From NCBI GenBank assembly GCA_913031595.1, contig CAJWCP010000010.1, positions 1-48,133 of the forward strand: a stretch of DNA of 48,133 bases. Direction: 5' to 3'. Positions 1-48,133 of the stretch are shown here, in pieces; within the stretch, counting starts at the first letter, position 1, and every line of letters begins with the position of its first letter. Origin of the DNA: an uncultured Flavobacteriales bacterium. Lineage in GTDB: Bacteria; Bacteroidota; Bacteroidia; Flavobacteriales; BACL11. The notes beneath the pieces were generated by a model. It was given only the letters and a program-made list of their open reading frames with translations, was not told where the DNA came from and did no database searches. Both the position numbers and the translations under genes were made by a program.

Positions 1-41
1 ACTCCTGCTTGTAATAATTCTTTGAAATTTGTTCTTGACAT
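1..41 (-). CDS. rpsB: 30S ribosomal protein S2, N-terminal fragment
   Basis: Only the first 13 codons lie in the window; the gene runs off the left edge. They read MSRTNFKELLQAG, which matches the start of Bacteroidota S2 proteins, and the gene follows rpsI on the same strand, as in the usual rplM-rpsI-rpsB(-tsf) order. The 96-base gap after rpsI holds a possible hairpin. Identification rests on a short peptide plus context, but both agree. Confidence 0.85.
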   Translation of the reverse strand, partial: MSRTNFKELLQAG

Positions 42-66
42 GTTTACTTTCTTTTTTTGCTTAAGC

Positions 67-105
67 AATCATCCGGTAGAAGTTTCACCACTTGTCCTGA
101 TGATT
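67..105 (-). promoter_or_regulatory. Candidate structured leader upstream of rpsB
   Basis: In the rpsI-rpsB gap, bases 67-73 (AATCATC) can pair with 99-105 (GATGATT). An inner AAGT/ACTT stem (80-83 with 90-93) closes a 6-base loop. The hairpin ends 25 bases before the rpsB start codon. Many ribosomal protein genes carry such leaders bound by their own product, so S2 autoregulation is possible. No T tract follows, so it is not a terminator. This is inference from pairing only; no covariation has been examined. Confidence 0.35.
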
Positions 106-137
106 TAGATGCTAAACATTATTAATATTAATTGTTT

Positions 138-524
138 TTATCTCTTAACCCACTGGAACTTTTTTCTTGCTTTCTTCTGTCCAGGCTTTTTTCTCTCAAC
201 AACTCTAGAATCTCTTGTTAACAATCCATCAGCCTTTAAAGGGGCTCTATTATTGACATCCACCTCACATAAAGCTCTTGATATTGCTAGCCTTATTGCT
301 TCAACCTGCCCTGTATTTCCTCCTCCATTAACATTTACCTTAACATTATACTTATCTGAAAGTTCGACAACCTTAAAAGGTTGTTGTAATTTATATTGCA
401 TTGTATCAACTGGAAAATAATCTTTAAAATCTTTTCCATTTATAGTAATATCACCTTTGCCTTTTGATAAATAAACTCTTGCAACAGATGATTTTCTTCT
501 TCCAATAGTGTGAATTGTTTCCAT
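138..524 (-). CDS. rpsI: 30S ribosomal protein S9
   Basis: Small-subunit protein whose C-terminal tail reaches the P-site tRNA. At 128 residues it has the normal length. It shows the family start TIGRRKSSVARVYL (residues 6-19), the middle GGGNTGQVEAIRLAISRAL, and the basic tail ending KKARKKFQWVKR with the conserved final Lys-Arg. It starts 3 bases after the rplM stop, so the two are co-transcribed and probably translationally coupled. The 103-residue reading frame on the opposite strand is a shadow. Confidence 0.97.
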   Translation of the reverse strand: METIHTIGRRKSSVARVYLSKGKGDITINGKDFKDYFPVDTMQYKLQQPFKVVELSDKYNVKVNVNGGGNTGQVEAIRLAISRALCEVDVNNRAPLKADGLLTRDSRVVERKKPGQKKARKKFQWVKR

Positions 525-527
525 ATG

Positions 528-986
528 TTATCTTAAATCATTTAAATTAAGTAGCGTTGGATTTTGCGCCTTCTGATTATGTTCATCCCCTTCATATATA
601 TAACAATTCCTTAAAATTGCAGCACCTAATTTATTCTTAGGCAGCATTCCCTTAATAGCATGCCGTACAACAGACGTCCCATCCTTTACAAGCATCTCTG
701 CAGGAGTTTTTCTTTTCTGTCCTCCAGGATATCCAGTATGACTAAATATTTCCCTATTAGACATTTTATTACCTGTCATGACAATCTTATCTGCATTAAT
801 AATAATCACATAATCACCACAATCTGAATGCGGAGTATAATTTGTTTTATACTTTCCTCTAAGAATTTTTGCAATTTTAGATGCCATTCTTCCAAGAATT
901 TGTCCATTTGCATCAACTAAATGCCATTTTTTATCAGCATTCTCTTTATTAATTGAAAGTGTTCTATAACTTAATGTATTCACCAT
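528..986 (-). CDS. rplM: 50S ribosomal protein L13
   Basis: Early-assembling large-subunit protein. The 152 residues include the typical WHLVDANGQILGRMAS segment (22-37), the GDYVIIINADKI strand (57-68) and the AIKGMLPKNKLG helix. It is first in the rplM-rpsI-rpsB operon. A well-formed Bacteroidota promoter sits just upstream (1005-1033), leaving a short leader of roughly 15 bases. Nothing unusual in sequence or length. Confidence 0.97.
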   Translation of the reverse strand: MVNTLSYRTLSINKENADKKWHLVDANGQILGRMASKIAKILRGKYKTNYTPHSDCGDYVIIINADKIVMTGNKMSNREIFSHTGYPGGQKRKTPAEMLVKDGTSVVRHAIKGMLPKNKLGAAILRNCYIYEGDEHNQKAQNPTLLNLNDLR

Positions 987-1004
987 AAATTATTTTAAGG
1001 GGTG

Positions 1005-1033
1005 CAAATCTACACTTTTTTATAATTATACAA
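1005..1033 (-). promoter_or_regulatory. Promoter of the rplM-rpsI-rpsB operon
   Basis: Read on the minus strand, TAGATTTG (1005-1012) matches the Bacteroidota -7 consensus TAnnTTTG. A TTG (1031-1033) lies 18 bases upstream, at the spacing expected for the -33 element of the primary sigma factor in this phylum. It lies 18 bases before the rplM start codon. Confidence 0.7.
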
Positions 1034-1053
1034 AATTTTATCAAAGATTATTG

Positions 1054-2241
1054 TCATATAAGTTTTAGCTCCTTGCCTACCTTTACAAAGGCTTCTACAG
1101 CGAGATCTAAATGATCTATAGAATGAGCTGCTGAAATCTGCACTCTTATTCTAGCTTCTTCTTTAGGCACTACAGGGAAAAAGAACCCAATTACATAAAT
1201 CCCTTCAAGAAGCAATTTATCTGCCATATTCTGTGCAAGCTTAGCATCATATAACATAACAGGAACTATAGGGTGTTTACCTTGTTTTATGTCGAAGCCC
1301 GCATTGATCATATTTTTCCTAAAATAAGCTGAATTACTCTCTAATTTGTCACGAAGATCAGTTGTAGAGTCTAATAGTTCTATAACCTTAGTAGCTGCTC
1401 CAACTATTGAAGGCGCTAATGAATTTGAAAACAAATATGGTCGAGATTTTTGACGTAACATTTCTATAATTTCCTTTTTCCCAGAGGTAAATCCACCCAT
1501 GCTCCCCCCCAAAGCCTTACCTAATGTAGATGTAATAATATCAACTCTTCCGATAACATTACAATACTCATGAGTCCCTCTTCCTGTTTTTCCTATAAAT
1601 CCAGTGGCATGGGAATCATCAACCATAACTAGAGCTTCATATTTTTCTGCTAAATCACATATCCTCTGTAAATTTGCAATGTATCCATCCATAGAGAAAA
1701 CTCCATCTGTAACAATAATTCTATTTCTTTGCTCTTGAGCTTTTATTAATTGATTCTCTAAATCAATCATATCATTATTATTATATCTATACCGTACAGC
1801 TTTACACAATCTTACTCCATCAATAATAGAGGCATGATTTAATGAGTCTGATATAATGGCATCCTCATCTGTAAAAAGAGGCTCAAAAAGTCCCCCATTA
1901 GCATCAAAAGCTGCTGCATATAATATCGTGTCTTCCATGCCTAAGAATTCTGAGATTCTTTTTTCAAGATTCTTGTGAATATCTTGCGTTCCACAAATAA
2001 AACGGACAGATGACATCCCATATCCATGAGTATCTAAAGCCTCTTTAGCTGCTTGAATAACAGCTGGATGAGAAGAGAGTCCTAAATAATTATTCGCACA
2101 AAAATTTAAAACTTCTTCTCCTGTACTGACACAAATTAATGCCCCTTGAGGGTTTATAATAACTCTTTCTTTTTTAAATAAACCATTCTCTTTTATTTCT
2201 TCTAATTGATTACTTAATTGATTTTGAATATTTCCTAGCAT
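1054..2241 (-). CDS. kbl: Glycine C-acetyltransferase (2-amino-3-ketobutyrate CoA ligase)
   Basis: PLP enzyme that cleaves 2-amino-3-ketobutyrate with CoA to glycine and acetyl-CoA, the second step of threonine degradation after threonine dehydrogenase (Tdh, not seen here). The 395 residues match the alpha-oxoamine synthase family: [13 protein letters not shown] near 47-59, [11 protein letters not shown] (207-217), and the PLP-binding Lys242 in TLGKALGG. The [15 protein letters not shown] segment (72-86) is typical of Kbl rather than BioF or serine palmitoyltransferase. It lies downstream of gdhA on the same strand but beyond a terminator, so it probably has its own promoter. A run of seven C (1504-1510) falls in the codons around Lys242. 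Confidence 0.93.
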
Positions 2242-2281
2242 ATTTATTCTATATTTATTATAACACCTCTAAACCAAATAA

Positions 2282-2305
2282 AAAGGGAGGTTAAGTCCTC
2301 CCTTT
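2282..2305 (-). terminator. Intrinsic terminator after gdhA
   Basis: A perfect 9-bp stem, AAAGGGAGG (2282-2290) with CCTCCCTTT (2297-2305), encloses a 6-base loop. On the minus strand it is followed by a T-rich run. It lies between the gdhA stop and the kbl start. It also has T-rich sequence on the plus side and may work in both directions. Confidence 0.8.
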
Positions 2306-2328
2306 ATTTTTATTCATAAGCCTTTTCT

Positions 2329-3675
<1,347 letters not shown>

Positions 3676-3712
3676 TTAATTTTATATTGCTTTTCTAAAT
3701 CACAAATTGAGA

Positions 3713-3741
3713 CAAATGTATATTATTTTTCTAAAGAGCAA
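3713..3741 (-). promoter_or_regulatory. Promoter of gdhA
   Basis: On the minus strand TACATTTG (3713-3720) matches the TAnnTTTG -7 element, with TTG (3739-3741, part of TTTTG) 18 bases upstream. This is the same spacing as the rplM promoter. The predicted leader is about 40 bases. Confidence 0.65.
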
Positions 3742-3849
3742 AAGTTTTATTTATGGTTCTTATAAATTTTAAAATTACTATCTAGCTCTGTATGTCTTTA
3801 TTATTTCTTGATATTACTTTTGAATTTCTCTTCCTCTCATTCTATTTTC

Positions 3850-3857
3850 TATATTTG
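3850..3857 (+). promoter_or_regulatory. -7 element for the TonB receptor-kdsB pair
   Basis: TATATTTG matches TAnnTTTG, 23 bases before the start codon at 3881. The nearest TTTTG upstream (3818-3822) is too far for a good -33 element, so the call rests on the -7 box. Confidence 0.4.
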
Positions 3858-3880
3858 TGAAATAATTAGTCTCATTAAGT

Positions 3881-6322
3881 ATGAAAAACCTTTGTCTAAT
3901 ATTATTGTTTATCTCTTTTAATTACGCAGTATTTGGACAAACTGTTACTGGTGTAGTTTTAGATAAGTCTTCAAAAGAAGCATTAATTGGTGTAAATATT
4001 ATATTAGAAGATGGTAGCGGAACAGCTACAGATATATTTGGCAAATATACTCTTAAAGCAAAAAATGGAACTAACACTATTACTTTTAAATATATTGGAT
4101 ATGAAAATGAGATAAAAAAAATCACTCTTCAGGAAAATGAAGAAAAAACAGTAAACATTAATCTTAATTCTAGTTCCGAAATATTAAATACAGTTGTTAT
4201 CTCAGCAGGTAAATTTGAACAAAAATTAGAGGAAATCACCGTATCTATGGAGGTTATTAAACCTAGTCTAATTGAAAACAAAAATACAACCGATATACAA
4301 ACAGCTATGGATCAAGTTCCGGGGGTAAATATTACTGATGGGCAAGCAAATATTAGAGGAGGAAGTGGTTGGAGTTATGGTGCGGGGACCAGAGTATCTG
4401 TTTTAGTAGATGATATGCCTTTAATTTCTGGAGATGCTGGTCAAGTACAATGGAAACTTATTGCAACTGAGAATATTAACCAGGTAGAGGTAATAAAAGG
4501 GGCTTCTTCTGCACTTTATGGATCTTCAGCCTTAAATGGTATTATAAATATACGTACCGCTTTCCCTAGTCAAAAAGATATCGATAAACATAAACTTCCT
4601 GGATATACAAAAATAAATATGCATTATGGATTAATTGATAATGCAAAAAGAGAGGTCTTAAATTGGCGTGGGGAAAGAGGGGTTTTTAGAGGGATTGAAT
4701 TTCTACATGCCATGAAAATAGATAATCTTGATTTATCCTTAGGTGGTAATATTTTTAAAGATAATGGATACAGACTAGACGAGATAACAGATAGAAAAAG
4801 ATTTAATCTTAATTCAACCTATAAAAGCAAGAAAGTAAAAGGATTATCATTTGGCTTAAATGCTAACTTTCTTTTTCAATCAACTGGATCTGCTCTAATA
4901 TGGAATAGTTTAGACGAGGCTTATATCCCCTTAGATAGTGCAATAACAACAACAAATGGAGACACCTATAATATTGACCCTTCAATAACATATATGAAAG
5001 GGAATAATAAACATACCCTAAGAACACGATATTTAAAAGTTATTAATGACAATAGCACTAAAGGAAAGGATGAAGAGCAAGATAATGCATCTAAAACTTT
5101 TTATAGTGATTATCAATGGCAGAAAAATATTAAGAAAAATGACTTAATATTTACAGTAGGAACAACGAATGAAATTGTATATGCTCGTGCTGCACTATTT
5201 AATGGAAAGAATAATCGAATAAATAATGCTCTCTATACTCAAATAGATAAGAAATATGGAAGATTAAATCTATCTTTAGGGGCTAGATATGAGAGTTTTC
5301 AATTAAAATCTGATAAAACACATGTTATTAATGGAGATACTATAAACAGTTTTTCAGCAGCAAGACCCATATTTAGAACTGGATTAAATTATCAATTAGC
5401 AGAAGCAACTTATATTAGAACCTCATGGGGTCAAGGATATCGTTTCCCTTCAATGGCTGAACTTTTCATCTCCACAGAAGTTGCAGGTGGTATTGAAGTT
5501 TATCCAAACCCGGAATTAAAACCTGAAAGTGGATGGAGTGCTGAAATTGGTATAAAGCAAGGATTAAAAGCTGGAACTTGGGCAGGCTATTTAGATATTG
5601 CTGCTTTTTTAATGCAATACGATGATATGATGGAGTTTACTTTTGGACAGTGGGGAGAAGACAATGGGGATGCTAACTTTTATGGGCTTGGGTTTAAATC
5701 TGTCAATATTGGGAATACTCAAATAAGTGGTATAGAAGTGAGCTTAAGTGGTCAAGGAAAAATTAATAACAACACAACAATTAATCTACTAGCAGGCTAT
5801 ACTTATATGAATCCAATATCATTAACGCCTAATGATGTATACGAATCATATGAAGACTCAACAATTATTGAAGTATATCTAGTAGGCAGTGATGGTGAAT
5901 ATCTTCCTGGAGAGTGGATATCCGATATCACATACAACAATAGTAGTTCTGACCCATCTGTTTTAAAATACAGATATAAGCATCTTGCAAAAATTGATGC
6001 AGAATTAATTTATAAAAGATTATCACTAGGAAGTAGTGTGCGATATAATGACTTTATGAAAAATATTGATGCAATCTTTACAGATAGAACAATAAATGAA
6101 GGGTTTGGGCCTATTGAAGCGGTAATCCCTGGCATTAATGAAGCAAGAGATAAATTTTTAAATGGGGACATAATAATTGATGCGAGAATGGGATATCAAC
6201 TAAATGATATATTGCGAGTTGGGTTTGTAGTTAACAATGTACTAAATCGCGAGTATATGACAAGACCTGCTAATATGATGCCTCCAAGAACTTTTGCTTT
6301 ACAATGTAATCTAAAAATATAA
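3881..6322 (+). CDS. TonB-dependent outer-membrane receptor
   Basis: Outer-membrane active transporter of 813 residues. A signal peptide (about 1-19, ending VFGQ) is followed by a carboxypeptidase-D-like regulatory domain (about 20-105, TVTGVVLDKSSKEALIGVNI). The plug domain comes next (about 120-225, with VPGVNITDGQANIRGG and VIKGASSALYGSSALNGIINI). The rest is a 22-strand-type barrel with many aromatic-ended strands. Substrate is unknown: the plug resembles siderophore/cobalamin-type receptors more than the SusC starch type, and no SusD-like partner gene follows. The stop overlaps the kdsB start by one base (TAATG), so the two are probably translated together, although kdsB acts in LPS synthesis. 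Confidence 0.9.
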   Translation: MKNLCLILLFISFNYAVFGQTVTGVVLDKSSKEALIGVNIILEDGSGTATDIFGKYTLKAKNGTNTITFKYIGYENEIKKITLQENEEKTVNINLNSSSEILNTVVISAGKFEQKLEEITVSMEVIKPSLIENKNTTDIQTAMDQVPGVNITDGQANIRGGSGWSYGAGTRVSVLVDDMPLISGDAGQVQWKLIATENINQVEVIKGASSALYGSSALNGIINIRTAFPSQKDIDKHKLPGYTKINMHYGLIDNAKREVLNWRGERGVFRGIEFLHAMKIDNLDLSLGGNIFKDNGYRLDEITDRKRFNLNSTYKSKKVKGLSFGLNANFLFQSTGSALIWNSLDEAYIPLDSAITTTNGDTYNIDPSITYMKGNNKHTLRTRYLKVINDNSTKGKDEEQDNASKTFYSDYQWQKNIKKNDLIFTVGTTNEIVYARAALFNGKNNRINNALYTQIDKKYGRLNLSLGARYESFQLKSDKTHVINGDTINSFSAARPIFRTGLNYQLAEATYIRTSWGQGYRFPSMAELFISTEVAGGIEVYPNPELKPESGWSAEIGIKQGLKAGTWAGYLDIAAFLMQYDDMMEFTFGQWGEDNGDANFYGLGFKSVNIGNTQISGIEVSLSGQGKINNNTTINLLAGYTYMNPISLTPNDVYESYEDSTIIEVYLVGSDGEYLPGEWISDITYNNSSSDPSVLKYRYKHLAKIDAELIYKRLSLGSSVRYNDFMKNIDAIFTDRTINEGFGPIEAVIPGINEARDKFLNGDIIIDARMGYQLNDILRVGFVVNNVLNREYMTRPANMMPPRTFALQCNLKI

Positions 6323-7035
6323 TGTTTGTGGTTGGGATAATACCTGCTCGATATAAATCAACTAGATTTCCGGGTAAACCATTAGCAGAAATTTCTGGCA
6401 AGACGATGATTCAAAGAGTCTATGAGCAGGCCAAAAAATGTTCTCTTCTATCTAAAATAATAGTTGCAACAGATGATAAAGAAATATTTGAGCATGTCAT
6501 TACGTTTGGCGGAAAAGCTGTCATGACAAAAGAAAGTCATGCTTCTGGAACTGAAAGATGTAATGAAGTAGCAAAAAAAAAATACCCATCTGCAGATATT
6601 ATTATCAATATTCAAGGGGACCAACCATATATAGATCCAGACCAAATATCAACACTAATTAAACTATTTAATAATACAGAAGTTAGTATTGGAACTCTTG
6701 CAAAGAAAATAGATACTATAGAAGACATGCAAAACCCAAATTGTGTTAAAGTAATATTTGACGCACAAAATAGAGCTGTTAATTTTTGTAGAAAAGTTAA
6801 AAATCCAAAAGAGGGGGAATCATATTATAAGCATATTGGAATTTATGGCTATAAAATCAAAACTCTAACTGAAATTTGTAATTTAGAAAAATCAAAAAAT
6901 GAGATAAAAGAACAACTTGAGCAGTTAAGATGGATAGATAATAATTATACAATTAACGTAGGAATTACTACTATTGATTCTGTCTCAGTTGACACTTTAG
7001 AGGATATCTTAAATATTAGATCTAACTTGAGATAA
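6322..7035 (+). CDS. kdsB: 3-deoxy-manno-octulosonate cytidylyltransferase
   Basis: Cytoplasmic enzyme that activates Kdo to CMP-Kdo, the donor for the inner core of LPS. The 237 residues are slightly shorter than the 248 of E. coli. The nucleotide-binding loop IPARYKSTRFPGKPL (7-21) and the NIQGDQPYI motif near 94-102 define the family, and the later VNFCRK and YKHIGIYGYK segments also fit. The start overlaps the stop of the upstream TonB receptor. A run of ten A (6573-6582) encodes part of AKKKY and is a possible slippage site, but the frame is intact. Confidence 0.94.
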   Translation: MFVVGIIPARYKSTRFPGKPLAEISGKTMIQRVYEQAKKCSLLSKIIVATDDKEIFEHVITFGGKAVMTKESHASGTERCNEVAKKKYPSADIIINIQGDQPYIDPDQISTLIKLFNNTEVSIGTLAKKIDTIEDMQNPNCVKVIFDAQNRAVNFCRKVKNPKEGESYYKHIGIYGYKIKTLTEICNLEKSKNEIKEQLEQLRWIDNNYTINVGITTIDSVSVDTLEDILNIRSNLR

Positions 7036-7041
7036 TTTTTT

Positions 7042-7049
7042 TAATTTTG
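7042..7049 (+). promoter_or_regulatory. -7 element placed 5 bases from the start codon
   Basis: TAATTTTG matches TAnnTTTG and ends 5 bases before the ATG at 7055. If used, the transcript would be leaderless or nearly so. No TTG lies at the proper -33 distance. Confidence 0.35.
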
Positions 7050-7054
7050 TCACG

Positions 7055-8056
7055 ATGAACAAGTCAGTATCACATTATATTTCTGAGCTATTATTTTTAC
7101 ATGATTGTGTTGTTTTGCCTGAATTTGGCGGGTTTGTTGGTAACAAACAATCTGCAAAATTAAATACAATCACAAGTGAACTTCTTCCCCCTTCAAAACA
7201 ATTATTATTTAATAAAAATTTAACAACAAATGATGGTTTATTAATTAATCATATTGCGAATCAAGAAGGTATCACAAATAAAAAAGCAAAAAAAGAAGTA
7301 GAAAAGTTTATTAATAATATCAATAAAACACTAACTGACAAAAGAGTACTACGTATTAAAGATATTGGTATTTTCTCATTAGGAGAAGAAAATAATATCC
7401 TCTTCCTTCAAGATAAAAAGATTAATTATAATCTTGCGTCTTTTGGTATGGAAAAAATAGTTCGTAAAAATATATCTCGAATAACAATTGAAAAGAAAGT
7501 TGATGAAACTATTGAAATTATTAAAAAAACAAAAAAACAACCAAAATTTATGTTGCGAGCAGCGGCTATTATCCTACCATTATTTACTCTTTCTTATCTG
7601 AGTATTTCTCAACAAGAAAATATTAGTTTAGTTTATGCAAAAATGGGACAATTAAACTTAAATCCTGCTCACTCAATAATAGAGAAAGTTGATGAAGCTG
7701 AAGAGTCATCAAAAACTAAAAAAATAATCATTGAAGCAAATGAAAACAATATTGTTGAAAAATTAAATGAAACTGTTATTGAGCCAAGTTTAACGATTGA
7801 AAATGAAGAAGAATATCAAACTTTAAATGTATTAGAAAATAAACGATTTTATATTATCGCTGGAGCCTTTTCTGAAGAAAGAAATGCCTATAAATTAATC
7901 AACCAACTGCGTAAAAAAGACTATGACCCTGAAATTATAGATGGGGGGACTTTATTAAGAGTGAGTTATAATTCATTTGAAAATAAAGAATTAGCAATTT
8001 CTGTGCTGAATGAAATCAGAAAAGAAAATAGATCTGCGTGGCTACTTACTAAATAA
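7055..8056 (+). CDS. HU-CCDC81-type / SPOR domain membrane protein
   Basis: Probable cell-envelope protein of 333 residues. The N-terminal half (about 1-135) resembles the paired HU-like domains known from CCDC81-type bacterial proteins: HDCVVLPEFGGFVGN at 16-30, then KKAKKEVEKFINNINKTL and a GIFSLGEENNILF strand. One membrane segment follows (about 165-185). A charged linker leads to a C-terminal SPOR domain (about 262-333, RFYIIAGAFSEERNAYKLINQL), which binds glycan strands stripped of peptide at division sites. The order suggests a cytoplasmic HU-like part and a periplasmic peptidoglycan-binding part. The exact role is unknown. It lies 19 bases after kdsB. Confidence 0.8.
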   Translation: MNKSVSHYISELLFLHDCVVLPEFGGFVGNKQSAKLNTITSELLPPSKQLLFNKNLTTNDGLLINHIANQEGITNKKAKKEVEKFINNINKTLTDKRVLRIKDIGIFSLGEENNILFLQDKKINYNLASFGMEKIVRKNISRITIEKKVDETIEIIKKTKKQPKFMLRAAAIILPLFTLSYLSISQQENISLVYAKMGQLNLNPAHSIIEKVDEAEESSKTKKIIIEANENNIVEKLNETVIEPSLTIENEEEYQTLNVLENKRFYIIAGAFSEERNAYKLINQLRKKDYDPEIIDGGTLLRVSYNSFENKELAISVLNEIRKENRSAWLLTK

Positions 8057-8062
8057 ATATTT

Positions 8063-8572
8063 ATGAAACCGAAAAATGCTAGCGATTCTCTGTCAATTAC
8101 AACAGAAATTGTTCTGCCAAATGATACTAATAACTTAAATAATCTAATGGGAGGAAGATTACTACATTGGATGGATATCGCCGCGGCTATATCAGCATAT
8201 AGGCATTGTGGGAGAATTGTTGTAACAGCATCTGTTAATCATGTTTCTTTTACTGAAGCTATTCCTGCTGGAAGTATAGTAACCTTAGAGGCTAAAGTTT
8301 CTCGCGCATTCACTTCATCAATGGAAGTATATGTTGATGTCTGGATGGAAAACCGAGAGGCAAAAGGTAAGGTTAAGTGTAATGATGCTATTTACACTTT
8401 TGTAGCCGTGGATCAATTAGGCACACCTATTGATGTTCCAGAATTAATTCCTAATACAGAAGAAGAGAAGAAAAGATTTGATTCAGCATTAAGAAGAAGA
8501 CAACTTTCTTTAATATTATCAGGAAGAATGAAGGCAAAAGACGCAACAGAATTAAAAGCATTATTTGAATAA
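8063..8572 (+). CDS. Acyl-CoA thioesterase (hotdog fold)
   Basis: Hydrolyses acyl-CoA to free fatty acid and CoA in the cytoplasm; chain-length preference cannot be read from the sequence. The 169 residues form one hotdog domain with NNLMGGRLLHWMDIAAAISA (26-45), including Asp38 in the WMD motif, and the later HVSFTEAIPAGSIVTLEAKV strand pair. This pattern fits the YciA/BACH group rather than the 4-hydroxybenzoyl-CoA group. The C-terminal 35 residues are a charged helix. It follows the SPOR protein by 6 bases and is likely in the same transcript. Confidence 0.88.
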   Translation: MKPKNASDSLSITTEIVLPNDTNNLNNLMGGRLLHWMDIAAAISAYRHCGRIVVTASVNHVSFTEAIPAGSIVTLEAKVSRAFTSSMEVYVDVWMENREAKGKVKCNDAIYTFVAVDQLGTPIDVPELIPNTEEEKKRFDSALRRRQLSLILSGRMKAKDATELKALFE

Positions 8573-8589
8573 TCTATTAATAAGATCTC

Positions 8590-9555
8590 CTATAGTAGGG
8601 CTATAACGTTATCATATATCTCCTGCGTACTAATAGTTTTAACACAACCTTCTTTAGAGAATTTGCAAGAACTACCATGCCTTGAGCAAGGATACTGAGA
8701 TTGTTTTGATAATAGCTCTATACTAGTATTCTTTGCTATATATGGACTAAAACCTAAAGAAGGTTTCGTGCAGCCCCAAAAAGATATCAATGGTATATCA
8801 AAACATGTTCCTATATGCATCATTCCCGTATCATTAGTCAATAATAATTGACTATGTTTAATCAAATATGCAGATTCGTCTATAGATAATCTTCCGCAAA
8901 AGTTGACTACATCATTAGATTTTATTTTGCTAACTATTTCGTCTCCTATCACTCTTTCATTATTTCCTCCTAATAAAATAACTGGAAGATCCAGTCTATT
9001 AATAACAGTCTGGATCTGCTTAACAGATAATCTTTTCTGAACATAATTACCTCCTATACTCCACGCAACATAATCCTGATTTATATTATAATTAATCTTA
9101 CTCGTGCTATCTATAAAATAATCTAACCCATTATTATCATTATGAATATTTAATTTTTCTACTGTTTTAAAATATCTATCTACAACATGATTTTTAAGTA
9201 AATTAATTCCAAAATAAATCAGTAGCTGTCTTTTAATAGTTTGTTTAGAAACCGTATATGACTTGACTTTTAAATTCCACTTAATGCGTGAAGATCTTAG
9301 GTTATTTTGAAGATCAATAATTATATCATATCTTTCTTCTTTTAATGATTCTATAATTTGTGATAAATTATAATTAAATGCAACTGTTTTTTTGATGTTG
9401 GGGTTAGTGTTAAGTAAGCCTACATACTCTTTCTTTGTTAAATAATCTATCTCTGCATTTATTTGCTGTTTAATACATCTTATAACTGGTGTTGTTAAAA
9501 TAATATCGCCAATAGAACTAAATCTTATAACTAGTATTTTAAGTTTCTTTGACAC
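8590..9555 (-). CDS. Glycosyltransferase family 9 (heptosyltransferase-like)
   Basis: Predicted LPS-core or related surface-glycan glycosyltransferase of 321 residues. The N-terminus KILVIRFSSIGDIILTTPVIR (5-25) is the acceptor-side signature of GT9, and TNDTGMMHIGTCFDIPLISFWG near 240-261 is the nucleotide-sugar half. The start is GTG at 9553-9555: no ATG occurs nearby, and the family alignment begins right after this codon. The gene is divergent from tatD across 37 bases, with no terminator visible after it. Sugar donor and acceptor are unknown. Confidence 0.88.
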   Translation of the reverse strand: MSKKLKILVIRFSSIGDIILTTPVIRCIKQQINAEIDYLTKKEYVGLLNTNPNIKKTVAFNYNLSQIIESLKEERYDIIIDLQNNLRSSRIKWNLKVKSYTVSKQTIKRQLLIYFGINLLKNHVVDRYFKTVEKLNIHNDNNGLDYFIDSTSKINYNINQDYVAWSIGGNYVQKRLSVKQIQTVINRLDLPVILLGGNNERVIGDEIVSKIKSNDVVNFCGRLSIDESAYLIKHSQLLLTNDTGMMHIGTCFDIPLISFWGCTKPSLGFSPYIAKNTSIELLSKQSQYPCSRHGSSCKFSKEGCVKTISTQEIYDNVIALL

Positions 9556-9579
9556 TGTGTAAAATTATACAATTTATCC

Positions 9580-9587
9580 TAATTTTG
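9580..9587 (+). promoter_or_regulatory. -7 element placed 5 bases from the tatD start
   Basis: TAATTTTG matches TAnnTTTG and ends 5 bases before the ATG at 9593, in the short divergent gap with the GT9 gene. It implies a leaderless or near-leaderless mRNA. A convincing -33 TTG is not present. Confidence 0.4.
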
Positions 9588-9592
9588 CCAAT

Positions 9593-10366
9593 ATGAAATT
9601 TATTGACACTCATAGCCATCTATATAGTAAACAATTTAATGATGATCGGTCTCAAGTTGTAAAAGATGCTATTAATAATGGTATACATAAAATTCTTTTA
9701 CCTAATATATCAAGTAAGCATACTAAAGGCATGAATAATCTATGTCAAGAATTTCCTAAAAACTGTTTTCCAATGATGGGGTTACACCCTTGTGATGTAA
9801 AAGAAAAAAATTGCGCTGCTGAATTAAAACACGTTCAAGAAGAATTGAAAAAAGGGAAATATATCGCAGTTGGAGAAATTGGAATAGATTTATATTGGGA
9901 TAAATCTACTCTAGAAATCCAAAAGGAAGCGTTTATAGCTCAAATTAAAATAGCAAAGAAATTACAACTGCCTATTGTAATACATGTAAGGGATTCTTTT
10001 AAAGAAGTAATTAAAATAGTAGAGAAACTAAATGACACAAACTTACGAGGAGTTTTTCATTGTTTTACATTAGGATATAAAGAAGCTCAAAGAATAATAA
10101 ACTTAACAGACTTTTATTTAGGTATTGGAGGCGTTATAACATTTAAAAACTCTGGACTTGATAAAACTATTCGACAAATTAATCTCAAAAATATTATTCT
10201 TGAAACAGACTCTCCATATCTAGCGCCAACTCCTTATAGGGGCAAAAGAAATGAAAGTAAAAATCTTGCCATTATAGCAAATAAATTAGCTGAAATATAT
10301 GAATGCTCAGTAGAAGAAATAGCAAAGATAACAACTGAAAATGCGACATCATTATTCAAAATATGA
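9593..10366 (+). CDS. tatD: TatD-family metal-dependent hydrolase
   Basis: Metal-dependent hydrolase of the TatD DNase family. Members show 3'-5' exonuclease or D-aminoacyl-tRNA deacylase activity, and the substrate here is not certain. The 257 residues show the DTHSHLYSKQF metal-binding start (5-15), the MGLHPCDVK motif, AVGEIGIDLYWD (with the metal-ligand Glu), PIVIHVRDSF, GVFHCFTL and LETDSPYLAP with the final Asp. The stop overlaps the ansA start by 4 bases (ATGA), so the two are translationally coupled. Confidence 0.92.
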   Translation: MKFIDTHSHLYSKQFNDDRSQVVKDAINNGIHKILLPNISSKHTKGMNNLCQEFPKNCFPMMGLHPCDVKEKNCAAELKHVQEELKKGKYIAVGEIGIDLYWDKSTLEIQKEAFIAQIKIAKKLQLPIVIHVRDSFKEVIKIVEKLNDTNLRGVFHCFTLGYKEAQRIINLTDFYLGIGGVITFKNSGLDKTIRQINLKNIILETDSPYLAPTPYRGKRNESKNLAIIANKLAEIYECSVEEIAKITTENATSLFKI

Positions 10367-11361
10367 AAAAAGAAATACTATTAATTTATACAGGAGGTAC
10401 TATTGGGATGATAAAAGATCCGAAAAAGAAAAGTCTAGTCCCTTTTAACTTTGATAAAGTATTAGACGCACTTCCTGAACTTAAAAATAGTGAAATTAAA
10501 TTATCTAATATTAGCATTAAAAAACCTATTGATTCATCAAATATGAATATCCAAGTTTGGATAGAACTTGCTCAAATTATTAAGAAAAATTATAAACAAT
10601 ATACTGGTTTTGTTGTGCTTCATGGCACTGATACTATGGCTTTTTCCGCCTCTGCAATGAGTTTTCTACTAGAAAATTTAAATAAAGCAGTAATTTTTAC
10701 AGGATCACAAATACCTATAGGCGTTACAAGAACAGATGCGAAAGAAAATCTAATTACTTCTATAGAAATTGCCGGCAGTGGCAAAATAAATGAAGTGGGA
10801 GTGTTTTTTGAAGATCAACTGTATAGAGGAAATCGTACGGTAAAAGTAAATACAGAACATTTTGAAGCATTTCAATCTCCTAATTATCCAGTGTTAGCTC
10901 AGGCAGGAGTAAATATTAAATACACTTCAGCTATTGATAAAAAAACTAATGAAGATTTAATTGTGCATACGCATCTCTCAAATAATGTGGCTATACTAAA
11001 ACTATTTCCAGCAATCAAAACGGAAGTTATTAAGGCAATACTAAATAGTGCTAAAGGAATTGTTATTGAAAGTTTTGGCTCTGGGAATGCTGCTAATAAT
11101 GCAGAATTATTAAAATTACTAAAAGAAGCTATCCAAAAAGAAAAAGTATTAATAAATATTACACAATGCTTACATGGAAGAGCTGTTGAAGAAAAATATC
11201 AAACAAGTGATGTGTTTGTAAAATCAGGCGTGTTATGCGGGAAAGATCTAACTACAGAAGCTGCTATTACTAAATTAATGTTCTTACTTGGTCAAGATAT
11301 AAGCATTAAAGAGATTAAAAAAAATATGCAAAAAAACTTAAGAGGTGAAATAACTATTTAA
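10363..11361 (+). CDS. ansA: Type I (cytoplasmic) asparaginase
   Basis: Hydrolyses L-asparagine to aspartate and ammonia. The 332 residues carry both active-site signatures: YTGGTIGM with nucleophile Thr13, and [15 protein letters not shown] with Thr89-Asp90. No signal peptide is present, which fits the cytoplasmic type I class. It is coupled to tatD by a 4-base overlap and followed 9 bases later by a tRNA-Ser gene, so the tRNA is probably processed from the same transcript. The [23 protein letters not shown] segment is typical of type I. Confidence 0.93.
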
Positions 11362-11370
11362 TACTCTATT

Positions 11371-11457
11371 GGTGAGGTGGCCGAGTGGCTTAAGGCGCAC
11401 GCTTGGAAAGCGTGTAAACGGGAAACTGTTTCGGGGGTTCGAATCCCTTCCTCACCG
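11371..11457 (+). tRNA. tRNA-Ser (anticodon GGA)
   Basis: An 87-base class II tRNA. The acceptor stem GGTGAGG (11371-11377) pairs with CCTCACC (11450-11456), and the discriminator base is G (11457). The anticodon stem CACGC/GCGTG encloses TTGGAAA, so the anticodon is GGA (11405-11407), reading UCC and UCU. A long variable arm (around ACGGGAAACTGTT) and the T arm GGGGGTTCGAATCCC are present. CCA is not encoded. Eight T follow at 11459-11466 and may help end transcription. Confidence 0.97.
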
Positions 11458-11551
11458 CTTTTTTTTAATCAATTACGGATTAGGATTGTATAGAGGATTA
11501 TTATATATATAAAAACTGCTAAAAACATATATATTTACAATACAAATTAAG

Positions 11552-12535
11552 ATGAAAAAAACTGTATACTACATATTTACACTACTACTAATTCTACATT
11601 TATGTTGCTATTGGGTAACCCTAGAAGGGGTTATTGCTGTCCTTACATCACTATATATGCCTATCTGTTTTGCATTCTTTTTTAGAAGAATTGATGTCTT
11701 TGAACAAGAAAGTTGGAAAGATATTGTACTTGTATTTATTGTCTCATGTATAACACTACTGATTTACAGCCCTTTTATAGGTTTTGTACATTCAGCTTTT
11801 GATCTTCCTGATGAGATAGGAAATGCTTCTTTCTTACAAATGTTATTTGCAGTAGCTATTCCTGAAGAGATTATTAAAATAATACCTGTACTTATTATAC
11901 TAAAGACAACAAAATTTATTAATGAGCCTATTGACTATATTATATATTCCTCAATATCAGCGTTAGGATTTGCATTTATTGAAAACATACAGTATATCTC
12001 ATCAATGCTAGATCAAGACATGAACATTATAGCTATTAGATCATTTTTTCCAACATTAATGCACATGTGCACAACTTCAATAATAGGATATCAGATATAT
12101 AAATATCAAAAACAATCTAACAGCTTAAAGAAATCTCACTTGTTATATATCATATTAGCTTTTTTTCTTGCTTCTATAGGTCACGCAATGTATAATTTAC
12201 TAGGGATTTGGATCCTACTTATTTTATGTGGTTACTATGCTTCAAATATAAAAGAGACATTAAAAGACTCTCCATTTATTAATAAAACGAATATTGATGA
12301 TGAATTAAACACTCAAACTAGTGTTACAAATTCTGGCTATAATTCATTTTATATTTATATGATATTTGGAGTTTTGTTAATGGATATAATCTTTGGATAT
12401 ATAAATAATGGTGTGCTAAATTTAGATATATTATCTAGTCTAGTAATAATTATAATCCTGTTCTCCATTATTATAAATAGTGCGTTAGATAAAAGTGAAG
12501 TTAAACAAATATGGAAGAAAATAGCTAAGAAATAA
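11552..12535 (+). CDS. PrsW-type intramembrane protease
   Basis: Polytopic membrane protein of 327 residues with roughly nine hydrophobic segments. It carries the conserved PrsW pattern: PEEIIK with Glu105-Glu106-Lys109, FIENIQY with Glu144 and Tyr148, His171 in LMHMCTT, and His211 in IGHAMYN. In Bacillus PrsW cuts an anti-sigma factor in response to envelope stress; the substrate here is unknown and no anti-sigma gene is adjacent. The C-terminal part (about 255-320) adds two or three membrane segments beyond the catalytic core. It stands alone on the plus strand after the tRNA. No clear promoter was found in the 85-base gap before it. Confidence 0.82.
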   Translation: MKKTVYYIFTLLLILHLCCYWVTLEGVIAVLTSLYMPICFAFFFRRIDVFEQESWKDIVLVFIVSCITLLIYSPFIGFVHSAFDLPDEIGNASFLQMLFAVAIPEEIIKIIPVLIILKTTKFINEPIDYIIYSSISALGFAFIENIQYISSMLDQDMNIIAIRSFFPTLMHMCTTSIIGYQIYKYQKQSNSLKKSHLLYIILAFFLASIGHAMYNLLGIWILLILCGYYASNIKETLKDSPFINKTNIDDELNTQTSVTNSGYNSFYIYMIFGVLLMDIIFGYINNGVLNLDILSSLVIIIILFSIIINSALDKSEVKQIWKKIAKK

Positions 12536-12548
12536 AACAGTATATTCT

Positions 12549-12752
12549 CTATTTATTTCTATTGTAGAGTTTTAGGCCAAAATAGAGTGGTAATACTCCT
12601 AGAGCTAAAACCATGATTAAATCAACAAATAAAGGTTCTTCTGTAGTTTTCTGATATATATCAACAAGAGTGCTTGCTACAATAAGAGCGCCAAAAAGAA
12701 TTAAGATAATACTAAAAATTCTTTCAATTGTAGAGGCTATTTCTTTTTTCAT
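12549..12752 (-). CDS. Small two-helix membrane protein of unknown function
   Basis: A 67-residue protein with two hydrophobic segments (about 13-32 and 42-60) joined by an acidic loop TTEEPLFVD. I do not recognise a family. It is convergent with the PrsW gene (13 bases between stops) and lies 45 bases downstream of the crtY stop on the same strand, so it could be the last gene of the carotenoid transcript. The ATG start and coherent hydrophobic pattern support a real gene. Confidence 0.55.
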   Translation of the reverse strand: MKKEIASTIERIFSIILILFGALIVASTLVDIYQKTTEEPLFVDLIMVLALGVLPLYFGLKLYNRNK

Positions 12753-12797
12753 TATTAAAAGGTAAATAATTTTTTTTCAGTATTATTTTTTATAAAA

Positions 12798-13496
12798 TTA
12801 CATATTTTTTTTTAATGATTTATGTTTTAAATAATCAAATAAAATACAATTTAATGTTATTAATAAAAATCCATAAAAAGCATCTTCAATTGGTATAGTA
12901 AAAAGTCTAAATGACAGATTTTGGCTATCATCATACCATACAATAGGATTATCTATTATAGATCCAGTTAAAATACCATTGCTTATGAAAAAGAAAGGTA
13001 TAATAGCTAAATATGATATAATAATAACACTAATATTTATTCTTTTGAATTTAACAAACAATAAGGTCAATAATAAAAATATTGATGTATAAAACGTATA
13101 CATCTTCTTAAAAAATAATAAAGAACTAATTACCGTTAATAGAATGAGCACATTAATTAATAACGAATAATTTTTTTTAGAGAAAATGTTTGTAGAGAGG
13201 TACTTTTTAAAAACAAAGTATGTAAAAACACAAGCATATGGTATGCAAATGAAAAATAATATTTCTTCTACTGGTAAATTAAAAATATTGATTCCAAGTA
13301 GATACTCCGAATTAAATCCCCAAACTTGCAGTTTTGTAAAGTAGATATCCCATAATATAAATATTGATGATACAATAAAATTAGCTAATAAAAAATGCTT
13401 CCACTCTTTATAAAATGGATATTTCTTATAAAAACTTGCAAAAAAAGGAATTGCTATACAGGCTACATTAATAATTAAGTAAGTATATGGTTTCAC
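12798..13496 (-). CDS. crtY: Lycopene beta-cyclase, fused CrtYc-CrtYd type
   Basis: Membrane enzyme that closes both ends of lycopene to beta-rings, giving beta-carotene. The 232 residues contain two copies of the lycopene-cyclase domain: the first ends in NLPVEEILFFICIPY (about 73-87), and the second carries FTIPIEDAFYGFLLI near 200-214. Each has the P-[VI]-E-[ED] motif of this class. There are about seven hydrophobic segments, as expected for the heterodimer-derived fused cyclases common in Bacteroidota. The start overlaps the crtZ stop by 4 bases. It is the last recognised biosynthetic gene of the operon. Confidence 0.88.
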   Translation of the reverse strand: MKPYTYLIINVACIAIPFFASFYKKYPFYKEWKHFLLANFIVSSIFILWDIYFTKLQVWGFNSEYLLGINIFNLPVEEILFFICIPYACVFTYFVFKKYLSTNIFSKKNYSLLINVLILLTVISSLLFFKKMYTFYTSIFLLLTLLFVKFKRINISVIIISYLAIIPFFFISNGILTGSIIDNPIVWYDDSQNLSFRLFTIPIEDAFYGFLLITLNCILFDYLKHKSLKKNM

Positions 13497-13954
13497 AATT
13501 GATATTTTTCTTTAAAATATTTCCATGGGACATATAGCATCCCGAATGATTCTCCGCCTTCCTTTACTAACGATTTATGATGCATTTTATGTCCCTTTCT
13601 TAAAGCTTGTATATATTTCCATTTTATATTTTTAAACCATTTAAACCTTTGATGTATAATTACATCATGAACTAAAAAATAACATATCCCATAAACTAAA
13701 ATACCTACCCCAATAAAAAAGAAATAACTATACCCATTTTTCATGCCATAATACATTAATAGGATGCTCGGTGTAGCAAAAATTAAAAAAAATAAGTCAT
13801 TTTTCTCAAAAATTGAACCATATTTAGGTTGATGATGGTCCTCATGTAAATACCACAAAAAACCATGCATTACATATTTATGAGTCAGCCATGTAACTCC
13901 TTCCATTAATATAACAGTAAATAAAATGATGCATATATTTATAACTATAATCAT
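13493..13954 (-). CDS. crtZ: Beta-carotene hydroxylase
   Basis: Di-iron membrane hydroxylase that adds 3-OH groups to the beta-rings of beta-carotene, giving zeaxanthin. The 153 residues carry the complete histidine set: H25/H30 (HKYVMH), H37/H40/H41 (HEDHH), H96/H101 (HDVIIH) and H122/H125/H126 (HKMHH). Hydrophobic segments near 2-22 and 53-92 place these clusters on the cytoplasmic side. The gene is coupled to crtY by a 4-base overlap and lies 11 bases after the upstream unknown gene. No crtW ketolase is seen, so zeaxanthin is the predicted product. Confidence 0.94.
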   Translation of the reverse strand: MIIVINICIILFTVILMEGVTWLTHKYVMHGFLWYLHEDHHQPKYGSIFEKNDLFFLIFATPSILLMYYGMKNGYSYFFFIGVGILVYGICYFLVHDVIIHQRFKWFKNIKWKYIQALRKGHKMHHKSLVKEGGESFGMLYVPWKYFKEKYQL

Positions 13955-13965
13955 ATCGGTCTATT

Positions 13966-14436
13966 TTATATCTCTTCTTCTATTTTTAGTAAATTTAACA
14001 CATTAGTAATAAATTCTTGCAATTCTGCTGACTCCTTGCTTTTATTCTGCATAATAAAGTTTAAATCTAAATCAATTTGCCGATTATATTTTAAGAACCC
14101 AGGGGCTTTTTTCTGCACTGCATATCTTAATAATCGCAGTTCAATATTTTGATAATTATACTCTACAAGGACATCTAGTTCTTTTGAATATTTTTTAAAC
14201 TTCACCATCTTCTCAAATGGGTTAAATTTATAATCAATCAAAATAAGATTTGCAACATTATAATAGGCTTCTACTATAGGCTCTTTAGTCTTGAAAGATG
14301 TTAATTTTATAAGCTTGTTAACCTGCTCTAAATTATTCGCATTAATATAAGCACTTCTTATTTCTTTTATAAGTAAATCTTGACTACTACCTATTATATA
14401 AGAAAAGCATAAAAATATAAAAAGTGCTTTTTTCAA
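13966..14436 (-). CDS. Unknown exported protein inside the carotenoid operon
   Basis: A 156-residue protein that I cannot assign to a family. A typical signal peptide (MKKALFIFLCFSYIIGSSQ, 1-19) suggests export to the periplasm or outer membrane. The mature part is mainly predicted alpha-helix, with NNLEQVNKLIKL, EPIVEAYYNVANLILID, and repeated Leu-rich segments that could form a TPR-like helical bundle. Its start overlaps the crtB stop by 4 bases and crtZ follows by 11 bases, so it is tightly embedded between biosynthetic genes whose products act at the inner membrane. A role in carotenoid placement or transfer is possible but is inference only. Confidence 0.75.
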   Translation of the reverse strand: MKKALFIFLCFSYIIGSSQDLLIKEIRSAYINANNLEQVNKLIKLTSFKTKEPIVEAYYNVANLILIDYKFNPFEKMVKFKKYSKELDVLVEYNYQNIELRLLRYAVQKKAPGFLKYNRQIDLDLNFIMQNKSKESAELQEFITNVLNLLKIEEEI

Positions 14437-15269
14437 ATCAACTTTAATTTATGTTTACACATAGAGACAATCATTATAAATAACTTATTAATATTTGAAA
14501 CTCTTATTCTTTCTTCTAGTATTCGAGAAGATGATAATGATTTGATTTTAGTAAATAAAATATAATAATAGCGGTAGGCTAAATAGACACCCCCTTTAGA
14601 TAATGCTGGGAGCATTTTAATACCTGTTAAGGCCTCTTTAAAATCATCTTCAATTTCATTCTCAATCTTCTGTTTTTGATATTTATCAAAATTAGTCATG
14701 TCAACTCCAGGAAAATATGTCCTCCCTAAAGTTTTAAAATCACTATTTGCATCTCTCAAAAAATTTACCTTCTGAAAAGCTGCTCCTAACCTCATCGCAT
14801 ATGGCTTTAATAAATTATACCTTTCGTCATTACCAGTTACAAATACTCTTAAACACATTAATCCCACCACCTCAGCTGAGCCTAAAACATATAGCTTATA
14901 TTTTTCTTCATCATAAATCTGTTTGTTTAAGTCCATTTCCATGCTATTAAAAAAAGTTTCTATTAATTCTTTCTCTATGTTAAACTCATGAACAGTTTTC
15001 TGAAAGCTATTCAAAATAGGATTTAAACTAATCTTATCTTTAATCGATTTTATTGTCTGTGATTTAAAATCATAAAACAATTCTTGCTTATTATAATCAT
15101 GAAAAGAATCTACAATCTCATCTGCAAGTCTAACAAATCCATATATATTATATATTGGCTCATGTATTTCTTTATCTAATGCTTTAATACCAAAAGAAAA
15201 ACTTGTACTATACAGGTTGGTAGTATATTGACTACATTTATTTGACAATTTATCAAAAAGTAATTTCAT
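14433..15269 (-). CDS. crtB: Phytoene synthase
   Basis: Condenses two geranylgeranyl diphosphates to phytoene, the first committed carotenoid step. The 278 residues hold both aspartate motifs that bind Mg-diphosphate: D50-E-I-V-D54 and D173-A-N-S-D177, the latter within NFLRDANSD. The GRTYFPG segment (about 182-188) is also conserved. It is 6 bases downstream of crtI and overlaps the next gene by 4 bases. Length is normal for bacterial CrtB. Confidence 0.94.
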   Translation of the reverse strand: MKLLFDKLSNKCSQYTTNLYSTSFSFGIKALDKEIHEPIYNIYGFVRLADEIVDSFHDYNKQELFYDFKSQTIKSIKDKISLNPILNSFQKTVHEFNIEKELIETFFNSMEMDLNKQIYDEEKYKLYVLGSAEVVGLMCLRVFVTGNDERYNLLKPYAMRLGAAFQKVNFLRDANSDFKTLGRTYFPGVDMTNFDKYQKQKIENEIEDDFKEALTGIKMLPALSKGGVYLAYRYYYILFTKIKSLSSSRILEERIRVSNINKLFIMIVSMCKHKLKLI

Positions 15270-15275
15270 AAAATC

Positions 15276-16739
15276 CTAACTTTTTAAAATATAATCTGCA
15301 ACAACCTGTCCTGAAATTATCGCAGGAGGAACTCCTGGGCCTGGAACAGTTAATTGGCCTGTATAAAATAAATTATTGATTTTCTTGTTTATAATTTTAG
15401 GTTTTAAATTAGCTGTTTGCGACAACGTGTTTGCAAGTCCATATGCATTCCCCTTATAAGCATTATAATCATTTTTAAAATCATTTACACAATAGCTCCT
15501 TTTATATTCAATATGTTGAATAATCTCTTCCTGACAATATCTTTCTAATCTATACATCATAATATTGAAATATTTTTCTCTTAACTCTAAGTTATCTTGA
15601 ATGCCCGCTGCAATTGGCATCAATAAAAAAAGGTTTTCTTTATCACTTGGCGCAACAGATTTATCAGTTTTAGAAGGGCAACAAGCATAAAACAATGGAT
15701 TACTTGGCCATTCAGGATCTTTATAAATTTCATCAATATGCTTATCAATTTCTTCATCAAAAAACAAATTATGATGTTGCAATTTGTTAAGTTTTTTATT
15801 TACACCTAAATAAAATAATAATGCTGAAGGGGAAAATGTTCTTTTCTGCCAATAATTATTTGAATAATTACTATATTTATTTGGCAAGAGTTTTCCATCA
15901 ACATGACTATAGTCTGCAGAAGCAATAATTTTGTCAAATCGGAAAATCCCTCTGGAAGTGTCTATTGATTTTGCAATATTACCTTCTATATTTATCTTAT
16001 TCACATTAACATTAGGCTCAAAATTTACTGATAACTCCTTGCAAAGTTTAACAAAACCATCTATAACCTTTCCAAATCCTCCTTCAGGGTAAAAAGTTCC
16101 ATTCTTAATACCTGAATATGCCATTAAGCTATAAAGAGCAGGAGTGTCTGAGGGGGCGGTGCCTAAGAAAAGTACAGGAAATTCCATCAAAGCTTTAATT
16201 TTTTGATTTTTAAAATAGCTAGCAACATGTTTTCTATATGACGTGAACATTTGTAATTTAAAAATGTTCGTTATTATATCTTTCTTAAATAATTCTTTTA
16301 ATGACAAACCTGGCTCATATACCAATTTAGTAACTCCAAAATCATATCTAAATTTAGCTTCACTCATGAATTTTTCTAGTTTTCTGGCACTCCCCTTCTC
16401 TATTTTTTCAAACATTTCTAATATAGACTCCCACTTTTCAGGCACAATCATTTCATCATCTTGGCTAAATATAATTTGAAAACCTGGATCTAATTTCTGA
16501 AGCTTAAAATAATCTTCTACCTTCCTGTCAAAGCGGTTAAAAAAGCGCTCAAAAACATCAGGCATCCAATACCAACTTGGCCCCATGTCAAAAGTAAAGC
16601 CTGACTCTTGAAACTGCCTAGCTCGGCCTCCTAATACTTTATTTTTTTCGTAAATAGTGACTTCATGACCATCTTTTGCTAAAATAGCAGCACAACTAAG
16701 GCCAGAAAATCCACTTCCAATAATAGCAATCTTACTCAT
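15276..16739 (-). CDS. crtI: Phytoene desaturase
   Basis: FAD-dependent enzyme that introduces four double bonds into phytoene to give lycopene. The 487 residues begin with the dinucleotide-binding fold IAIIGSGFSGLSCAAILA (3-20), followed by VTIYEKNKVLGGRARQF, and the MGPSWYWMPDVFERFF segment typical of CrtI. The C-terminal signature TGQLTVPGPGVPPAIISGQ (about 460-478) is complete. It is the first gene of the crt operon. The 62-base gap upstream holds only a weak promoter-like sequence. Confidence 0.95.
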   Translation of the reverse strand: MSKIAIIGSGFSGLSCAAILAKDGHEVTIYEKNKVLGGRARQFQESGFTFDMGPSWYWMPDVFERFFNRFDRKVEDYFKLQKLDPGFQIIFSQDDEMIVPEKWESILEMFEKIEKGSARKLEKFMSEAKFRYDFGVTKLVYEPGLSLKELFKKDIITNIFKLQMFTSYRKHVASYFKNQKIKALMEFPVLFLGTAPSDTPALYSLMAYSGIKNGTFYPEGGFGKVIDGFVKLCKELSVNFEPNVNVNKINIEGNIAKSIDTSRGIFRFDKIIASADYSHVDGKLLPNKYSNYSNNYWQKRTFSPSALLFYLGVNKKLNKLQHHNLFFDEEIDKHIDEIYKDPEWPSNPLFYACCPSKTDKSVAPSDKENLFLLMPIAAGIQDNLELREKYFNIMMYRLERYCQEEIIQHIEYKRSYCVNDFKNDYNAYKGNAYGLANTLSQTANLKPKIINKKINNLFYTGQLTVPGPGVPPAIISGQVVADYILKS

Positions 16740-16801
16740 CTTTACTTTTTAACAATTTTACCAGTCTGTTTCTATAATTTAAAAGTCATATATTTAAGAA
16801 A

Positions 16802-17800
16802 TCACTCATTAAGTAGTTCAAACAAGTCATCTAAATTAGGTGAAATAATCATTTCTATTCTTCTATTTGCATCTCTACCTGAAGATGTTTTATTAGAAGC
16901 AATTGGCATAAATTCTGCGCGGCCTGCAGCTGTCAATTGTAATGGTTCTAATTTTGGATTTTTAAGTAAAACTTTTACAACGCTAGTAGCTCGCATTACA
17001 CTTAAATCCCAATTATCTTTAATAATTCCTTTTCCACTGAATGGTATACTATCTGTATGCCCTTCTACTAAAATCTGTAAAGAATTCTGAGTAGATAAAG
17101 CAACAGCTAATTTATTCAATGCTATAATGCCCCCACTATTAACCTCATACTTTCCTGATGCAAAAAGCAAATCTTCTTCTAATGAAATATATACTTTTCC
17201 ATTTCTTTGAATAATAGTAAGCCCCTGGCCATCTAATCCTGTTAATGCTTTAGAAACACTTTGTTTTAAATTAGTAACTATAGAATCTTTCTTATTAATT
17301 ATCAACTCTAATTCTGAAACTCTAACAGCCCTTAACTCTAAATCATTTTTAGTTTTTTGTAATTCATTTTGCTTTAAAAGCAAAGAATTAGAAAGCTCAT
17401 TTAACTCATCTTCCTTCTTAAATAATTCAGCCTGAGCCTCTTCTAATTGCTCTAATAATCTTTTAGTTTCTTTAGCTTTCTCAGAAATATAACGGCTATT
17501 CTTAGAGGCTAACAAGTCATAAGTATCACTAAGCTCATCATATTTTGACTGTAATAACATAAGTGACTTCCCGTTTTGAATAGAATCATTTTTTAATTCA
17601 TCTATCTTTTTCTTAATATTAATTAGTTCTGATGATTTTCTCTCAAAATCTGCATTTAAAGCAAGTAATTCTTTTTCTTTCTGCTGTAATTTTTTCTTAG
17701 TTTCCTCTGAATCACTAATTAATTTATTATGTACTTTCGGAGTAATACATGAATTTAAGAATAGACAAATTAAAAATAAATAGAAAATTATTCTTTTCAT
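16802..17800 (-). CDS. OmpA-family lipoprotein with long coiled coil
   Basis: Predicted outer-membrane lipoprotein that binds peptidoglycan. The signal peptide ends in a lipobox (FLNSC, Cys18). Residues about 25-190 are a continuous heptad-rich coiled coil with many Lys and Glu. The OmpA-like domain spans about 205-325, with ILVEGHTDSIPF, the LSVMRATSVV helix, AAGRAEFMPIA and NRRIEMIISP. The coiled coil could bridge the periplasm between outer membrane and cell wall. It precedes crtI on the same strand with a 62-base gap, so linkage to the crt operon is possible but unproven. Confidence 0.88.
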   Translation of the reverse strand: MKRIIFYLFLICLFLNSCITPKVHNKLISDSEETKKKLQQKEKELLALNADFERKSSELINIKKKIDELKNDSIQNGKSLMLLQSKYDELSDTYDLLASKNSRYISEKAKETKRLLEQLEEAQAELFKKEDELNELSNSLLLKQNELQKTKNDLELRAVRVSELELIINKKDSIVTNLKQSVSKALTGLDGQGLTIIQRNGKVYISLEEDLLFASGKYEVNSGGIIALNKLAVALSTQNSLQILVEGHTDSIPFSGKGIIKDNWDLSVMRATSVVKVLLKNPKLEPLQLTAAGRAEFMPIASNKTSSGRDANRRIEMIISPNLDDLFELLNE

Positions 17801-17933
17801 ATCTTTTATATATTTAAATATGTCAAAACTACAAAGTAACTAGATTAATTATTTTGTACACAATAATACTTTTCAACACAAAATTAATGAAAAGGTAAAG
17901 AAATAATTAAATCTTATTTCGGTCTATAAAAAT

Positions 17934-18332
17934 CTATTGTAAAACCCAGCATCCTTCGATCCAAAAAAATCCATGAGGAGTCTGTTCCCAATATCCTGGA
18001 TTCCAATAGTGCCCTCTTTTTATCTTCTTCCATCTTGCTCGCTGCCAGACATATCTTCCAAAATAAGAGTTCCATTTCCAGTAACCTTGAACCCAAATAT
18101 ATCCAGGACGAACTCTATTTGGTTTCTTTACAATAACCTTTGGCCTATTAGGTTTTGTAACAACAATGCGATTTCTATTCTTCTTAATAACACGGTTTTT
18201 AGAGGTGTTATTCTTTATATAGACTTTATTTGTCTTCTTTTTATTAGTTTTTATAGTAACCTGAGCATCTAAACTAGACGCACTGAAAAGAAAAGCTCCA
18301 AAAACAAATAAACTAAAAATTGATTTTTTCAT
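17934..18332 (-). CDS. YXWGXW-repeat exported protein
   Basis: A 132-residue exported protein. The signal peptide (1-23, ending LDAQ) leads to a strongly basic region rich in Lys, Arg and Asn (24-75). Four aromatic units of the YXWGXW-like type follow: GYIWVQGYWKW, RYVWQRARWKK, GHYWNPGYWEQ and GFFWIEGCWVL. The family is widespread but has no firm function; surface or cell-wall association is often assumed. Another reading frame on the same strand (17914-18096) overlaps it and lacks these features, so it is rejected. Confidence 0.85.
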   Translation of the reverse strand: MKKSIFSLFVFGAFLFSASSLDAQVTIKTNKKKTNKVYIKNNTSKNRVIKKNRNRIVVTKPNRPKVIVKKPNRVRPGYIWVQGYWKWNSYFGRYVWQRARWKKIKRGHYWNPGYWEQTPHGFFWIEGCWVLQ

Positions 18333-18387
18333 GTCTTAATACATTTAAGATTATTATTTTTATAAACGCAAATTAAAAGAAAAAAGT

Positions 18388-18945
18388 ATGAAAAAAATCA
18401 TAAATTATTTTTTGCAAGGATTACTATATATAGTCCCAATCTATGTCACGTTTTATGTGATGTTCTGGACATTTAAAAAGATAGATGGTTTATTACCTTT
18501 CAAATTTCCAGGCTTAGGAGTAATTGTCATTATTGCCCTAGTTACATTCATTGGTTTTATAGGGACATCTATTATTGCCACGCCTATTAATGCTTTTTTT
18601 TCAAAAATGCTGAATAAGGCTCCACTGTTAAAAACAATTTATTCTTCTGTAAAAGATCTAATGAGTACTTTTGTTGGAAATAAAAAAGGATTTAAACAAG
18701 CAGTATTTGTAAGGTTGTTTGATAATTCAACAATAGAACGAATTGGCTTTATTACAAATGAAGACTTATCATCCCTAAATATTAATAAAGGAAGAGTATT
18801 GGTATATATACCTCATTCTTATAATTTCTCCGGGAATTTATTTGCAGTTGAACGAAAATATATCACCCCTATAAATGCCCCTTCTAGTGAAGTAATGAAA
18901 TTAATTGTTTCAGGAGGGGTCTCCGATTTTAATGAAATAAATTAA
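18388..18945 (+). CDS. DUF502 family membrane protein
   Basis: A 185-residue protein of the DUF502 family, whose function is unknown. Two membrane segments (about 8-28 and 43-66) come first. A soluble domain follows with LLKTIYSSVKDLMSTFVGNKKGF (about 92-113) and VLVYIPHSYNFSGNLFAV, both characteristic of the family, which often has a P-T-x-x-x-x-G pattern at the second segment. It is divergent from the YXWGXW gene and 22 bases upstream of the PNGase-like gene, so it probably heads that transcript. Confidence 0.85.
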   Translation: MKKIINYFLQGLLYIVPIYVTFYVMFWTFKKIDGLLPFKFPGLGVIVIIALVTFIGFIGTSIIATPINAFFSKMLNKAPLLKTIYSSVKDLMSTFVGNKKGFKQAVFVRLFDNSTIERIGFITNEDLSSLNINKGRVLVYIPHSYNFSGNLFAVERKYITPINAPSSEVMKLIVSGGVSDFNEIN

Positions 18946-18967
18946 TGTAAGAAAAAATAAACTATTT

Positions 18968-21181
18968 ATGAAAAAAATATTCTTAATCTTAATCTCACTT
19001 AGCTTCTTTAATAATCTGGCAAAAGCTGGAGATACAACTATTGTAAGAATTCATGATCATACCGATATGACATGGTACGGAAACTATGATGAATGGGGGG
19101 TTCTGCCCGATGCAACATTAGATTATCGAAAAATTTATTTGCACTATACCATGGGATGTGCAACTGGAGGCTGTTCTGATTGGGACTATACATCACAGAT
19201 TATTGTTAGACATAGAACAGGAGAAATTGACTCTTCACTTCAAACGTCTCCTTCATTTACAGTAAATGGAAATGAAGTAGATTCCGTAATGTTTTCGGAC
19301 AGTACTTATGTGCACTTTTGGGATGCGACGAATTACAGTGTAGACTCTACCCTATCTACTTTATTAGAGATTATTCAATTTAATGATTCTACAAATCCAA
19401 CAACTCCTACAGATACATTATATGCGTTTGAATCAGGCTTTTACAATATGCAATTTGACAGCTTAGGAAATATTATTGACTCTATCTATTTATATCCTAC
19501 AAACATTCATTGGACTAGTTTTTATAACTGGTATCAAATATTTGATGTAATTGACAATTATGAGCTTGCACGTGTAATAACCCCTTATGGAAGTATGTTA
19601 AATAATAGTTGGGAGTTCACTACAACTTTTGATGTCACTGATTTTGAACAAATACTAAGGGACTCTGTGGAAATAAGGTGTCATTATAGTGGATGGTCAT
19701 CTGGATTTAGTGCAACTCTTGATTTTGAGTTTATTGAGGGGACTCCTCCTAGAGATGTTGTAAAGCTTGAGAATATTTATAGTGGTGGGTACAGCTATAC
19801 CACTTCAACAGATTTTGAAACCAATAAATTAACCCCTAAAAAATTCTTAGTAGACCCAACAAGTACTGCCGCAATGGTAAAGATGACGTCTACTGGACAT
19901 GGATTTGATAACAATCAATCGGCAGCAGAATTTAAACCAATTAATTATTTTGTCAATATTGATGGGGTGCAAACCCATACTCAGTATAATTGGGATCCAA
20001 ATTGTGGAGAGAATCCTATTTATCCGCAAGGAGGAACGTGGATTTATGATCGAGCAAACTGGTGCCCAGGGACGCGAGCACAAGCATTTGATCATGAAAT
20101 CACTCCGTTTATTACACCTGGAGATTCAGTAGAAGTAAATATTGATTTTCAATCATACTCTTGGAGTGGATCTCAAACACCATCTTACATTGTTGAATGC
20201 CAATTATTCCAATATAAAGAGCCTAACTTTACAAATTCAGCAGAAATAATTGATATTATCAAGCCTTCTTTAAAAGATGAGTATAGTCGTAAAAACCCTA
20301 TTTGTAGCAAGCCATTAATTGTAATTAGAAATTATGGGCAGGACCCACTTACAGCATTAGAGATAGAGTATAAAGTAGTTGGAGGAAATACGCATACTTT
20401 TAACTGGACAGGTAATCTTGCGTTTTTAGAAACAGAAGAAGTTGAGCTCCCAAATCTGAATAATTGGTCTGGTTCTGCTAATATTTTTGAAGTAACAATT
20501 AAAAATCCTAATGGACAGACTGACGAATATAATGCAAACAACACAATGCAATCTCCATTTGAAATAGTGCCGGAATACCCTGCAACATTTGCCCTTTGGG
20601 TTGGTACAAACAGTGGCGTCATTAACACCTTAACTCAAGAATCTGAAACTAGTTGGGACTTTTATGATGAAAATGGAATGGCTATTTTTACAAGTGGTAG
20701 TCTTATCTCAAACACACAATATAGGGATACTTTGTCTTTCTCTCCTGGGTGCTATACCTTTGTAATGGAAGACACTGATGAAGATGGATTAGACTTCTGG
20801 GCTAATAATGATGGGGGGGGAATGGTAAGATTCCGTGAGATTGGAGCCTCATGGCTTAAAACATTTACTGCTGACTTTGGCACAAATATTATACACCAAT
20901 TTACTATTGGATATAGTCAATCAACAACTCAACATAGTAATAATCAGTGGGAGATATTTCCAAATCCTACAAATAATAATATTGTGATTGAAGGGATTTG
21001 TAATGAAAAATCTAAAATAACTATTCTTGACAACTTAGGCAAAGAGATTATGTCTCCTATAATCACAAATTCTGGATTTATTTCTGAAACTATTGATCTA
21101 AGAAAATTTGAAAATGGAATTTATTTTGTTAAAATCAATAATGATCAAGAACAAAAAATCACGAAAGTCATTAAGCAATAA
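18968..21181 (+). CDS. T9SS-secreted protein with PNGase F-like domain
   Basis: A 737-residue secreted protein with signal peptide (about 1-20). Residues about 24-400 resemble the two-part jelly roll of peptide-N-glycosidase F, the enzyme that releases N-glycans from glycoproteins; the marker is MGCATGGCSDWDYTSQIIVRH near 61-81. A calcium-type DTDEDGLD loop lies near 600. The C-terminus (about 660-737) is a type A T9SS sorting domain: WEIFPNPTNNNIVIEG and NGIYFVKINN. PNGase activity is not assured, since catalytic residues could not be aligned by eye. A G8 run (20813-20820) lies upstream of the sorting-domain codons. The stop directly abuts the ispG start. Confidence 0.8.
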   Translation: MKKIFLILISLSFFNNLAKAGDTTIVRIHDHTDMTWYGNYDEWGVLPDATLDYRKIYLHYTMGCATGGCSDWDYTSQIIVRHRTGEIDSSLQTSPSFTVNGNEVDSVMFSDSTYVHFWDATNYSVDSTLSTLLEIIQFNDSTNPTTPTDTLYAFESGFYNMQFDSLGNIIDSIYLYPTNIHWTSFYNWYQIFDVIDNYELARVITPYGSMLNNSWEFTTTFDVTDFEQILRDSVEIRCHYSGWSSGFSATLDFEFIEGTPPRDVVKLENIYSGGYSYTTSTDFETNKLTPKKFLVDPTSTAAMVKMTSTGHGFDNNQSAAEFKPINYFVNIDGVQTHTQYNWDPNCGENPIYPQGGTWIYDRANWCPGTRAQAFDHEITPFITPGDSVEVNIDFQSYSWSGSQTPSYIVECQLFQYKEPNFTNSAEIIDIIKPSLKDEYSRKNPICSKPLIVIRNYGQDPLTALEIEYKVVGGNTHTFNWTGNLAFLETEEVELPNLNNWSGSANIFEVTIKNPNGQTDEYNANNTMQSPFEIVPEYPATFALWVGTNSGVINTLTQESETSWDFYDENGMAIFTSGSLISNTQYRDTLSFSPGCYTFVMEDTDEDGLDFWANNDGGGMVRFREIGASWLKTFTADFGTNIIHQFTIGYSQSTTQHSNNQWEIFPNPTNNNIVIEGICNEKSKITILDNLGKEIMSPIITNSGFISETIDLRKFENGIYFVKINNDQEQKITKVIKQ
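20813..20820 (+). repeat. G8 homopolymer inside the PNGase-like gene
   Basis: Eight consecutive G encode two and two-thirds glycine codons near residue 616. It is the longest G run seen in this AT-rich window. A change of one base would remove the C-terminal T9SS sorting domain. Confidence 0.8.
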
Positions 21182-23095
21182 ATGAAATACTGCAACTCAC
21201 TAACTACCTATTCAAGGTTTAAAACCAGAGAAGTAAAAGTAGGGGGGATTGGTATTGGTGGAGAAAATCCAATCCGTATCCAATCCATGACAATCACTGA
21301 CACCATGGATACTCTTGCTACTGTCGAGGAATCTATACGAATGATTAAAGCAGGTTGTGAATTAATTCGAATCACTGCTCCAAGCAAAAAAGAGGCTGAA
21401 AACTTACAAAACATTAAAAATGAACTACGAAGAAATGGATATAAAACTCCAATTGTTGCAGATATTCATTTTACTCCTAATGCTGCTGAAATTGCAGCCC
21501 AAATTGTTGAAAAAGTAAGAATTAATCCTGGTAACTATGCTGATAAAAAGAAATTCGAAAATCTAACATATACAGATAAAAGTTATAAAATAGAATTACA
21601 AAGAATCAAAAAAAAGATTACGCCTCTTATTGAAATATGTAAAAAAAATGGCGTAGCGATGCGGATTGGAACAAATCATGGCTCTTTATCTGATAGGATT
21701 TTAAGTAGATATGGAGATACTCCAAAAGGCATGGTCGAATCTGCTATGGAATTTCTTAGGATCTGTAGAGAGCAAGATTATCATGAAATTGTCCTCTCAA
21801 TGAAAGCCTCTAATACAAGAGTAATGGTGCAAGCATATCGTTTATTAGTGGCAGAAATGATAAAAGAAGGTATGAGCTATCCTCTACATTTAGGGGTTAC
21901 AGAAGCAGGAGAAGGGGAAGAGGGAAGAATAAAATCAGCTGTAGGAATTGGCAGCCTTTTAGCAGATGGGATAGGTGATACTATTAGAGTGTCTCTTACA
22001 GAAGCTCCCGAATTTGAAATGCCAGTTGCTAAAAAACTACTTTCTCATTTTAAAGGATTTAACAAGCATGCAAATATTAAGGAAATAGAAAAAAACCCAT
22101 TAAACCCATTTGAATATAAAAAAAGAACAACAAATACTGTTTTAAATATTGGCGGAAAAAATCCTCCAATAGTAAAAGTAGATTTTTCTTTAAAAAAGAA
22201 AATAACTCCAGCATCTTTTTTTGCCTTAGGATATAATTATTCTATTCCATTAGACAAATGGCATATATCTGATATGGCTGCTGATTATGTGTTTGTAGGT
22301 GATCATAAAATTGACTTTGAAGTTCCAGGCACTTTAGGACTGATTTATAACTATAAAACATGGAAAAATCATAAAAAAGGATATCCATGTTTAACTGTAA
22401 AAGAATATCTAAAAGAGGAAGATAAATCTAATAAAATGAACGTGATTTATGCATTCCTCTCTGATTTATCTAAAGAATTAAAAAATAAATTAAAAACAGA
22501 TAAAACAGCCGTACTTCTAATAGATACTCATAATAAAAATGGTCTTGCAGAACAAAGAAGGTTATTTATAGAGCTTATAAATAATGATATAAAAACACCT
22601 GTAATTATTGGAAGATCTTATAAAAATTTATCTGAAGAGCAACTACAACTTTCTTCCTCTGCAGATATTGGCCCTTTACTTTTAGATGGCCTAGGAGAAG
22701 GTATTTTTATTTGTACGGAAAATTGTGCTGCAGATCAAATGATTAATAATTTGTCTTTTGGTATACTCCAAGCAACAAGAACAAGAATTTCTAAAACAGA
22801 ATATATCTCATGCCCATCCTGTGGAAGAACTCTTTTTGATTTACAAGAAACTACTGCGAAAATTAGAAAAGTAACTGATCATCTAAAAGGTGTTAAAATT
22901 GGTATTATGGGCTGTATAGTAAATGGTCCTGGAGAAATGGCAGACGCTGATTATGGTTATGTAGGAACAGGTCCTGGTAAAATTACTCTATATAAAGAAA
23001 AAGAAATTGTTCAAAAAAATATAGCTGAAGAAGAAGCTGTAGATGCTCTTATTAATTTAATAAAGTCTAATGGCGATTGGATAGAGAGACCCTAA
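21182..23095 (+). CDS. ispG: 4-hydroxy-3-methylbut-2-enyl diphosphate synthase, long form
   Basis: Iron-sulfur enzyme of the MEP pathway that reductively converts MEcPP to HMBPP, the precursor of all isoprenoids, carotenoids and the menaquinone side chain. The N-terminal TIM barrel begins with [18 protein letters not shown]. The [4Fe-4S] ligands are in CPSCGRT (Cys544, Cys547) and GIMGC (Cys578), with NGPGE following. At 637 residues it is the long form with an insert of about 250 residues between barrel and cluster domain, as in plants and Bacteroidota. The start codon follows the upstream stop with no gap. The end overlaps purT by 4 bases in a tail-to-tail arrangement. Confidence 0.95.
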
Positions 23096-24252
23096 TCTAT
23101 TTGAATTTTACTTGCAACTTCTTTAGCTTTTAATACTAACTCTTCTGTTTTTTCATCTCCATATGCAAGTGCAACACCCATCCTTCTATATTTTCTAGTT
23201 GATGGTTTACCAAAAATTTTATAGTCTGTATTATTATAATTGGAAGCATCTGCAAATCCAGTTATTACTGGCAATCTGTCATTATTATTTGATGCTAATA
23301 TAACTGCAGACGCCCCATTTCTTAAAAGAGATATATTTAAAACAGGTATCCCTAAAATTGCTCGTGCATGTAATTCAAATTCTGAGAAATTCTGAGTTCC
23401 TGCTAAAGTTACCATGCCTGTATCATGTGGCCGTGGCGACAATTCAGAGAAATACACCTCATTGTTACCAATAAAAAACTCTACCCCCCAAATTCCACTC
23501 CCACCTAACTCTTCAGTTATCTTTCGAGCCATTTGCTGAGCCTTAATTAATAGCTCTTCTTGCATTGACATTGGTTGCCAGCTCTCTTGATAATCTCCTC
23601 TTTCTTGCCGATGTCCAATTGGAGAACAAAAAAGAGTTTCTCCATTATTTTGCGTAAGTGTTAATAAAGTTATTTCATAATCAAAAACAATAAATTCTTC
23701 TACTATAACTTCCATTAAATCTCCTCGTGAGCCTTCTAAAGCATAATTCCATGCTTTTCGAAGATCACTAGAGTTTTTAATTGTAGACTGACCTTTCCCA
23801 GATGAAGACATAAGGGGTTTCACAACGCAAGGCATCCCTATATCTTTAACCGCTTCCAATAACTGTTCATAAGATGAAGCATATTTATAATTAGCTGTTT
23901 TAATAGATAAATCAATACTAGCTAAATCACGTATTGCTTTCCTATTCATAGTATAATTAGCTGCTTTTGCTGAAGGAATAACACTATATCCCTGCTTTTC
24001 ATATTCATAAAAACGCTCAGTCCTAATACTCTCTACCTCTGGAACTATAAAATCAGGCTTATGCTTAGCAACTAAGTGGTCTAATTCTGGTCCATTTAAC
24101 ATGTCAATAACCTCAAATTCATGTGCAACTTGCATTGCAGGTGCATTTTTATAATTATCAACAGCTATAACGTACTGACCTAATCTTTGCATGGCAATAA
24201 CAAGCTCTTTACCTAATTCTCCTGATCCTAAAAGTAATATCTTTTTTCTCAT
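23092..24252 (-). CDS. purT: Formate-dependent GAR transformylase
   Basis: ATP-grasp enzyme of purine synthesis that formylates glycinamide ribonucleotide using formate and ATP instead of formyl-tetrahydrofolate. The 386 residues begin with the preATP fold [21 protein letters not shown] (5-25). The ATP-grasp core includes [16 protein letters not shown] (about 140-155), and [21 protein letters not shown] near 267-287 is specific to PurT/PurK. The start overlaps the ribE stop by 4 bases, making it the last gene of mqnC-ribE-purT. Confidence 0.95.
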
Positions 24253-24830
24253 GACTTAATTAACTTTGAAATATACTTGCCCAATATGTCAAACTCTATA
24301 TTAACAAGTGATCCTATTTTTAATTTATGAAAATTTGTGTTTCTATATGTATATGGAATTATTGCAACAGAAAAAGAATTCTTCTTAGAGTCTACAATAG
24401 TTAAACTAACACCATTCACACATATAGACCCTTTCCTAACGGTAATATTATTTGATGACTCATAATTAAAAGTAAATATAAAAGAACCGTTCTCTTCTTT
24501 TATATTTGAACATTTAGCAACCTGATCTACATGGCCTTGCACCATATGTCCATCTAATCTGTCTCCTAACTTCATTGCTCTTTCAATATTTATTTTATCC
24601 CCAATTGCTATATGAGCAAGATTAGTAATACGTAAAGTCTCATTTATAGCAACTACAGAATAAATCATATCATTAATATCTACTACGGTTAGGCAAACTC
24701 CATTATGTGAAATAGATTGATCAATTTTTAGCTCATTAGTAATTTGAGATTTTAAAAATATATGTAGATTGCCTTTTACTTTTTTAACATCTACTACTTC
24801 AACGATTTCCTCAATAATTCCTGTAAACAT
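24249..24830 (-). CDS. ribE: Riboflavin synthase, alpha subunit
   Basis: Dismutates two 6,7-dimethyl-8-ribityllumazines to riboflavin, the last step of vitamin B2 synthesis. The 193 residues form two similar barrel domains (about 1-96 and 97-193): [12 protein letters not shown] with [11 protein letters not shown] in the first, and [10 protein letters not shown] with [12 protein letters not shown] in the second. The short C-terminal helix for trimer contact is present. It lies 5 bases after mqnC. No FMN riboswitch is visible, since there is no leader long enough. Confidence 0.94.
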
Positions 24831-24835
24831 TGTAA

Positions 24836-25957
24836 TTAATAATTAATTATTTGTTCTTCCATTTCTGGAATTTCTCTTTTTGTATATAGTTGCGTCCTTA
24901 ACTGAGGTTCAAATCCAGCATCTTTGATGCATTTTTGTATGCTTTTCGCAGTAAACCTATGGGGAGCACCAGCTGCTGACACCACATTTTCTTCAATCAT
25001 AATAGACCCCATATCATTAGCTCCTCCATGCAATGTTAACTGCGCTGTTTCTGCGCCGACTGTTAACCATGAAGTTTGTATATTAATTATATTAGGTAGC
25101 ATAATTCTTGAAATTGCTATCATCCTTAAATACTCATCTCTAGTAACACTATTGTTGATTCCTTTCACCTTTTTTAGTATGGTTTGATGATCCATAAAAG
25201 GCCAAGGAATGAAGGCTAAAAAACCATTTTCCTTACTTGGTTTCATTGACTGAATTTCTCTTATACGTACTAAATGATCGAATCTTTCCTCTAAAGTTTC
25301 AATGTGCCCAAACATCATAGTAGCAGATGTAGTTATTCCCACTTTATGAGCTACATGCATAATATCTAACCATTCTTGACCTGTACATTTTCCTTTAGAA
25401 ATTAACCTGCGAACTCGATCACTCAAAATCTCAGCCCCAGCACCTGGCATGCTATCCATGCCCGCTTCTTTCAACGCAGTCAATACATGCTCATGACTAT
25501 AAGAACCTATTTTACAAATATGTGCAATTTCTGGAGGTCCTAAAGCATGTAGTTTAATATTTGGATAAAGACTTTTTAGTTCTTTAAATAACCTCACATA
25601 ATAATCTAATCCTAAATCAGGATGATGTCCTCCTTGTAATAATAATTGATCTCCACCGTAACGGATAGTCTCTTCTATCTTTTTCTTGTAAGTGTTAATA
25701 GTGGTAACGTATACCTCTGAATGCTTAGGATGTCTAAAAAAATTACAAAATTTACAATTAGCTATACACGCATTAGTTGTATTTACATTCCTGTCTATTT
25801 GCCATGTTACTTTTTTACTAAGCGCAATCTTATCTCTAAGCTCATTTGCTACCCACATTAAATCAGTAGTAGCTAAATTCTTAAATAAGAACAACCCCTC
25901 ATCTATAGATAAAAAATCTTTTCTTAATGCTTTTTGAATTAACTGTTTACTGTTCAT
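24836..25957 (-). CDS. mqnC: Cyclic dehypoxanthinyl futalosine synthase
   Basis: Radical SAM enzyme of the futalosine route to menaquinone; it cyclises dehypoxanthine futalosine. The 373 residues carry CxxxCxxC at Cys64, Cys68 and Cys71 (CIANCKFC). The downstream QLLLQGGHHPDLGLDYY and MPGAGAEILSDRVRR segments match MqnC rather than its homologue MqnE. The C-terminal GGANDMGSIMIEENVVSAAG is also typical. It heads the mqnC-ribE-purT operon, and its promoter region is shared with the divergent aminopeptidase gene. Other mqn genes are not in the window. Confidence 0.92.
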   Translation of the reverse strand: MNSKQLIQKALRKDFLSIDEGLFLFKNLATTDLMWVANELRDKIALSKKVTWQIDRNVNTTNACIANCKFCNFFRHPKHSEVYVTTINTYKKKIEETIRYGGDQLLLQGGHHPDLGLDYYVRLFKELKSLYPNIKLHALGPPEIAHICKIGSYSHEHVLTALKEAGMDSMPGAGAEILSDRVRRLISKGKCTGQEWLDIMHVAHKVGITTSATMMFGHIETLEERFDHLVRIREIQSMKPSKENGFLAFIPWPFMDHQTILKKVKGINNSVTRDEYLRMIAISRIMLPNIINIQTSWLTVGAETAQLTLHGGANDMGSIMIEENVVSAAGAPHRFTAKSIQKCIKDAGFEPQLRTQLYTKREIPEMEEQIINY

Positions 25958-25966
25958 AAAAATACT

Positions 25967-25974
25967 TAGCTTTG
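25967..25974 (+). promoter_or_regulatory. -7 element for the aminopeptidase-pdxA pair
   Basis: TAGCTTTG matches TAnnTTTG, 23 bases before the start at 25998. It lies only 6 bases from the opposing mqnC -7 box, so the two polymerase sites overlap. A -33 TTG at the right distance is not evident. Confidence 0.45.
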
Positions 25975-25980
25975 TATCTA

Positions 25981-25988
25981 CAAAATTA
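25981..25988 (-). promoter_or_regulatory. -7 element for mqnC-ribE-purT
   Basis: On the minus strand TAATTTTG matches TAnnTTTG, 23 bases before the mqnC start. A TTG at 26005-26007 stands 16 bases upstream, inside the start of the divergent aminopeptidase gene. Confidence 0.45.
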
Positions 25989-25997
25989 CATAATATT

Positions 25998-27425
25998 ATG
26001 AATACAATTATTAAAAAGAAAAAGTCATTTTCTAATAGCGAAAACCTAATAATCTTGTGTAAAAAAAATAGTACTATATCACATTATGGCTTGTTGTCTA
26101 CAGAATTAAACTTTATACAAAAAAAGAAAAAAGACAATACAGAAATAATATTTATTAATCAATATAATAGATTAGTTTTTATTGTAATTGCAAAGAAAGA
26201 AAATAACCAATATAAACGTATTGAAAATATAAGATTACTTGGAGATAAAGTAAGAGAGAGAATCAAAAATGAAAAATCCTGCACAATAGTTGATGCTCAA
26301 AACAATCAAAAAGAATTAATAGCTTTTACTGAAGGAATGGCTTTAAGTAATTATGAGTTTAAAAAACATAAAACTAATACTCCTGCTCTTAAATTAAAAA
26401 CAATCTATATACATGCAGATATAAGTAAAAAAGAAATATTAGAACTACAAAATATTATAGCTGCTGTACATTTAACAAGAGATCTTGTTAATGAACCTTT
26501 TTCTCATTTAACAGCTTCTGATTTAGCAAAATCAGCAAAACAAGTAGGCAAAAATAATGGTCTAAAAACGACTGTTTTTAATAAGAAAAAAATTGAGTCA
26601 TTAAAAATGGGAGGTCTATTAGCAGTGAATAAGGGGAGTATAGATGAGCCTACCTTTACAATCATGGAATGGAAACCAAAAAATGCCATCAATAAAAAAC
26701 CTATTATTATCATAGGTAAGGGAATTGTCTATGATACTGGAGGTCTAAGCTTAAAACCTACAGCTAATTCTATGGATATAATGAAGGTTGATATGGGGGG
26801 TGCTGGGGTAGTAATTGGAACGATGCAAGCTATTTCTTCTAATAATTTAAATGCTTATGTAATTGGTCTAATACCAGCCACAGACAATAGGCCGTCAGGA
26901 AATGCCTATGCTCCAGGAGATGTAATAACAATGCATAATAAAAAAACCGTAGAAGTATTAAATACTGACGCTGAAGGAAGATTAATTTTAGCTGATGCTT
27001 TAAGTTTTGCGGATAAATATAATCCTAAACTAGTGATTGATTTAGCAACATTAACTGGTGCTGCAGCAAGGGCGATAGGTCATTATGGAATTGTAAGTAT
27101 GCATGAAAATGCTATGAAAGAGCATAATAATCTAAAAAAAGTAGGTGATGTAACACATGAGCGATTAGCTGAAATGCCTTTCTGGGATGATTATAATGAA
27201 TTAATTATGTCAGATATAGCAGATATTAAAAATCTTGGGGGAGCAGTAGCTGGGGCTATAACAGCTGGAAAATTCTTAGCTCATTTTATAAATTATCCTT
27301 GGATTCATTTAGACATAGCTGGCCCTACTTTTGTAAAAACAAAATATGGCTATAGGGGTAAAGGTGCCACTGGAATAGGAGTAAGATTATTATATCATTT
27401 TCTTAAAAAAGAAACTGCTAAGTGA
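25998..27425 (+). CDS. pepA: Leucyl aminopeptidase (M17)
   Basis: Cytoplasmic two-metal aminopeptidase that removes N-terminal residues from peptides. The 475 residues end in the M17 catalytic domain. Lys241 and Asp246 lie in GKGIVYDTGG, and the family signature NTDAEGRLILADAL spans 322-335 with Asp324 and Glu326 as metal ligands. The IHLDIAGPTFVKTKYGYRGKGATGIGVRLL tail is typical, given here in part. The N-terminal 150 residues are divergent and Lys-rich. The stop overlaps the GTG start of pdxA by 4 bases. Some M17 members also bind DNA; nothing here shows that. Confidence 0.92.
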   Translation: MNTIIKKKKSFSNSENLIILCKKNSTISHYGLLSTELNFIQKKKKDNTEIIFINQYNRLVFIVIAKKENNQYKRIENIRLLGDKVRERIKNEKSCTIVDAQNNQKELIAFTEGMALSNYEFKKHKTNTPALKLKTIYIHADISKKEILELQNIIAAVHLTRDLVNEPFSHLTASDLAKSAKQVGKNNGLKTTVFNKKKIESLKMGGLLAVNKGSIDEPTFTIMEWKPKNAINKKPIIIIGKGIVYDTGGLSLKPTANSMDIMKVDMGGAGVVIGTMQAISSNNLNAYVIGLIPATDNRPSGNAYAPGDVITMHNKKTVEVLNTDAEGRLILADALSFADKYNPKLVIDLATLTGAAARAIGHYGIVSMHENAMKEHNNLKKVGDVTHERLAEMPFWDDYNELIMSDIADIKNLGGAVAGAITAGKFLAHFINYPWIHLDIAGPTFVKTKYGYRGKGATGIGVRLLYHFLKKETAK

Positions 27426-28453
27426 AAAACATAAAACAAAAAATAAAAGCTGGAATATCAATTGGAGATCTTAATGGGGTTGGAATTGAGATTATCATAA
27501 AGACGTTTCAAGATAATAGGATGATGGATTTCTGCACTCCAATAATATTTGGCTCTTCAAAAGTTATAACACATCATAAAAAAATATTAGAAGAAGAATG
27601 TCATATTAATACTATAAAAAATATTGCTGAAGCTGCTCCAAAAAAAATCAACCTAATTAATCTATGGGATGAAGATTTAGATTTAAATATAGGAAAAGCG
27701 TCAACAGATTTAGCAAAATATTCTTTCAATTCTCTAAAAAAAGCAGCCGAAGCATTAAATAACAATGATATTGATCTATTAATCACTGCTCCAATTAATA
27801 AGAATATGATTCAGAAAGAAATAAAAGATTTTATTGGACATACTGAATTTCTAGAAGCCTCTTTTGAAGGGGAAGCGTTAATGGTTATGGTAAGTGAATT
27901 TATGAAAATTGCCTTTATAACTGGACATATCCCATTATCTCAAGTAAAAGAATCAATTACTACTAAAAAAATTATTAGTAAAACAATAATTCTAAATGAA
28001 AGCCTAAAAAAAGATTTTGGATGTATAAAACCAAAAATAGCAGTTCTAGGAATCAATCCACATGCAGGAGAAAATGGAATGTTAGGGAAAGAAGAAAATG
28101 ATATTATTATTCCTGCAATAAAAAAATTAAATGAGAAGGATATTATGGCTTTTGGTCCTTATCCAGCTGACAGTTTCTTTAATTTAGATAAACTAAAGAA
28201 GTTTGATGGAGTTATGGCTATGTATCATGATCAGGGGTTAATCCCATTTAAAACATTATCTTTTTCTGATGGGGTAAACTATACAGCAGGATTAAATATT
28301 ATAAGAACCTCTCCTGTTCATGGAACAGGTTATGATATTGCTGGAAAAAATCAAGCAAATACTCAATCTTTCCGTCAATCAATATTCTTAGCATGTGATA
28401 TTTTTAAAAAAAGAACAGATTTTTCTAAATTAAACAAGGATTCCAGTTTTTAA
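27422..28453 (+). CDS. pdxA: 4-hydroxythreonine-4-phosphate dehydrogenase
   Basis: NAD-dependent enzyme of the DXP-dependent vitamin B6 pathway; it oxidises 4-phosphohydroxy-threonine for ring closure by PdxJ. The 343 residues begin with AGISIGDLNGVGIEII (about 10-25), and the metal-binding His residues lie in FIGHTEFLE, LGINPHAGENG and MYHDQGLIPFK. The start is GTG at 27422, chosen because it overlaps the preceding stop (GTGA) and aligns with the family N-terminus. It is the second gene of the pair with pepA. Confidence 0.94.
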   Translation: MKNIKQKIKAGISIGDLNGVGIEIIIKTFQDNRMMDFCTPIIFGSSKVITHHKKILEEECHINTIKNIAEAAPKKINLINLWDEDLDLNIGKASTDLAKYSFNSLKKAAEALNNNDIDLLITAPINKNMIQKEIKDFIGHTEFLEASFEGEALMVMVSEFMKIAFITGHIPLSQVKESITTKKIISKTIILNESLKKDFGCIKPKIAVLGINPHAGENGMLGKEENDIIIPAIKKLNEKDIMAFGPYPADSFFNLDKLKKFDGVMAMYHDQGLIPFKTLSFSDGVNYTAGLNIIRTSPVHGTGYDIAGKNQANTQSFRQSIFLACDIFKKRTDFSKLNKDSSF

Positions 28454-28473
28454 TACGATTCGAAGTAAATTTG

Positions 28474-28481
28474 TATCTTTG
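28474..28481 (+). promoter_or_regulatory. -7 element for the DUF177-rpmF-plsX-fabH cluster
   Basis: TATCTTTG matches TAnnTTTG and is followed by ACCGCCCC; a second copy, TAAATTTG, directly abuts it (28466-28473). The leader to the start at 28507 would be about 20 bases. The -33 region has only a T run. Confidence 0.5.
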
Positions 28482-28506
28482 ACCGCCCCTAATAATATTA
28501 AAAGAA

Positions 28507-29037
28507 ATGAATCAGTATGAGATTGTTGTTAAAGGGATTAAAGAAGGGACTCATTCATTTTCTTTTTGTATTAAGGATTCGTTCTTTAAAGAAATGTGCA
28601 ATTCTGAAATAAAACATGCAAATATATCTGCAAAAGTTAGTTTAGAAAAAAAACACAATGCTTTACAACTATTTATAAAAATAAGAGGTAAGGTAAATCG
28701 CCTATTATGCGATGTTTGTGCAGAAGAGATGTCTATAGAAATTGAGAATAACACCCAGATTCTTATAAAAGAAAGTTATATGGAATTAGACGATACTGAT
28801 GAGATTCTCTATATTAAACCAACAGATCATATAGTATCAATAAAACAAATATTATTTGAACTGATTGTTTTATCTATACCTCAAAAAAAACAGCATAAAA
28901 TAGATGAAAAAGGAAAGAAAAAATGTAATATAGAAATGATACAATTAATAGAAAAATATAGTAGCCCTAAAGAAGGGAGGTTTGATGAAAGATGGAGCAC
29001 TTTAAAAAATTTAACAAATAATATAAATATAAAATAA
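28507..29037 (+). CDS. DUF177 (YceD-type) protein
   Basis: A 176-residue cytoplasmic protein of the DUF177/YceD family, encoded next to rpmF across many bacteria. In plants and some bacteria the family is linked to 23S rRNA maturation, but its role here is inferred from that link. The core segment [24 protein letters not shown] (given in part) contains a CxxC pair, and [15 protein letters not shown] is the conserved acidic-hydrophobic segment that follows. The stop overlaps the rpmF start by one base (TAATG), supporting translational coupling. Confidence 0.88.
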
Positions 29038-29231
29038 TGGCACACCCTAAAAGGAAAATTTCAAAAACACGAAGAGACAAAAGACGTACTCATTATAAAG
29101 CTGATTCTCAAACAATTAAAATTTGCAAGGAAACTGGAGAAGCTCATTTATATCATCGTGCATATGAGCATGAGGGGAAACTATACTACAAAGGGAAATT
29201 AGTTTCCTCAAATAATGATAATGAAAAATAA
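29037..29231 (+). CDS. rpmF: 50S ribosomal protein L32
   Basis: A 64-residue large-subunit protein. The start [20 protein letters not shown] is typical, and [13 protein letters not shown] corresponds to the usual GExxLxHRVC region. The zinc-ribbon cysteines are missing apart from one Cys, so this is the zinc-free form. It is placed between DUF177 and plsX in the conserved ribosome/fatty-acid cluster. Confidence 0.95.
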
Positions 29232-29271
29232 GCTTTTGTAATTTTAGCGATTATAAAAGTTTCACCTATTT

Positions 29272-30210
29272 ATGAAAATTGGTATTGATATTATGGGGGG
29301 TGATTTTGCTCCTAAAGCAACTCTAGAGGGAGCGATACTTGCTATAAAGGAGCTTCCTGAAAAAGTGAAAATTGTCTTGTTTGGAGAAAAAAATCAAATT
29401 GAAAATGAAATAGAATCGCATAATATTTCAATAGATAGATTTGAAATTGTTGATTCCCCTGAAAAAATAGAAATGGGTGAACATCCAACAAAAGCTTTAA
29501 AATTAAAACCAAATTCAAGTATCTCAAAAGGATTCTCGCACTTAACAAAAGGGGAAATTGATGGATTTGCTTCTGCTGGAAATACTGGAGCAATGTTTGT
29601 TGGAGGGTACTATTCTGTAAAGCCTATAAATGGAATTATAAGACCTGCCATATCTACTTTAATTCCTAAAGAAGATGGAAGCTTAGCTGTGCTTTTGGAT
29701 GTAGGGGCTAATGCTGATTGCAAAGCTGAAATGTTATATCAATTTGGAATTTTAGGGTCTCTTTTTGCTAAACATATTTGTAATATAACTACTCCCAATG
29801 TAAGCTTATTAAATCTTGGTGAAGAAAAAACAAAAGGAAATATGCTGACGCAAAGCGCCTATAATTTAATGGAAAATAATAACCACTACAACTTTATTGG
29901 AAATATAGAAGCTAGAGATATATTTAATTCCGTTACAGATGTTATTGTATGTGATGGTTTCACAGGAAATATTGTGTTAAAAGAAATTGAAGCATTCTAC
30001 AGCTTAATCAAAAAACGTAACATAATTGACCCCTATTTTGAAAAGTTGAATTACGAACAATATGGAGGAACTCCAATATTAGGATTAAATAAACCTGTAA
30101 TAATAGGACACGGGATATCAAATAAAATTGCAATAAAAAATATGATCTTGCTAACAAAAAATCTTATAGATGCCGGATTAACCAATAAGATAATAAATAA
30201 TATAAAATAA
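29272..30210 (+). CDS. plsX: Phosphate acyltransferase PlsX
   Basis: Converts acyl-ACP and phosphate to acyl-phosphate, the donor PlsY uses to make lysophosphatidic acid. The 312 residues begin [20 protein letters not shown], and the family segments [45 protein letters not shown] and [12 protein letters not shown] are all present. It lies 40 bases after rpmF, and its stop overlaps the fabH start by one base. Length is slightly under the usual 330-340, with a short C-terminus. Confidence 0.95.
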
Positions 30211-31196
30211 TGACTAAAATTACTGCTGTAATAACCGGCATTCAAGGATATGTGCCGGACTATATTCTCACAAACAGTGAGCTTGAAAATATGGTTGACA
30301 CAAATGATGAATGGATTACCTCAAGGACAGGAATCAAAGAAAGACGAATATTAAAAGGAGAAAACCAAGGCACGTCTGATCTAGCAACAAGAGCTATAGA
30401 AGGGCTATTAGAAAAAACAAATACTAATGCGGAAGAAATTGATTTAATTATATGTGCAACAACAACTCCAGACATGTTAGTGGCCTCTACTGGATGTATT
30501 ATTGCTGATAAAATTGGTGCAAAAAATGCTTTTGCTTATGACCTAATGGCAGCCTGCTCTGGATTTCTTTATGCCTTAACAACAGCATCAAAATTTATTG
30601 AAACTGAAACATACAAAAAAGTAATTGTGGTTGGAGCAGATAAAATGTCTTCAATAATTGACTATACAGATAGAGCTACCTGTATAATATTTGGTGATGG
30701 TGCTGGAGCTGTGCTTCTTGAACCAAATAAAGAAGGATTAGGAGTGCAAGATTCTATATTAAAAAGCGATGGTGCTGGTAGAGAATTCTTACACATGAAA
30801 GCTGGAGGATCAATAAAGCCTGCATCACATGAAACAGTAGATGCAAGAGAACATTATGTTTTTCAAGATGGACAACCAGTGTTTAAAGCTGCAGTTAAAA
30901 ATATGGCTGATGTATCAGAAGAAATTATGCTAAGAAACAACCTTTCTGCAGAAAAAATTGCTTGGTTAGTACCACATCAAGCAAATAAGAGAATTATTGA
31001 TGCAACAGCAAGAAGAATGGGTATAGGAGATGAAAAAGTAATGCTTAATATTGAAAAATATGGAAATACTACAAGCGGAACAATCCCTTTATGTTTATGG
31101 GATTATGAAAATCAATTAAAAAGAGGGGATAATTTAATTCTAGCAGCATTTGGAGGAGGATTTACCTGGGGAGCTATTTATCTAAAATGGCTATAA
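30210..31196 (+). CDS. fabH: Beta-ketoacyl-ACP synthase III
   Basis: Starts fatty-acid synthesis by condensing acetyl-CoA (or a branched primer) with malonyl-ACP. The 328 residues include nucleophile Cys116 ([14 protein letters not shown]), the catalytic His in [14 protein letters not shown], and Asn in [12 protein letters not shown]. The N-terminal [11 protein letters not shown] loop is standard. It overlaps plsX by one base. Directly after the stop lies a 60-bp tandem repeat that separates it from accB. Primer preference cannot be told from the sequence. Confidence 0.96.
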
Positions 31197-31200
31197 AATG

Positions 31201-31260
31201 CGTTTTTTTGCTTAAAAATGCGTTTTTTTGCTTAAAAATGTGTTTTTTTGCTTAAAAATA
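31201..31260 (+). repeat. Three 20-bp tandem repeats with phased A/T tracts
   Basis: Three head-to-tail copies of CGTTTTTTTGCTTAAAAATG occupy the fabH-accB gap; the third begins TG instead of CG. Each copy carries a T7 tract and an A5 tract whose centres are about 10 bp apart, so the six tracts follow the helical repeat. This is a recognised recipe for intrinsic DNA bending. The array ends 7 bases before the accB start codon. Confidence 0.95.
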
Positions 31261-31267
31261 ACAAAAT

Positions 31268-31813
31268 ATGAATTTAAAAGATATTCAAGAATTAATAAAA
31301 TTTGTTGCAAAATCTGGAGCAACTGAAGTAGATTTAGAAATAGATAACATTAAAATTTCTATTAAATCTCCTCCAAAGAAAAAAAGAGGAGAAACTGATG
31401 AGCAAATCACTATAATACCAACTACAAATCAACCGGTAATACCAACAGGACAAATAGCACAACCTGTACAAGTAGCGACTCCTCCAGCAGTAGCACAAGC
31501 TACTGATTCTCAACTGCAAACAGAAAATATAGAAAAAAAGGAAAGCTTAGAAAAAGCAGAAGAAAATACAAGTTATATTACTATAAAAGCATCCATGATC
31601 GGTACTTTTTATAGGTCTTCTTCGCCTGAAAATCCTCCATTTATTAAAGTAGGAGATACTATTAAGCCTGGAGACCCATTATGCATTATTGAAGCGATGA
31701 AGCTGTTTAATGAAATTGAAGCAGAAATATCTGGTAAAATCATCAAAGTATTAGTTGATGATGCAACGCCTATTGAGTTTGATCAAGATTTATTTTTAGT
31801 TGATCCATCATAA
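31268..31813 (+). CDS. accB: Acetyl-CoA carboxylase, biotin carboxyl carrier protein
   Basis: Carries biotin between the carboxylase and transferase halves of acetyl-CoA carboxylase. The 181 residues have an N-terminal assembly segment (1-40, LKDIQELIKFVAKSGATEVDL). A flexible linker rich in Pro, Gln and Ala follows (about 45-100). The C-terminal biotinyl domain carries the EAMKLFNEI signature, with biotin acceptor Lys145. It is followed 23 bases later by accC. The accA/accD transferase subunits are not in the window. An array of bent-type repeats ends just ahead of the start. Confidence 0.95.
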   Translation: MNLKDIQELIKFVAKSGATEVDLEIDNIKISIKSPPKKKRGETDEQITIIPTTNQPVIPTGQIAQPVQVATPPAVAQATDSQLQTENIEKKESLEKAEENTSYITIKASMIGTFYRSSSPENPPFIKVGDTIKPGDPLCIIEAMKLFNEIEAEISGKIIKVLVDDATPIEFDQDLFLVDPS

Positions 31814-31836
31814 CTATTAATTAACACTAATTTTAA

Positions 31837-33171
31837 ATGTTTAATAAAATACTTATAGCTAATAGAGGAGAAATTGCCTTGCGAATTATCCGAACATGCA
31901 AGGAGATGGGCATAAAAACTGTTGCTGTTTATTCCAAAGCAGATGTAGACAGCCTACATGTTAGGTTTGCAGATGAAGCGGTATGTATTGGCCCTCCTAA
32001 CAGTACAGATTCATATTTAAAAATAGCAAACATTATTGCGGCAGCAGAAATTACTAATGCTGATGCTATACATCCTGGATATGGGTTCTTAGCTGAAAAT
32101 GCAAACTTCTCAGAAGTTTGCAAATCAAATAATATAAAATTCATTGGGGCTTCTCCAAAAATGATTAGCAAAATGGGAGATAAAGCAGCAGCAAAATCTA
32201 CAATGAAAAAAGCAGGAGTCCCAACAATACCAGGTTCAGAAGGATTAATTCCAAACTTTAAAACATGTGAAAAAATTGCTAAGGAAATAGGCTACCCCAT
32301 TATGTTAAAAGCAACCGCAGGAGGAGGAGGAAAAGGGATGAGATTAGTATGGGGCGCTGAAAATCTTGAGGCTGCTTGGAATAGCGCTAAAACAGAATCA
32401 AAAGCTGCGTTTGGTAATGACGGGATGTATATGGAAAAATTTATTGAAGATCCAAGACATATAGAAATACAAATTATTGGCGATCAAAAAGGAAGGGCAG
32501 CACATTTATCAGAGAGAGACTGTTCTATTCAGAGAAGACATCAAAAACTAGCAGAAGAAACTCCCTCTCCTTTTATGACAAAAAAATTACGCCATGAAAT
32601 GGGAGAAGCAGCAATAAAAGCAGCGCAAGCTGTAAAATACGAAGGGGTTGGAACAGTAGAATTTTTAGTTGACAAACATAGAAATTTCTATTTTATGGAA
32701 ATGAATACTCGTATACAGGTAGAACACCCTGTAACAGAGGAAGTTGTTGATTATGACCTTATAAAAGAACAGATTAAAGTGGCAGCAGGCATAGACATAT
32801 CAGGAAAGAATTATTTCCCTCAGCTACATGCAATTGAATGTAGGATCAATGCAGAAGACCCTGAGAATGACTTTAGACCTTCTCCTGGCATGATCACAAA
32901 TTTTCATGCTCCAGGAGGGCATGGGGTAAGAATAGATACTCATGTCTACGCAAATTATCTAATACCTCCTTTTTATGATTCTATGATTGCAAAAGTAATT
33001 ACAGTGGCGCAAACAAGAGAAGAAGCTATAGGCAAGATGGAAAGAGCATTAGATGAATTTATTATTGAAGGAATTAAAACAACAATCCCATTTCATCAAA
33101 AATTAATGAAAAATGAAGCTTTTAGGAAGGGAGATTATACGACAAAATTTATGGATACATTTGAGTATTAA
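31837..33171 (+). CDS. accC: Acetyl-CoA carboxylase, biotin carboxylase
   Basis: Carboxylates the biotin of AccB using ATP and bicarbonate. The 444 residues follow the ATP-grasp layout: the start [19 protein letters not shown], the glycine loop [14 protein letters not shown] (about 151-164), [18 protein letters not shown] (228-245 region), and [16 protein letters not shown] with the catalytic Glu and Arg. Length matches E. coli AccC (449). It is the last gene of the plus-strand cluster and converges on the PLD gene with only 8 bases between stops; no terminator is visible there. Confidence 0.96.
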
Positions 33172-33179
33172 CGATTAGC

Positions 33180-35324
33180 CTACTTTATTATAACCTTCTT
33201 AATAGCCTTCCCTTCATTAGTAAAAATCTCAATAAAATAAATCCCTCGATTTGCAAATTTAATATCAGTATCATATGAAGAATATAAATACCTACCATCA
33301 ACAGAATAAATTTTAATTTCATTGATTGGTGAAAAACTACTAATCTTTACCATTCCAGAAGAAGGATTTGGAAGAACTAAAACATCTTCCACCTTAATGT
33401 TATCAATATTACTAGGAAGAAAACAAGGGGATCCGCCTGGATCCAACTCACACCATCTTCTTTCAAACTCTTGAAGATATATATTTGCTATTTCAGCATC
33501 ATAAATTATTAGTGTGTTTTCATCAGAATTATTCTCCGCATTACTACTCCAATTGTGAGAACCTGTTAAGACTGACGGCCTTGAAGACGGAAAGTTTGCA
33601 TCAGAAATTGCATACTTATGATGAAGCTGATGTGTTACGCCCATATGCGACCTAACATTAACACCTCCATTAATAAGATTGTCATATTCACTTCCAGTTG
33701 TGTTTTGAGACTCAAGTATACCTCTTACATATACATTAAACTCAATATCCTTATTAATAACAGCATCTCCTAAATCATCTCTTGTAAAAGACAAAAGAGC
33801 AAACTCTAATGAATGATCAACTTGTTCAATAAAATTTAAAATCTTACTTGTTGTTTGATCAGAAGGAGAAAAATATAACTCAATTTCTTTTCCATCAACT
33901 ATAAATTTATGAGGGGTATTATCAATCTTATGTGTTCCAAAAACTCCACCCCACATCTCCTCAAACTCTATTGTATATGCTTTTGCTAATGCTTGATCCT
34001 GAATAAAAATAATATTATTATAATCATTTATTAAATTAGCAGGGTTTGACCAATTACAAGAACCTCCCATAACCCAAGAATTGTCAACAGAATTTACATC
34101 TACAATAATAAACTTATTATGCATAATACCAGCTGGACTAGGATCTCTATAGATAATCGGAATATTAGGATTTAAACTCTGCAGCATTATATTCATAGCA
34201 TCATCATCAGCTATGTATCTAACCTGAACCCCCCTATTATACGCATCATTTATAGCATTTGCAATTGTGCCGTCAGACGCATTATATACGCATATATCAA
34301 GAGTAGATTGAGCTCGGCTAATAAACGCAGAAATGGTATCACTAAAATTAGAAGAAATATTTTGCGCATTTACTCCATTTGAAAAAGAAAGGTCGACATA
34401 ATGATTAAAATAAGGTATGATTTTACCAGAAGATAAAGATGCCGTTGAATATATTCCAGTATTTGAGAATGCAGTATCTGAACCATTAACAGAATAACAC
34501 TTAACATAATAAAAGGTAGCTGGCTGCAAGCCAGTTAAGCTAACTGTATGGGCAATGCTATTTCCACCTTGATTAATTACTGTTCCTAATGCAGGAGTGC
34601 TTCCATAATCACAATTAGCTGTAGAAATATTAGACACATCCCAAGTTAAGTCAAAACTTGTAGTCGTAATATTTGTTTGTGTTACAGCAGACGTAAACAC
34701 GATATTCCCGCTTTGGATAATGTCAGCAGAATCTCTCGGTAAAATTTGATATCCATCATTTGCAGGTGTAGAAAATGTATATTGTGAAGAGATTCCTATT
34801 AGTGTAACGGGACCTATGGGAATTAAAGAATTTTCTAAGGGGCTACCTGTTCTTATATAGACCCTTCCTAGCTGACCGTTTGATGTGAAATCATGTGTGC
34901 CAGATGTAAAAGTTGATCCGCCTCCATTAAAAATAACGTTATCTATTTGGACTAATTCTGATTCAGTATTCTCTCCAATCTGATTTGGAGTAACAACCTG
35001 TGGAGATACTGTGTATGAAAAAGGACTTACAGAAAGTGTGTTCACAGGAGTCATTTCCATAAGACCATTATAATCAACTAATACTCCTGTAACTGTAATT
35101 TCCTCTCCTCTTACTACTGCACTAAGTGGAGTAGGATCATACAATGCTAATCCTGCTGTAGAATCTTGGATATAACGAATTGGGCCTAATTCATCTCCAT
35201 TTGTAACTACTCCTGTAACAGTTACTGTTGCTCCAATTCCTTGCAATCTAGCTGTAGCTATATCTTGAGCAAATACAACTAGGCTAGTTAAAATAATTCC
35301 AAATAATATTATTATTTTTTTCAT
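33180..35324 (-). CDS. T9SS-secreted phospholipase D-like protein
   Basis: A 714-residue secreted protein. Signal peptide 1-19 is followed by an OB-like/DUF5689-like region (about 20-205, TVTGVVTNGDELGPIRYIQD) and a fibronectin III-like domain (about 208-297). Two PLD half-sites follow, each with the HxKxxxxD motif: His402-Lys404-Asp409 and His568-Lys570-Asp575, with following GGSCNWSN and TGSHNWSSN loops. Both halves are complete, so catalysis is likely. The family includes nucleases as well as phospholipases; OB-like partners are common in secreted nucleases. A T9SS sorting domain (about 645-714, VLPNPSSG and RGIYFIEIF) ends it. It lies 17 bases after the TonB receptor gene. Confidence 0.85.
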   Translation of the reverse strand: MKKIIILFGIILTSLVVFAQDIATARLQGIGATVTVTGVVTNGDELGPIRYIQDSTAGLALYDPTPLSAVVRGEEITVTGVLVDYNGLMEMTPVNTLSVSPFSYTVSPQVVTPNQIGENTESELVQIDNVIFNGGGSTFTSGTHDFTSNGQLGRVYIRTGSPLENSLIPIGPVTLIGISSQYTFSTPANDGYQILPRDSADIIQSGNIVFTSAVTQTNITTTSFDLTWDVSNISTANCDYGSTPALGTVINQGGNSIAHTVSLTGLQPATFYYVKCYSVNGSDTAFSNTGIYSTASLSSGKIIPYFNHYVDLSFSNGVNAQNISSNFSDTISAFISRAQSTLDICVYNASDGTIANAINDAYNRGVQVRYIADDDAMNIMLQSLNPNIPIIYRDPSPAGIMHNKFIIVDVNSVDNSWVMGGSCNWSNPANLINDYNNIIFIQDQALAKAYTIEFEEMWGGVFGTHKIDNTPHKFIVDGKEIELYFSPSDQTTSKILNFIEQVDHSLEFALLSFTRDDLGDAVINKDIEFNVYVRGILESQNTTGSEYDNLINGGVNVRSHMGVTHQLHHKYAISDANFPSSRPSVLTGSHNWSSNAENNSDENTLIIYDAEIANIYLQEFERRWCELDPGGSPCFLPSNIDNIKVEDVLVLPNPSSGMVKISSFSPINEIKIYSVDGRYLYSSYDTDIKFANRGIYFIEIFTNEGKAIKKVIIK

Positions 35325-35341
35325 AATTCTTTTCTATTTTT

Positions 35342-38104
35342 TTAAAAACTAAACCTTGCAGATAAATTTATTCTTCTTCCTAATCCAAAAAATACACTTG
35401 CAGACTTTGCGTCAAAATCACTGTAATCTGCATTAAAACCATCATTGTTTTTTGCATCTGATATATACACTTTGTTAAACAAATTAAGCACGCTTAATTT
35501 AAAATCTAATTTATGCTTTTGCGATAATTTAAATTTATAGCCGGCATGCAAATCTATCAAATAATATGCAGGAATCATCCAACTTTCTCTACTAGCATTG
35601 TCTCCACTCAAAGTTCCTGCATCAAAATCAGAATAATAGCGATCAAAATATGTGCCTCTGAATTTTAAATATGAATTATTTGTAGGCTCATACCTAATAC
35701 TTATACCATACTGAGTCTGAGCGGCATCTCCCACATGAACCCCATTAGCATCATATTCTAAAGTGTCTAATTCTGTATGCCCTAAATCTAAAGAAGGAGG
35801 TTCGTTTAGACTGTTTAAAATAATTGCCTTTCCTCCTGAAGTCCATATCCAGTCACCTAAAGACAGTAGTCCTTCTATATTTAGATTTTGTGTTAACTTA
35901 AAAGAAAGATCCATTTCAACCCCTTTGTGAAGGGCATTCATTGGTACAACATCCGTATAATAAATTCCACTAATATTATCGGCCACAGTAACTGGCTTAT
36001 TTTCCCATATAGTATAATACCCATTTAGATTAGCTGAAAATATAGATGAACGATAAGAATAACCTCCCTCTACAGCTTTCACAATCTCATTGCGAATATA
36101 TTCTTGCAACGTATTATTATAAGTGTAAATATTGTTGAACCTTGGAGCTTTTGAAATATAGCCTGAATTAAAAAATAAATTGTTATTCTCATTTAAATTA
36201 ACATTAGCTCCCGTCTTCACCGTATAACCTTTTATCCATTTCCAAGGGGTTGAGGCGTATTCTGCTTCTTCTGAGTTAATAGTATATTTATTGCCGTTAA
36301 TTTCTAGCGTATCTGGAATATATGTTAGTGAGTCTATACCTAAAGCTTCTCGTATAGTAGTGTCAGATAATACTAAGTCCTTCTTTTTAAAATAATCTAT
36401 TCGTTTATGTCCAGAGTTAGAACCAGAGATGTTAATAAAAGCACTAAATATCTCGTCACTATACTCAGCTTGAGAAAAAACCCCTCCCCACTTTACAAGC
36501 CCATCATTATGGTACCGAATAATATCTCCTTCTTTTTTAACTGGCCCAGTAGTTTGATTATTAAAAATTGTATAGTCTGCTCCAAGCATATCATATGCCT
36601 GAGCATAATGTTCTCCTTTATAATAGCGCAAGTCTAATCCTCCCGAAAAAGAAAACGCATCAGTTGCCTGATAGTTTAAGGTGGAAAGAGCTCCATACCA
36701 ATAATGATTATTTACCTTCGATAATAAATAACTAGCTGTCTTGTATTCGGTGTCTGAAAAATCAGTATCTATAATGGGGCCAAATGGACCAGAACCAACA
36801 TTTGCGTCATAAGCTTGTTGCAAAGACATTTGGCCATTTTCTGTTTCTCCTATTCCATTTGCCTGTGTTCCTCCTCCATTACCAATAGAGGCATAAAAAA
36901 TATTTGAAATATATAGCTTATCATTAACTTTCCAGAAATCTCTTAAAGAAATTTGCGGTTTATGATAGTAATTCTTTCTTGTATTTAATATCTCTTTATT
37001 ATGAATTGTATCTCCATTATCATCTAATATCCATCTGTCTAAATTTCCCCAATATCTATTATAGGTGATCCCTTTATTTATAACGTCTCTAGTTGAAAAG
37101 TTAGATGTATCTCCAAGACTTCGTGCAAATGTAGTATCATAGGTAGCAATATCACTTTTATAAGCTCTCTGCCCATGATGTTGTGGCGCTCCCATAACCG
37201 AAAGACTCAAAATATGTGATCCTAATTCTTTTTGAATTTTTGCATAATAAAACGCTCCTTCCGTCCATGTTTGCTCAACAAATCCATTACCTTTTTTATA
37301 AGACCCTGCAAAGGTATAGCCCCATCCATTATCTAATTTTCCAGAATTATAGCCTACTGATGTGCGTAATTTACCATAAGATCCTACTTCTTGCTTAATT
37401 ATTCCTCCAGATTTATTACCAGTGCCTTTTGTCAGTATATTCATTGTTCCCCCTACTGAAGGAATAGCAATCTTTGAAGCGCCTAATCCTCTTTGAACCT
37501 GAATATTAGAAGTAACCGCATCAAGGCCAAACCAATTTGACCAGTATACCCATCCATTCTCCATGTCATTAACAGGGATCCCATCAATCATAACTGCAAC
37601 ATTTCTTTGATTAAATCCACGAATAGTAATTCTTGCATCTCCATCTCCGCCTCCTGTTTGCGTTGCATACACTCCAGGAGTAGAATTAAGCACCATTGGA
37701 ATATCTTGCGAAGCTAATTCTTCATTTAATTTCTGTACATTAATAGTAGAAAAGGCAATAGGAGTTTTCCTGTCTTGTGCAACATCTGCGACTACCTGAA
37801 CTTCATTTAAAAGTATAGTTTTAAGTTTAAAATCCAAATTTTGTAAGGTTCCCTTAATCACAACCAATTTATTCAATGGTTTATAACCTACATATGAAAC
37901 TTGAAAACTTCTTTCTCCTTCTGGGATAGAAATAGAATAGCTTCCGTCTAAATCAGTTACTGTTCCTTGACCTTTTCCATAAATTATTGTTGCTCCTATT
38001 AAGCCCTCTCCTGTATTATAATCAACTACTTTCCCTTTAAGTGTCGTTTGAGAAAAGGCATTAAGGCTAAAAAGAATCAAAATTAAGATACCAATATTCT
38101 TCAT
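35342..38104 (-). CDS. TonB-dependent receptor in surface locus
   Basis: A 920-residue outer-membrane transporter. It has a signal peptide (1-18, ending AFSQ) and a carboxypeptidase-D-like domain (about 19-100, TTLKGKVVDYNTGEGLIGATI). The plug domain (about 105-230) contains GGGDGDARITIRGFNQRNVAVMIDG, shown here in part, then MENGWVYWSNWFGLD and GGTMNILTKGT. A barrel ends in LSARFSF with the usual terminal Phe. No SusD-like gene is adjacent. Instead it sits between a lamin-tail protein and a PLD-like protein, both T9SS-secreted, which suggests uptake of something those proteins bind or cut. Substrate is unknown. Confidence 0.9.
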   Translation of the reverse strand: MKNIGILILILFSLNAFSQTTLKGKVVDYNTGEGLIGATIIYGKGQGTVTDLDGSYSISIPEGERSFQVSYVGYKPLNKLVVIKGTLQNLDFKLKTILLNEVQVVADVAQDRKTPIAFSTINVQKLNEELASQDIPMVLNSTPGVYATQTGGGDGDARITIRGFNQRNVAVMIDGIPVNDMENGWVYWSNWFGLDAVTSNIQVQRGLGASKIAIPSVGGTMNILTKGTGNKSGGIIKQEVGSYGKLRTSVGYNSGKLDNGWGYTFAGSYKKGNGFVEQTWTEGAFYYAKIQKELGSHILSLSVMGAPQHHGQRAYKSDIATYDTTFARSLGDTSNFSTRDVINKGITYNRYWGNLDRWILDDNGDTIHNKEILNTRKNYYHKPQISLRDFWKVNDKLYISNIFYASIGNGGGTQANGIGETENGQMSLQQAYDANVGSGPFGPIIDTDFSDTEYKTASYLLSKVNNHYWYGALSTLNYQATDAFSFSGGLDLRYYKGEHYAQAYDMLGADYTIFNNQTTGPVKKEGDIIRYHNDGLVKWGGVFSQAEYSDEIFSAFINISGSNSGHKRIDYFKKKDLVLSDTTIREALGIDSLTYIPDTLEINGNKYTINSEEAEYASTPWKWIKGYTVKTGANVNLNENNNLFFNSGYISKAPRFNNIYTYNNTLQEYIRNEIVKAVEGGYSYRSSIFSANLNGYYTIWENKPVTVADNISGIYYTDVVPMNALHKGVEMDLSFKLTQNLNIEGLLSLGDWIWTSGGKAIILNSLNEPPSLDLGHTELDTLEYDANGVHVGDAAQTQYGISIRYEPTNNSYLKFRGTYFDRYYSDFDAGTLSGDNASRESWMIPAYYLIDLHAGYKFKLSQKHKLDFKLSVLNLFNKVYISDAKNNDGFNADYSDFDAKSASVFFGLGRRINLSARFSF

Positions 38105-38165
38105 TTATATATATAAGAAGTGAGAAATATAATATAACTACTAATCCTCCAATGATTAGAATAGA

Positions 38166-39068
38166 TTACTCTATAATAAGTTTATTGTCAGCTTTTCTTC
38201 CATCAACAAATCTAATACTAATCAAATAAGCTCCTTTTGCTAGGTTATTAGTATTAATAGTATGTTTATTAGAAGTTAAAATCATTTCTCCTAAAAGATT
38301 AGTAATTTGAATCTCGGTAATCTTTTGAGTTGATTCTACAGAAACTATGCTTCCAACAATAGCTGGATTAGGATACACTACATAAGAGTCTTTTGTCTCT
38401 TCTATATTAGCTGCTCCTGTGCAAGAGCAGCTATGGCTTCCTAAATTATTCCAAGTAGAAACGGGCAAAGAATCCCACTCTAAACTTGGATTAAATAAAT
38501 CTAAGCCATTATTATCTCCATGCAACACATTACTCTTACGAATTAAAGTATGATTTGCTGTCCACCAAGTCCCCATAGTAAATCCAGAAGCGGCATCATC
38601 CGTCCATGCGCCTGAAGCAGGATCTTCCCCAACCCTACCAATAACATCTAAAATATTTCCATCTTTGATTAAAACCATTGCATCATTGCCGTTCATATGC
38701 ATAGGAGTTGGATATGAACCATTTGGCTCAGCCATATCTCCCATATTATAAAGAGCCATGTCACAATATCCAAATTGTCCTGCTGTGTCTGTATCTCCAT
38801 TTGTTAAGACAAATACATCTCCTGAGGCTAGAATTCCTGATAAACTTGTAATTCCTCCTGCAGAACTGTTTGTTGCTCCATTAGAATACCTCTCCACTTG
38901 ATAACCGCTTAAATCTATTGGAAAGGCTGTTGGATTATAAATCTCAATTGCCTTATTCTGACCATATCCTTCTACATACTCAGAGAAAAATAATTCTGAA
39001 CAATCAACAATCTGCGCATGTAAACTAATTGTAAGAAATAAACTAATTAGTAATATAATTCTATTCAT
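38166..39068 (-). CDS. T9SS-secreted lamin-tail domain protein
   Basis: A 300-residue secreted protein. Signal peptide 1-18 leads into a lamin-tail (LTD) domain covering about 20-215: ELFFSEYVEGYGQNKAIEIYN at 25-45, then IDLSGYQVERYSNG and ASGDVFVLTNGD. LTD domains in bacteria often accompany secreted nucleases such as ExeM-type enzymes and are thought to be binding modules. No catalytic domain is present here. A short T9SS sorting domain (about 230-300, YVVYPNPAIVGSIVSVES) follows. It is first in the LTD-TonB receptor-PLD set, 61 bases ahead of the receptor gene. Confidence 0.82.
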   Translation of the reverse strand: MNRIILLISLFLTISLHAQIVDCSELFFSEYVEGYGQNKAIEIYNPTAFPIDLSGYQVERYSNGATNSSAGGITSLSGILASGDVFVLTNGDTDTAGQFGYCDMALYNMGDMAEPNGSYPTPMHMNGNDAMVLIKDGNILDVIGRVGEDPASGAWTDDAASGFTMGTWWTANHTLIRKSNVLHGDNNGLDLFNPSLEWDSLPVSTWNNLGSHSCSCTGAANIEETKDSYVVYPNPAIVGSIVSVESTQKITEIQITNLLGEMILTSNKHTINTNNLAKGAYLISIRFVDGRKADNKLIIE

Positions 39069-39190
39069 ATTATTTGATTTTTATTCGCTAAATTACAAAA
39101 ACAGGTTGAAATTATAAATGTTCTAATTGAATATCTTACTAGTATCATTAAAACTTTTTAAGTAATAATCTATATCTAATCCAGTTTATT

Positions 39191-39198
39191 TATTTTTG
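39191..39198 (+). promoter_or_regulatory. -7 element placed 5 bases from the GT2 start
   Basis: TATTTTTG matches TAnnTTTG and ends 5 bases before the ATG at 39204, which would give a leaderless or near-leaderless mRNA. No TTG is found at the -33 distance. Confidence 0.4.
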
Positions 39199-39203
39199 CC
39201 AAC

Positions 39204-39938
39204 ATGTCAGATGCTTTAATTATCATACCAACCTACAATGAAAAAGAAAATATTGAACGTATTTTACGCACAATATTCTCATTAGAGAAAATGTTTCATG
39301 TTTTAGTTGTTGACGATGGCTCTCCAGATGGTACCGCAGAAATTGTTAAAAATTTACAAAAAGAGATTACATGGGGAGCCTTACATCTTGAAGAAAGAAC
39401 AGGAAAATTAGGTCTTGGAACTGCTTATATTCATGGATTTAAATGGGCTTTAAAAAAAGAGTACGAATATATCTTTGAAATGGATGCAGATTTTTCTCAT
39501 GACCCAAACGATTTAATTAGATTATATAATGCAAATGCAGAAAATGGAGGGGAATTAGCTGTTGGCTCTCGTTATGTGAGCGGTGTGAATATTATAAACT
39601 GGCCTATGAGTCGACTATTAATGTCCTTCTTCGCTTCTAAATATGTTAAACTAATTACTGGTATGCCGGTACATGATTCTACTGCTGGCTTCAAATGTTA
39701 TAAAAGAAAAGTTCTTGAAACTATTAATCTTAATGAAATCCAATTTGTAGGCTATGCTTTTCAAATTGAAATGAAATTTAAATCTTGGAAGTATGGATTT
39801 AAAATCATTGAAGTGCCTGTAGTTTTTACTGATCGTACAGATGGGACGTCCAAAATGAGTGGGGGGATATTCTTGGAAGCAGTATTTGGAGTAATCCAAA
39901 TGAAAATAAAAAGTCTTTTTAGAAGTTGGAAAAAATAA
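39204..39938 (+). CDS. Polyprenyl-phosphate mannosyltransferase-like GT2
   Basis: Membrane-associated glycosyltransferase of the dolichyl-phosphate mannose synthase (DPM1-like) group; it moves a sugar from a nucleotide donor onto a polyprenyl phosphate. The 244 residues include IIIPTYNEKENI (6-17), the DDGSPDGT motif (37-44) and MDADFSHDP (93-101) with the metal-binding DAD. The YAFQIEMKFKSWKYGFKIIEVPVVF segment (given in part) is typical of DPM1. There is no C-terminal GtrA-type membrane part, so this is the short soluble form. It is 6 bases ahead of the dihydroorotase gene. Confidence 0.9.
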   Translation: MSDALIIIPTYNEKENIERILRTIFSLEKMFHVLVVDDGSPDGTAEIVKNLQKEITWGALHLEERTGKLGLGTAYIHGFKWALKKEYEYIFEMDADFSHDPNDLIRLYNANAENGGELAVGSRYVSGVNIINWPMSRLLMSFFASKYVKLITGMPVHDSTAGFKCYKRKVLETINLNEIQFVGYAFQIEMKFKSWKYGFKIIEVPVVFTDRTDGTSKMSGGIFLEAVFGVIQMKIKSLFRSWKK

Positions 39939-39944
39939 AATTCT

Positions 39945-41276
39945 ATGCGAATCCTTATTAAAAATTCAACTATTATAAATGAAGGTAAAATTTATAAAAG
40001 CGATATTTTAATAGAAGATAAATTTATAAAAAGAATAGCTCCAAATATTGATGTAAAATGTGATAAATTAATTGACGCCAAAGGATTACACTTAATTCCA
40101 GGTGTCATTGATGATCAGGTTCATTTTAGAGAGCCAGGACTGACTCATAAAGCAACTATTTATTCGGAAAGTAAGGCTGCAGTTGCAGGGGGGATCACTT
40201 CATTCATGGAAATGCCCAATACAAAACCACAAGCATTAACGCAGGAATTGTTAGAAAATAAATTCCAAATTGCTGAAAAAGAGTCCTTAGCAAATTTTAC
40301 TTTTTTTATGGGAGTGTCAAATGACAATTTGGAAGAAGTTCTTAAAACAGATCCAAAAAAAGTTGGAGCAATAAAAATATTCATGGGCTCTTCAACAGGA
40401 AATATGTTAGTTGATGATAAAAAAGTGTTAGAAGAAGTATTTAAAAAATCTCCTATGCTGATAGCTGTTCATTGTGAAGATGAAAATATTATTCAAAAGA
40501 ATATTAAAAAAGCAAAGGAAAAATATGGAGATAATATCCCAATATCAGAACATCCAAATATTAGAAGTGATGATGCATGCTATCAATCTAGTTCTTTCGC
40601 AATAAATCTTGCTAAGAAACATAACACACGTTTACATGTCTTTCACCTTTCATCTAAAAAAGAAATGGAACTGTTTGATAATACAATTCCGCTTTCTAAG
40701 AAACGAATTACAAGTGAAGTATGTATACATCATCTTTGGTTTAACGATGAGTTCTATAAAGAAAAAGGTACACTTATAAAATGGAATCCTTCTATAAAAA
40801 AAGAAGAAGATAGAAAGGCTCTTTTTCAAGCTTTACTTAATGACAAGCTAGATGTTATTGCAACAGATCATGCTCCACACACATTAGAAGAAAAATCCAA
40901 CACATATCTTAAAGCCCCTTCCGGAGGTCCATTAGTGCAACATGCACTTCCTGTAATGATTCAATTTTATAAAAAAGGGGAGATATCACTAGAGAAAATA
41001 GTGGAAAAAATGTGCCACAATCCTGCCATCTGTTTTAGAATAAAAAATAGAGGCTTTATTCGTGAAGGATTTTTTGCAGATTTAGTTTTAATAGATTTAA
41101 ACTCTTCTTGGGAGGTGAAAAAAGAAAATCTGCTATACAAATGTAACTGGTCTCCGTTTGAAGGAGAAACCTTTAATGCAAAAATCACGCATACGTTTGT
41201 AAATGGACATATCGCTTATAATAATGGCATTTTTAATGAGGAAAAAAGGGGAGTACGTCTTTCTTTTTATAAATAA
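39945..41276 (+). CDS. pyrC: Dihydroorotase (class I)
   Basis: Amidohydrolase that interconverts carbamoyl-aspartate and dihydroorotate in pyrimidine synthesis. The 443 residues show the start of the barrel at LIPGVIDDQVHFREPG. The first metal-binding His of the usual DxHxH motif is Gln here (Q58), with His60 kept. Later sites are intact: the Lys of GAIKIFMGSSTG (candidate carboxylated Lys), AVHCEDEN, LHVFHLSS and VIATDHAPHT with the catalytic Asp. I recall the same DDQVH form from other Bacteroidota, so it may be a lineage trait. The end is followed by a hairpin at 41279-41300. Confidence 0.9.
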   Translation: MRILIKNSTIINEGKIYKSDILIEDKFIKRIAPNIDVKCDKLIDAKGLHLIPGVIDDQVHFREPGLTHKATIYSESKAAVAGGITSFMEMPNTKPQALTQELLENKFQIAEKESLANFTFFMGVSNDNLEEVLKTDPKKVGAIKIFMGSSTGNMLVDDKKVLEEVFKKSPMLIAVHCEDENIIQKNIKKAKEKYGDNIPISEHPNIRSDDACYQSSSFAINLAKKHNTRLHVFHLSSKKEMELFDNTIPLSKKRITSEVCIHHLWFNDEFYKEKGTLIKWNPSIKKEEDRKALFQALLNDKLDVIATDHAPHTLEEKSNTYLKAPSGGPLVQHALPVMIQFYKKGEISLEKIVEKMCHNPAICFRIKNRGFIREGFFADLVLIDLNSSWEVKKENLLYKCNWSPFEGETFNAKITHTFVNGHIAYNNGIFNEEKRGVRLSFYK

Positions 41277-41278
41277 AA

Positions 41279-41300
41279 AAAGACAACCTAAGTTGTCTTT
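41279..41300 (-). terminator. Intrinsic terminator of the acidic lipoprotein gene
   Basis: A 9-bp stem, AAAGACAAC (41279-41287) with GTTGTCTTT (41292-41300), and a CTAA loop. On the minus strand it is followed by a T-rich tract, so it best serves the lipoprotein gene. It also lies 2 bases beyond the pyrC stop and may stop plus-strand transcripts less efficiently. Confidence 0.75.
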
Positions 41301-41321
41301 CTCTTACATCTAAGATGTTTT

Positions 41322-41531
41322 TTACTCAGCAGCTTCTTCCGTTTCTTCAGTTACTGCTTCTTCAACTACTGCTGAATCTGTGGCTACTTCCTCAGTTGCT
41401 ACTTCCTCAGCTGCTACTTCCTCAACCACTACTTCCTCAGTTGCTGCATCTTCAGAATTTCCACCACCACCACAAGAAGTAAAAGCAAAAAGACCCAAGC
41501 CTGCAAATAAATAACTTAATGATTTTTTCAT
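41322..41531 (-). CDS. Small acidic repeat lipoprotein
   Basis: A 69-residue predicted lipoprotein of unknown function. The signal peptide ends in a lipobox FTSC with Cys20, followed by GGGGNSED. The mature part contains 18 acidic residues and no basic ones, built from short units of the EEVAT/EEVAA type. The matching DNA has four near-identical 15-bp repeats. It has its own promoter (41563-41593) and a strong terminator, so it is a single-gene unit. The repeat protein may vary in length between strains. Homologues by sequence alone would be hard to detect because of low complexity. Confidence 0.8.
   Translation of the reverse strand: MKKSLSYLFAGLGLFAFTSCGGGGNSEDAATEEVVVEEVAAEEVATEEVATDSAVVEEAVTEETEEAAE
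41383..41442 (-). repeat. Four 15-bp tandem repeats in the lipoprotein gene
   Basis: Plus-strand units GCTACTTCCTCAGTT, GCTACTTCCTCAGCT, GCTACTTCCTCAACC and ACTACTTCCTCAGTT follow without gaps at 41383, 41398, 41413 and 41428. Fifteen bases are five codons, so gain or loss of a unit keeps the reading frame. Confidence 0.9.
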
Positions 41532-41562
41532 AACTTAATTTGTTGTTTGATTAATAATTTGG

Positions 41563-41593
41563 CAAATATACAAAATACATTCACTAATAACAA
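41563..41593 (-). promoter_or_regulatory. Promoter of the acidic lipoprotein gene
   Basis: On the minus strand TATATTTG (41563-41570) matches TAnnTTTG, with TTG (41591-41593) 20 bases upstream. The leader would be about 30 bases. It abuts the -7 box of the divergent DUF4296 gene. Confidence 0.6.
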
Positions 41594-41594
41594 C

Positions 41595-41602
41595 TATCTT
41601 TG
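41595..41602 (+). promoter_or_regulatory. -7 element placed 4 bases from the DUF4296 start
   Basis: TATCTTTG matches TAnnTTTG and ends 4 bases before the ATG at 41607, suggesting a leaderless mRNA. It lies back to back with the lipoprotein promoter. Confidence 0.45.
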
Positions 41603-41606
41603 CTAG

Positions 41607-41948
41607 ATGAAAACAACCCTTTTAACATGCCTTTTCATCTTAGGCGCATGTGTAGACACAACATATGAGATAAAACAAAACATTATTACACAAGAAGTCT
41701 TCAAGGAAATCTTAAAAGATATTCATCTAGCTGAAGCTAATTATGAAATGAAAAAAAATAATGATCTAAAAAGTGCGCTAAATAATCTAAAAAATGATTA
41801 CGCTAATATTTATACACAATATTCTATAACTCAAAACGAATTTGATAATAGTATTAATCATTATACGAGTCAACCTGAAATCTTAGAAGAGATATATAGC
41901 TTAATCTTACAAGATCTAGAAAAAGAAAAATCTACGATAGATCACTAA
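41607..41948 (+). CDS. DUF4296 lipoprotein
   Basis: A 113-residue predicted lipoprotein (lipobox LGAC, Cys15) of the Bacteroidota-specific DUF4296 family; function unknown. After the Cys comes a helical domain: FKEILKDIHLAEANYEMKK (given in full), YANIYTQYSITQNEFDNSINHY, and the family ending QPEILEEIYSLILQDLEK. It lies near pyrC, the polyprenyl-phosphate GT2 and the SDR epimerase, a neighbourhood I recall from other Flavobacteriales. Its 3' end overlaps the convergent epimerase gene by 17 bases. Confidence 0.83.
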   Translation: MKTTLLTCLFILGACVDTTYEIKQNIITQEVFKEILKDIHLAEANYEMKKNNDLKSALNNLKNDYANIYTQYSITQNEFDNSINHYTSQPEILEEIYSLILQDLEKEKSTIDH

Positions 41949-42939
41949 GATACCAATCACAATATTTTTTAATAGTAAAATCTATATTTGTAAATGTAAA
42001 ATCTAATCTTTTTTGGATTTTTTTAGAAGAATAAGCGCGATTTTTCATACCCATGTTACATGTTTCTTTAGTAATCAATGGCCTTCTTCTTGTAAAAAAA
42101 GATCTAACTTTTTCTAATCTCCATATAATTGCTTGTAATAATGGTGTTATCCGAATATTAGGAAGAGGTTTGTTAAACTGTTTTGCTATACGATCAAATA
42201 TATCCCGATATTTTATGTTTACTGCGTTTAAAATAAACCGTTCATTCTTTATGTTAGAAAAAGTCAATTGAATTAACGCCTCTGCAACATCAATAACATC
42301 AACATAACCAAAGCTTCCCTCTGTATAAAACCTTAATCCTTTATATATAGCTTGAAAAATCTTAGAACTTCCTCGATTCCAGTCACCAGGGCCTAAAATA
42401 ATAGACGGATTCACAATAACTATATCCATGCCTTCTGCATTTCCACGCCAAACTTCTTGTTCTGCATGATATTTGGTATAAGCGTAATAACTAGCATCTT
42501 TTGTAGGTGGAGAATATATTTCTTCATTTACTATATTGTCATCCATCGGGTTAGATCCTAAAGCGGCAACAGAACTTACATATGCTACTTTCTTCATGTT
42601 TAAACTAAGAGCAATATTCATAACATTTGCTGTCCCCTCAATATTTATTTTTCTTAATATTTCTTTATCTAAAGGATCGAAAGACACCATCCCAGCACAA
42701 TGAATGATATATGTGCAGTCCTTCATTCCATCTTGTAATGAAACTATATTAGTTATATCTCCATCAACCCAAATAATATTATTAAACAATTCTAATGCGT
42801 TATTTCTTATAAAAATATTCCTGCATATACAAGTATTGCTTAAAGGTCTTTTAAGCGCTTTTATTTTCTCCCCTCTTTGAGATAGTTTTAGTAATATATG
42901 AGCCCCTACTAATCCGGTTCCTCCTGTAACAAATATCAT
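41932..42939 (-). CDS. NAD-dependent epimerase/dehydratase (extended SDR)
   Basis: Rossmann-fold oxidoreductase or epimerase of 335 residues. The cofactor loop GGTGLVGAH is at 6-14, the aromatic YxxxK motif lies in YAYTKYHAEQEVW near 152-164, and VNPSIILGPGDWNRGSS is the extended-SDR substrate region. It is closer to the dihydroflavonol-reductase-like group than to UDP-sugar epimerases, but the substrate cannot be stated. The gene starts 4 bases after a -7 box and overlaps the convergent DUF4296 gene by 17 bases at its end. It is divergent from tyrS. Confidence 0.85.
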   Translation of the reverse strand: MIFVTGGTGLVGAHILLKLSQRGEKIKALKRPLSNTCICRNIFIRNNALELFNNIIWVDGDITNIVSLQDGMKDCTYIIHCAGMVSFDPLDKEILRKINIEGTANVMNIALSLNMKKVAYVSSVAALGSNPMDDNIVNEEIYSPPTKDASYYAYTKYHAEQEVWRGNAEGMDIVIVNPSIILGPGDWNRGSSKIFQAIYKGLRFYTEGSFGYVDVIDVAEALIQLTFSNIKNERFILNAVNIKYRDIFDRIAKQFNKPLPNIRITPLLQAIIWRLEKVRSFFTRRRPLITKETCNMGMKNRAYSSKKIQKRLDFTFTNIDFTIKKYCDWYLSDLS

Positions 42940-42943
42940 ATTA

Positions 42944-42951
42944 CAAAGATA
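42944..42951 (-). promoter_or_regulatory. -7 element placed 4 bases from the SDR start
   Basis: On the minus strand TATCTTTG matches TAnnTTTG and ends 4 bases before the start codon, predicting a leaderless mRNA. No -33 TTG is evident. Confidence 0.45.
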
Positions 42952-43004
42952 GTGGAATCAATTTTAGATTTTTCATAATAACGTGTAGATTTAGAATATT
43001 TATC

Positions 43005-43012
43005 TATTTTTG
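43005..43012 (+). promoter_or_regulatory. -7 element for tyrS
   Basis: TATTTTTG matches TAnnTTTG, 18 bases before the tyrS start. No T-box leader or other structured RNA is seen in the 91-base gap. Confidence 0.4.
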
Positions 43013-43030
43013 AAAAAAATCAAATAATCT

Positions 43031-44299
43031 ATGAGCTTTGTAGAAGAGTTAAAATGGAGAGGTATGATTCATGATATGATACCTGGGACAGAAGATCAAT
43101 TTAAAAAAGAATTAACTACAGCATATATTGGTTTTGATCCTACAGCTGATTCATTACATGTTGGAAGCCTAGTGCAAATCATGATTCTTGTACATCTACA
43201 AAAAAAAGGACATAAGCCAATAGCCTTGTTAGGTGGTGCGACTGGCATGGTTGGTGATCCTTCAGGGAAAAGTAAAGAAAGAAATCTATTGAGTAAAGAA
43301 ATCCTATCTTATAATTTATTGCGCATTAAAAAACAACTCGAAAAATTCTTAGATTTTAATTGTGGGAAAAATTCTGCAGAAGTAATAGATAATTACACTT
43401 GGTTTGAAAATATCTCTTTCTTAGACTTTATTCGTAGTACAGGCAAGCATATTTCAATCAATTATATGATGGCAAAAGACTCAGTTAAATCAAGATTAGA
43501 AACTGGCATGAGCTTTACTGAATTCTCTTATCAATTAGTACAAGGATTTGATTTTTACTGGTTATGGAAAAATCATAATTGTAAAGTCCAATTAGGCGGG
43601 TCTGATCAGTGGGGAAATATTGTAACTGGAACGGAATTAATTAGAAGAAAAGAAAGTGGAGAAGCATTTGCGATAACTACTCCATTAATACAAAAAGTTG
43701 ATGGGACAAAATTTGGAAAAACAGAAGAAGGGAATATTTGGTTAGACAAAGAAAAAACTTCTGTATATAAATTTTATCAATTCTGGCTTAATTCTTCTGA
43801 TGAAGATGCGAAAAATTATATTAAAATATTTACTTTAAAATCTAAATCAGAAATTGAGCAAATTATCACTGAACATGAAAAAAATCCACATCTTAGATTA
43901 TTGCAAAAATCTATTGCTAATGAAGTAACTGAAAGAGTACATAATGCTGATGAATTAGAGTTAGCAAAAAAAGCAAGTAATATTTTATTTGGGAAATCAA
44001 CTACTGCAGATCTAAAAAGTTTAGATGAGCAAACTTTTCTTTCAATTTTTGAAGGAGTGCCACAACATCAAATAAAAAAAATAGACTTAAAAGAAGGAAC
44101 GATAAATATATTAGCTGAAAAAACAAATATATTTACAAGTAAAGGAGAGGCAAGAAGGTTAATCCAGTCTAATGCAATAAGTGTTAATCAAGAAAAAATT
44201 AATATAGATTTTATTTTGTCTAAAAAAGACCTAATAAATAATCAATACATATTAGTAAAAAAAGGGAAAAAGGATTATTTCTTGATTACTGTCAGATAA
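43031..44299 (+). CDS. tyrS: Tyrosyl-tRNA synthetase
   Basis: Class I synthetase that charges tRNA-Tyr. The 422 residues carry the HIGH-like motif in FDPTADSLHVGSL (HVGS), the tyrosine-pocket segment QLVQGFDFYWLW, and QLGGSDQWGNIVTG. The KMSKS equivalent is KFGKT in DGTKFGKTEEGN. A C-terminal S4 RNA-binding domain (about 350-420, EARRLIQSNAISVNQEKIN) is complete. It ends in an 8-base overlap with the convergent small membrane-protein gene. Confidence 0.96.
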   Translation: MSFVEELKWRGMIHDMIPGTEDQFKKELTTAYIGFDPTADSLHVGSLVQIMILVHLQKKGHKPIALLGGATGMVGDPSGKSKERNLLSKEILSYNLLRIKKQLEKFLDFNCGKNSAEVIDNYTWFENISFLDFIRSTGKHISINYMMAKDSVKSRLETGMSFTEFSYQLVQGFDFYWLWKNHNCKVQLGGSDQWGNIVTGTELIRRKESGEAFAITTPLIQKVDGTKFGKTEEGNIWLDKEKTSVYKFYQFWLNSSDEDAKNYIKIFTLKSKSEIEQIITEHEKNPHLRLLQKSIANEVTERVHNADELELAKKASNILFGKSTTADLKSLDEQTFLSIFEGVPQHQIKKIDLKEGTINILAEKTNIFTSKGEARRLIQSNAISVNQEKINIDFILSKKDLINNQYILVKKGKKDYFLITVR

Positions 44300-44747
44300 C
44301 CTTTTTTAAATTTTGTGTTAAGGTGTTTTCAAACTCTTTATAACTCTGACTTCCAAAAAGAATGTTTTTCCCATTTTTTAAATAAACTTTTACTCCTTGA
44401 TTCCCTTTAACATTATATGCCCTCCCCTTCATCCTATAGCGAATCCCCCATCCTCCATAATCAAAAATTGGATTATATGTTAATGCTTCAACCTTTTCTA
44501 TTTGATCATATTTAATAGTATATGATTTTAAATGAAAAGGGAAAAATTGATAATGTAAACCTTTTTGATCAATTTTGATTCTTAATTGTAAGCAATATAT
44601 GAGTAAAATAATCACTCCACTTATAACAAGATAAGAGTTAGATACATTTTTGGAATCTATAATTAATGATATTAGAATAGGGCCTAATAAAATTCCCCAT
44701 AACCACCATTGGGTAAACTTCTGTGTTTCTTCAAATAAATATCTCAT
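44292..44747 (-). CDS. Small membrane protein with PH-like domain (possibly DUF6141)
   Basis: A 151-residue protein with two hydrophobic segments (about 16-30 and 40-55). A predicted beta-rich cytoplasmic domain of the bacterial PH type follows: KSYTIKYDQIEKVEAL, NPIFDYGGWGIRYRMKG and KVYLKNGKNILFGSQSYKEFENTL. The DYGGWGIR motif is what I recall from the DUF6141 family, though I cannot confirm the accession. Function unknown. It starts 3 bases after the M20 peptidase gene ahead of it on this strand and probably shares its transcript. Confidence 0.7.
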   Translation of the reverse strand: MRYLFEETQKFTQWWLWGILLGPILISLIIDSKNVSNSYLVISGVIILLIYCLQLRIKIDQKGLHYQFFPFHLKSYTIKYDQIEKVEALTYNPIFDYGGWGIRYRMKGRAYNVKGNQGVKVYLKNGKNILFGSQSYKEFENTLTQNLKKVI

Positions 44748-44750
44748 TAT

Positions 44751-46136
44751 TTAATGATCTTTAGCGTAATTAGTGAAAAAATAGGGTATAGTTTCAATCC
44801 CTTTTAAATAGTTAAAGATACCATAATGCTCATTTGGAGAATGAATAGCATCTGAATCTAAACCAAATCCAAGTAAAATAGATTTTACTCCTAGTTCTTT
44901 TTCAAAAAGAGCTACGATAGGTATAGATCCTCCACTCCTAACAGGCACTGGTTTTTTACCATACGTTGTTTCCATAGCTTTACTAGCAGCAATATATGCA
45001 GGAATATCAGTTGGAGAAATATAAGGCTCTCCCCCATGATGAGGTGTAACTTTAACCCTAACACTAGTAGGAGCTATTGCTTTAAAATAATCAGAGAATA
45101 ATCGAGTTATCTCCTCATCTTTCTGATTAGGGACTAAACGCATCGAAATTTTTGCATAGGCTTTTGACGCAATGACAGTTTTAGCGCCTTCACCTATATA
45201 TCCTCCCCATATTCCATTAACATCTAATGTCGGGCGAATACCTGTTCTTTCCATAGTAGAATATCCTTTTTCTCCATGAATATCTTTAAGGTCTAATGCT
45301 TTCTTATAATCCTCTATGCAAAAAGGAGCTCTAGCAATGTCTTCTCTTTCTTTAACAGAAAGCTCGATGACATTATCATAAAAACCTGGTATTGTAATAT
45401 GATTATTCTCATCTTTCATTTTAGCAATCATTTCACATAAAATATTAATAGGATTAGCAACAGCGCCTCCATATAAACCTGAATGCAAATCGCGATTTGG
45501 CCCTGTTACTTCAACCTCAATATAACTCAGTCCTTTTAATCCTGTTGTAATAGATGGAGTGTCATTTGCAATAATTCCTGTATCTGAAATTAAAATAGCA
45601 TCACATTCTAAACGTTCTTTATTTTCTTTTACAAATTCTTCTAAATTCTGTGACCCAACTTCCTCTTCCCCTTCAATCATAAATTTAACATTACAAGGAA
45701 GAGTTTCTGTATTCATCATAAGCTCAAAAGCTTTCAAATGCATATAAAATTGCCCTTTATCATCACAAGCCCCTCTAGCAAAAATAGCCCCTTCAGGATG
45801 TATTTCTGTTTTCTTAATAACTGGCTCAAATGGCCCGCTATCCCAAAGCTCTAATGGGTCTGCTGGCTGAACATCGTAATGACCATAAATTAAAACTGTT
45901 GGCAAATTAGCATCTATTATCTTCTCTCCATAAACAATTGGATATCCATTTGTTTTACAAATTTCTACATTATTTGCCCCTGCGTTTCTCATGGCTTCTG
46001 AGACTGCATCTGCACAGTTTAAAACATGGTCAGAGTAAGCAGGATCTGCGGAGATTGAGGGAATCTTTAATAATTCTATTAATTCTGTAATAAATCTATC
46101 TTTGTTTTCTTCTATATATTTTTGAATATAATTCAT
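44751..46136 (-). CDS. M20-family dipeptidase
   Basis: Zinc metallopeptidase of the M20 carnosinase-like dipeptidase group, predicted to split dipeptides or short peptides. The 461 residues show YGHYDVQPADPLELWDSGPF (about 85-104) with the first metal His, GACDDKGQFYMHLKA with the bridging Asp, and MIEGEEEVGSQNLEEF with the catalytic Glu pair. SDTGI and the HSPNEHYGI C-terminal metal region follow. The dimerisation domain spans about 205-370. No signal peptide, so cytoplasmic. It starts 2 bases after the gpmI stop and is followed by the PH-like gene. Confidence 0.92.
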   Translation of the reverse strand: MNYIQKYIEENKDRFITELIELLKIPSISADPAYSDHVLNCADAVSEAMRNAGANNVEICKTNGYPIVYGEKIIDANLPTVLIYGHYDVQPADPLELWDSGPFEPVIKKTEIHPEGAIFARGACDDKGQFYMHLKAFELMMNTETLPCNVKFMIEGEEEVGSQNLEEFVKENKERLECDAILISDTGIIANDTPSITTGLKGLSYIEVEVTGPNRDLHSGLYGGAVANPINILCEMIAKMKDENNHITIPGFYDNVIELSVKEREDIARAPFCIEDYKKALDLKDIHGEKGYSTMERTGIRPTLDVNGIWGGYIGEGAKTVIASKAYAKISMRLVPNQKDEEITRLFSDYFKAIAPTSVRVKVTPHHGGEPYISPTDIPAYIAASKAMETTYGKKPVPVRSGGSIPIVALFEKELGVKSILLGFGLDSDAIHSPNEHYGIFNYLKGIETIPYFFTNYAKDH

Positions 46137-46138
46137 AA

Positions 46139-47656
46139 TTATTTTATTAAATTTTTACCGGTCATTTCTTCTGGTATTTCTAATCCCATTATTGTTAAAA
46201 TTGTTGGTGCAATATCTGCTAAAATTCCATCAGACAATAGTTTATAATCTGTTCCTAAAACAAAACAAGGAACAGGATTGTTACTGTGAGCTGTATTAGG
46301 GGTGTTATCTGAATTTAAAGCATAATCAGCATTACCATGATCTGCAATAATCACTAAGGAATAATTGTTTTTTAGGGCACAATCAGCAACACTTTTTGTA
46401 CAAGTGTCTATAGTTTCCACTGCTTTTATTATAGCATCATATTTACCTGTATGTCCTACCATGTCAGGGTTTGCAAAGTTTAAGCAAACAAAATCTGAAA
46501 TACCATTTTTTAATTCTTTGATTACGTTTTCTGTTACTTCTATCGCACTCATTTCTGGCTGTAAATCATATGTCGCTACTTTTGGGGAATTAATCATAAT
46601 TCTTTTTTCTTTTTTAAACTTTTGTTCTCTACCTCCTGAAAAGAAAAAAGTAACATGGGGATATTTCTCTGTTTCTGCAATACGAAGTTGATGAAGGTTG
46701 TTCTTTTCTAAAACCTCTCCTAAAGTATTTTTAATATTCCTTTTCTGATAAATAACATTAATATTATGAAATGTGTCATCATAATTCGTCATAGTAGTGT
46801 AATGAAGAGTTAATTTCTTCATGCCAAATTCTTGCATATCAGATTGTGTAAGGGCGATAGTTATTTCTCTGCATCTATCTGTTCTAAAATTAAAACAAAT
46901 AACAGCATCTCCATCTCTAATATTTCCTATCGGATTGTCATTATCGTCAATATGTATTATGGGTTCTATAAACTCGTCTGTTATATTAATATCATATGAT
47001 TCTTGTATACTTTCTTTTATATTTTTTGTTGTCTTTCCTACTCCATTTACCATCATATCATAAGCTAATTTTATTCTATTCCATCTTTTATCCCTATCCA
47101 TCGCATAGTACCTTCCACACACTGATGCTATTTGTGCTCCAAATAGACTGCCTTCTAATTGTTTTATGTAATCTTTTCCGCTTCTTGGGTCACAATCTCT
47201 TCCATCAGTAAATGCGTGAATAAAAACTTGATTAATATTGTTTTTCTTAGCTAATTGACATAATTTATATAAATGTTTTTGATGAGAATGTATTCCCCCA
47301 TCTGAAACAAGGCCAATAAAATGCAACCTTGTGTTTTTTTCTTTTACATAATTAAATGTGTCTTTTAAAGATTTCATGTTTTCAAAACTACCATCTTGAC
47401 ATGCTCTATTTATTTTTGCTAAATCTTGATGTACGATTCTTCCTGCTCCAATATTAAGATGTCCAACTTCTGAATTTCCCATTTGACCTATTGGCAGTCC
47501 AACATGTTCCCCATCCGTAAGTAATTCTGAATTAAGATGCTTTAAGTATAAAGAATCAATAAATGGTGTAGAAGCATTATATATTGCGTCAGACGTTGTC
47601 TTGTCTCCATGACCCCATCCATCTAAAATAATAAGTGCTGTTTTTTTTACCTGCAT
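46139..47656 (-). CDS. gpmI: 2,3-bisphosphoglycerate-independent phosphoglycerate mutase
   Basis: Mn-dependent glycolytic enzyme that interconverts 3- and 2-phosphoglycerate through a phosphoserine. The 505 residues show the N-terminal metal motif LDGWGHG (Asp12), and the phosphorylated Ser62 in QMGNSEVGHLNIG. AFTDGRDCDPRSG, GRYYAMDRDKRWNR and the C-terminal metal sites IADHGNAD and TAHSNNPVP are also present. All catalytic positions I can see are intact. It heads gpmI-M20 peptidase-PH-like gene. A -7 box ends 7 bases before its start. Confidence 0.96.
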   Translation of the reverse strand: MQVKKTALIILDGWGHGDKTTSDAIYNASTPFIDSLYLKHLNSELLTDGEHVGLPIGQMGNSEVGHLNIGAGRIVHQDLAKINRACQDGSFENMKSLKDTFNYVKEKNTRLHFIGLVSDGGIHSHQKHLYKLCQLAKKNNINQVFIHAFTDGRDCDPRSGKDYIKQLEGSLFGAQIASVCGRYYAMDRDKRWNRIKLAYDMMVNGVGKTTKNIKESIQESYDINITDEFIEPIIHIDDNDNPIGNIRDGDAVICFNFRTDRCREITIALTQSDMQEFGMKKLTLHYTTMTNYDDTFHNINVIYQKRNIKNTLGEVLEKNNLHQLRIAETEKYPHVTFFFSGGREQKFKKEKRIMINSPKVATYDLQPEMSAIEVTENVIKELKNGISDFVCLNFANPDMVGHTGKYDAIIKAVETIDTCTKSVADCALKNNYSLVIIADHGNADYALNSDNTPNTAHSNNPVPCFVLGTDYKLLSDGILADIAPTILTIMGLEIPEEMTGKNLIK

Positions 47657-47663
47657 GTGAAAG

Positions 47664-47671
47664 CAAATATA
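47664..47671 (-). promoter_or_regulatory. -7 element placed 7 bases from the gpmI start
   Basis: On the minus strand TATATTTG matches TAnnTTTG and ends 7 bases before the gpmI ATG, so the leader would be only a few bases. A -33 TTG is not seen. Confidence 0.4.
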
Positions 47672-47693
47672 TATAAAGTATATTCTCTTCTAA

Positions 47694-48133
47694 TTAAAAA
47701 ATAGCATTAAAAAAACTAGAACGCATCTGTTGATGAATACCATTTTCTTTGCCTAATCTTTCAGGATGAAATTGTACTGCAATCATAAAAGGATGTACAG
47801 AGGTGTCCATAATTGCAGCTTCAGGCAATCCATCATAAGAACTCGCAATTATATGAATATTTTCTGCAATATCTTTCAGTCCTTGATGATGCCAAGAATT
47901 AACTAAAAATGTGTCTTTATCTAATGGAAAAATCAAATTGTTATAATAACTGTTTTTGCAAGATAACGCTATTTCATGCATCACCTCTCCATTATTTCTA
48001 TGTATAACTTCCAAGCCTATTTCTGTTGGTATATCTCCATATAGAGTTCCTCCACTTGCTACATTCATCATTTGCATGCCTCTACAAACACCAATTAAAG
48101 GAATCTTGTTTTTAAAAGCAAAATCAAAAAGTT
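47694..48133 (-). CDS. Class I glutamine amidotransferase-like peptidase C26 (partial)
   Basis: The gene is cut by the right edge of the window; its true start lies outside. The frame stays open from 48133 and reads LFDFAFKNKIPLIGVCRGMQ at the edge, so the ATG at 48075-48077 is internal. The nucleophile Cys is in GVCRGMQ and the catalytic His-Glu pair in VQFHPERLG; NSWHHQG is typical of gamma-glutamyl-GABA hydrolases (PuuD-like, C26). The substrate is uncertain. About 146 C-terminal residues are present. It lies 37 bases upstream of gpmI on the same strand. Confidence 0.85.
   Translation of the reverse strand, partial: LFDFAFKNKIPLIGVCRGMQMMNVASGGTLYGDIPTEIGLEVIHRNNGEVMHEIALSCKNSYYNNLIFPLDKDTFLVNSWHHQGLKDIAENIHIIASSYDGLPEAAIMDTSVHPFMIAVQFHPERLGKENGIHQQMRSSFFNAIF

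Follow-up and report, generated by a model that had tools for sequence, protein, structure and literature searches.

The window analysed here, the whole 48,133-nucleotide stretch of contig CAJWCP010000010.1 from an uncultured Flavobacteriales bacterium, a marine organism, carries three adjoining genes, for a lamin tail domain (LTD) protein, a TonB-dependent receptor and an enzyme of the phospholipase D (PLD) fold, which together are probably a cell-surface locus for the acquisition of nucleic acid. The recurrence of this trio throughout the phylum, with either of two unrelated nucleases, is strong evidence for a role in the capture, cutting and import of environmental nucleic acid. A first-pass annotation of the DNA had proposed such a role, for nucleic acid or some other phosphodiester and with phospholipid as the chief rival, and the proposal is now supported by the retention of the trio in relatives and by the replacement of the PLD protein, in the same slot, by a protein with an Endonuclease_1 domain (PF04231), an EndA/Vvn-type nuclease family unrelated to PLD.

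The three open reading frames lie in a row on the minus strand (33180-39068), exactly where the first-pass annotation had placed them, with intergenic gaps of 61 bp between the LTD and receptor genes and 17 bp between the receptor and PLD genes, and a divergent gene lies 135 bp upstream; judged from the sequence, the arrangement is an apparent operon. A scan for promoters and terminators gave a site count not above that of shuffled sequences. Glycosyltransferase and dihydroorotase genes stand beside the trio (39204-41276), a possible link to pyrimidines. The genome, 77% complete at 1.3 Mb, holds a single copy of the PLD protein and the type IX secretion system (T9SS) motor gene GldL, and no Endonuclease_1 was found in it at that completeness. 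Both outer proteins of the trio had been described as T9SS-secreted, and both carry a Por_Secre_tail over the Pfam cut-off, as expected of T9SS cargo.

The LTD protein (300 aa; 38166..39068, minus strand) consists of a signal peptide, a lamin tail domain at residues 24-145 (Pfam LTD, 5e-15) and a T9SS sorting tail at residues 231-299 (Por_Secre_tail, 1e-9). Its N-terminal part resembles the start of ExeM (NCBIfam, 9e-22), matching only ExeM residues 1-192, and with 76.9 bits against an NCBIfam cut-off of 1300 the protein falls outside the ExeM/NucH family; comparison with solved structures gave no useful match. Elsewhere in the same genome (locus L202, contig C29, 3-3214) lies the gene of a further large LTD protein, of 1070 aa and with two LTD and two cupredoxin domains. 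It is oriented divergently from genes for another TonB receptor and a probable lipoprotein of 338 aa, and this is possibly a metal-related surface locus.

The receptor (920 aa; 35342..38104, minus strand) has a CarboxypepD_reg domain at residues 22-104 (Pfam CarbopepD_reg_2, 2e-17) and a plug at residues 112-219 (Plug, 1e-13), followed by a beta barrel. Its structure model (pLDDT 84.4) shows a generic TonB receptor fold matching FhuA, FecA and PqqU, so the original assignment stands, and no SusD gene adjoins it in the window, as had also been remarked. The locus is thus not a SusC/SusD-type polysaccharide utilisation locus (PUL); from locus to locus it is LTD and nuclease genes that flank the receptor. 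As a clue to the ligand the fold search was uninformative, the fold being generic. In two genomes the receptor gene is broken by internal stops while its neighbours are kept (G042:C4:325560-328419 and G057:C16:31655-34426, the latter locus L100), which is either recent decay or assembly error.

The third protein (714 aa; 33180..35324, minus strand) is a candidate secreted PLD-fold nuclease. It comprises a DUF5689 module at residues 29-202 (34719..35240; Pfam, 2e-10), a PLD part (PLDc_2, 3e-39, in two stretches) and a T9SS C-terminal sorting tail at residues 651-713 (33186..33374; Pfam 7e-8, NCBIfam TIGR04183), all on the minus strand. The two complete HxKxxxxD sites of the first-pass annotation, HNKFIIVD at residues 402-409 (34098..34121, minus strand) and HHKYAISD at residues 568-575 (33600..33623, minus strand), are intact and kept in 56/56 homologues, and with the PLD fold of the model they place the protein in the PLD (HKD) superfamily. 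Two further regions fared less simply: the stretch called OB-like is indeed a module, namely DUF5689, with the OB fold itself suggested only by the strand pattern of the model, and the Fn3-like region was seen, yet its matches fall under the curated cut-off (fn3 0.005, Pur_ac_phosph_N 0.0005). Structure prediction (pLDDT 87.6, pTM 0.77) and the comparison that had been suggested with Nuc and with phospholipases gave as best fold matches the PLD3/PLD4 exonucleases, some of them solved with ssDNA, followed by phospholipase D (third-best), vaccinia F13, Zucchini, Nuc and NucT; phosphatidylserine synthases were also among the matches. The sequence profile matches PLD6/Zucchini, Nuc and NucT, and with neighbours by sequence and modelled fold that are mostly nucleases, the protein is better regarded as a candidate nuclease than as a lipase. 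The computed pI values of the surface parts are acidic (DUF5689 4.1, PLD part 4.5, LTD protein 4.4), values that give no hint of strong DNA binding through bulk charge. A DUF5689-like stretch with 66% identity to that of the window also occurs in genome G049 (locus L055, 2096-7756), within a 1886-aa ORF that has BD-FAE, Omp28 and BNR-like domains and no PLD; this ORF is a recombined copy or a chimaeric assembly.

That the three genes should be neighbours in relatives had been set as a test of the original reading, and they are, with their order kept. The family to which the window belongs is covered by 52 genomes; in 31 of them the receptor gene adjoins the PLD gene on one contig, and in those 31/52 the LTD gene lies on the receptor's other side wherever the contig extends; with wider sampling, the order LTD-receptor-enzyme was found in five further families of the order and two further families of the class. 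The named scan gave 80 loci, from Flavobacteriales, Crocinitomicaceae, Bacteroidales, Saprospiraceae and others, and in the 54 with complete flanks the LTD gene was directly upstream in 51, a nuclease gene directly downstream in 50 and both in 49, figures which describe this receptor clade rather than TonB receptors at large, because the loci were picked by receptor similarity. The conserved order spans Flavobacteriales, Bacteroidales and Saprospiraceae. Related receptors outside the clade had an LTD or nuclease neighbour within two genes in 0/31 cases, and the comparison of 49/54 with 0/31 (Fisher p 4e-19) is indicative only, since the loci are phylogenetically linked. Synteny in dozens of other genomes rules out a chance arrangement. 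The outer flank of glycosyltransferase and dihydroorotase genes is common to 19 of the 80 loci and reaches from Flavobacteriales to Bacteroidales, pointing to a position that is old and has been inherited vertically. One locus (L188) lies in a complete genome titled Glaciecola amylolytica, of the Pseudomonadota (CP034120.1); with the order LTD-receptor-Endonuclease_1-5'-nucleotidase and proteins of T9SS type it resembles the loci of Crocinitomicaceae, and the record may be misnamed.

The enzyme slot of the named loci is occupied by PLD in 25 cases and by Endonuclease_1 in 25. The exchange reaches into the window's own family, where in six genomes a T9SS protein of 713-714 aa with an Endonuclease_1 domain (e.g. 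7e-27) replaces the PLD protein. On the receptor tree, which was quickly built and has a number of long branches, at least five changes between PLD and Endonuclease_1 are needed, and the window's receptor is placed among receptors partnered with Endonuclease_1. The Endonuclease_1 proteins of the family group with those of the trio loci L186, L188, L195 and L200 and not with the versions of families f7 and f15, as expected for replacement by transfer. At many loci the DUF5689 module is retained and the catalytic domain alone differs. Two Bacteroidales loci, one with PLD and Endonuclease_1 together (L149, 9131-10450) and one with three consecutive Endonuclease_1 proteins (L137, 9680-16612), look as if both enzyme types could coexist before the loss of one. 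EEP was also considered as an enzyme type that might regularly fill this position; it occurs there in isolated cases only (L063, L137, L158).

A further enzyme is linked to the trio in 15 loci, mostly of the Crocinitomicaceae type, in which a split 5'-nucleotidase comes next after the nuclease gene; it is made up of a PF02872 gene and a calcineurin-like metallophosphatase gene, a linkage that belongs to essentially one lineage. In the window's genome this pair of genes, UshA-like, is present on another contig, so that what lies inside the locus in other lineages is encoded elsewhere here.

These observations fit a scheme in which the LTD and DUF5689-PLD proteins would be exported via the type IX system and remain at the cell surface, a location suggested by their sorting tails and the T9SS gene. 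The two HKD motifs should form one nuclease site, with which the PLD protein would cut DNA and/or RNA caught at the surface; DUF5689, probably helped by the LTD protein, may hold the polymer or dock the enzyme at the receptor. The receptor would then move the pieces into the periplasm; it is the constant genetic coupling that points to import of oligonucleotides, the nearest folds of the receptor being siderophore, PQQ and copper receptors. In the periplasm the UshA-like split 5'-nucleotidase could free nucleoside and phosphate. The role is most likely nutritional, supplying phosphorus, nitrogen, carbon or bases, rather than one in genetic transformation; the phosphorus source originally envisaged is one of several possible purposes, and nitrogen, carbon and base salvage fit equally.

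Natural transformation is the alternative that survives best, and we regard it as unlikely. It would make the receptor the outer-membrane DNA channel of pilus-less Bacteroidota, with the nuclease processing the entering DNA in the manner of pneumococcal EndA. It draws on the Riemerella anatipestifer operon RA0C_RS04915-RS04920, which encodes a CarboxypepD_reg outer-membrane protein and a DUF5689/DUF5017 protein, neighbours that are essential for natural transformation (PMC8459023, the single paper found in a literature search for DUF5689, from whose scope most subscription journals were absent). Comparable pairs occur in family f6 (L208-L219), where in an almost universal locus a DUF5689 lipoprotein (roughly 280-720 aa) comes after a TonB-type receptor, mostly with a divergent EEP nuclease gene alongside; no LTD gene was found at these loci. 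In one f6 genus the lipoprotein matches a family named after the R. anatipestifer gene M949_1556, and from layout and domains we infer that f6 genomes hold orthologs of the genes described in PMC8459023; the f6 locus is a candidate for a general DNA-uptake locus of that family. A reference cited in PMC12566107 links M949_1556 to antigenicity and pathogenicity, so the f6 pair may have further effects. The DUF5689 of the trio is homologous to that of the f6 pair (hhalign 94%, E 9e-8), but is fused to PLD, and the trio receptor is not an ortholog of the f6 pair's receptor, sharing 21% identity with it but 35% with a different receptor encoded in that genome; the trio is therefore not a Riemerella-type pair. 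ComEC is the inner-membrane channel of natural transformation. It does not accompany the trio throughout the window's family, being found in only 6/15 high-quality genomes, and it was not found in the 77% complete genome of the window itself, so the trio cannot generally serve transformation in the family. The other 9/15 have the receptor and LTD genes without ComEC, which makes nutrition the better reading, and the 5'-nucleotidase in the operon at 15 loci likewise points to feeding. Transformation was accordingly lowered from its place as a leading idea.

We assign a similarly small chance to an unrelated ligand, whereby the nuclease would act on biofilm or extracellular-trap DNA or thin slime while the receptor imports a siderophore or vitamin, or whereby the genes share only T9SS export and regulation. 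The generic receptor fold, closest to siderophore, PQQ and copper receptors, would allow this, but across orders a single receptor clade is accompanied by two nuclease families of independent origin and the related receptors outside it by none, a pattern difficult to account for if receptor and nuclease did not act on a common substrate path. Phospholipid scavenging, in which the PLD protein would hydrolyse lipid head groups for uptake of the products by the receptor, can claim the PLD superfamily with its phospholipase D and phosphatidylserine synthase fold matches, but it was dropped as a leading idea upon the repeated appearance of Endonuclease_1, for which no lipid activity is known, in the same slot, because nucleic acid is what the two enzymes share, and with the similarity in sequence to PLD6, Nuc and NucT and the 5'-nucleotidase linkage also against it, we consider it very improbable.

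Environmental DNA and RNA are large pools of phosphorus, nitrogen and carbon. Bacteroidota are reported to be important degraders of DNA (PMC8289736), and passage of the products across their outer membrane was not described in the papers found; a nucleic-acid acquisition locus of the kind proposed here would provide a candidate importer, named with its enzyme and partner, that occurs in ocean-surface Flavobacteriales and as far afield as Bacteroidales. The locus also hints that nucleic acid can pass through receptors of the TonB type, a point relevant to how DNA enters pilus-less transformable Bacteroidota; TonB-driven DNA import is plausible given that the receptor-like/DUF5689 pair of Riemerella is essential for transformation. 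A broader generalization, which we put at somewhat below an even chance, is that a TonB receptor clade for active import of DNA or RNA fragments, with swappable surface nuclease and DUF5689 docking, is a standard means of foraging for nucleic acid in Bacteroidota and also that pilus-less transformation uptake is built on the same plan of TonB-type channel and DUF5689 binder.

Our literature search found no paper joining an LTD protein, a TonB receptor and a nuclease, which is weak evidence of novelty because most subscription journals were outside its scope; the trio, for which no published description was found, resembles PUL-like nutrient loci. Like PULs and the 'Pus' phosphate-utilisation loci of Flavobacterium, which comprise phosphatases and phosphodiesterases induced by phosphate depletion (PMC8115612), it co-encodes a surface enzyme and a TonB-dependent transporter, but it lacks SusD, has a candidate nuclease as its enzyme and carries an LTD protein and DUF5689 instead. 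The Flavobacterium johnsoniae proteins EndA1/EndA2 (fn3, LTD, Endonuclease_1) are also up under phosphate depletion, and are listed as orphans with no transporter (PMC8115612). The DNA-degradation loci of Candidatus Izemoplasmatales, which group secreted nucleases, phosphohydrolases and an LTD protein bearing a nuclease domain for feeding on DNA, join LTD to nucleases as the trio does (PMC8289736), although they use ABC transporters in cells that have no outer membrane, in contrast to T9SS export and a TonB receptor. The Riemerella operon, like the trio, places a DUF5689 protein after a CarboxypepD_reg outer-membrane protein, but its DUF5689 protein has neither the nuclease domain nor the T9SS tail of ours. 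ExeM/NucH-type nucleases likewise pair LTD with a secreted nuclease, but combine LTD, OB and EEP in one protein, whereas the LTD and candidate enzyme of the trio are separate. Finally, the PLD protein has the HKD motifs of H. pylori NucT and Salmonella Nuc, where they serve catalysis on DNA or RNA, but places two of them in one chain behind DUF5689, adds a T9SS tail and is tied to a TonB receptor. NucT, one of its nearest solved relatives, reportedly helps in the salvage of purines from external DNA.
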